Positions 1 through 38,818 of a DNA stretch of 38,818 bases are shown in pieces. The notes beneath the pieces were generated by a model. It was not told where the DNA came from and ran no database searches. It worked only from the letters and a program-made list of their open reading frames with translations. The DNA is taken from assembly GCA_938083505.1 (NCBI GenBank), contig CALKCF010000006.1:1-38818 (forward strand), given 5' to 3'. A program made the position numbers and the translations under genes. Within the stretch, counting starts at the first letter, position 1. Each line of letters starts with the position of its first letter. The DNA comes from an uncultured archaeon (GTDB lineage: Archaea; Thermoproteota; Nitrososphaeria_A; Caldarchaeales; Wolframiiraptoraceae).

Positions 1-173
1 ACATGGCTGCTAAGGAAGTTGGCCCGTTCAAGAACATAGTAGATCCTGTTGAGCATATATTCTACTCGATGAAGGCAGCGGACGAGATTGGCAAGAGGAT
101 TGCATCCCAAGTCCCAAGGGTTCCTTACGAAGCTAAGTGGGCACCATACGACGCCTTTATAAAGAAACACTGA
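1..173 (+). CDS. C-terminal end of an unidentified protein (partial)
   Basis: An open frame enters from the left edge and stops at TGA 171-173, leaving 56 codons. The tail ends in a basic, aromatic stretch (PYDAFIKKH) with no motif I can assign to a family. Codon use and the soluble, mixed charge pattern look like a normal gene of this genome. A T-rich tract follows at 196-203 and could end its transcript. The function is unknown because the conserved part lies outside the window. Confidence 0.6.
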   Translation, partial: MAAKEVGPFKNIVDPVEHIFYSMKAADEIGKRIASQVPRVPYEAKWAPYDAFIKKH

Positions 174-190
174 AAGCGTAAATAAAACCT

Positions 191-206
191 ACTATTATTT
201 TTTGTA
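191..206 (+). terminator. T-rich transcription end signal
   Basis: A pyrimidine-rich run with six to seven consecutive T lies 20-30 bases after the stop of the first gene. Archaeal RNA polymerase commonly stops at such T tracts without a hairpin. It separates the partial gene from the herA promoter. Confidence 0.4.
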
Positions 207-224
207 ATCCGGTACATTATTATT

Positions 225-238
225 CAAAGGTATAAAAG
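225..238 (+). promoter_or_regulatory. BRE/TATA promoter of herA
   Basis: A purine-rich BRE-like stretch (CAAAGG) runs straight into TATAAAAG at 231-238. The expected start of transcription, about 26 bases beyond the TATA centre, is near 260. This leaves only about 10 bases before the ATG at 270, so the mRNA would be nearly leaderless. Confidence 0.6.
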
Positions 239-269
239 ATCCTTAACTATACAAAACTATGCGGCATTC

Positions 270-1730
270 ATGAAGAACATAGGCATAGTGGCAAGTCATG
301 CAACAGAATCTCGCGTAACCATAATACTCAATGAGGGTATGGAAAAGGAAGTGGAGAGTGAGAGCCTAGTTTTAGTGGAGAATAAGAACGGGGGCAAGAT
401 ACTCGCAGTATGTAGGAGCGGTATCGGCATAAACGATGTATTAAGGGCAACAACATATTCTCCCGGTGTTGCTTATGCAAAGACAGGAAGACAACCGAGC
501 ACTGCCAAGGAGTTTTTCGGCTTTAATCTCGTGATAATCGGCGACGTATCTAGGGGAAAAATTGAGCAGAACAAACGCATAATAGCACCAACATCGCCTG
601 TAAAGCTTTTCGAGAAGTATGATGATCCATTCTCTTATTTTGGTTTTCACAAACTAAAAATAGGGCATTATAAAGACGTGATAAACTGGCAAGTGCCCGT
701 ACGTGAAGAATACATACCATTTCACATAGGCGTCTTTGGTGTGACAGGTTCGGGAAAATCCTTCTTCTGTAGATATGAGTTGATTCCGTTGCTCAGGAAT
801 GCTGGTTATGATGTATTGGTTTTTGATTGGAAAGGTTCGGATTATACTCCCTATTTCGAGGGAAGCATATCGATGCGGGACATAGAGATGGACGACGAGG
901 CGATAATATCCTTCCTATGCTCAAAAGCAGGAAACTTCGGTTCTGGTAAAATAGCAGATACTATGAAGGGCTATCTCGAAGAGGCTCTCGCTGACGGCGA
1001 ATGGAGGTCACATTCTCCTGAAGAAGCGAAGAGGTTACTTTACTCCAGAGTTGCAAGAATAATAGAGGATGAGAATAGGGACAAACAGGGCAACGTTACA
1101 CAATGGGGTAGGCTTTATCTACGTCGGCTGGAGAAAGGGTTCAAACGGATTAGTGTAGAAGACTTTGCAACAATCCTTGGTAAGATGGGGCCTGAGCAGA
1201 TACTCGAAAGGTTAAGACAACAACATATTCTTGTTATAGACATGAGCCTCGGCAGCAAAGAGCAGAAGCTTTCGGTCTTCCTTTCGATTACAAGATACCT
1301 TAAGGACCTAATGGAGAAGAAGAACCGATTGAACATTGCACTTCTTATAGACGAGGCGCCGCAGTACTGCCCATATTCACCACGTGACCTAGAGGAGGAA
1401 ACAACTGAGATGATAACCTCATTATGTGCCCTCGGTAGGACCTATGGCCTTTCGATAATTCTTCTATCTCAAGGAATCGCTGGTGAGATAGGAATAAACG
1501 CTGCCGTGAGGAGGAACCTAAACACACAATTCATAGGACGCATACACCCTCTAGACTTAGAGGAGGCGGCAAAGTTGTTTGCGATGTCCGGAGTAGATCC
1601 GGAAAACCTTCTAAGACTTCCGGAGGGGTATTTCTATTTCGTTGGTAAAATGAACCCGTCACCCGTTCCACTGCTTCTGAGCTTCCAGATAAAAGAGGAG
1701 GAAAAAGTTGGGCGCTCAACCAGAGCTTGA
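270..1730 (+). CDS. herA: HerA family DNA translocase/helicase ATPase
   Basis: HerA is a hexameric ATPase that pumps double-stranded DNA and works with the NurA nuclease and Mre11-Rad50 in resecting DNA ends. The first ~100 residues fit the HAS-barrel domain. They are followed by a RecA/FtsK-like core with Walker A GVTGSGKS at residues 157-164 and Walker B ALLIDEAP with D361/E362. The length of 486 residues is usual for archaeal HerA. The ATG sits at the distance expected from the TATA box for a nearly leaderless mRNA. The gene overlaps the start of nurA by 23 bases, as expected for translationally coupled partners. All key motifs seen are intact. Confidence 0.93.
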   Translation: MKNIGIVASHATESRVTIILNEGMEKEVESESLVLVENKNGGKILAVCRSGIGINDVLRATTYSPGVAYAKTGRQPSTAKEFFGFNLVIIGDVSRGKIEQNKRIIAPTSPVKLFEKYDDPFSYFGFHKLKIGHYKDVINWQVPVREEYIPFHIGVFGVTGSGKSFFCRYELIPLLRNAGYDVLVFDWKGSDYTPYFEGSISMRDIEMDDEAIISFLCSKAGNFGSGKIADTMKGYLEEALADGEWRSHSPEEAKRLLYSRVARIIEDENRDKQGNVTQWGRLYLRRLEKGFKRISVEDFATILGKMGPEQILERLRQQHILVIDMSLGSKEQKLSVFLSITRYLKDLMEKKNRLNIALLIDEAPQYCPYSPRDLEEETTEMITSLCALGRTYGLSIILLSQGIAGEIGINAAVRRNLNTQFIGRIHPLDLEEAAKLFAMSGVDPENLLRLPEGYFYFVGKMNPSPVPLLLSFQIKEEEKVGRSTRA

Positions 1731-2928
1731 TGAGTATCCTAATTGGAGCAGGATGCCCAGGGTATTGCAAACTAGGTTTTTCGAGCTGGCTGAGGCGGAG
1801 GCGCAAAAACTAATTCAATCTAACATAATCGACGTAGACTTTATTAAAAAGTTGAGGGACATGCTGAAGATAAGTAGGTTGGATAGCTACGAAGATTGGG
1901 AGGAACTTCTAGTTGCCTGCGTTGACGGTTCCGACACTCCTGCCTGTAACGAGCGCGTAGGCTTAAGATATGCCCTTTTTGCGAGCGCATACAAATTATT
2001 CAAAGGTTTGGACGGGTTTGAGGAGGAGTTTATCAGTGATTATTATAGCGACAGACAGATCATGTCACACGATAAATTTTCCAAGATCGTTGAACTTTTC
2101 ATGACATATTATGAAAGGTTGATAGCCCATCTAGCATTAAAGAAACACTCGCCAGACATACTGCTATTGGACGGTAGTTTCTTTGGTTACAGGACCAGAT
2201 GTAGCGAGATCCTGAACGAGGATATCGATTGGACACCATTCAACAGGAATACTAGGTTTAAGACAGGAAAAGAACTTGTGGATGAAATTACAAGATTAAC
2301 TGTTGAGCTGATAAAATCTGGCAAAGCTTTAGGTGTAATAAAGAGGGTGAACACAGCGGCAATAGACGGTTGGGTTGCCTACAAAAACCCAACCGGCAAG
2401 CCGATATTTTTGAATGACCGTACGCTTCTGAGCATGATTATGGAAACTTGCACACTTTTTTCATACGATGAAGCCTTCGATGTAAACTTCAACATACTGA
2501 ATTGGTATAGGAACGTTTCGAAGGAATTAAAAGGCGAAGATCCGGAAACTATTTTAAAGGAGACGGAGAGAAGGTTTAGGGTTCAAATCAAAGCAGACTT
2601 GGGTGATGAGTCTTATTTGCAATACATCATGGACATGAGACGTTGCTATATTAAGACCATAGACGATTGCCCACCAGTATGTGTCGAGTTTTGGAAAGGA
2701 AGTAATCCTAACTGGATTAAGAAAGCTCTTTGGTATGTCTACGCATCAAAAGATACCGCAACGGGCCTACCGTTTCCGCTCGATATTGTTGATAATCTCG
2801 TAAGCCTGCCCAAGGGTGTTGCAAGAGAATTCGCCGAAGAGATTGAAGCACGGCTTCTCAGAGCGGGCATGGAACAAAACGTGCTTCTTACATTGTTTAG
2901 TAGATTTAATCCTCAGAAGGAGGAGTAA
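1708..2928 (+). CDS. nurA: NurA-domain nuclease
   Basis: NurA is a Mn-dependent nuclease that resects DNA ends together with HerA. The NurA-type acidic motifs are visible: VDGS with D73, LLLDGS with D155, and NDR with D237. At 406 residues it is somewhat longer than many archaeal NurA proteins (about 330-350 residues). The start is a TTG at 1708, chosen because GAGGAGG lies six bases upstream inside the end of herA and because no ATG lies between it and the first motif that would suit better. The two genes overlap by 23 bases, so HerA and NurA are probably made in step. The N-terminal ~60 residues are less easily matched to the family. Confidence 0.88.
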   Translation: MGAQPELDEYPNWSRMPRVLQTRFFELAEAEAQKLIQSNIIDVDFIKKLRDMLKISRLDSYEDWEELLVACVDGSDTPACNERVGLRYALFASAYKLFKGLDGFEEEFISDYYSDRQIMSHDKFSKIVELFMTYYERLIAHLALKKHSPDILLLDGSFFGYRTRCSEILNEDIDWTPFNRNTRFKTGKELVDEITRLTVELIKSGKALGVIKRVNTAAIDGWVAYKNPTGKPIFLNDRTLLSMIMETCTLFSYDEAFDVNFNILNWYRNVSKELKGEDPETILKETERRFRVQIKADLGDESYLQYIMDMRRCYIKTIDDCPPVCVEFWKGSNPNWIKKALWYVYASKDTATGLPFPLDIVDNLVSLPKGVAREFAEEIEARLLRAGMEQNVLLTLFSRFNPQKEE

Positions 2929-2933
2929 TTATA

Positions 2934-3656
2934 ATGCGACGTTCAGAACTTTCCCTGAACCATTTACTTAACATTTACCAGAGCAGGCTGATGGAACTTT
3001 TGCCGCATTTTGACTGGTATCCGTACGATGCTCATTCACCTAAATGGTGGGGAGGTTTAGAAAGCCCAGAAGAGGTTGCTATAACTTCGGTACTCGTACA
3101 GCAAACAAGATGGGAAAGTGTGAAGAAAGCATACAAAAAATTAAAAGCGTTGCATCTAAATAGCTTCTCTGCCATTAAAGAGTCCGACCTGAGCGTCATA
3201 AAAAATTGCATAAAGCCTGTCAGTATGTATGCTGAGAAATCTAAAAAGCTGAAAGATCTGGCATCCATCGTTCTCAGAGCTGGTGATTGGGAGCCTTTTA
3301 TAAGTAGGGACACAAAAGAGGTTAGGGCAGAACTTTTAAGAGTGAACGGCATAGGATACGAAACGGCAGATTCTATTCTATTATTTGCGGGCAACCATCT
3401 AATATTTCCAGCTTCAAGGCTAGTTGCTAGGGTCCTGGAACGTTTAGGCTTTAGAGTTCCTAAGGGTTACGAAGTCCTCAGAAAGTTTATCGAATCAGAG
3501 CTACCAAGAGACCTCTTTAGCTACAAGCTTTTTTACGCATCTTCGCTTGTCACGACAAAGGTTACGTGTCGTTCCTCAAACCCTGACTGTTTGAGATGTC
3601 CCATTAACAGTATTTGTTGCACGTCAGCATACAAACAGGCATCAAGCATTCTTTAA
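2934..3656 (+). CDS. HhH-GPD glycosylase-like protein with [4Fe-4S] site, catalytic Asp replaced
   Basis: The 240-residue protein has the endonuclease III fold: a helix-hairpin-helix (VNGIGYETAD, about residues 137-146) and a perfect C-X6-C-X2-C-X5-C iron-sulfur motif at C212, C219, C222 and C228. It most resembles the branch related to 3-methyladenine glycosylases (COG2231/MagIII type), where E143 stands in place of the Nth lysine. In that branch the loop after the HhH normally reads VVDAYTRR with a catalytic Asp. Here the aligned stretch is PASRLVAR, with Ser161 at the Asp position. The protein may therefore bind DNA without cutting glycosidic bonds, or use another residue. A strong GGAGGAG precedes the ATG, and the gene starts six bases after nurA, so it is probably in the herA-nurA operon. 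Confidence 0.82.
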   Translation: MRRSELSLNHLLNIYQSRLMELLPHFDWYPYDAHSPKWWGGLESPEEVAITSVLVQQTRWESVKKAYKKLKALHLNSFSAIKESDLSVIKNCIKPVSMYAEKSKKLKDLASIVLRAGDWEPFISRDTKEVRAELLRVNGIGYETADSILLFAGNHLIFPASRLVARVLERLGFRVPKGYEVLRKFIESELPRDLFSYKLFYASSLVTTKVTCRSSNPDCLRCPINSICCTSAYKQASSIL

Positions 3657-4325
3657 CATTATTAAGTTTTTCGGACTTTCTCTCAAAATTATATAACCTG
3701 CTAAGTCAAAGAACCTATCCGCTCTATATATAACAACCGAGTCGCTCGTTATGACTATGCATCTATCTTTAAGAAGTGTTGAATCCACACTTTTCTCCGT
3801 CTTTACCAAACCATCCACTCCCTCCTCTTGTAAGATGCGTCTTGTTAAGGCCGATATTTCGCCACTCTTACTTATCTGGGTTTCATAGTAGAAGGAGGCG
3901 TACGTAACCCCGAGCTCCTTTAGGGTCTTGATGCCCAACCTTATCAGTTGCTCGGTCATACCTGTGGGCCTGAATTCTCCGTGAACTTCCGAAACGTCCC
4001 TTACGATACCATCGTCACAAAGCACCAATATCTTACCACTCATGAATGAATGTAAAGTGTTCAATACGTTGAAACCATCCACAACGACCTTGCTACCTTT
4101 TAACTCGTCTGGACTTACGGCTTTTTCCTTTACCCTCTTAGCGTCCTCTGAAGAGTACACACATCGATACAGTATGCTCCTACATATCTTATCGAGAACA
4201 TACCTGCTCGCTACGAAGTTGACGGCGGATTCTCTTTTGTAGCCCCTATCCAGCAGGTATCTCATATCTTCAATTGCCATAATCAATCTATCCCAAAAAC
4301 TTTTTATCCACTGAACATCATTCAT
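3642..4325 (-). CDS. DUF434/DUF5616 family protein (COG2454-like)
   Basis: This 227-residue protein matches the archaeal DUF434 family as I remember it. An N-terminal helical part carries RGYKRESAVNFVASRY (residues 27-42). A C-terminal Rossmann-like part carries VVVDGFNVLNT with D83/G84/N86, then LCDDG with D104/D105. The acidic pairs resemble PIN- or NYN-type metal sites, so a nuclease role is possible, but that is inference. No function has been established that I know of. The gene converges on the glycosylase-like gene and overlaps its end by 15 bases. It lies 9 bases downstream of leuS and is probably co-transcribed with it. Confidence 0.78.
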   Translation of the reverse strand: MNDVQWIKSFWDRLIMAIEDMRYLLDRGYKRESAVNFVASRYVLDKICRSILYRCVYSSEDAKRVKEKAVSPDELKGSKVVVDGFNVLNTLHSFMSGKILVLCDDGIVRDVSEVHGEFRPTGMTEQLIRLGIKTLKELGVTYASFYYETQISKSGEISALTRRILQEEGVDGLVKTEKSVDSTLLKDRCIVITSDSVVIYRADRFFDLAGYIILRESPKNLIMLKNA

Positions 4326-4334
4326 GAAGTTCGC

Positions 4335-7238
4335 CTATTTATCTTTGGGGTACATCTCGATAAAGATTCCAGGCCTTAGCGGTAATGCCTGATTAGATTT
4401 TCCTAAAGGATCATATATTCCTTGTTCACCTTCAGTCCAGATGTAAATTAGGCATCCGATCTCAGATTCTAAAAAACTTTTAGCCTCTTTGTATACCAAC
4501 TTCTCCCGCGACGCCAATTCAAGTAAAACCTTTTTTGAAATTTCTGACGAGAACGTTGAGATATGTTCAACGATTTTCCTAACGAAGATTGGTATTTCTT
4601 TTTTCTTTTCCGGAAAGCTCTTCAAAGATTCCTTGATCACTATACTTGGGTCCCTCATTATCTCCTTTAGATCAAAATTTAGCATAATGGATAGCACGCC
4701 CAACTTCCACTCGGAAGAGGTATAGATGTGAACCTTGCTTGGCTTTCCTTCCGTAACCTCTATTATCTCTCTAATATCCCTTAACAACTTTGCTAACAAA
4801 TCCTCTGCCGCCTCAGCAAGCTCGTCGACCTCTTCGGGGCAGTAATCGGGCCACTTAGCTAAGGATACGAAACCTTTACGCCCAAGCTTTGACCAAGCTT
4901 CCTCGGCCGTGAACGGTGCAAAAGATGCCAACAACCTTATCCATGTATCCAGGAATCTTATTACTGAACACGATGGCCTCTTCCTTCTTCTCGTATACCA
5001 CTTCCAATCGTTGTACATACCGTATAAAGCTTCATGGCAGGCTGTCCTAGTCTTTAGCGATTCCATAGCTTCGGTTACATTCTTCACCCTCCTAAACATT
5101 CTGCTGATAAGCCACCTATCAAGCCCATTCTCGTTTGTTTCCAGCTCTGAAGATAAAACTTCATCAACTATTTTGAGGAAAAGGTCTAACATCCTTCTGA
5201 CCTCTTGGGCGTTCTTGTCCCTCCAATCAGGATCATCCATATCCTCCGCAGCAAGAAGTAGTGTACATCGGGTTGCGTCGGCCCCATACTTTGCTAAAGC
5301 CGCCTTTATCGGTATCACGTTGCCCTTACTCTTGCTCATCTTTTCGCCCTCAATCGTTATCATACCGTTAACACCGATGCACCTAGGCCAGAAGCTTTCG
5401 TCAAAAAGCGCAACGTGATGGAAAATGTAAAACGTCAGATGGTTAGGTACAAGTTCTTTAGCCGATATTCTACAGTCAATAGGATACCAGTAAAGGAATT
5501 CATCCCTCATGCTTTCTAGTATGCTTTCCGAAACGTTAGTTTTTTCTGAGATAGTTTTAGGGTCTCCGACCCCTAGGAAAACGTAATCAAGAACCTCTGG
5601 TGTAAGTTGTTCAGGTTTAACGACCCCGTTGTTCATGTACTTGCTTATCGTGTACAATGCAGGATATATTGTCGAGTCACTTAATGTTTCAACAATCCAC
5701 GAGTTATCCCACGGTAATGGTGTCCCTAATCCAGTCTTCCTTGTACAAGCCCAATCGCGAAGCCAGTCTACGACGTTCAGGAACCATTGTCTAGCCTCCT
5801 CAGGGAATATGCCCATCCCCATTATGTGTAGCTTTACCTTCTCCTTCCATTCTGGGTTAGAGTACGTGATGAACCATTGGTCCTTTACAATCTTCACCAG
5901 ACACTCAGTACCGCAGCGACAAACGACTTTTGCGGGAAGGTCGTACATTATATCACCCAAACCCATTGAAATGAGTCTTGCTTTAAGCACATCTCTCGCC
6001 ACACTTACGGGTAGGCCTGAGTATTCACCACAATTATTTTTCATCACACCTTCGTGAAACTCTTTGGAGTAAATCTCCTTGGTCGCCACCTCCAACCTTT
6101 CATCGTTCTGGCTCGATATTCCCATCCTTTCTACTATATCGATTGCAGGAAAGTCACCATATCCTGGAACACTTATAATCGATATTGGATTTAGCGTTTT
6201 AAGAAGCTCAACATCGGTGCTCGCGTTTCTCTGCAACTCCAAGAGCGCTACATAATCGTAAGGTGCGTGAGCTGGAACACTATATACAACGCCAGATACG
6301 ACGTTTGGATCGACAAAACTTGCAGGGAGTATGGGCAAGTCTGTGCCGGTAATTGGAGCTTTACATTTTTTGCCTATGAGTTCTCTGGCGTTAATCGATT
6401 TTATGATATTAAGCATAGGTTTTTGTTCAGCCAACTTTTCTGCCGCTTTCTTACTTACTAAAACTTTCTTACTATTGTATTCAATTAACACATACTCCGT
6501 GTTTGGATTAATCCAAACGTTTGTAGCACCGAATATCGTTTCGGGTCTTAGCGTACCGGCTGCTAGATAAAACTCAGCACACTCAAAGAAGACAAGCGTA
6601 TATTCTTCGGGGACTATTCCTTCACCAACTAACCTATCGTGGTCGCCTGTTGCACTTTGACAATTAGGACACCACACTACAGGATGCTCGCCTTTACTGA
6701 TGAGGCCTTTTTCGTAAAGCTTTAGGTACTGCCAATGGATGAATTTACTGTAGTAAGGATGCAAATCTGTCGTGTAAAACTCCCTTCTCCAGTCAACAGA
6801 AAAACCTATAGAATTGACGACTTTTCTATTCTCGGCTGTGTAGTACTTGCAGATGAATGCAGGATCCATAAAGTGTTGTATTAACTCTTCTGGGACCTTA
6901 TCTACGTCTCTCAGTAGCCTTAATATGGCTGGGTCACCGCGTTTTAGTCGTTCACTCGTACCGGCGACTGCTTCCCCTGTCCAGTGCCAAGACCAAGGGA
7001 AAAGCACGTTGAAACCTTGCATTCGTTTAAACCTTGCATAACTATCGCCCCTTGTGAAAGTGAAAGCATGTCCAAGGTGCAATGGGCCATTTTGGTAAGA
7101 GTAAGGCACACATATGAAAAACTTTGGTTTGTCCTTAATCGGGTCAGCTTCGAATACCTTAGCCTCTTGCCATAACCTAGCCCATTTTACCTCATACACT
7201 ATTGGAGTGTCCATGAATTCGTTACTAGGTTTTGACAA
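4335..7238 (-). CDS. leuS: Leucyl-tRNA synthetase, archaeal type
   Basis: The enzyme charges tRNA-Leu with leucine in the cytosol. The class I signature appears as HLGH at residues 54-57 in a PYSYQNGPLHLGH context, and KMSKS is at 633-637. Between them is the CP1 editing domain (LRPETIFGATN, VPAHAPYDY), and after KMSKS comes the anticodon-binding helical domain. A length of 967 residues is right for archaeal/eukaryotic-type LeuRS. The start ATG is about 60 bases downstream of a TATA-like element on the minus strand (+ coordinates 7296-7303), leaving a leader of roughly 35 bases. All catalytic motifs look intact. Confidence 0.95.
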   Translation of the reverse strand: MSKPSNEFMDTPIVYEVKWARLWQEAKVFEADPIKDKPKFFICVPYSYQNGPLHLGHAFTFTRGDSYARFKRMQGFNVLFPWSWHWTGEAVAGTSERLKRGDPAILRLLRDVDKVPEELIQHFMDPAFICKYYTAENRKVVNSIGFSVDWRREFYTTDLHPYYSKFIHWQYLKLYEKGLISKGEHPVVWCPNCQSATGDHDRLVGEGIVPEEYTLVFFECAEFYLAAGTLRPETIFGATNVWINPNTEYVLIEYNSKKVLVSKKAAEKLAEQKPMLNIIKSINARELIGKKCKAPITGTDLPILPASFVDPNVVSGVVYSVPAHAPYDYVALLELQRNASTDVELLKTLNPISIISVPGYGDFPAIDIVERMGISSQNDERLEVATKEIYSKEFHEGVMKNNCGEYSGLPVSVARDVLKARLISMGLGDIMYDLPAKVVCRCGTECLVKIVKDQWFITYSNPEWKEKVKLHIMGMGIFPEEARQWFLNVVDWLRDWACTRKTGLGTPLPWDNSWIVETLSDSTIYPALYTISKYMNNGVVKPEQLTPEVLDYVFLGVGDPKTISEKTNVSESILESMRDEFLYWYPIDCRISAKELVPNHLTFYIFHHVALFDESFWPRCIGVNGMITIEGEKMSKSKGNVIPIKAALAKYGADATRCTLLLAAEDMDDPDWRDKNAQEVRRMLDLFLKIVDEVLSSELETNENGLDRWLISRMFRRVKNVTEAMESLKTRTACHEALYGMYNDWKWYTRRRKRPSCSVIRFLDTWIRLLASFAPFTAEEAWSKLGRKGFVSLAKWPDYCPEEVDELAEAAEDLLAKLLRDIREIIEVTEGKPSKVHIYTSSEWKLGVLSIMLNFDLKEIMRDPSIVIKESLKSFPEKKKEIPIFVRKIVEHISTFSSEISKKVLLELASREKLVYKEAKSFLESEIGCLIYIWTEGEQGIYDPLGKSNQALPLRPGIFIEMYPKDK

Positions 7239-7374
7239 CTTTCATCAATCCTCTCTGAATAATTTTCCTGCAAGACCATTCATTTATGATATTTTAACTT
7301 TTTATACTCGATGAAACGGTAAGGCTTCATCGACTAAATATCTTGGACGTTGTAAAAAAAGTTAAAGTCTGGCT

Positions 7375-7384
7375 AGTTTATGTG
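7375..7384 (+). promoter_or_regulatory. TATA-like element of the tRNA-Arg gene
   Basis: AGTTTATGTG lies 20-28 bases before the first base of the tRNA, the normal TATA-to-start distance in archaea. The box is not a perfect consensus, so the call is tentative. Confidence 0.4.
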
Positions 7385-7402
7385 GTTCATAAGAGTCCAT
7401 TC

Positions 7403-7491
7403 GGGCCCGTAGCCTAGAATGGACAGGGCGTCGAGTAAAGCGCGCAGGCCTGCGGAGCCGGAGGTCGCGGGTTCAAGTCCCGCCGGGCCCA
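7403..7491 (+). tRNA. tRNA-Arg (anticodon GCG) with a 14-nt intron in the anticodon stem
   Basis: The acceptor stem GGGCCCG (7403-7409) pairs perfectly with CGGGCCC (7484-7490). The T arm is GCGGG-TTCAAGT-CCCGC (7467-7483), and the D arm starts at 7412. The 3' half of the anticodon arm reads CTGCGGA then GCCGG (7450-7461), giving anticodon GCG at 7452-7454. The 5' stem TCGGC exists only if 14 bases are removed: either 7434-7447 (between tRNA positions 29 and 30) or 7433-7446 (28/29), because a G is shared at the junction. The mature tRNA would be 75 nt ending in discriminator A7491, with no encoded CCA. Introns in such places are known in Thermoproteota, Thaumarchaeota and relatives and are cut by broad-specificity splicing endonucleases. 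Confidence 0.9.
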
Positions 7492-7542
7492 TTAATTAAT
7501 ATAATGAAAGCAAAAATGCCAGGGCTGGTGTCGTACAGTTAA

Positions 7543-8094
7543 ATGGACATACTAACCGTGTTCCTGGTAGCTGTTGGTTTAGCCATGGACTGCTTTTCCG
7601 TTTCAATCGCAAGCGGAATGACGGAGGATATGCGTATAAGTGCTGCTTTTAAAGTAGGCATATCTTTTGGTTCATTCCAGATGTTTATGCCTTTTCTGGG
7701 ATGGCTTTTAGGTAAAAGTTTGATAGATATTGTATCAGCCTTTGACCATTGGCTGGCCTTCGGTCTACTCAGCTTCGTTGGCTGCAAGATGATCTACGAA
7801 TTTTTTCAAAAAGAGCACGAAGGTATGACCCTAAAATTTCGGAGTCTACTTATGCTTTCAATAGCTACGAGTATTGATGCGTTCTCCGTTGGAATAGTTA
7901 TTGGATTTCTAACAACTTCAATTATGATATCCATATTTATATTCGGTTTTGTTACGTTCGTTTTTTCGTTTGTAGGCATACTCATTGGAGATAAGCTCAA
8001 ACATATTTTCGGTAGAAGAGCACAAATTATAGGAGGAATTATCCTTATACTTATCGGAACAGAGATATTATTAGAGCATGTAGTCTTTGCTTAA
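7543..8094 (+). CDS. mntP: MntP-type manganese efflux pump
   Basis: MntP exports Mn2+ across the cytoplasmic membrane. The 183-residue protein has six hydrophobic segments in two repeats. Each repeat starts with the family's acidic motif: VGLAMD with D16 and ATSID with D112. Length and topology match MntP (DUF204). The gene begins 52 bases after the tRNA, and I see no clear separate TATA box, so it may be read through from the tRNA promoter. No yybP-ykoY-like riboswitch is present in the short upstream stretch. Confidence 0.88.
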   Translation: MDILTVFLVAVGLAMDCFSVSIASGMTEDMRISAAFKVGISFGSFQMFMPFLGWLLGKSLIDIVSAFDHWLAFGLLSFVGCKMIYEFFQKEHEGMTLKFRSLLMLSIATSIDAFSVGIVIGFLTTSIMISIFIFGFVTFVFSFVGILIGDKLKHIFGRRAQIIGGIILILIGTEILLEHVVFA

Positions 8095-8112
8095 CTTACT
8101 AAAATAAGGAAA

Positions 8113-8430
8113 TTACGTAGAACTCGTTCTGAGTCTTCTTTCAACTTCATCAGCAACGATTTCTGCTATTATCTTAAAGAATGTAGCTGTTATTCCAAGA
8201 ATAACAACAACGTAACTTACTATGGTAAATACAATAAATGCTAATGGATTAGCTATAGTAGGCACGGGTATAGATGGGATGCCTGGTATAGGAGGGGTGT
8301 CAACACTCTGCAGGCTAAAACCTCCAATGAGGAATCCGATAGCAAAAATAATGCTACCTATTATCCCCCACATTATCAGAAAAGCAACATACACCACTGC
8401 CTTCTTAAGGGCCACACCCCATGAGACCAT
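8113..8430 (-). CDS. Small two-helix membrane protein, unknown function
   Basis: The 105-residue product has two clear membrane segments (about residues 8-36 and 63-90). They are joined by a Pro-rich loop (SVDTPPIPGIPSIPVP, about 42-57) that would lie on one side of the membrane, and a charged tail ending RRLRTSST follows. I do not recognise the family. The minus strand upstream of the ATG has a TATA-like ATATTTTAAATACAT stretch, so it probably has its own promoter. It lies downstream of sufU on the same strand, about 100 bases away. Confidence 0.6.
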   Translation of the reverse strand: MVSWGVALKKAVVYVAFLIMWGIIGSIIFAIGFLIGGFSLQSVDTPPIPGIPSIPVPTIANPLAFIVFTIVSYVVVILGITATFFKIIAEIVADEVERRLRTSST

Positions 8431-8488
8431 GTATTTAAAATATAACTACTAAATTATATTTCTTTAGGGGGTTAACTTGTAAAATATA

Positions 8489-8523
8489 CTTGCGATAGAT
8501 GCTGGATCTATATCTTTAGCAAG
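8489..8523. repeat. Stem-loop between sufU and the small membrane gene
   Basis: CTTGC (8489-8493) is complementary to GCAAG (8519-8523). Inside, ATAGAT (8495-8500) pairs with ATCTAT (8506-8511) around a GCTGG loop, with a bulge on one side. In the sufU transcript this would fold just after the stop codon and be followed by a T-rich stretch. It could be a 3' end signal, or chance in AT-rich DNA. Confidence 0.3.
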
Positions 8524-8527
8524 CGCA

Positions 8528-8917
8528 TTATCTCTTGCTTAGGTAAGTTTCAATACCTTTCCTTATAGCTACGAGCGGCAACATAGCGCACTTCATTCTC
8601 ACCGGGTCAAGTTCGAGACCCAACATTTTCGTTATGTCATTTTTTGTAATTTTCAACACCTCATCCACTTCTTTGCCCTTTATAAGCTCTGTCAGCATCG
8701 ATGCCGAGGCCTGACTCATCATACATCCCTGACCTTTAAAGGATATATCAGAAATCCTTTTTCCTTCAAATTTTAGATAAATCTCCACATAATCGCCGCA
8801 TAGCCTGTTGGAATCTTTCACGATGACGTTTGCACCCTCTATCTCCCCGTAGTTTCTTGGTCTTCTATAATGCTCAATTATATGTTTCGGGAAATCCTCT
8901 GGCAAGTGTATTCCCAA
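8528..8917 (-). CDS. sufU: SufU/IscU-type Fe-S cluster scaffold
   Basis: The protein assembles Fe-S clusters, or takes sulfur from the desulfurase, before transfer to target proteins. The three conserved cysteines are C40 (LCGDYVE, with D42), C65 (GQGCMMSQAS) and C110 (RMKCAMLPL), in a 129-residue NifU-N domain. The start is TTG at 8917: the family's usual beginning (EHYRRPRNYG) follows within 15 residues, and a TATA box at 8935-8945 would put transcription onset almost on this TTG. The gene is divergent from sufS, sharing a 67-85 base control region depending on the sufS start. No sufBCD genes are in the window. Confidence 0.9.
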   Translation of the reverse strand: MGIHLPEDFPKHIIEHYRRPRNYGEIEGANVIVKDSNRLCGDYVEIYLKFEGKRISDISFKGQGCMMSQASASMLTELIKGKEVDEVLKITKNDITKMLGLELDPVRMKCAMLPLVAIRKGIETYLSKR

Positions 8918-8933
8918 AAATTAATGTAGCCAC

Positions 8934-8971
8934 GTATTTTATAAACATCTTCATGCTTGAAAACTTAAAAG
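8934..8971. promoter_or_regulatory. Divergent sufU/sufS promoters
   Basis: On the minus strand, GTTTATAAAATAC (8934-8946) suits sufU. On the plus strand, CTTAAAAG (8964-8971) suits sufS. Each places the start of transcription within about 15 bases of the chosen start codon. The two boxes are only about 20 bases apart, so polymerase binding at one could interfere with the other. Confidence 0.5.
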
Positions 8972-9002
8972 TGTAAAAAAGAAGGTGTCATTCAGATATA
9001 GT

Positions 9003-10241
9003 ATGGATGAAGTTTTTGAACTCGGCAGCAAGATAAGGGAGGACTTCCCGATACTAAAGAGGCTGGTGAGAGGAAAGCCCTTTGTATATCTAGATTCCGC
9101 CGCAACAACGCAAAAACCCATACAGGTAATAGAGGCCATAAAAAATTACTACGAGATGTTTAATGCCAATGTTCATAGAGGAATTTATAGCATAGCTGAA
9201 GAGGCTACGGTTGCTTACGAAAAAGCCAGGGAAAAAGTCGCACACTTCATAAACGCCAGAAGCCCTCGTGAGATCGTATTTACTAGAAATGCAACAGAAG
9301 CGATAAACCTAGTGATGTATAGTTGGGGACTAAGTAACGTACGACGAAGAGATGTATTGCTAACAACTGAAATGGAGCATCATAGTAACTTGTTACCTTG
9401 GCAAACTCTATCCAAATTAAAGGGAGCGACTCTTAAGTTTATTGGTTTTAATGAAGATGGATTTTTGAAACTTGAGGAGTTCGATAAGTATAAAAACAAA
9501 AGCGTAAAGTTATTTGCATTCACATTCGCATCTAACGTTCTTGGAACGATCAATCAAGTACGCGAACTTGTAAAATATGCTAAGAAAATGGGAGCGGTAA
9601 CGATCGTTGATGCTGCTCAAGCTGTACCCCATATGCCAGTCGATGTACAACAATTAGATTGCGATTTCATGGTATTCTCAGGGCATAAGATGCTTGGTCC
9701 GATGGGCATAGGGGTATTGTACGGAAAAGAAAGGCTGCTCGAGGAGATGAAACCTTTCATGGTAGGTGGCGAGATGGTTAAAGCTGTTAGCTTCGAAAGT
9801 TCGGAGTGGAACGACATACCCTGGAAATTTGAGGCAGGTACGCCGAACGTTGAGGGCGCGATAGGTCTGGCTGCGGCTATCGACTACCTGCAACGGTTAG
9901 GCATGGATACTGTCAGGAAGCATGAGGTTAAATTAACAGAGCATGCTTTAGATGCACTTACACGTGTAGATGGAATTACGTATTATGGCCCAAGTTCTCC
10001 AGAACAAAGATGCGGATTGATATCCTTCAATCTTAAGGGCATACATCCTCATGACCTTGCAATGTTTTTGGATAATGAAGGGATAGCCATAAGAGCCGGC
10101 CATCACTGCGCAATGCTACTTCATAACAGGCTCGGCATTACCGCATCAGCTAGGGTAAGCTTTTACATATATAATATTCCATCAGAGATAGATTTGCTAG
10201 TTAATAATTTAGAAAAGATAAAGAAAATGTTGGAAATATAA
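9003..10241 (+). CDS. sufS: Cysteine desulfurase, SufS/CsdA type
   Basis: This PLP enzyme takes sulfur from cysteine for Fe-S clusters and thio-modifications. The group II desulfurase features are present: YLDSAATTQKP at the start, the PLP lysine K229 in SGHKMLGP, and the persulfide-forming C369 in RAGHHCAM. The length is 412 residues from the ATG at 9003. A GTG at 8985 would add six residues, but it lies upstream of the expected transcription start, so I prefer the ATG. It is divergent from sufU and forms its natural partner. Confidence 0.93.
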   Translation: MDEVFELGSKIREDFPILKRLVRGKPFVYLDSAATTQKPIQVIEAIKNYYEMFNANVHRGIYSIAEEATVAYEKAREKVAHFINARSPREIVFTRNATEAINLVMYSWGLSNVRRRDVLLTTEMEHHSNLLPWQTLSKLKGATLKFIGFNEDGFLKLEEFDKYKNKSVKLFAFTFASNVLGTINQVRELVKYAKKMGAVTIVDAAQAVPHMPVDVQQLDCDFMVFSGHKMLGPMGIGVLYGKERLLEEMKPFMVGGEMVKAVSFESSEWNDIPWKFEAGTPNVEGAIGLAAAIDYLQRLGMDTVRKHEVKLTEHALDALTRVDGITYYGPSSPEQRCGLISFNLKGIHPHDLAMFLDNEGIAIRAGHHCAMLLHNRLGITASARVSFYIYNIPSEIDLLVNNLEKIKKMLEI

Positions 10242-10246
10242 GACGC

Positions 10247-10675
10247 TTAAATCTTTCTGACACTGCTTTTTGCTCCACAAATATCACAGTGTAAAAACCT
10301 AAATCTTTTCTCTGCTTCAATTCTCGTATCAACGCCGCCGCAAACGGGACATTTGACAAACTCTTTCATATATATTTCGAGTAATCTTTTGATTTCATCG
10401 TTTGAAAGTTTGCCCTGAATTGTTAGCCTCTCACCCTCTACGACACCGGGCTTACCAGACTCTTTGAATATGAATCTTGCTAGATGTTGTGGATCTCTGT
10501 TCAAAATTTCAGCGAGGTGCATGAAGTTCGTTATTATTGTATGTTTACCTGTTTGCATAATGGTCGGTCTTAGCTCTAATACTCTATCACCAGACTTGCT
10601 ACTAATCGTCTTAACTTCGGTCATTATCCTTTCTAGTATCTTCAAGTAAGCTTCTTTCGTGTTAAGGTCCACCAT
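10247..10675 (-). CDS. Translation initiation factor aIF2 subunit beta
   Basis: aIF2-beta is part of the heterotrimer that brings initiator Met-tRNA to the small ribosomal subunit. The 142-residue protein has the eIF2B/eIF5 N-terminal fold with the typical PQHLARFIFKESG-like core (residues ~61-74). A C-terminal zinc ribbon has CPVC and CDIC pairs near residues 112-115 and 130-133. I chose the ATG at 10675 over a GTG nine bases upstream because GGAGTGGGGG precedes it. The gene is downstream of the stomatin-NfeD pair on the same strand, about 56 bases away, and may be co-transcribed. Length and motifs are standard. Confidence 0.93.
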   Translation of the reverse strand: MVDLNTKEAYLKILERIMTEVKTISSKSGDRVLELRPTIMQTGKHTIITNFMHLAEILNRDPQHLARFIFKESGKPGVVEGERLTIQGKLSNDEIKRLLEIYMKEFVKCPVCGGVDTRIEAEKRFRFLHCDICGAKSSVRKI

Positions 10676-10731
10676 TACCCCCACTCCTGAGAGCTTGCTG
10701 TAAGATAAATTTAACTGTTTGATTTTGATTT

Positions 10732-12054
10732 TTAATTATTTTCTTCTAAGCTTTTTACAATCAGTATATGCCCCTCTTTGCCTATAACTAAGGCCTTACT
10801 CCCGGACTTTATCGTTGTTTGCGACTTTGCCATCCAATATTCACCTGAATATTTAACAAAACCATGCTTATCCGGTCCCAACTCGTCCACTACGTAAACT
10901 ATTTCGTTAATCATATCCTTAAGCAACGGCTTCTGTCTTCTTGCCTTTACAACTTTATACACAGCGAATAACGTGAAGCCACCTATGACGAGTACAGAGC
11001 TAACGATCGCAGCAAAGAAGACTTTGTAAAAATCTTCACTCACCAACCATTGTGCGCTACCTGATGGTATTAAAAGCAGGCTCCCAACAATCATAAATAG
11101 AAAACCAGAGCCGCCAAGAACGCCGAATCCTGGTGTGTAGGCTTCCGCTATCATAAGAACCGCACCTATTACCAGTAACAAAAGGGCCGCTATGTTAACA
11201 TTAAACCCCAACCCTATTAGACCGAGCATAAGTAGGAAAACACCAATTATCTCCGCGAGGTGGCCTGGAGCCGATATACCGAATATTAGCGCATAAAGAC
11301 CTATGAGAAAAGCCAAGGACGCGACTATCGGGTCACTTATAATATTAAGCAACATTGTCCTTAGACTCTGCTCGTAGTGATGCACTACGGCACCCTTTGT
11401 ATTTAACACAACGCTTTGACCAAGTACCTTCACATACCTTCCATCTATCTTTACTAATAATTCGTCTATTTCCGAGGCTACTACGTCTATCACACCGTAT
11501 TTCAATGCTAGTTCTTCGTTTAGGTTCAAATTTTGTATAACGAAAAGTTTTGCCGCCGTCTCGTTTCGTCCATGTATTCTGGCCCTTTCCGTGATATAAG
11601 CTGTAAGAGCATTTATCGTTTTTTCATCCTTAATGGGTTCAGAGTCGCCGAGTGGTGAGTAGCTTACGGGCTGGCATGAACCAATGAGTGTGTAAGGTGC
11701 CATTGCCGCAACGTGTGATGCCAGAAGTATAAATGTCCCCGCGGACCAGCTTTTACCCCCGGACGGATAAACATAAACGATAACCGGTATTTGGGAGTGC
11801 TCTATTGCATCCACTATTTCAAAGGTTGCTGAAAGCAAACCTCCTGTCGTATCTATAGTTATTAGTAGCACATCGTATCCGTTTGCTACCGCATATTCTA
11901 AGGCTTCCCTCACTACGTTCGATGTGGCGACCTTTACCGTTCCCTCTATTCTTACGACGAGTACTTTGAACTGCTCAGAACTGACCGGGCTTAGCTGAAA
12001 TAAAAAAAGAGCAAATAATAATGTTAATAGAATAAAAATGACATAATGCCTCAT
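10732..12054 (-). CDS. NfeD family membrane serine protease (PH1510-like)
   Basis: This 440-residue protein begins with a signal-like hydrophobic segment (residues 3-22). A ClpP-class protease domain follows, with Ser104 in SWSAGTF and Lys145 in DEKTINAL. The 41-residue spacing of this Ser-Lys dyad equals that of Pyrococcus PH1510 (Ser97/Lys138), which cuts the C-terminal region of its stomatin partner. Four to five membrane helices lie at about 225-355. A soluble OB-like NfeD domain (about 380-440) ends the protein. Its ATG overlaps the stop of the stomatin gene by four bases, so the two are coupled. Confidence 0.9.
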   Translation of the reverse strand: MRHYVIFILLTLLFALFLFQLSPVSSEQFKVLVVRIEGTVKVATSNVVREALEYAVANGYDVLLITIDTTGGLLSATFEIVDAIEHSQIPVIVYVYPSGGKSWSAGTFILLASHVAAMAPYTLIGSCQPVSYSPLGDSEPIKDEKTINALTAYITERARIHGRNETAAKLFVIQNLNLNEELALKYGVIDVVASEIDELLVKIDGRYVKVLGQSVVLNTKGAVVHHYEQSLRTMLLNIISDPIVASLAFLIGLYALIFGISAPGHLAEIIGVFLLMLGLIGLGFNVNIAALLLLVIGAVLMIAEAYTPGFGVLGGSGFLFMIVGSLLLIPSGSAQWLVSEDFYKVFFAAIVSSVLVIGGFTLFAVYKVVKARRQKPLLKDMINEIVYVVDELGPDKHGFVKYSGEYWMAKSQTTIKSGSKALVIGKEGHILIVKSLEENN

Positions 12055-12905
12055 TCTTTAGATCCTTTCTCCTCCTTACCCATCCCTTTTATTAAACCAA
12101 CAATGCTTGCCAACGAAGACGTATCTGTTGTTGTCGTTACTACGACAAGGTTCCGCTCCCTAGCAATTTCTGTTAAAGTCTGTAACTCTCTTAAGCGTAA
12201 CGAAATGGGTTGTTCGCTATACTGTTTCGCAGCCGCCGCCAACTTCTCAGAGGCTAGCAGTTCACCTTCGGCCACGATAATTCTAGAACGCTTCTCTCTT
12301 TCTGCCTCGGCTTGTTTAGCAATTGCTCTAACCATTGTTTCGGGCATCGTTATGTCTTTTAGTGCAACCATGCTAACCTTTATTCCCCAGGGCCCCGTAA
12401 GCTCATCGACTATGTTGCTGATCTTCTTCCCAAGTTCATCCCTCTTAGTAAGCAACTCGTCAAGCTCGACTTGTCCAAGTACATCCCTCAAAGTCGTTTG
12501 GGCCAGAAGGTTTGTTGCCTGTGCATAATTCTCAACCTGGAGGACTGCTTTCGCTGGGTCGATAACACGGTAATAAACGGCAGCATCCACATCAACGCTT
12601 ACGTTATCTTTTGTCACAACCTTTTGTCTTGGAATGTCAACGACGACGGTTCGCAGATCCACTTTAATGAATTTGTCAACGATTGGTATCAAGAAAAACA
12701 GACCTGGGCCTTTAGCTCCAATAAAACGACCCAGCCTGAAGATGACACCACGTTCGTATTCCCTAACAACTTTGATAGAGGCAGATAATATTATAATGAT
12801 GAGTATTATGACGAAGAAGTATGCGATAACCTCTGCAAGACCTATCTGTAGTGTAACTATTTCCGGCAAGTTATTCACATTAAAATCAATTCTTAAAGAG
12901 AGCAT
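12051..12905 (-). CDS. Stomatin/prohibitin (SPFH) family membrane protein
   Basis: SPFH proteins form membrane-bound oligomers that organise lipids and regulate proteases or channels. The 284-residue protein has one N-terminal membrane anchor (about residues 22-45). It then has the stomatin signature region VVREYERGVIFRLGR and the SPFH core up to about residue 210. The Ala/Glu-rich helix (AIAKQAEAEREKRSRI) that usually builds coiled coils follows. It is encoded directly before the NfeD protease, the same order as PH1511-PH1510, and shares a four-base overlap with it. The C-terminal region before the end is probably the protease's target, by analogy. Confidence 0.92.
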   Translation of the reverse strand: MLSLRIDFNVNNLPEIVTLQIGLAEVIAYFFVIILIIIILSASIKVVREYERGVIFRLGRFIGAKGPGLFFLIPIVDKFIKVDLRTVVVDIPRQKVVTKDNVSVDVDAAVYYRVIDPAKAVLQVENYAQATNLLAQTTLRDVLGQVELDELLTKRDELGKKISNIVDELTGPWGIKVSMVALKDITMPETMVRAIAKQAEAEREKRSRIIVAEGELLASEKLAAAAKQYSEQPISLRLRELQTLTEIARERNLVVVTTTTDTSSLASIVGLIKGMGKEEKGSKE

Positions 12906-13013
12906 ATATAAAGTTTTTTAAAAAGCTTATAAGAACAAGTTTAATAAAAGTAATATCATGAACTTCTCGAACCAACGAGCATTTAAAAGGCAAATAAGAT
13001 GGAGGTTTGATGT

Positions 13014-14327
13014 TTGCGAGAATTCTGGATAAAAGATCCGAGCTATGCAAACGAAGGTAGAAAGAAGCTAGAATGGGCAGAAGGGCAGATGAAAGTATTA
13101 ATGAAAATAAGAGAGAGATTCCAGAAGGATAAACCGCTTAAGAATCAGAAAATAAGTGCTTGTTTACATATCACAAAAGAAACGGGCGTCTTACTAAAAA
13201 CGCTGATGGAGGGTGGTGCTCAAGTCAGTTTATGTCCCTCCAACCCACTCAGCACTCAAGATGATGTTGCGGCGGCGTTAGTTGAAGAGGGGATAAAGGT
13301 TTACGGTTTCAGAGGTCTAACTGCAAAAGAATACTATGAATGTATAGGATATGCACTCCTGCATAAGCCGACAATAACGATGGATGATGGTGCTGATTTG
13401 GTGTCAACGCTACATAAGCTAGCATACGGTATCAGAGGTGTGGATACAGAGTATGTAAAAGGAATTCTCGGAAACTTTGACGAAAGGTTGATCAATGGAA
13501 TTATCGGCGGTACCGAAGAAACAACAACTGGTGTCATAAGGTTAAAAGCTCTAGAAAGAAAAGGTATGCTGAAGTATCCGGTAATTGCCGTAAACGATGC
13601 TAAATCAAAAAACTTGTTCGATAACCCTATTGGAACTGGTCAATCAGCCATTGACGGGATTTTGAGAGCTACAAACGTACTTTTTGCTGGTAAGGACGTC
13701 GTCATCGTTGGTTTTGGTCAAGTTGGTTCCGGAATAGCTGAGAGGGCTAGAGGCTTAGGTGCCAAGGTTACCATTGTTGAGGTTGACCCGATAAAGGCTT
13801 TAAAGGCCGTAATGTATGGTTTCAACGTTGATACGTTATCAAGGGCTGCGGAGTACGGCGATATATTCATAACTGCCACTGGAAACATTAACGTTATTAG
13901 AGGTGAACATTTCGAAAAGATGAAAGATGGGGCAATACTCGCAAATGCTGGACATATGGATGTCGAGATTTCGAAGAGAGATCTAGAAATTTTGGCGAAA
14001 GAAAAGGTGGAGGTGAGTAAACTAATGACACTTTTCAGGATGAGAGACGGTAGGAAAATCTACTTACTCGGTGATGGAAGGTTGGTTAACCTCGTATGTG
14101 CTGAAGGACATCCTTCAGAGGTTATGGATCTCTCGTTCTCACTTCAGGCATTATGTGTAGAATTTATTGCAAAAAACAAGGATAAATTGGAGAAAAAAGT
14201 CCTGATAGTTCCGGAAGATATCGATAGAGAAGTTGCACGACTTAAGCTTGATACAATGAACATAACAATTGAGGAGCTTACTGAAGAGCAAAAAAGATAC
14301 TTAAATGAATGGCAAGTAGGTACGTAA
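13014..14327 (+). CDS. ahcY: S-adenosylhomocysteine hydrolase
   Basis: The enzyme splits S-adenosylhomocysteine into adenosine and homocysteine and so clears the product of methyltransferases. The 437-residue protein has the substrate-domain stretch GGTEETTTGV near residue 165. The NAD-binding motif GFGQVGSG starts at G233, and NAGHMDVE and the GHPSEVMDLSF stretch follow. The start is TTG at 13014, supported by GGAGGT eight bases upstream. An overlapping ATG at 13011 is in another frame and leads nowhere. Archaeal enzymes of this kind lack the ~40-residue bacterial insertion, which fits the length. It diverges from the stomatin gene. Confidence 0.94.
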   Translation: MREFWIKDPSYANEGRKKLEWAEGQMKVLMKIRERFQKDKPLKNQKISACLHITKETGVLLKTLMEGGAQVSLCPSNPLSTQDDVAAALVEEGIKVYGFRGLTAKEYYECIGYALLHKPTITMDDGADLVSTLHKLAYGIRGVDTEYVKGILGNFDERLINGIIGGTEETTTGVIRLKALERKGMLKYPVIAVNDAKSKNLFDNPIGTGQSAIDGILRATNVLFAGKDVVIVGFGQVGSGIAERARGLGAKVTIVEVDPIKALKAVMYGFNVDTLSRAAEYGDIFITATGNINVIRGEHFEKMKDGAILANAGHMDVEISKRDLEILAKEKVEVSKLMTLFRMRDGRKIYLLGDGRLVNLVCAEGHPSEVMDLSFSLQALCVEFIAKNKDKLEKKVLIVPEDIDREVARLKLDTMNITIEELTEEQKRYLNEWQVGT

Positions 14328-14328
14328 T

Positions 14329-14688
14329 TTAAAACTTATCATAGTTTTCCTTAAGCCATTTTGCGACCTCCCTGAGCGTTGGGCTGCTCGAAACGTTTAT
14401 GATACTAACTTCCGGACCTTTCTCTACCAGAACTTTATCTCGGTATTCGGGCATGAGTGTGAACGATACAGACATCCAATATACCCTACCCTTTGTCAGT
14501 TCTTCTGCAAAGAACTCCATAGATGGTGATAGGGGGGTAGGTAAAAAGAGCACATCTTCAGCCCAGAAGAGAACGGCAGGTTGGCCAGGAGCGAGTACCA
14601 AACTTTGCAATAGCTCCGATAATGATTTGTATTTCATACATTCCAGTATTATAAGCTGCTGGATTGGTCTGTATATTATTTCGACCAT
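14329..14688 (-). CDS. Hypothetical protein
   Basis: This 119-residue soluble protein is predicted to be alpha/beta, with hydrophobic strands (IIYRPIQQLIILE; PAVLFWAEDVLFLP) and an amphipathic C-terminal helix (LREVAKWLKENYDKF). I do not recognise a family or catalytic motif. It follows ahcY tail to tail with one base between the stops. It sits about 40 bases upstream of the crotonase stop on the other side but has the same strand as the crotonase pair, and so could be the last gene of that operon. The clean start and the normal composition argue for a real gene. Confidence 0.6.
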   Translation of the reverse strand: MVEIIYRPIQQLIILECMKYKSLSELLQSLVLAPGQPAVLFWAEDVLFLPTPLSPSMEFFAEELTKGRVYWMSVSFTLMPEYRDKVLVEKGPEVSIINVSSSPTLREVAKWLKENYDKF

Positions 14689-14727
14689 ATCAAAGTCTCA
14701 CCCATTATTCCTAAAAAATATAATGTT

Positions 14728-15534
14728 TTATTCCCCTGTAAAGTTTGGCTTCCTTTTGCTTAAAAATGCTGATATGCCCTCGACGGCATCTTTTGTCGCG
14801 AATAACGTTGCAAAAGAGGCTGCCTCAAACGCTAACCCTTCTTCAAGAAGAGCACGATGTGAGAAACCAATCACATTCTTTATCATCATAATAGCTATTG
14901 GTGGTGCTTCAGCCAATTTTTGGGCTATCTTTATTGCTTCCTCGTCCAGTTTTTCGGGTTCCACAACACAATTTATTAACCCTATTTTTAGCGCATCTTC
15001 ACTCTTAAGCCTTTCGCCAAACATCATAAGTTCCTTCGCTTTAGCCTCACCTACAATTCTTGGGAGCCTCTGCGTTCCACCACCCCCTGGGATTATTCCT
15101 AATTTTATCTCAGGTAACCCTAGCTCCGCTCTATTACTTGCAATCCTCAAATCACAACCCAAAGCCAATTCGAGTCCGCCACCTAATGCGTAACCATCAA
15201 TGACTGCTATAACGGGTTTTGGGAATTTCTCTAACATGTTAACAACATCCTGCAATCTTTTTGAGATATGTAATGCGTCCAGCGGCCTTATATTTATGAA
15301 CGTTGAAATATCAATGCCTGCACTAAACGACCTACCCTCAGGATTTCCTTTTATAAGAACAACCCTTACGTCTTTATCTACTAATAGTTCTTTAAGCACG
15401 TTTGAAAGTTCGTCTAACATCCTCAACGATATCGCATTTAGCTTTTCTGGCCTGTTAAGTATAATCCACGCAACAGGTGGCTCTCGAAAAACTCTTATTT
15501 CCTGTAAATTTTTATAATCACTGGGTATATTCAT
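14728..15534 (-). CDS. Enoyl-CoA hydratase/crotonase family protein
   Basis: The enzyme would hydrate a trans-2-enoyl-CoA such as crotonyl-CoA to the 3-hydroxyacyl-CoA. Both catalytic glutamates are present: E122 in GGGLELALGCDL and E142 in LPEIKLG. The oxyanion-hole loop SAGIDIS is near residue 73. The length is 268 residues. It overlaps the end of the upstream dehydrogenase gene by 17 bases, so the two act in sequence. In Sulfolobales the same two activities are fused in one polypeptide in the 3-hydroxypropionate/4-hydroxybutyrate cycle. Here they are separate proteins. Fatty-acid or amino-acid breakdown is an equally possible use. Confidence 0.9.
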   Translation of the reverse strand: MNIPSDYKNLQEIRVFREPPVAWIILNRPEKLNAISLRMLDELSNVLKELLVDKDVRVVLIKGNPEGRSFSAGIDISTFINIRPLDALHISKRLQDVVNMLEKFPKPVIAVIDGYALGGGLELALGCDLRIASNRAELGLPEIKLGIIPGGGGTQRLPRIVGEAKAKELMMFGERLKSEDALKIGLINCVVEPEKLDEEAIKIAQKLAEAPPIAIMMIKNVIGFSHRALLEEGLAFEAASFATLFATKDAVEGISAFLSKRKPNFTGE

Positions 15535-16705
15535 AAAAACCCCTGTGTGTCTTTACACCAAGCTTGTTATTCGCTACCATATTCTCTAGAAGGGGGTCAG
15601 GATTATAATATTCACCGTACTTCAATTGTTTTGTTCTTAAAACCTGTACAATTACATCTATCCCCCATCTATCAGCCATACGTAAAATCCCCTCCGGAAA
15701 ATTTAACCCCAATATAACCGCTTTGTCAAGGTCTTCTTTCTCAACTACGTCATTCCTTAACAACCAAGCGGCAGCATTCACTGCTGATGCAAATATCTCC
15801 TTTAGATCGACATTATCTGCAAGCTCTGGAGGAATCTTTGGTCTCTCCCACAAACCTCCACTATAAGCGTAGAATCCCTTACCGCTCTTTCTTCCATACC
15901 ATCCGTTCTTATAATATTCTTCAAAAAGCGGAGACACAATAACGCCTTTATCCCTATCCTGTATCGCTTTACCCGCAGAGTAAAGGATGTCGATACCAAC
16001 GTAATCTGATAACTCGAATAGGCCCATAGGGAGCTTGGCTCTATATTTAACTGCCGAATCAACTTCTAGTATTGAGGCCTCACCTCGGTGCACCATCCAA
16101 GCGGCTTCCTGAATGAGGGCTTCCAATATCCTGTTTACGATGAAACCCGGTACATCCTTCTTACAAACTACAACCTGCTTGCCTAAAGTTTTAACGAAGT
16201 TCAGAATAGAATCCAAAGTTTGTCTTGACGTTTTATCACCGCACACTATCTCAACCAACGGCATGATAACAGGAGGGTTGAAGAAATGTATGCCAAGTAC
16301 TTTATCTGGTCTTGAAGTGACCGCTGCTATTTCAGAAATTGGTAAAGAGCTTGTGTTCGTACCCAAAATTGCTTCCGGACGTGCCATTCTATCAATCTTC
16401 GAAAAAAGCTCTCTTTTCAATTCTAAGCTTTCGGGTACTGCCTCTATTATTAATTCAGAATCCTTTACTGCTTCTGCCAAGCTTGTTGTTGTCTTAATCC
16501 TATTAAGCGTCGATGTTAAGTCCTCCTCGCTCAATTTTCCTTTTTCCGCCATCTTTCGTAAACTCCAAACTATCTTTTTAGTGGCTTCCTGAAGTATCTC
16601 CTCACTTACATCACAAAGAAAGACAACATACCCGTTAAGTGCAACAATTTCGGCAATCCCATGTCCCATAATGCCTGCTCCAATGACTGCGATCTTTTTA
16701 AACAT
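15518..16705 (-). CDS. 3-hydroxyacyl-CoA dehydrogenase
   Basis: The enzyme oxidises 3-hydroxyacyl-CoA to 3-ketoacyl-CoA with NAD+. The Rossmann motif is GAGIMG at residues 9-14, and the catalytic His-Glu dyad is H140 (GIHFFNPP) and E152. Two 3HCDH C-terminal domains follow in tandem (about 183-285 and 300-395). This explains the 395-residue length compared with about 285 for single-domain enzymes. The tandem form is typical of proteins whose crotonase half is fused or encoded next door, as here. It is divergent from citrate synthase across a 121-base region with striking inverted repeats. Confidence 0.92.
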   Translation of the reverse strand: MFKKIAVIGAGIMGHGIAEIVALNGYVVFLCDVSEEILQEATKKIVWSLRKMAEKGKLSEEDLTSTLNRIKTTTSLAEAVKDSELIIEAVPESLELKRELFSKIDRMARPEAILGTNTSSLPISEIAAVTSRPDKVLGIHFFNPPVIMPLVEIVCGDKTSRQTLDSILNFVKTLGKQVVVCKKDVPGFIVNRILEALIQEAAWMVHRGEASILEVDSAVKYRAKLPMGLFELSDYVGIDILYSAGKAIQDRDKGVIVSPLFEEYYKNGWYGRKSGKGFYAYSGGLWERPKIPPELADNVDLKEIFASAVNAAAWLLRNDVVEKEDLDKAVILGLNFPEGILRMADRWGIDVIVQVLRTKQLKYGEYYNPDPLLENMVANNKLGVKTHRGFYEYTQ

Positions 16706-16752
16706 AACTTCTGTTATCGTAGTTGACGAATATAAGGCTTTTAGGAAATTTA

Positions 16753-16785
16753 AATTTTTAATTTTTCTGTAAAAAATTAAAAATT
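16753..16785. repeat. Perfect 14-bp inverted repeat in the dehydrogenase/citrate synthase control region
   Basis: AATTTTTAATTTTT (16753-16766) is followed after five bases (CTGTA) by its exact reverse complement AAAAATTAAAAATT (16772-16785). It lies 48 bases from the dehydrogenase ATG and 42 from the citrate synthase ATG. It could be an operator or chromatin-protein site controlling both genes. Being only A and T, chance plays a larger role than for mixed sequence. Confidence 0.55.
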
Positions 16786-16801
16786 GTTATATACTTCTTT
16801 A

Positions 16802-16818
16802 ATACTTTTTAAAAGTAT
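16802..16818. repeat. 17-bp palindrome just before the citrate synthase start
   Basis: ATACTTTT-T-AAAAGTAT is a perfect palindrome with a one-base centre, eight bases before the ATG at 16827. A TATA-like GTTATATACTT is at about 16786-16796. The palindrome would then cover the transcription start, a classic place for a repressor. Confidence 0.55.
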
Positions 16819-16826
16819 AGTGAAAA

Positions 16827-17972
16827 ATGTCCGAACCTGGTGTTGTAATCCACAAAGGTTTAGAAAATATTATAATAACGGAGACGGCGCTTTCCTATAT
16901 TGATGGTGAAAAAGGAATACTGTACTATGCAGGTTACCCTATAGAGGATTTAGCACAGCATTCAACGTTTGAAGAAGTTTGTTTCCTTCTTTGGCACAAT
17001 CGGCTTCCGAGCAGAAAAGAGTTATACGACCTAAAGAGGGGCCTTATGGAAAATGCAGACATACCTTGGGAAGTAGTTGAGTTTATGAAAAAACTTCCTA
17101 AAAATGCGCATCCTATGGATGTTATGAAGACGGCAGTTTCGGCTCTCGGTCAGTATGACCCAGAACTTGAAGACAATTCTAGAGAGGCAAACCTAAGAAA
17201 GGCTATTAGGTTGCAAGCAAAGGTCGGAACCATAACGGCATACATCTACAGAATCAAAGAAGGGCTTGAGGTAATACCTCCTAACAAAAGGCTTGGATAT
17301 GCGGCAAATTTCCTATACATGATGTTCGGGAAAGAGCCTGACGAGTTGAGTAGTAGGATAATAGACATAGCGTTGATCCTTCATGCTGAACATGAGCTAC
17401 CTGCATCTACAACCGCCGCATTGGTCACGATATCCACCCTATCTGACATATACTCTGCTATAGTTTCAGGCATAGCAGCACTGAAGGGGCCGCTACATGG
17501 TGGAGCGAATGAAAAAGCTCTAGAAATGTTGAAGGAAATAAAAACTCCAGAAAGGGCTGAAGAATACATAAAGAAAGCACTAGCAGAAAAGAAGAGGATA
17601 ATGGGCTTCGGGCATAGGGTATACAAAGCATACGATCCCAGAGCCAGAATCTTCAAGGAATACTTTAGGAAATTATGTGAACAAAGAAATGAGTGGACAA
17701 TGTACCGAACGGCTGAAAAAGTCGAGGAAGTGATGATCAACTTACTTGGTAAGAAAGGTATTTTCCCAAACATAGACTTTTACTCAGGCGCAGTCTATGA
17801 TATGTTGGGTATTCCATCGTATTTATTTACACCAATATTTGCTATGGCGCGAACGTCCGGATGGACCGCTCACGTGATAGAATATCTTCAGGACAACAGA
17901 CTTATCAGACCTAGGGCTCACTACATAGGTCGGCTTGACCTTAAATACATTCCGATACAACAAAGAGAGTAG
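16827..17972 (+). CDS. gltA: Citrate synthase
   Basis: Citrate synthase condenses acetyl-CoA and oxaloacetate, the entry step of the citric acid cycle. The 381-residue protein is of the short archaeal/Gram-positive type II-like form. Catalytic residues are H224 (GPLHGGANE), H263 (GFGHRVYKAYDPR) and D317 (PNIDFYSG). 2-Methylcitrate synthases share these motifs, so propionyl-CoA use cannot be excluded from sequence alone. It is transcribed away from the 3-hydroxyacyl-CoA dehydrogenase pair, and both sides share the palindromic control region, suggesting joint regulation of acetyl-CoA-linked metabolism. Confidence 0.93.
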   Translation: MSEPGVVIHKGLENIIITETALSYIDGEKGILYYAGYPIEDLAQHSTFEEVCFLLWHNRLPSRKELYDLKRGLMENADIPWEVVEFMKKLPKNAHPMDVMKTAVSALGQYDPELEDNSREANLRKAIRLQAKVGTITAYIYRIKEGLEVIPPNKRLGYAANFLYMMFGKEPDELSSRIIDIALILHAEHELPASTTAALVTISTLSDIYSAIVSGIAALKGPLHGGANEKALEMLKEIKTPERAEEYIKKALAEKKRIMGFGHRVYKAYDPRARIFKEYFRKLCEQRNEWTMYRTAEKVEEVMINLLGKKGIFPNIDFYSGAVYDMLGIPSYLFTPIFAMARTSGWTAHVIEYLQDNRLIRPRAHYIGRLDLKYIPIQQRE

Positions 17973-18028
17973 CAAATATATGTAAACGTAAAAAATAATT
18001 TAGGTTCTGCTGACATCAATTGAATAGC

Positions 18029-18817
18029 ATGTCTCCCAACAAAAAGTTAGGATTAATAATAAAATCGCCTACGGTGGCATCATCGGTAAAAGTGGTAGCT
18101 TATCTCAAGAGTCAGAAGTTTGAGTCACTATTTTTGAATTTACCAAGAAGTTTAGACGAACTTGTTGCTGAGTACGTCATGGGAATGAAGTACGAAGACC
18201 TTGTAGAAGAGGTTAGAAGACGTAGGCTTTTACCGGAGCCCGTGGAGTCTTGGTTGAAAGAATACGAACCCTTACTTAAAAGCTTGAAGGAAGAGGGTGT
18301 TGAGATTTGTACTTTTTGTTATAAAGATGACAAAGTGTTTGAACTCGAAACTAAAGCCACTATAGAGGCTGCTTTGCTCGTGCTAAGAGACTCTATAACC
18401 GGAAAGGTGAGCACAGACAGATGGTTAAAATTATTAACTTCACAAACCAACATGGCTAGCGTTATACATCGGGAAGCCGATTACATACTTGAGGAGGCGT
18501 CCAACTACGATAAAAACATATGCATAACAAGCTTTGAAGGGAGAGAATTGAAGAAATATTTGGAACAAGAAATGGAGACCTGGGTCAAGTACGTCGGTCT
18601 ACCATACCACTTTACACCGCTTGAGGTCCTCAAAAGAGAGGTACATTTAGGAAAGAAGGTCACAGAAGATAGAGTTAGACAACTTGTAAAGGAACACATA
18701 AAATTCATAAAGGAAATGGTTATACCAAAAGATTTGGATACTGCCATTTCTGAATGGACGAAAAGAATGTTATATTGGTACCCTAACATCTACAAAAGGG
18801 AAAAGGATACGTTTTAA
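18029..18817 (+). CDS. Uncharacterised protein
   Basis: This 262-residue soluble protein reads as alternating strands and charged helices (KLGLIIKSPTVASSVKVVAYL near the start, then many Glu/Lys-rich helices). I cannot place it firmly. The general pattern, a short Rossmann-like start followed by LNLPRSLDELV and later TGKVSTDRWLKLL, faintly recalls the broad TraB/ChaN-like group, but this is a weak impression. I chose the ATG at 18029 over a TTG nine bases upstream. It stands alone after citrate synthase with a 56-base gap and is followed by a T-run terminator. Confidence 0.6.
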   Translation: MSPNKKLGLIIKSPTVASSVKVVAYLKSQKFESLFLNLPRSLDELVAEYVMGMKYEDLVEEVRRRRLLPEPVESWLKEYEPLLKSLKEEGVEICTFCYKDDKVFELETKATIEAALLVLRDSITGKVSTDRWLKLLTSQTNMASVIHREADYILEEASNYDKNICITSFEGRELKKYLEQEMETWVKYVGLPYHFTPLEVLKREVHLGKKVTEDRVRQLVKEHIKFIKEMVIPKDLDTAISEWTKRMLYWYPNIYKREKDTF

Positions 18818-19049
18818 AAATTAAATTCAATACAAGATTTTTTTAGGTTCGATATCTTTGAGTTTGATGAAGATTTGCAGCTATCTTACTAGGAAACATC
18901 TTCTGACTTCTATGAGGAACTGTTTACTCTACAAAGAGCCTTTGGGTGCTGTTGACATCTTTCTGATACCTGTTTTATAAATGTGCATACATTTGCTATA
19001 TTGTTTCATTTAATAAGGATTTTACGCTAACGTTGATGAGTTCATAAGG
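18818..19049. other. Intergenic stretch with no gene seen
   Basis: The stretch holds a run of seven T at 18838-18844, a likely end signal for the preceding gene. I find no convincing ORF or RNA gene in the rest. Loose matches to C/D-box motifs are present (TTGATGA near 18859, CTGA near 18901 and 18963), but their spacing is too long for an archaeal guide RNA. Confidence 0.4.
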
Positions 19050-19058
19050 TTTATAAAT
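19050..19058 (+). promoter_or_regulatory. TATA box of the decayed AOR gene
   Basis: TTTATAAAT at 19050-19058 has good consensus. It places the start of transcription near 19078, close to the ATG codons at 19074 and 19089. The promoter thus looks intact although the gene it serves is broken. Confidence 0.5.
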
Positions 19059-19073
19059 CGTAAGTAATGCGGC

Positions 19074-20305
19074 ATGTATGAGGCAAATATGGTAAAAGTG
19101 GGAGGTTATGCCAATAGGCTTGCTTGGGTTGACTTAGCGAATAAAAAGGTTGATTATCAGGAGCTTGACGAGGATATAGCGAGAAAATATTTGGGTGGTA
19201 GAGGACGGGTGTAAAGCTCGTTTACGATAAGGTCAAGCCTGGCACAGACCCATTCTCGCCTGAAAACATATTGGTCATAGCTGTGGGACCCTTTAACGGG
19301 CACGCTTACGCCCATGAGCGGAAGGATTTGCTCTATTACAAAATCGTCACTCACAGGCACGGTTGCGGACAGCCATGCGGGTGGCTGGACAGGGGGCCGC
19401 TCTAAAGTGGGCGGGCTTTGATGCAATTATACTCCAAGATAAGAGCGATAAACCGGTCTATCTTGTGGTTAAAGACGGAAAGGTAACGTTCGAAGATGTA
19501 TCGCAATTATGGGGAAATGACTTATTCATGACGACGCGTATGCTAAGATACAAGTATGGGGACACGCGTGAACTGACAAAGTTAGGGCCTAAAGGTGTTC
19601 AAGTATATACGATAGGGCCGGCAGGTTTAGCAGAAGAAATGGGACAGGAGTGGTAATGGGCTCAAAAAAGGTCAAAGCCCTCGTTATAATAGGTGAGGAG
19701 AAGGACATGCCTAGGCCCGCTAATCCAGAAAAGTTTGAGTAGGCCAGAAAGACTGCACTTAAACATATAATTGATAGCCCTGTAACCTCACCTGGTAAAG
19801 GAGGTCTTTCCGTATACGGAACCAGTGTTCTAGTCAATATTGTGAACGAACTTGGTACGTACCCAACGAGGAATGCAAAGCAGGTCCAGTTCCCTTCGCC
19901 TTAGAGGGCAAAGTAGACCTAACCATAATGCTTCAAAGTCTATTCGCGGCGATCGACAGCCTAGATTTATGTAAATTCAGCTCATTCGCTTATACTGTTG
20001 AAGATTATGCTGCCCTACTTTCAGGTATGACCGGCTGGGATGTTTCTCCAGAGGAGTTCGTGAAGATAGGCGAGAGGATATGGAACCTAGAGAGGTACTT
20101 CAATCAACTTAACGGCTTCGACAGAAAAGATGATATGCTGCCAAAGAGGCTCGTAGTAGAACCTGCGACCTCCGGTCCTCCTAAAGGCTGGAGGCTCGGG
20201 TGGGACACATTTAATAAACTTTTAGACGAGTACTACGAAAAGAGAGGCTGGACCAAGGACGGGAAAGTACCGGAAAAGAAACTACGGAAGCTGGACATAA
20301 TTTAG
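19074..20305 (+). pseudogene. Aldehyde ferredoxin oxidoreductase, decayed
   Basis: Pieces of a tungsten/molybdenum pterin aldehyde ferredoxin oxidoreductase follow in order but in different frames. The N-terminal GYANRLAWVDL ends at TAA 19213-19215 after a one-base loss near 19205. KLVYDKVKPGTDPF continues in the next frame. Base gains follow near 19298 (GP-FNG-TLTPMSG) and in the G run at 19390-19394 (GGWTG-AALKWAGFD). There is a ~25-residue loss near 19645 with a frame change (EEMGQEW to MGSKKVKAL), an in-frame TAG at 19739-19741, and another stop after PTRN. About 250 residues, including the family's central Cys cluster region, are then missing before the C-terminal DSLDLCKF...GERIWNLERYFN part (to 20305). 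About 410 codons remain of the usual ~600. This cannot make an active enzyme. Confidence 0.92.
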
Positions 20306-20319
20306 GGGTCCAGTTTAAC

Positions 20320-20338
20320 CTTCTTTTTTATTTTTTGT
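20320..20338 (+). terminator. T-rich terminator after the AOR remnant
   Basis: TTCTTTTTTATTTTTT lies about 15 bases after the last AOR codon and just before the end of the convergent moaD gene. Two runs of six T make a good archaeal termination signal, still in place downstream of the pseudogene. Confidence 0.5.
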
Positions 20339-20342
20339 ATAG

Positions 20343-20627
20343 TTAGCCACCAGCTACGGGCGGGATTATCGCAACCTCATCGCCGTCTTTCAGTTTCGTT
20401 CTCATACCGTTGAGGTATTCTATATCTCTTCCGTTAACTAGCACCTTTACATATGGTGCAAGTTTCTCCTCACTCGCAAGAATTTGATTTCGAAAGACGT
20501 CCCCAAACTTTTTTGTTAAAGTTTTCAACAACATTTGAACATCGCTTTCATCTTCGAGTAAGATTTCCATATAACCTGTACCTATAACTTCCCTTATCGT
20601 TGCAAAAGCCTTTACGATGATTTTCAT
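20343..20627 (-). CDS. moaD: MoaD/ThiS-like ubiquitin-fold sulfur carrier
   Basis: The 94-residue beta-grasp protein ends in the diagnostic AGG tail (IIPPVAGG). The E1-like MoeB enzyme would activate this tail for sulfur transfer to molybdopterin. In archaea such proteins can also be attached to other proteins like ubiquitin (SAMPs), so a double role is possible. The position next to an AOR remnant and two moeA genes favours cofactor synthesis. It lies 44 bases downstream of the second moeA on the same strand and may share its transcript. The start ATG and length are standard. Confidence 0.88.
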   Translation of the reverse strand: MKIIVKAFATIREVIGTGYMEILLEDESDVQMLLKTLTKKFGDVFRNQILASEEKLAPYVKVLVNGRDIEYLNGMRTKLKDGDEVAIIPPVAGG

Positions 20628-20671
20628 CCGTAAAATATTGTTTAACGGCGTAATTATTAAGTATTGTGTAA

Positions 20672-22627
20672 TTAGCCGTATACTTTCTGCCCTGTTTCCG
20701 GGAGTGGGATGTATCCCTTTAAGAATAAAATTTTCGAGTGGAAAACATCGCTAGAAAGCGCTTCCAGAAAACCTTGCACCGCTGCCTTTTTCAGCCTATC
20801 CTTTCTTACAGCAAAGTCAAAAATTTCCTCACCTAACGGTATGAAGTCTAGTCCGTAAATTTCTGCGACGTACTCTATCGCAACACCTACGTCTGCTCTG
20901 CCTTGTGCGATAGCCGATGCCACTGCCGTGTGCGTCTTCGCCTCATAAGTATAACCCTTTATCGATTCCTCAGGCTTCGTTATACCCACTTCTCTGAGCA
21001 ACTTATCTATGAGGGTCCTAGCGCCCGAACCCTTTAACCTGTTAACAAATATCACGTCATTCTTTGTCAAGTCCGACACTGAACGAATGTTTTTAGGATT
21101 GTTCTTCTTCACAAGTAATCCTACTCTACGCGCATAACCCCTGTATATTTCTACGAGTCCTTCCAATCCCATTTTCTTAGGCATATGTACGTTATACTCC
21201 CCAGCATTTTCATCGAGTAGGTGCGTACCGCATATGTCTGCTTCACCTCTTTTTAATGCTCTCCAACCACCAAGCGAGCCGACATTCACAACCTTGGACA
21301 TGGTCAGGCCTGAAATCTGCAAAAGTACATCTATCCCCGGGCAGTGGCTACCTATTATATTGAGTGGTGATGGTTTAAACAACTGGCTCAGTAACTTAAC
21401 ACTAACAACCTCATACTCTTCAATGTACTGCTTATCTTCGGGAACTTCGATAAACCCATCTGCTATTGCAATAGCAGAGGCAGAGCCGGAACCCAAAACT
21501 ATCGGATAGGCAACTAAACCACCTTCTGTCTCGATCAGTTGAACGGGTATAAGTTCCCTAACACCTTTTCCGGCATCCATCCTGTAAGCCATCCTAGCCT
21601 TTACGAGCGTATGTCTTTCGCTGCGCTCTACTCCACACATTTTTGAGATTAATGGCCTAACTACATTCATGAACACCATCATGGCAGATAATGGAAAACC
21701 TGGAAGGCCGATGAGAAGCTTTCCGTGACTGACGGCTATAACGGTTGGTTTACCGGGTCTCAGTTTTAGGCCATGAACGATAACAGCCCCATGTTCCGCA
21801 AAGACTTTGTATATTACATCACCGAGACCGGCAGAAGTGCTCCCAGACGTGACTACAACGTCATATCGCTGAAGCACATGCTCTATGCTTTGCTTTATCG
21901 TTTGATAGTCGTCAGGCACTATTCCGAGGAAATCAACATCAGTACCGATCTCTTTTAGCATAGCTGTTATTACATAACCGTTTACATCGTAAACCTTTCC
22001 TTGCGGCAAGGGTTTGCCCGGCTCAACGAGTTCGTTACCAGTCGATAAGACTGCGATTCTTGGTTTACGATAAACCTTAACTGAGTTGTAACCCAATGCA
22101 GCCAATACAGCAATGTCGCTCGGTGATATCAGCTTGCCCTTTCTTATAACCACATCGCCTGCTGTTATATCCGAGCCGGTTTGGGATACATTTTCACCTG
22201 GGGCTACAGACCTATACACGTAGATCTTACCGTCTACACGTTTTGTATACTCCACCATTACTACTGCGTTCGCGCCTCTAGCTAACATAGCACCAGTCGC
22301 CGTCTCCACACAGCGTCCACTACCAGCCTCAGCTGTAGGTGAAGAACCGACTTCGGCCTTTCCAGATACAATTAAGCATGCAGGTTCTGACTCGCTGGCA
22401 CCATAAACGTCTTTAGCATCAACAGCATAACCATCAACAGTAGACCTATCAAATGGTGGCGAGTCTACCTTTGCGTATACATCTTCAGCAAGAACACGTC
22501 CAAGTGCTTCGAGTAAACTTACCTCCTCTACACCAATAGGCCCTATATGTCCAAGACTTTCTTTGATAAGGTTTAGGGCATCTTCAACCGAAACCATTTT
22601 ATGAAAAATCAACACCATTGTAATCAC
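20672..22627 (-). CDS. moeA: MoeA molybdopterin molybdenumtransferase fused to a PBP-like domain
   Basis: Residues ~10-415 are a complete MoeA: the PPFDRSTVDGYA motif near residue 58, the TGSTSAGLGDV motif for pterin/metal insertion, and GLPGFPLSAM near 313. MoeA inserts molybdate or tungstate into adenylated molybdopterin. The remaining ~230 residues (from about PLNIIGSHCPGIDVLL) form a periplasmic-binding-protein-like domain (PF12727 type), with LGGWRALKRGEADICG and AIAQGRADVGVAIE repeats of that fold. The domain might sense or bind the oxyanion, but this is unproven. The GTG start at 22627 overlaps the upstream moeA stop as GTGA. ATGs at 22618 or further in are alternatives. Confidence 0.9.
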   Translation of the reverse strand: MITMVLIFHKMVSVEDALNLIKESLGHIGPIGVEEVSLLEALGRVLAEDVYAKVDSPPFDRSTVDGYAVDAKDVYGASESEPACLIVSGKAEVGSSPTAEAGSGRCVETATGAMLARGANAVVMVEYTKRVDGKIYVYRSVAPGENVSQTGSDITAGDVVIRKGKLISPSDIAVLAALGYNSVKVYRKPRIAVLSTGNELVEPGKPLPQGKVYDVNGYVITAMLKEIGTDVDFLGIVPDDYQTIKQSIEHVLQRYDVVVTSGSTSAGLGDVIYKVFAEHGAVIVHGLKLRPGKPTVIAVSHGKLLIGLPGFPLSAMMVFMNVVRPLISKMCGVERSERHTLVKARMAYRMDAGKGVRELIPVQLIETEGGLVAYPIVLGSGSASAIAIADGFIEVPEDKQYIEEYEVVSVKLLSQLFKPSPLNIIGSHCPGIDVLLQISGLTMSKVVNVGSLGGWRALKRGEADICGTHLLDENAGEYNVHMPKKMGLEGLVEIYRGYARRVGLLVKKNNPKNIRSVSDLTKNDVIFVNRLKGSGARTLIDKLLREVGITKPEESIKGYTYEAKTHTAVASAIAQGRADVGVAIEYVAEIYGLDFIPLGEEIFDFAVRKDRLKKAAVQGFLEALSSDVFHSKILFLKGYIPLPETGQKVYG

Positions 22628-23898
22628 CCTGGCTCAGTATCTATTGGCTGAAATACTTCGACCTCGACTTCCTCACCTTCATCATAACCTTCGATATCTT
22701 CTGGGATTATCAACATACCGTTAGCTTTGGTGAGTGTCGAAATAAGCCCTGAGCCTGTGAGCATCAATGGTTCGACATAGCAAACATCACCGTCCTTCAC
22801 AACTCTGACCCTAACGAATGACCTTACGCCTTGTGGGTTGGCAACTCTCCTAGTCAGCTTACCCCTTATCGTAATTTTGGGTTCTTCAGGCAATTCGAGC
22901 ATCATATAAATCGAGGGTTTTACAAAATTCTGAAAACCAACCAGCGCCGCCACAGGTAGACCAGACAGTATGAAAATTGGTTTGTTGTCTACTATGCCAA
23001 ATCCGGTAGGTTTCGCTGGCCTCATCATTATACCATGAACCACGAGGCCTGGTTTACCTAAAGAGTTGATAGCTTCAGGAACGAGGTCTAACTCACCGAC
23101 GCTCGTACCTCCAGTAATTATAATAGCATCTGCCATACTCAACCCTTTCCGTATAGATTCCTTTATCATCTCTAAGTCGTCAGGGACTGTTCCCAAATCC
23201 AGGACTTCACAACCAATCTCTTTTAAAAGACTCTTAAGCATGGGTTTTGAGCTATTCACAACATTGCCTACCTTAAGCTCTGAGCCTACTTCGACCAACT
23301 CGCTACCAGTTGACAATATTGCCAACCTTGGCTTGCGCAACACCTTTAATTTTGGAATGTTCAACGCGGCAAGCGCAGCGATGTGCCACGGTCTTATTCT
23401 CGTCCCCTTCTTAATTACTAGCTCACCTTTTTTATAATCCTCACCCTTCCTTGACACATTTTGGTATGGCGAAATAGGATATAATATCTCGATGAAGTCA
23501 TCTAATTTATTAGTATGCTCAACCATAACGACGGCGTTCGCACCTTCTGGTAAATATGCACCCGTGTATATCTCGACAGCTTCTCCCCTATTGATCCTCG
23601 GTATATCAGATGGGTTCATTCCAGCATGAACTTTACCCACAAGCTTTAACTCGACAGGGTTATTTGGGGAGGAGCCGAAAGTATCTTCTGCAACGATAGC
23701 GTAACCATCAACGGCACTTCTGTCAAACTCGGGCAAGTCGGTAGGTGCAAACACATCCTCGGCACACACCATGTTCAAGGCATCATCTAACGTAACATCG
23801 ATCGTCTCGAGTATACGGTATTTAATAACCTCAGCCAACTTTAACCTACTTTCTTTGAAGCTCGTGAGTGTCGGGAAACCTTCCATACGTTTACGCAT
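22624..23898 (-). CDS. moeA: MoeA molybdopterin molybdenumtransferase
   Basis: This 424-residue second MoeA has the DLPEFDRSAVDGYA motif near residue 60. The central GGTSVGELDLV motif is intact, and so is GLPVAALVGF, with a C-terminal beta domain from about 345. Archaea often have two MoeA proteins, and it has been proposed that one serves molybdenum and the other tungsten; sequence here does not tell which. A TATA-like element at + coordinates about 23937-23948 gives it its own promoter. It is the first gene of a moeA-moeA/PBP-moaD run coupled by a four-base overlap. Confidence 0.92.
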   Translation of the reverse strand: MRKRMEGFPTLTSFKESRLKLAEVIKYRILETIDVTLDDALNMVCAEDVFAPTDLPEFDRSAVDGYAIVAEDTFGSSPNNPVELKLVGKVHAGMNPSDIPRINRGEAVEIYTGAYLPEGANAVVMVEHTNKLDDFIEILYPISPYQNVSRKGEDYKKGELVIKKGTRIRPWHIAALAALNIPKLKVLRKPRLAILSTGSELVEVGSELKVGNVVNSSKPMLKSLLKEIGCEVLDLGTVPDDLEMIKESIRKGLSMADAIIITGGTSVGELDLVPEAINSLGKPGLVVHGIMMRPAKPTGFGIVDNKPIFILSGLPVAALVGFQNFVKPSIYMMLELPEEPKITIRGKLTRRVANPQGVRSFVRVRVVKDGDVCYVEPLMLTGSGLISTLTKANGMLIIPEDIEGYDEGEEVEVEVFQPIDTEPG

Positions 23899-23990
23899 AA
23901 CGTACCCGAGTGATTACGTTCATAACATCAAAAATAAAACTTTTATGACAATAACATGCGAATTGCCTAGCTTAAAAGGCTTAAATGTAT

Positions 23991-24323
23991 TTAAAGGACG
24001 AGCTTCCTGAAGAAACATGTTCTGTTTCCGGTATGACATGCAACGCCTTCCTGCTCAACCACGTAAATTAGCGAATCGTTATCGCAATCGACCAGGACTT
24101 CAAAGACCCTTTGCACGTTGCCAGACGTCTCGCCCTTCATCCACATCTTATTCCTTGATCTGCTGAAGTAATGCGCATAGCCGGACGTGAGCGTCTTCTT
24201 AACCGCCTCTTCGTTAGCATAAGCAAGCATCAACACTTCACCCGTCCTCCTATCGTATGCTACAACAGGAATTAGCCCTCCAGACTTCTCAAAATCCAAC
24301 TCATCGATTCTTACATACTTCAT
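23991..24323 (-). CDS. hisI: Phosphoribosyl-AMP cyclohydrolase
   Basis: HisI opens the adenine ring of phosphoribosyl-AMP in the third step of histidine synthesis. The 110-residue protein has the metal-binding DCDNDSL and [12 protein letters not shown] motifs and the [16 protein letters not shown] core. It is the stand-alone cyclohydrolase: the HisE pyrophosphatase, often fused at the C-terminus, is absent here and elsewhere in the window. It ends the his operon and overlaps hisF by four bases. Confidence 0.95.
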
Positions 24324-25084
24324 AATCTTACATGCACTCCCTTATCCTTAAGATACCTCTTCACAACAGAGATGGGGTATTCGTCATAGTGGAATATAGA
24401 AGCTGCAAGGGCAGCATCGGCACCAGCCTCGAATGCTTCAAGGAAATGTTCAGGTCTTCCACATCCACCACTTGCGATGAGCGGTATTGAGATGTTATTC
24501 GATATTGCGCGTATCAGTGTAAGGTCGTAACCATCTTTTGTACCGTCCATATCAATTGACGTTAACAAAATCTCACCAGCTCCTAACTCCTCTACTTTTT
24601 TTGCCCATTCTATCGCATCGATACCGGTAGGTTTCCTACCACCATACGTATAAACCTCAAACCACATGCGATCTTTGGTATAAACCCTTTTTGCATCTAT
24701 AGCAATAACGACACACTGACTACCGTAAATCTCTGAGAACTCCTTCACGAGTCTTGGATTCTCTACAGCCGCCGTATTCACAGCCACCTTATCGCCACCG
24801 TTAGTTAGGATAGCATGCGCGTCTTCTATTGTACTTATACCACCACCTACGGTAAAGGGTATGTCAAGTACTTCGGCAACCCTTCTGACTACATTTAACA
24901 ATATCTTTCTTTTTTCAACAGATGCCGTTATGTCCAATAGGACGAGCTCATCCGCTCCCTCATCCCTGTACTTGATGGCAAGTTCCACGGGATCTCCCAC
25001 ATCTCTGAGTCCGACAAACTTCCTACCTTTTAACACCCTTCCATGGTCCATGTCAAGACATGGTATTATCCGTTTTGCTAACAC
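24320..25084 (-). CDS. hisF: Imidazole glycerol phosphate synthase cyclase subunit
   Basis: HisF joins ammonia from HisH with PRFAR to form imidazole glycerol phosphate and AICAR. The 254-residue (beta-alpha)8 barrel starts [15 protein letters not shown] with the catalytic Asp (CLD). The second catalytic Asp is in VIAIDAKR near residue 130, and the phosphate-binding TVGGGI and IASGGCG loops are present. It is one base from hisA and overlaps hisI by four bases, so the whole tail of the operon is coupled. Confidence 0.95.
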
Positions 25085-25085
25085 G

Positions 25086-25814
25086 TTAAAGCCCCCTCGC
25101 TATGGATAGTAGGTCTTCTATGTTAATTGTTTCTTCATATATAGCCCTTCCGAGTATCACGCCCTTAACACCCAACTTACTTAGGGCAACTACATCATTA
25201 ATGGAAGAGATCCCCCCAGCAGCATAAATCAAGGCACCCTTCACCCCCGTAGCTTCCGCTATCGTTCTTAAACTCGGACCTAGCAACGTTCCATCCCTCT
25301 CGACATCTGTTAGCAAAAATGACCTAATACCTTTATCCATCAACCAGCGCATTGCATCCACCACCTTAATGTTCGTGTCGCTTCTCCAACCTTCAATGAC
25401 CACACTATCACCCTTAAAATCTAAGGCTACAATAAACCTTTCTGGTCCAAAAGTCTCTAACATTTCGTTGAAAACTTCTGGTTTTTTGAATACCACAGTG
25501 CCGAGTGCAAACTTGCTGATATGTGTGTTCATATAACTATACAACACTTGGATGCTACGTATTCCACCGCCGACCTGTATCGGTAGGTTAACGCATTCAG
25601 CAATTTTTTTAATACAATTAAAATTGTTACCTCTACCCAAAGCAGCATCAAGGTCAATGATGTGAATGCCATCAAACCTGAGACGTTCCCACCTGCATGC
25701 TGTAGAGACTGGGTCATCGCTGTAAACTATTACGTGGTTCGGGTCTCCTCTAACAAGTCGAACTACCTTACCCGAGATTATATCAATAGATGCCCATACC
25801 TCCATAGCTTTCAT
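25086..25814 (-). CDS. hisA: ProFAR isomerase
   Basis: HisA isomerises ProFAR to PRFAR, the substrate of HisF-HisH. The 242-residue barrel begins [19 protein letters not shown], with the catalytic Asp in SIDI. It has the GGGIRS phosphate loop and the second Asp in TDVERDGTL. The start overlaps the stop of hisH by four bases. The GDPN-type loop (VRGDPNHV) after the first strand favours HisA over the related TrpF or HisF. Confidence 0.94.
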
Positions 25815-26407
25815 GCCCTACACATTCTAACGAAATTTTTTAGTAGCGTAAGGCCGTCAAGTGAAGACTTCTCCGGGTGGAACTGTGTTCCAATAATGTT
25901 CCCTTTTACCACAATCGAAGGTAACTTTACATAATATTCAGTCTCCGCTATTATCGTTGATTCGTTTTTCGGCCTTGGATAGTATGAGTGTGCGAAATAT
26001 GCCCAAAATTCGTTACGTAAACCATCAACGATCTCATGGTAAGATTTGATCCTTACCACGTTCCAACCCATTTGAGGTACTTTGACGTTTTTCGGAAACC
26101 TAACCACATCACCTTCTAAGAAGCCGAGCCCTTGAGTGTTTCCTTCTTCGCTAAATTCGAAGAAAAGTTGCATGCCCAAGCAAATCCCTAAGATAGGCAA
26201 ACCGGATTTCTTCAATTCTTCAAGCGCAGGTTTTAGTCTTTTAAGAGATTTGGATGCTGTGACAAAATTACCAACACCAGGTAACACCAAAGCATCTAAC
26301 GGCGCTCTTATTTCAGATGATATCTCCGGATTGGTACCGGCCCTAATCAAGCTATGTTTTATACTGTAGAGGTTTCCTATACCATAATCTAATATAACTA
26401 TCCTCAA
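25811..26407 (-). CDS. hisH: Imidazole glycerol phosphate synthase glutaminase subunit
   Basis: HisH releases ammonia from glutamine and channels it to HisF. The 198-residue class I glutaminase has the nucleophile Cys in GICLGMQLFFE (near residue 76) and the His-Glu pair in TQFHPEKSS (near 177). The oxyanion region LPGVGNF is also present. It overlaps hisB upstream and hisA downstream by four bases each. Confidence 0.95.
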   Translation of the reverse strand: MRIVILDYGIGNLYSIKHSLIRAGTNPEISSEIRAPLDALVLPGVGNFVTASKSLKRLKPALEELKKSGLPILGICLGMQLFFEFSEEGNTQGLGFLEGDVVRFPKNVKVPQMGWNVVRIKSYHEIVDGLRNEFWAYFAHSYYPRPKNESTIIAETEYYVKLPSIVVKGNIIGTQFHPEKSSLDGLTLLKNFVRMCRA

Positions 26408-26979
26408 AGCGTTCCCTTCACACTAACTTGCCCTCTTTTTTCATCGAGCGAAGTGGCTTGTTTTAAAGATATAGCCAGTGCTTTTATAACCGCCTCAACC
26501 TTATGGTGATCGTTTTCGCCATAAAGTACTAACGCATGCATCGTAGATTCAAGTGAGAATGTAAATGATCTGAAGAAGTGATATACATCCTCCTTTGCGA
26601 TGTCCTCTATTTGTAAACCATCTATCTTGAGCTTCACGAATGCGTATGGTCTTCTAACTAGGTCAATACTTACTACTGCTAAAGCATCGTCCATAGGTAT
26701 GATAGCATAACCGAATCTTCTAATACCTTCTCTATTACCTAATGCTTTTGATATGGCAGAGCCAAGTGTTATAGCTACGTCTTCGACCGTATGGTGCGTG
26801 AGGTCACCCTTCGCTTCCACAACTAAATTCATCGCACTATGTGTTGCCAGCGTTGCTATCATATGGTCAAGGAACTTTATACCGGTCATAACTTTTGCAG
26901 CACCCTGTCCATCCAGAGAGACATCCACAAAGATGTTTGACTCTGACGTTTTTCTTTCTACTGTTGCTCTTCTTTCCAT
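26404..26979 (-). CDS. hisB: Imidazoleglycerol-phosphate dehydratase
   Basis: HisB dehydrates imidazole glycerol phosphate to imidazole acetol phosphate. The 191-residue protein has the metal-binding LDHM and THHTVEDVAI motifs of its first half, and FFRSFT and ENDHHKVEA in its second half. It is the single-domain form: the N-terminal HAD phosphatase found fused in E. coli HisB is missing, but a separate HAD gene lies directly upstream with only two bases between. That neighbour may supply the missing histidinol-phosphatase step. Confidence 0.95.
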   Translation of the reverse strand: MERRATVERKTSESNIFVDVSLDGQGAAKVMTGIKFLDHMIATLATHSAMNLVVEAKGDLTHHTVEDVAITLGSAISKALGNREGIRRFGYAIIPMDDALAVVSIDLVRRPYAFVKLKIDGLQIEDIAKEDVYHFFRSFTFSLESTMHALVLYGENDHHKVEAVIKALAISLKQATSLDEKRGQVSVKGTL

Positions 26980-26981
26980 AC

Positions 26982-28163
26982 TTATCCCTCCTTAGCATAC
27001 ATAAGGATGTGTAGAAGCTCATTTACACTAGGCATTATGATGTCTGCGCTGTTTTCCATAAAATACTCGATCTTTAATTCTGGTGCACTACTGCTTTCGT
27101 ATACGCCGGCAAATACAAACCTGTTTATTGCCTTATTAGCATTTTTCACCATTAACAAATCTTCCGCCGAGTCGCCAACATATAAAACATTCCCTTTCGG
27201 TAGCAGGTAAGATACGGCCTTGAAGAGTGAATAGGGATCTGGCTTTCCTACTTTCTGAGCCTCCGGACCTATGAGTCGGACCTCATCTGCTAAGAAAACA
27301 GCAGCGTCTTGATTGAAATATTCAAATAATTTTCCTAAAACCTTCTTCGCTGACCACATATCTCTACCAGAGGCAATCGTCAAATTAGAATAGCCGACAG
27401 TCCTCTGTAACTTTACCAAGACCTCCTCCTCAATCAGGGTCGTCTCATTCTGAAAGAGGCCTGGACCGTTAAAGAAAAGTGGCTTTGTGTTATATATTGC
27501 CTCCACACCTTCTGCGCCATAAAAAAGCTCATCAAAGATCGTTACAAGGAGACATTCTCCGAAATTTCCTGGATAGCTAAGAAACCTTCTAAATTTACGG
27601 AGCTCATTTGTTAGACCTCTTTCGGCCGCGATCGCATCCATTATAATGTCGATGTCGTATCGGTCAAGATAAGTTTTTGTCTTTACAACTCTACTAAGTG
27701 TTTCTACAAATTTATTTTGAAATTCTTGAAATGATACACCATTCATAGTTCCCTTAAACTTATTTGATAAGATACTTACTGTATTGCTCAACGACTTGCT
27801 TTCTTCCAGATCGCTCATTATATCTGAAAAATGCTTAATGCATTCTTTAGGCATATTTAAAAATGTCCATTCGCTTAACACATATGCAATATCCCAATCG
27901 TTGTTAAAACCGCCACACATTCTTAGAGACTCAATCTGAACATCGGTTGTTAATGGCACATTAACATCCATTGGTATTATTATTGAGAAAATATACTCTA
28001 CCGTTTTATGTATAGCTTTGTTGTACGAATCCCTAATGTCTATGAGAACACCGTCGCAATCAAAGACTATAGCATCGACGTTTGCTAAAGACTCCTTAAT
28101 TCCTTCTTTTATCCTGACGTGGCGACCGTTAATCTCCAAAATATTATAAGTTGATGTACTCAT
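26982..28163 (-). CDS. HAD-superfamily hydrolase in the his operon, candidate histidinol-phosphate phosphatase
   Basis: The 393-residue protein has all HAD motifs: the nucleophile and acid DCDGV at D35/D37, a motif II Ser in TIASGRD, Lys in QKVGKPDP, and GDSAEDL (motif IV). Between motifs I and II lies an unusually long stretch of about 210 residues, far more than the normal cap of a subfamily IA enzyme. It overlaps hisC by four bases (ATGA) and ends two bases before hisB. No PHP- or inositol-phosphatase-type enzyme is in the operon, so dephosphorylation of histidinol phosphate is the obvious missing activity. I recall a small HAD-IA clade (TIGR01548) with a member fused to IGP dehydratase in Phytophthora; whether this belongs there needs a profile search. 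Confidence 0.8.
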   Translation of the reverse strand: MSTSTYNILEINGRHVRIKEGIKESLANVDAIVFDCDGVLIDIRDSYNKAIHKTVEYIFSIIIPMDVNVPLTTDVQIESLRMCGGFNNDWDIAYVLSEWTFLNMPKECIKHFSDIMSDLEESKSLSNTVSILSNKFKGTMNGVSFQEFQNKFVETLSRVVKTKTYLDRYDIDIIMDAIAAERGLTNELRKFRRFLSYPGNFGECLLVTIFDELFYGAEGVEAIYNTKPLFFNGPGLFQNETTLIEEEVLVKLQRTVGYSNLTIASGRDMWSAKKVLGKLFEYFNQDAAVFLADEVRLIGPEAQKVGKPDPYSLFKAVSYLLPKGNVLYVGDSAEDLLMVKNANKAINRFVFAGVYESSSAPELKIEYFMENSADIIMPSVNELLHILMYAKEG

Positions 28164-29257
28164 ATTAATACCCTCAACTCCTCAATCAGGCGGTTGTTCA
28201 TCTCTGGTAGTCCTACAGTTATTCTGTAAGCAAAACCTTCAGTAAAAATTTTGCCAACCTTTCGTATGTAGATTCCTCTCGATGCGAGTTTATCTCCTAA
28301 CGAACCGTCATCTACTACATTAATTAGTATAAAGTTAGCTTTGGAATCGAAAGCCTTAACACCATTTAGACTATTCAATTTTTGCTGAAATGCTCTCCTT
28401 TCCTCTTTCAACCTTTCAATATAGGGAAGGAATACATCATAGTTTTCAAGCAACTTTATAGCGGTCCTAAGCGTAATACTAGAAACATTATATGGTCGAA
28501 GCACCCTGCTCCTCATGATTCTTGCCAGCTCGGCGTTTGCTACTAAGTAGCCGAGCCTTCCGCCTGCAAGACCGTAAGCCTTTGAAAAACTTCTAAGGAC
28601 TACTAAGTTCTGATACTCAACAGCTTTTGTTATAAGTGAAAAATCTGCAAATTCCACATAAGCCTCGTCAAGAACGACAAGTCCCGGAAAAGATTCTACT
28701 ATGCTAATCACAGATTCTTGTGAGAATTGGTTACCAGTAGGATTGTTTGGCGAACATATGAAGATCACGCCTGAATTACCTGCAACCTTGAGTACGCTCT
28801 TACTATCCATTGATAGGTCATCATTTAGCGGCACTTCAACAAACTTTACACCATGTAGTTTTGATCTCATACGATATAACAAAAAAGAGGGCTTTAACGA
28901 AATTACTTTACTCTTTGGTTTCGCAAAGGAGTAAATGAGTGCATCGATAAGTTGACTACTACCGCTTCCAAGCACGATGCACTCGGAAGGTACATTTAGC
29001 CTTTCTGCAAGAGCCTCTGTAAGCTGCCTGTATTCGGCTACTGGATAAAACCTAAGGTCTACTTCAGAGGCTGCCTCTTGTAACACTCTCGAGATCAACT
29101 CCTTTGGGATGAAGTAATTTTCATTTGCATCAAGTTTTATCAACGGTTCAGAATGACTAACTATGCTGTTCCATGCCTCGGGAAACGCATACGGCTCAAG
29201 CACGCTTAACCTTTTCATCGCACTTCTTAACCAAATATTAGAGGCCTTTCTTCTCAT
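28160..29257 (-). CDS. hisC: Histidinol-phosphate aminotransferase
   Basis: HisC transfers an amino group from glutamate to imidazole acetol phosphate, using PLP. The 365-residue protein shows the class I/II aminotransferase pattern: LDANEN near residue 39, CSPNNPTGN for substrate and PLP contacts, VLDEAYVEF for the PLP Asp/Tyr, and the Schiff-base Lys in SFSKAYGLAGGRLGY. The start at 29257 gives a short basic leader (MRRKASNIW...). An ATG at 29218 (MKRLSVLEPYAFPE) is an equally good start. It lies 12 bases after hisG. Confidence 0.93.
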   Translation of the reverse strand: MRRKASNIWLRSAMKRLSVLEPYAFPEAWNSIVSHSEPLIKLDANENYFIPKELISRVLQEAASEVDLRFYPVAEYRQLTEALAERLNVPSECIVLGSGSSQLIDALIYSFAKPKSKVISLKPSFLLYRMRSKLHGVKFVEVPLNDDLSMDSKSVLKVAGNSGVIFICSPNNPTGNQFSQESVISIVESFPGLVVLDEAYVEFADFSLITKAVEYQNLVVLRSFSKAYGLAGGRLGYLVANAELARIMRSRVLRPYNVSSITLRTAIKLLENYDVFLPYIERLKEERRAFQQKLNSLNGVKAFDSKANFILINVVDDGSLGDKLASRGIYIRKVGKIFTEGFAYRITVGLPEMNNRLIEELRVLI

Positions 29258-29269
29258 ACGTACATCACA

Positions 29270-30235
29270 TCAACGCGGAATATCTTCTAGCGGAAGTATC
29301 AACTGAGGCTCATGGACGACGAGTCCTTGTGCTAACTTTCTCAAGCTTGGTAATAATTTAAGAAATTCCTGTTTATCAACTATAGTGTTTACCGAATACC
29401 AACCTTTTATGGAAAGCGGACTTATCGTAGGTTTCTTTAAGGCTGGAAGGTTATTAAGAAGTTGCTCTAGGTTCTCCTCCTTTACGTTAACAAATATATG
29501 TAGCTTCTTTCCACCATCGATTACGCCTTTCAACATGGTCATTACGTCAAGTATCTTTTCGCGCTTATCTGGTGTGTTTAAAGACTTTTTGTTCGCTATC
29601 AAAACTGCCGATGATTCGAGTATCACCTCCACTGGCCTTAGGTTGTTCTGCTCAAGAGTTCTTCCGGTCTCAACAACGTCGATTATGGCATCTGCATCTT
29701 CAGGCGGCTTAGCCTCTGTAGCACCAAACGACAAAAAGATACTCACAAAACGATTTGTTCCTCTTTTCCACCAAGGTGTTATGACAAGGGGTTCTTCATC
29801 CTTAAACCATTTCTTATACACATCGTAGCTTTTTACATGCTGTGCCGTTATGTTCAAGTACTCGGTGGATATCCTTACTATTCTGCTTTCTTTCCAGTAA
29901 TGTTCAAACAGCTCAGGTAACGAATTGAAGTCTATGATTTCAGGAAGGGCTACGACAAGTTTCACTCTACCGTACTCCAAGTCCATCAACACCTCAACAT
30001 CTGCATTGGTCTCACGTATCCAGTCAATACCGGTTATGCCTAAGTCTTGAGAACCTTCAGCAACGAATATTGGAATCTCTTGGGGCCTCAGTATTTTAAG
30101 CTCGATTTCTGGGTCATCGACCACCGGTCTGTACGTCCTTTCTTGGCCGCGTACCCTATACATGGCTTTTTCTAGCAACTCAAACGTGTTCTTCTCAAGC
30201 GAACCTTTTGGTATAGCAAACTTTATTTTAACCAT
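29270..30235 (-). CDS. hisG: ATP phosphoribosyltransferase
   Basis: HisG makes phosphoribosyl-ATP, the committed and usually histidine-inhibited first step. The ATG at 30235 gives MVKIKFAIPKGSLE, the family's normal beginning, and 321 residues. This is the long form with a C-terminal ACT-like regulatory domain (from about residue 230), so feedback control by histidine is likely. The PRPP-loop region DAIIDVVETGRTLEQN is intact. An open frame continues 40 codons upstream to a GTG at 30355, but its translation does not resemble HisG and lies in the structured leader, so I exclude it. It is the first gene of the his operon. Confidence 0.95.
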   Translation of the reverse strand: MVKIKFAIPKGSLEKNTFELLEKAMYRVRGQERTYRPVVDDPEIELKILRPQEIPIFVAEGSQDLGITGIDWIRETNADVEVLMDLEYGRVKLVVALPEIIDFNSLPELFEHYWKESRIVRISTEYLNITAQHVKSYDVYKKWFKDEEPLVITPWWKRGTNRFVSIFLSFGATEAKPPEDADAIIDVVETGRTLEQNNLRPVEVILESSAVLIANKKSLNTPDKREKILDVMTMLKGVIDGGKKLHIFVNVKEENLEQLLNNLPALKKPTISPLSIKGWYSVNTIVDKQEFLKLLPSLRKLAQGLVVHEPQLILPLEDIPR

Positions 30236-30363
30236 AAACCATCGCCACAATTTATGTGTCGTAGAGGGGGGTTGGCCTAGATATAATAATACTAGAGGTA
30301 TATGCAAACGGCAGAATGAAGTTGACCAACCTCTTCGGCCAAGGCCCTTCCCCACACTTAGAC
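30236..30363 (-). promoter_or_regulatory. Long, foldable leader of the his operon
   Basis: From the TATA box at 30386-30396 the transcript should begin near 30363, leaving about 128 bases before hisG, against 5-35 bases for most genes here. On the minus strand UUGGCC (30342-30337) pairs with GGCCAA (30277-30272). A neighbouring GGG/CCC (30347-30345 with 30269-30267) extends the stem past a 2x2 internal loop. Inside are a GAAG/CUUC pair and a CUAG-CUAG hairpin (30295-30292 with 30280-30277) that competes for the same bases. This is the geometry of a switching leader, but no known riboswitch class is recognised. Confidence 0.45.
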
Positions 30364-30385
30364 GTGCAAAATACTAAAATCTAAA

Positions 30386-30396
30386 TTATATAAAAT
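30386..30396 (-). promoter_or_regulatory. TATA box of the his operon
   Basis: On the minus strand the sequence TTTTATATAATTT at this place is a strong TATA match, about 150 bases before the hisG ATG. No better box is found closer to hisG. Confidence 0.5.
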
Positions 30397-30450
30397 TTTG
30401 CTTGGTATAGAGTTTGTTATATTGTGCTAGTAGTTGCTATAAGGTTAACC

Positions 30451-32307
30451 TCATCTAAAGCTCGGCCTCTTGGATAACATTTTAGGCACGTTGAGCTTTT
30501 TATAGACTCTTCCGGAGCTTTTTGAACGTATATCTTTAATCAATTCTTCGATCGTCATCTGTTTTATACTGCCCGATGCTCTATCTCTCACAAAAAAGAC
30601 GTTGGACTCTTTCTCCTTTTTTCCAAAAACTATTATGTAAGGAACCCATTCCGTCTCGGCATCTCGAACTTTCTTATCAACAGTCTCCAACCTATCGTCC
30701 ACGTCAACCCTTATCTGCTCACTCTCTAATCTTTCACTCAGTAACACACAATCTTCCACAAACGCTTCGGATACCGGTATCAGCCTAACTTGCGTTGGTG
30801 ATAACCAAACTGGCAACATAGGCTTACCGCCTTCCTTGTGAACCTTGTAAGCCTTCTCTAACAGGGCATAGATGACCCTCTCTATGGCACCACTGGGTGA
30901 GCAATGTAAAATTATTGGATGTTTTTTATTTCCAAATTGATCAACATATATTATGCCATAACGTTCTGCATTCTCAACATCCATCTGATCCGTAGAGAGA
31001 GCGGATGCCTTTCCTAAGTTGTCAATAAAGTTAAATTCCCATTTTAGAACGAAGTAGAAGAACCTTTCTTCCCACATTTCTACCAACGCTGGTTTTCCAA
31101 ATCTTTTAACCAATTCAGTCACAAATTCCTTGTTAGATTCGTAGAAATCTTTCGTGAACCTAATTGCCATCTCGTAGTCGTCTTTACTCAGACCGATACC
31201 TTCTAGAATGTTCATAGACAATTCAAGCCTACGTAACATCTCTTCTTTAGCTTGTTGCATATCGGCACATAATGCATGGACGTCGGGCATCGTAAACGCC
31301 CTCAATCTCTTTAAACCAACCAATTCGCCGCTCTTCTCCCTTCTAAAGCTGTATCTTGTTAACTCATAGAGCCTAACGGGAAGTTGCTTGTAAGATATCT
31401 GCATGTCGCGTGCCATAAGGAACTGACCAAAGCATGCAGCAAACCTTAAGAAGAATTCCTTCCCATCGGACTTTACTATATATTGTCTGGCAGGAAACCT
31501 ATTCAAGTAACTTTCTAGGCACGGGTGCTTTAAATCGTACATTACGGGTGTCTCAATCTCCATTCCGCCATACTCTATGACTTTTTCAGTCACATATTGT
31601 TCGATGAGGGATTTTATCAGCTTCCCTTTTGCTGGCCATCTCATGTTACCGAGGTCGCTTCCTGGCTCATAATCTGCGATTTCTAATCTCTTCATAAAAT
31701 CTACATGAGGAGGTACTTGTGACACTATTCTTGACTTTGCCATTTCGTATACTGCAAGCGCTTTTAGACCACCATACTCTAAAAACTCAAAGGACTCTAC
31801 CGGAATTAGTTTTCCATCCGGCGTCAGTATGTACCAATGCGACCTCATCATCTCTTCCATAATCAAGGCCTTTGGGACGTATGCGGTGTTAATATTTTCT
31901 GGCATTATTGACAGGAAATGTTCGGCCAAACGGTGTCCCTTAACCGACAACGAAAAGGCTTTGGTCCAACCAAAAGGCGAAGTATAAACTTCTAGTTCTT
32001 CCAATTCACACTTTTTCCTAAACATACGAATAATTTCTAAGGCTTTTTCCGGTGCTGCGAGTTTATTGCTAAGATGAGCATAAGGATATATTAATATGCG
32101 TTTACTGCCAACATTTGATGAATACTCCTTCAGCTCGCTTACAGCCTTATCTACTGCAGCCTCGTCATCTCCTTCCTCTATAGCTGTAAGAACCAAAATT
32201 ACGTCCTCAAACCTCTTGCGACCCATCTCTGCCTCTTCAGATACTCTACTTTCCTTCTCCACTGGCTCGTACTCAATAAAGTCCGTATGTAATATCAGTA
32301 ATTTCAT
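30451..32307 (-). CDS. thrS: Threonyl-tRNA synthetase, archaeal type
   Basis: The enzyme charges tRNA-Thr. The first ~145 residues (LLILHTDFIEYEP..., then RILIYPYAHLS) are the archaeal D-aminoacyl-tRNA-deacylase-like domain that edits mischarged serine. The class II catalytic core follows, with motif 2 FRREKSGELVGLKRLRAF and motif 3 HCSPSGAIERVIYAL. The C-terminal anticodon-binding domain starts near residue 505 (LPVWLSPTQVRLIPV). The length of 618 residues is normal for the complete archaeal form. It is divergent from metG, and a TATA-like ATATTTTAG box lies about 35 bases upstream on the minus strand. Confidence 0.95.
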   Translation of the reverse strand: MKLLILHTDFIEYEPVEKESRVSEEAEMGRKRFEDVILVLTAIEEGDDEAAVDKAVSELKEYSSNVGSKRILIYPYAHLSNKLAAPEKALEIIRMFRKKCELEELEVYTSPFGWTKAFSLSVKGHRLAEHFLSIMPENINTAYVPKALIMEEMMRSHWYILTPDGKLIPVESFEFLEYGGLKALAVYEMAKSRIVSQVPPHVDFMKRLEIADYEPGSDLGNMRWPAKGKLIKSLIEQYVTEKVIEYGGMEIETPVMYDLKHPCLESYLNRFPARQYIVKSDGKEFFLRFAACFGQFLMARDMQISYKQLPVRLYELTRYSFRREKSGELVGLKRLRAFTMPDVHALCADMQQAKEEMLRRLELSMNILEGIGLSKDDYEMAIRFTKDFYESNKEFVTELVKRFGKPALVEMWEERFFYFVLKWEFNFIDNLGKASALSTDQMDVENAERYGIIYVDQFGNKKHPIILHCSPSGAIERVIYALLEKAYKVHKEGGKPMLPVWLSPTQVRLIPVSEAFVEDCVLLSERLESEQIRVDVDDRLETVDKKVRDAETEWVPYIIVFGKKEKESNVFFVRDRASGSIKQMTIEELIKDIRSKSSGRVYKKLNVPKMLSKRPSFR

Positions 32308-32374
32308 GGTTTGTTAAAATTAGTAAGTTTATTGCTAAAATATAGATTTTGTTCTGCACTAATCTGACGATTTG

Positions 32375-32384
32375 TTTAAATAAA
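32375..32384 (+). promoter_or_regulatory. TATA box of metG
   Basis: TTTAAATAAA at 32375-32384 should start transcription near 32405. That is just before GGAGGGTG at 32404-32411 and excludes any start codon further upstream. Confidence 0.5.
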
Positions 32385-32418
32385 CCTTTTTTAGAACGTA
32401 ATAGGAGGGTGTTAGACC

Positions 32419-34077
32419 CTAAAGATTCTGATAACGGCTGCTTTACCATATTCCTACGCGCCAAGACACTTTGGTCACCTTAGTGGAGCGTATCTTCCAG
32501 CTGACATATTTGCACGTTTCATGAGGATGCTTGGACACGAAGTACTGTTTGTGTGTGGAACTGATGAAAACGCATCCAGCATTGTACTCGAGGCTACGAA
32601 AAAGGGCATGAGACCGCAACAGTTATGTGATACATTTTACCCAATTCAAAGAGATACCTTCGCTAAGCTTGGAATAAGTTTCGACATCTTCTCCAGAACC
32701 TCTAAAAAAATTCACTACGACACCGTGTATGAGTTTTACACTAGATTGTGGGAAAAAGGTTACATATACAAGAAGAGAATAAAGCAGTGGTATTGCCCAA
32801 AGGATGAGAAAGTATTGCCCGATAGATTCGTGAAAGGTGCATGCCCAGTTTGTGGAGCGCCAGACCAGTATGGTGAGGCTTGTGAAGTATGTGCAAGTTG
32901 GTATGAAGCTATTGAACTGATAGATCCCGTTTGTACTTTGTGCGGCGGTAAGCCAGTAATCATAGAAAAAGATCATTACTTCTTAAAGTTGTCGGCTCTG
33001 ACGCAAGATGTGCTTAATTATGTGAAACCTAAGAAATTCTGGAGAAAATCAACCTACAATAAGACGATATCTTGGTTAGAAAACGAAGGGCTGAGGGACA
33101 AAGACATAACAAGAGATTATGATTGGGGACCTCCTGCACCCTTTCCCGGGGCAGAAGGTCAGGTACTTTATAATTGGGCTGAAAATCTGCTGGGTTACAT
33201 ATCAGCAACTAAAGACTGGTGCATACAGATTGGACAACCTAATGCGTGGAAGAAGTTTTGGCTAGATCCAGAGACAAGGCTATACTGCTTTATAGGAAAG
33301 GATAATCTTTTCTTTCATACCATCTTATTTCCAGCCATACTTATAGCGCATGGTGATTACATTTTGCCCTATAATGTCGTTGTAAACGAATTCGTAAATC
33401 TCGAAGGGCAAAAACTTTCAACAAGCAGGGGTTGGGTCATTTGGCTTCATGAAATGCTTGAAAGCTATGACCCAGACCTGATTAGGTACTACGCCGCTAT
33501 AATAGCCCCTGAAACGAAGGATTCAGATTTTAGGTGGAGAGATTTTCAGGCAAAAATAAACAACGAACTCGTAGCAACTCTTGGTAATTTCATTCATAGA
33601 GTGTTACTATTTATTCATACTAAGTTCGGAGGTACAGTGCCCGAGCCAGGTGAGCTTGAAACGCAAGATAAAGAGCTTTTGAAAAATGTGGAGAGGTTTG
33701 TTGTCATGTTTAAAAACAGATTGGAGAATTGTCGTTTTAAGTCAGGGTTAAAACTCATCTTAGAGCTAGCTCAGTTGGGGAATAGGTACTTAAATGATAT
33801 GAAACCGTGGGCCGTGTTGGAAAACGCACCTAGGGCGATATATACAGCATTGCAAGTAGTTAAAACACTTTGCGTTCTTATGGTGCCCTTTTTACCTTTT
33901 TCAGCTTATAAACTTATGGGCATGTTAAATCTAAACTTAACACCGGAGACTGTAAGGTTAGAAGAATTTAGAATACCTATTAAACCGCAACATAAAATCA
34001 ACAAACCAGAGCCTTTATTCAGAAGAGTAACTGATGAAGAAATATCAAAACATATAGCAAAGCTTAATTTAACGTAA
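32419..34077 (+). CDS. metG: Methionyl-tRNA synthetase with no ordinary start codon in frame
   Basis: The enzyme charges tRNA-Met. The family's N-terminus is encoded in frame upstream of the first ATG (32521): KILITAALPYSYAPRHFGHLSG begins at 32422, and HFGH (the HIGH motif) is at 32464-32475. The zinc knuckles are CPVC, CEVC and CTLC-type pairs, and KLSTSRG replaces KMSKS. The frame is closed by TAG at 32413-32415. After it come ACC CTA AAG ATT CTG ATA ACG, without ATG, GTG or TTG. A GTG at 32409 lies in another frame and would join perfectly (GTG TTA GAC CCT, then AAG ATT) if one A of AAA (32421-32423) were skipped. I give CTA 32419 as the earliest sense position only; the true start is unresolved. 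Confidence 0.85.
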   Translation, partial: LKILITAALPYSYAPRHFGHLSGAYLPADIFARFMRMLGHEVLFVCGTDENASSIVLEATKKGMRPQQLCDTFYPIQRDTFAKLGISFDIFSRTSKKIHYDTVYEFYTRLWEKGYIYKKRIKQWYCPKDEKVLPDRFVKGACPVCGAPDQYGEACEVCASWYEAIELIDPVCTLCGGKPVIIEKDHYFLKLSALTQDVLNYVKPKKFWRKSTYNKTISWLENEGLRDKDITRDYDWGPPAPFPGAEGQVLYNWAENLLGYISATKDWCIQIGQPNAWKKFWLDPETRLYCFIGKDNLFFHTILFPAILIAHGDYILPYNVVVNEFVNLEGQKLSTSRGWVIWLHEMLESYDPDLIRYYAAIIAPETKDSDFRWRDFQAKINNELVATLGNFIHRVLLFIHTKFGGTVPEPGELETQDKELLKNVERFVVMFKNRLENCRFKSGLKLILELAQLGNRYLNDMKPWAVLENAPRAIYTALQVVKTLCVLMVPFLPFSAYKLMGMLNLNLTPETVRLEEFRIPIKPQHKINKPEPLFRRVTDEEISKHIAKLNLT

Positions 34078-34106
34078 AAAATAAATTAAGGACTTTAAAA
34101 TCACAT

Positions 34107-35258
34107 TCAATGTACATGTGTATTTTCTATTGAAAGTCTTCTGATTCCGAGTTCGGCCACTATTCTTTCTAACTCATACTCTAACTCGTTGTCGATGGTA
34201 AATTGAGCCGGGATGGCAGGTTGTGGAATTTTAAATTCCTCATTCGTTTTCGGCAAACTTGTAGTCTCAATTTCAGCACTACTACTGAATGCATCGCTAA
34301 GACCTGTAAGTATAAGCGAAACTTGCATTGTTGATGCGTAATAATTATCAATCCTTGCACCCCATATTACAAGAGTATCCATACCCATCAGCTCCGATAT
34401 TATTTCCGCCGGTCTTGCTGCCTCGCTCAGCTTCATATCCTCACCACCTGTGACATGCACTATTGCACCCGATAACTTCTCGTAAGTTACGTCGAGCAAT
34501 GGTGATTGCAGAGCGTTAAAAGTGGCCTCTTCAGCCCTGTTTGGTGACGAAGACCTACCTATGCCTAAAGATGCTAGGCTACCCTTCTCAACGAGGGTTT
34601 TGAAATCTGCGTAGTCTATGTTTATCAAACTTGGCTTCACTATTGATTCTGTTATACTAAGCATCATATTATTTATTACATCATCAACTAACGAGAATGC
34701 TGTCCTTAACTCATACTGTGGATAGAAATCTATTAACTTGTTGTTATCTATTAATACCACAGTATTGCATACTTCTTTTAACCTTTGCAATCCCTGTAGC
34801 GCTATTTTCTTTCGAACATTACCTTCGAACCTAAAGGGTAAAGTTGCTACGCTGATGACTATAGCTCCCAACTCTTTTGCTATCGATGCAACTACAGGCG
34901 CGCCTCCAGTGCCGGTACCGCCACCCAAGCCTGCCATCACAAAGACTATATCTGCATCGCTGAGCAAATTTCTAAATTCGTCCTCACATTCCTCGGTTGC
35001 CATCCTACCCTTTTCCGGGTTTCCGCCAGAGCCCCTAAACCTCGTTGTGTTTTTCCCAAGTACAATCTTGTGGTGAGCTCTAACCATTTCTAGATGTTGC
35101 ACATCTGTGTTTGCTGCAATTGTTATAACACCATTTAATCCTTGTGAAGCCAGCCGGCTGATAGTGTTACAGCCAGCCCCACCTATGCCGACCAGCTTTA
35201 TACGAATGCCGTCAATTTTTTCAACATCACTAGGACTAGCTAGCATAATCTCACTCAC
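34107..35258 (-). CDS. ftsZ: FtsZ, tubulin-like cell division GTPase
   Basis: FtsZ polymerises into the ring that constricts dividing cells. The tubulin signature GGGTGTGG is at residues 112-119, the first nucleotide loop is GIGGAGCN, and the T7 catalytic loop is NIDYADF with D215 and D218. All GTPase elements are thus intact, unlike the divergent FtsZ of many ammonia-oxidising Thaumarchaeota. The C-terminal ~40 residues form a variable linker. The last residues (ELGIRRLSIENTHVH) could be a partner-binding tail. The GTG start at 35258 overlaps the stop of the upstream ribbon-helix-helix gene by eight bases, so the two are coupled. Confidence 0.95.
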   Translation of the reverse strand: MSEIMLASPSDVEKIDGIRIKLVGIGGAGCNTISRLASQGLNGVITIAANTDVQHLEMVRAHHKIVLGKNTTRFRGSGGNPEKGRMATEECEDEFRNLLSDADIVFVMAGLGGGTGTGGAPVVASIAKELGAIVISVATLPFRFEGNVRKKIALQGLQRLKEVCNTVVLIDNNKLIDFYPQYELRTAFSLVDDVINNMMLSITESIVKPSLINIDYADFKTLVEKGSLASLGIGRSSSPNRAEEATFNALQSPLLDVTYEKLSGAIVHVTGGEDMKLSEAARPAEIISELMGMDTLVIWGARIDNYYASTMQVSLILTGLSDAFSSSAEIETTSLPKTNEEFKIPQPAIPAQFTIDNELEYELERIVAELGIRRLSIENTHVH

Positions 35259-35403
35259 TTGCCGGCATCTCCTCCATTATGAAATCTCTAACGGCCGTTC
35301 TTATTGCCTCGGCCCTGTTTGGGTAAAGCTTTCGTCTTACGAGCTCGTCTATTACTTCAAGGTAAACCTCTGGAAGGTGAACAGTTACAACCTTCACCAT
35401 CAT
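35251..35403 (-). CDS. Small ribbon-helix-helix DNA-binding protein upstream of ftsZ
   Basis: This 50-residue protein reads MMVKVVTVHLPEVYLEVIDE, then LVRRKLYPNRAEAIRTAVRD, and ends PASE. A short strand (KVVTVHLP) followed by two helices with YPNRAEAIRTAVRDF is the classic RHH/CopG pattern; such proteins bind DNA as dimers through the paired strands. AGAGGTGG lies directly before the ATGATG start. The stop overlaps the ftsZ GTG by eight bases, so the protein is made together with FtsZ. The arrangement resembles haloarchaeal cdrS-ftsZ2, where a short RHH protein regulates division genes. Whether it controls this promoter is inference. Confidence 0.88.
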   Translation of the reverse strand: MMVKVVTVHLPEVYLEVIDELVRRKLYPNRAEAIRTAVRDFIMEEMPASE

Positions 35404-35442
35404 CCACCTCTTTTACTTGGAGCAAGCTAAAAGTGAAGGTAT

Positions 35443-35501
35443 CAGAAATCTATTGTTAATACGTCGGTATATTTGCACGAGCTACGCATGAGCGATTTCT
35501 G
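35443..35501. repeat. Inverted 8-bp repeat upstream of the RHH-ftsZ operon
   Basis: CAGAAATC (35443-35450) and GATTTCTG (35494-35501) are exact reverse complements, 43 bases apart, 40-100 bases upstream of the RHH start. The spacing is about nine or ten helical turns from arm to arm. It is a candidate for a DNA-binding protein acting at this promoter, possibly the RHH protein itself, but an 8-base repeat can arise by chance. Confidence 0.3.
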
Positions 35502-35587
35502 CTAAATAAAATATCATAAATTGACAATTTCCATCGGAAAAATGTGTCAAACTTTTCAAAAATAAAGATTTTTTAGTCCAAAAATAT

Positions 35588-35992
35588 ATGGAAGTTGGGA
35601 TGCGACAAAGGCAAGAATTGACTGAAAAACTGCTTAAGATTATGAATGACTTGAAGTCTGAAAGCGAGTTAGGTGCAGTCATATTGGTCGAAGGAAAGCA
35701 TGATGAGGAATGTCTTAAACGACTGGGCATAAAGGGTACGATACTCAGGTATACTTCTATAAGAACCTTGCTAAATTGGGCTGAAAATAACAGCGCGACT
35801 AGATTAATAGTGTTAACAGATTTAGATATCGAGGGGAAAAGTATCGCTAGAAAGATTGTCGCAAATTTATCAGGACGTATGAAAGAAATCGACATTTCAT
35901 ATATGAGAAAGTTGTCAATATTGAGAAAGATAGGTATAAGTGAAATAAAAGATATAATCAACCTTATACCAGAAAGTGGACCGGTCTATTAA
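35588..35992 (+). CDS. Small TOPRIM-domain protein (UPF0292-like)
   Basis: The 134-residue protein is almost only a TOPRIM domain: the conserved Glu is E35 in ILVEGKHDE, and the DxD pair is D78/D80 in LTDLDIEGKS. This is the metal-binding set found in topoisomerases, primases and OLD nucleases. Short archaeal proteins of this type are collected as UPF0292, with no known role. An N-terminal helix precedes the domain. Starts at 35588 or 35600 are both possible. Its end overlaps the convergent aminotransferase stop by four bases. Confidence 0.8.
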   Translation: MEVGMRQRQELTEKLLKIMNDLKSESELGAVILVEGKHDEECLKRLGIKGTILRYTSIRTLLNWAENNSATRLIVLTDLDIEGKSIARKIVANLSGRMKEIDISYMRKLSILRKIGISEIKDIINLIPESGPVY

Positions 35993-37290
35993 ACTGATGC
36001 TTGTCCTAAAAACTCCTCCGTAACAGAAAGCAAGCATTCTATATCTTCTTCGGAGTGGGCTGCTGAGGGGGCAAACACTTGCTTGCTGGGTTTCATGCAA
36101 AGAATGTTGTTGTTAAGTAGAAAGTAAAAGTAATCTTTTGCGAGTTTGGTATCACCTATTGCGCTTATGACGTCTTTTGGTTTCTCTTTTGTGAAATGTA
36201 CTGCAAATAGGGACCCCACGCCGGTAACATGAGCAACCACTTTATTTCTGCTGAATATATCTTCTAGTCCTTTCCTAGCTTTCTCACCAAGTGCGTTTAT
36301 CTTTAGATACACTTCGCCTTTTATCAACTCGCTCAACAACGTGTAACCTGCCCTAGCTGTAAGCGGGTTCCCAGCATAGGTTCCGCCGTGGAACGACATC
36401 TCATAATGCTTCCTTTTAGTCTGATCTAATAGCTCCATGACGTCCTCTCTGCCACCAAAACCTCCAGCAGGAAATATGCCTCCACCGAGAATCTTCCCAA
36501 AGACTGTAATGTCTGGTAATACGCCGTAGTACTCCTGTGCACCACCCTTAGCCAACCTAAAGCCCGTTACCACTTCGTCGAATATTAAGAGGGCATTAAC
36601 TTCATCACAAAGTTCTCTGAGACCTTTCAAGAACTCTCTATCAGCAGGTATCATACCGTTAGAGCCCATAACGGGTTCTAGGATTATGCATGCAAGCTTT
36701 TCACCTTTTATCCTCTGCCTCACACCTTCGAGGTCGTTGAATGGCAAGAGTATTGTATCGTTCATAACACAATCTGTCAAACCTAATGACGGTGGTTTAT
36801 TTAACGGAGGATTAACAGCTTTGTGTAACGCATCATAACCACCATGCCAATGCCCCTCAAACTTTGCTATCTTGTTTTTCTTTGTGTATGCCCTAGCAAG
36901 TCTGATGCCATACATGTTAGCTTCAGTACCACTGTTTGTAGCTCTGAATAACTTTACGCTCGGAACCATCCTTGTTACAATTTCTGCCAACCTTATTTCC
37001 CACTCATGACAAAAACCGAGATGAGCGCCCAGTTCAAGCTGCTCTTTTGCGGCCCTGATGACCGGTTCATATGCGTGTCCCATTATGATCGCAGTGTGCC
37101 CCATCCAGAAGTCTAAATATTCATTCTCGTCAACATCCCATATCCTACTACCCTTAGCCTTGAAGACATAGATCGGATATGGTTCCCAGTACTTTATAGC
37201 ATAAGTAACGCCTCCAGGTAGGAACTTTTTCGCTTCCTCATAGAGGGTCCATGAGTTTTGCGTTCTGAGCTTGTAAAGCTCCTGAATCAC
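35989..37290 (-). CDS. Class III aminotransferase, glutamate-1-semialdehyde aminomutase-like
   Basis: The 433-residue PLP protein has the GSA-aminomutase hallmarks: FLPGGVTYAIKYW near the start, NSGTEANMYGIRLARAYT, KFEGHWHGGYD, EPVMGSNGMIPADREFL, FDEVVTGFR, and the Schiff-base Lys K266 in FGKILGGG. A true HemL makes 5-aminolevulinate for heme and cobalamin. The first 70 residues (WEPYPIYVFKAKGSRIWDVD) depart from the usual GVNSPVRAF pattern. It may therefore be one of the GSAM-like paralogues with another substrate. No other tetrapyrrole gene is nearby to settle the question. Confidence 0.82.
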   Translation of the reverse strand: MIQELYKLRTQNSWTLYEEAKKFLPGGVTYAIKYWEPYPIYVFKAKGSRIWDVDENEYLDFWMGHTAIIMGHAYEPVIRAAKEQLELGAHLGFCHEWEIRLAEIVTRMVPSVKLFRATNSGTEANMYGIRLARAYTKKNKIAKFEGHWHGGYDALHKAVNPPLNKPPSLGLTDCVMNDTILLPFNDLEGVRQRIKGEKLACIILEPVMGSNGMIPADREFLKGLRELCDEVNALLIFDEVVTGFRLAKGGAQEYYGVLPDITVFGKILGGGIFPAGGFGGREDVMELLDQTKRKHYEMSFHGGTYAGNPLTARAGYTLLSELIKGEVYLKINALGEKARKGLEDIFSRNKVVAHVTGVGSLFAVHFTKEKPKDVISAIGDTKLAKDYFYFLLNNNILCMKPSKQVFAPSAAHSEEDIECLLSVTEEFLGQASV

Positions 37291-37308
37291 ATCAAAAACA
37301 CTTCCAAC

Positions 37309-38253
37309 CTATTCTGAAGACCTAAGGGCTAAAAGTTTAACCTTTGTCCTAATCAAACTCATACCTCTGACTAGGCTTACTTCTACCTCAGCTCCAACTT
37401 TTTTCGACTCGATAGTCTTCTTTAGCATCTCGATAGAGTTTACGTTTTCACCATCTATCGCAACTATTATATCACCTTCCTTTATGCCGGCTAAATGAGC
37501 TGGACTATTCGGTGCGACCCTGTAGACTAAAACACCCTCCTCGACTGGAAAGTTATAGTATGCTGATATCGCGGGGTTAAGGGACACTCCTATTATACCA
37601 AGCCACGGTCTTCTAACGTAGCCTATTACCATAATTTCTTCTGCAACCCTCTTTGCAGTGTTTATCGGTATTGCAAAACCTATACCTTGGGCAAATGGTA
37701 TTATTGCCGTTGTAATTGCTATAACTTCACCTGCTAAGTTTATTAGAGGTCCGCCACTATTACCTGGATTTATAGCAGCATCAGTTTGGACGAGCCCCTC
37801 CATCAGGCCGAAGCGCGTCCGTATATTTCTATTTAGTGCACTGATTACACCTAATGTTACTGTAGGACCACCTGTCAAACCAAATGGATTCCCTATGGCT
37901 ATCACAAATTGTCCAACTTTAAGCTTTGAAGAATCGCCTAACTTAGCTGCTTGTAATCCTCTTTTATCAACCTTTATGACGGCGATGTCTGTCGCGATGT
38001 CTTTGCCGATAACTTCACCGCTCAGAACCTCCCCGTTATATAACGTAACGTTTATTCTTTGAGCTGCTTCGACTACGTGAGCATTAGTTATAATATACCC
38101 ATTTTGATCAAACACTATTCCTGAGCCTACACCGCTTACTGGTTCGATTTCAAAAGGAGAGAGTTGAAGAAGGTGTATTGTGCTAACGTTTACTACGGAG
38201 ACCACAACTTTTTCTATGGCGGAGGTTATTGTATCTTCATCTATTAAGACCAT
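37309..38253 (-). CDS. HtrA/DegP-like serine protease, probably cytosolic
   Basis: The 314-residue protein has a trypsin-like S1C domain with the triad H59 (TNAHVV), D89 (ATDIAV) and S166 (GNSGGP), then a single PDZ domain (about 215-305, WLGIIGVSLNP through VGAEVEVSLVRG). I chose the ATG at 38253 because a TATA box at 38280-38290 on the minus strand would start transcription near 38260. An upstream in-frame start at 38328 would lie beyond the promoter. With this start there is no signal peptide or membrane anchor, so the protease should act on damaged proteins in the cytosol. Confidence 0.9.
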   Translation of the reverse strand: MVLIDEDTITSAIEKVVVSVVNVSTIHLLQLSPFEIEPVSGVGSGIVFDQNGYIITNAHVVEAAQRINVTLYNGEVLSGEVIGKDIATDIAVIKVDKRGLQAAKLGDSSKLKVGQFVIAIGNPFGLTGGPTVTLGVISALNRNIRTRFGLMEGLVQTDAAINPGNSGGPLINLAGEVIAITTAIIPFAQGIGFAIPINTAKRVAEEIMVIGYVRRPWLGIIGVSLNPAISAYYNFPVEEGVLVYRVAPNSPAHLAGIKEGDIIVAIDGENVNSIEMLKKTIESKKVGAEVEVSLVRGMSLIRTKVKLLALRSSE

Positions 38254-38279
38254 AATCCATATTTTTGTAGAATAGTATA

Positions 38280-38290
38280 CCTTTATATTG
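38280..38290. promoter_or_regulatory. Shared TATA-like element between the HtrA-like gene and the ABC ATPase
   Basis: CCTTTATATTG on the plus strand reads CAATATAAAGG on the minus strand, so one short AT element could serve both directions. It lies about 27 bases from the protease ATG and about 30 from the ABC transporter ATG, close to the usual TATA-to-start distance each way. Confidence 0.45.
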
Positions 38291-38318
38291 TTATCGCTGA
38301 TGGTCCTTGGTATAGAAC

Positions 38319-38818
38319 ATGATTGCAAATAATTCTGCCATCAGGTTTGAGAATGTCTGGAAGATTTACCGTATGGGTAATGTCGAGTTTCCAGCGTTGC
38401 GAGGCATAACGTTGTCTATTGAAAAGGGCGAGTTCGTCTCGGTTGTCGGACCAAGCGGTAGCGGAAAATCTACTTTGCTTCATATAGCTGGTGCGTTAGA
38501 TAGGCCGACAAAAGGTAAGGTATTCATAGACGGTGTAGACGTTTCTACATTAAACGATACTGAGCTAAGTGAGCTAAGAAACAGAACGATTGGGTTTGTA
38601 TTCCAAGCATACAACTTGATTCCCAGATTGACCGCTAAACAAAACGTAGAACTTCCATTGATGCTAAGAGGTGTTCCTTCAAATGAAAGAGAGATGTTAG
38701 CGATTAGAGCACTCGATTTGGTTGGGCTAGCATCAAAACTTAACAATAAGCCCACAGAGCTGAGCGGTGGCGAACAGCAACGTGTAGCAATAGCCAGAGC
38801 TATAGTGACTGACCCGAA
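38319..38818 (+). CDS. ABC transporter ATP-binding protein, LolD/MacB type (partial, 3' end cut)
   Basis: The first 166 codons show a complete Walker A (VVGPSGSGKSTLLH, near residues 43-56), a Q-loop FVFQAYNLIPRLT, and the LSGGEQQRVAIARAIV signature close to the right edge. The Walker B region is cut off just after VTDP. The pattern IEKGEFVSVVGPSGSGKST with the PRLTAKQNVELP stretch places it in the MacB/LolD group, which usually exports lipids, peptides or drugs with a FtsX-like permease. The permease would be expected beyond the window. Confidence 0.93.
   Translation, partial: MIANNSAIRFENVWKIYRMGNVEFPALRGITLSIEKGEFVSVVGPSGSGKSTLLHIAGALDRPTKGKVFIDGVDVSTLNDTELSELRNRTIGFVFQAYNLIPRLTAKQNVELPLMLRGVPSNEREMLAIRALDLVGLASKLNNKPTELSGGEQQRVAIARAIVTDP

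Follow-up and report, generated by a model that had tools for sequence, protein, structure and literature searches.

A CdrS-like ribbon-helix-helix gene overlapping ftsZ in the Caldarchaeales, with a candidate operator upstream of the pair

A short ribbon-helix-helix (RHH) gene stands directly upstream of ftsZ in each of the 40 Caldarchaeales genomes in which a canonical ftsZ is found (coordinate comparison and locus checks), on the same strand, as in a CdrS-FtsZ2-type locus. We consider it likely that the locus is an operon of this type, i.e., that an RHH regulator is coupled with ftsZ, shares one promoter with it and regulates division genes. The pair described here (Table 1) was found in a window of 38,818 nucleotides, the whole stretch of DNA analyzed, from a hot-spring archaeon that is a Candidatus Terraquivivens species (Caldarchaeales, "Aigarchaeota", TACK); its closest named relatives belong to the same genus and their RHH proteins are 96-98% identical. 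Caldarchaeales were formerly called Aigarchaeota, and one of them, Wolframiiraptor gerlachensis, is in cultivation (PMC9246946).

Table 1 Features of the RHH-ftsZ locus in the window
Feature	Coordinates	Strand	Evidence or remark
ftsZ, 383 aa, GTG start within the 3' end of the RHH gene	34107..35258	-	TIGR00065
Overlap of 8 nt, GTGAGTGA, ftsZ start / RHH stop	35251..35258	-	36/40 Caldarchaeales genomes
CdrS-like RHH gene, most likely 48 aa from a GTG start	35251..35397	-	RHH_1 match, starts in congeners, dN << dS, AF2
Shine-Dalgarno-like GAGGTGG of the RHH gene	35404..35410	-	SD-like motif in 35/36 Caldarchaeales loci
Probable core-promoter (TATA) position, weak, GATTTCTGAT	35441..35450	-	upstream alignment; CTTTAT-like in most relatives
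Conserved dyad ATACcgacGTATTA, candidate operator	35457..35470	-	60-73 nt upstream of the RHH GTG
Second conserved block TTGTCAATTTATG (consensus TTATCATTTT-TG)	35515..35527	-	consensus of 36 upstream regions
Divergent Toprim-domain ORF (PRK04017-like)	35588..35992	+	context only

The first-pass annotation had read a small ORF of 50 residues with an RHH pattern and its own ribosome binding site. The ORF (35251-35403, minus strand) and the binding site are both present, but the length needs correction: the GTG at 35397, which gives 48 aa, is most likely the true start rather than the ATG at 35403, because neither upstream ATG of the window is found in the congeners, where the conserved GTG follows directly on a stop or non-start codon. 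In these congeners GGAGGTG or GAGGTG stands 7-8 nt 5' of the GTG. The RHH pattern is borne out by a match to Pfam RHH_1 (2.8e-7, 30.7 bits, cut-off 20.5) and by an AF2 model (alignment of 29 sequences, mean pLDDT 86, pTM 0.60) with the expected helices at residues 10-21 and 28-47; in length, score and predicted fold the product thus resembles the short RHH_1 protein of a CdrS-FtsZ2-type locus. Foldseek searches with the monomer model retrieved RHH antitoxin domains as best matches, mostly of the ParD type, at weak E-values that are unsurprising for a 48-residue monomer. Among the NCBIfam models the haloarchaeal CdrS model (NF058555) comes first (3.1e-10), ahead of NikR (1.8e-7) and aCcr1, though with 39.9 bits the protein misses the equivalog cut-off (100 bits) by far. 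Among solved structures, those nearest in a sequence-profile comparison are of the N-terminal RHH domain of NikR (1q5v, 1.3e-6), yet the protein here has 48 aa in all and is without the metal-binding C-terminal domain of NikR. Another small RHH protein of TACK archaea, aCcr1 of Sulfolobales, is a cell-division regulator and inhibits the expression of cdvA (PMC7617429); its model, however, matches weakly (6.8e-4, 19.5 of 60 bits) and its target is an ESCRT-type division gene.

The downstream gene is a canonical ftsZ (342 bits with TIGR00065, above the cut-off) and gives the only Tubulin-family match in the 1.15-Mb window genome. As first annotated, its GTG (35258) overlaps the RHH stop by eight bases, and this length recurs in 36 of the 40 Caldarchaeales genomes (11, 4, -1 and -1 nt in the other four), which suggests translational coupling of the two genes. 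RHH homologues across the Caldarchaeales are 70-82% identical, and in comparisons of the window with five congeners 8-17 synonymous stand against 1-2 nonsynonymous differences (dS 0.31-0.91, dN 0.009-0.019), a pattern indicating that the RHH gene is under purifying selection. A frame that was disrupted or unconserved in relatives had been named beforehand as grounds for giving up the gene; frame and adjacency are kept in the 40 genomes. Three genomes without detectable FtsZ (G058, G065 and G051; loci L088, L089 and L090) have a close RHH relative beside a MiaB-like gene, so that the regulator can persist where ftsZ is gone or work on other targets. Other arrangements were also seen, e.g., two RHH genes, divergent in sequence, that precede ftsZ in the same orientation (L057:407-1279, G099), and a truncated piece of the ftsZ-linked RHH gene at another site, 5' of an HflX-like gene, in a one-contig genome (L085:3865-3984, G024). 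The window genome also has two ESCRT-III-like matches. SepF, which is reported to accompany archaeal FtsZ systematically (PMC8178401), gave no match in a Pfam search of this genome and only weak ones in a few relatives, and a divergent SepF is possible.

A dyad common to the regions 5' of 36 Caldarchaeales loci, ATAC-N4-GTAT, as a rule with TA after it, has constant arms and a variable centre and stands at a near-fixed place, about 65-75 nt from the RHH start and ahead of the probable core promoter; we regard it as a candidate operator of the RHH-ftsZ promoter. It is exact in 23 of the 36 loci, 45-90 nt from the start (Markov-1 random mean 0.013), and present with at most one mismatch in 26, counts that are only descriptive because the dyad was spotted by eye and then counted on the same loci, which include close relatives and hence are not independent. 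Exact copies come from several genera of the window's family as well as Caldarchaeum and Pelearchaeum, and two genomes of family f3 outside the counted set (L066, L068) also carry one, with a TTAC extension on the other arm. Calditenuaceae hold the GTATTA arm only, the other being lost, with the RHH strand sequence unchanged. In several Bathyarchaeota loci a similar ATAY-N4-GTAT lies ~55-58 nt upstream, where it may overlap the TATA box, and 7 of 24 loci outside the Caldarchaeales have the dyad with at most one mismatch (random mean 0.6, and no more than 4 in any of 300 simulations). In the window genome the exact motif shows no enrichment (4 matches vs 11 for the control), nor does the exact 15-mer across 44 genomes (43 vs 51 for the reversed control, tallies hand-summed), and no wider dyad regulon is therefore visible with it; 18 of the 43 15-mer matches sit at RHH-ftsZ promoters by coordinate matching. 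The dyad is not described in the text of the papers searched, and its newness is provisional. The second conserved block may belong to the promoter of the divergent gene. An inverted repeat upstream in Terraquivivens (TTTCC-GAT-GGAAA) was discarded as inconsistent across families, and a sigma-70/terminator scan is uninformative for archaea.

We postulate that the RHH protein would act as a DNA-binding dimer, and that its gene and ftsZ would be co-transcribed from one promoter, to which the 8-nt overlap is the one observation that points, and translationally coupled. Division genes are the most likely targets of the protein, and its own operon is a probable one, through the dyad just 5' of the core promoter. 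The outcome would be that the doses of FtsZ and its regulator stay tied. A likeness to the haloarchaeal CdrS-FtsZ2 pair, proposed from the letters of the window, stands up well: CdrS is the best family model, and the pairing is found in Caldarchaeales, Bathyarchaeota and two Asgard lineages. Haloarchaeal CdrS acts on ftsZ2/ftsZ1 and controls division, and its short RHH gene immediately precedes a division ftsZ in the same orientation, likely within one operon, as here (Darnell 2020, PMC7439475; Liao 2021, PMC8406309). Differences are nevertheless apparent, i.e., an 8-nt overlap replaces the 3-nt gap of H. volcanii, no CdrL was seen, ftsZ is single and ESCRT-III-like genes are also present. Furthermore, H. 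volcanii has an 18-site CdrS regulon, 15 of the 18 sites lying 41-110 nt 5' of a TSS (PMC7439475, PMC8406309), whereas here the dyad precedes the gene pair and nothing points to a wide regulon.

Beyond the Caldarchaeales, the 80 named loci nearest to the RHH profile, picked for their RHH similarity and a biased sample of FtsZ, comprise TACK and Asgard loci and a single locus with the label Thermoplasmatota, its FtsZ falling among those of Bathyarchaeota. Among them the RHH-ftsZ pair occurs in Bathyarchaeota and in three Asgard records, one of Odinarchaeota and two of Baldrarchaeota, whose FtsZ are near-identical and amount to roughly one observation; some Bathyarchaeota have a close RHH without a neighbouring FtsZ. 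RHH linkage follows particular FtsZ clades: the linked label needs 2 changes on an FtsZ tree of 45 rows against a shuffled mean of 12, the rows being hand-picked, without a named FtsZ2, with near-copies that inflate the clustering and with deep forks left open. A second Bathyarchaeal FtsZ clade (L071-L076, L079) is without the RHH gene and includes two genomes, G053 and G175, that also have a linked copy. In the literature, FtsZ2 is assigned to Caldarchaeales (PMC9723716). RHH searches gave only weak matches in plasmids and none in phages.

With only 48 codons, the ORF could be taken for a chance open frame, a reading that conservation refutes and to which we give next to no weight: synonymous differences far outnumber nonsynonymous ones among congeners, the Shine-Dalgarno motif, start and stop are conserved, and homologues occur across archaeal lineages. 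Toxin-antitoxin genes usually show a patchy spread, and an orphan ParD/antitoxin-like gene beside ftsZ by chance would sit uneasily with the invariant adjacency and conserved overlap seen here. No adjacent toxin gene was found, the neighbours being ftsZ, the Toprim ORF and, beyond ftsZ, a convergent methionyl-tRNA-synthetase-like ORF (named by eye), and the ParD model itself reaches an E-value of only 0.063. The Foldseek neighbours are mostly ParD-type, and Pende et al. name the ftsZ2 neighbour parD (PMC8178401), but we rejected this explanation as very improbable.

The RHH protein might regulate distant targets only, with another regulator, e.g., a second RHH paralogue, on the dyad in a CdrL-like division of labour, a scheme we hold to be possible but rather doubtful. 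In Halobacterium it is CdrL for which binding to the cdrS-ftsZ2 promoter was demonstrated, a precedent for this scheme, and CdrL is reported only in Halobacteria (PMC7439475); this, together with the missed cut-off and a dyad unenriched genome-wide, weakens the CdrS-FtsZ2-type reading. In favour of the scheme, nearly all Caldarchaeales have a second RHH (about 43-50% identical), but it lies near translation genes, away from ftsZ, and in the window genome it has no zinc ribbon. There it is 43% identical (G000, contig C2:26143-26274; L082:4144-4275), with neighbours that look by eye like PAC2-family, aIF2-alpha and ribosomal protein genes. A Candidatus Pelearchaeum sp. (WAQC01000037.1, L134:3001-3297) encodes a second CdrS-like RHH of 98 aa, 65% identical and not beside ftsZ, whose tail resembles a C2H2 zinc finger by eye, an arrangement reminiscent of haloarchaeal CdrL, in which a zinc ribbon accompanies the RHH. 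A narrower form of the operon reading, in which the CdrS-like protein would be a dedicated autoregulator with the dyad at its own promoter as its single site and the FtsZ dose set by translational coupling, is put forward only tentatively. The operon reading, with its autoregulation through the dyad, is also weakened by the Calditenuaceae, as they keep the RHH strand sequence yet lost one arm.

The CdrS-FtsZ2-type operon that we favour is in keeping with the early suggestion of an ancient control unit, which the conserved pairing supports well; RHH-ftsZ pairing in archaea, however, is already published (Darnell 2020; Pende 2021; PMC9871819), ftsZ2 being reported "frequently with parD" (Pende 2021, PMC8178401) and its contexts usually containing an RHH_1 gene (PMC9871819), so that the added surprise is modest. 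What the Caldarchaeales contribute is tight quantitative support, from all 40 genomes with a canonical ftsZ and in 36 of them with one and the same overlap, for an RHH regulator and a division FtsZ that have stayed together not only in Euryarchaeota but also in TACK and Asgard lineages. If true, dedicated autoregulation in cells with ESCRT-III-like genes would represent a less complex and perhaps more ancient way of control than the 18-site regulon of Haloferax. A specific candidate operator of 12-14 bp would make archaeal ftsZ control directly testable in a small system.
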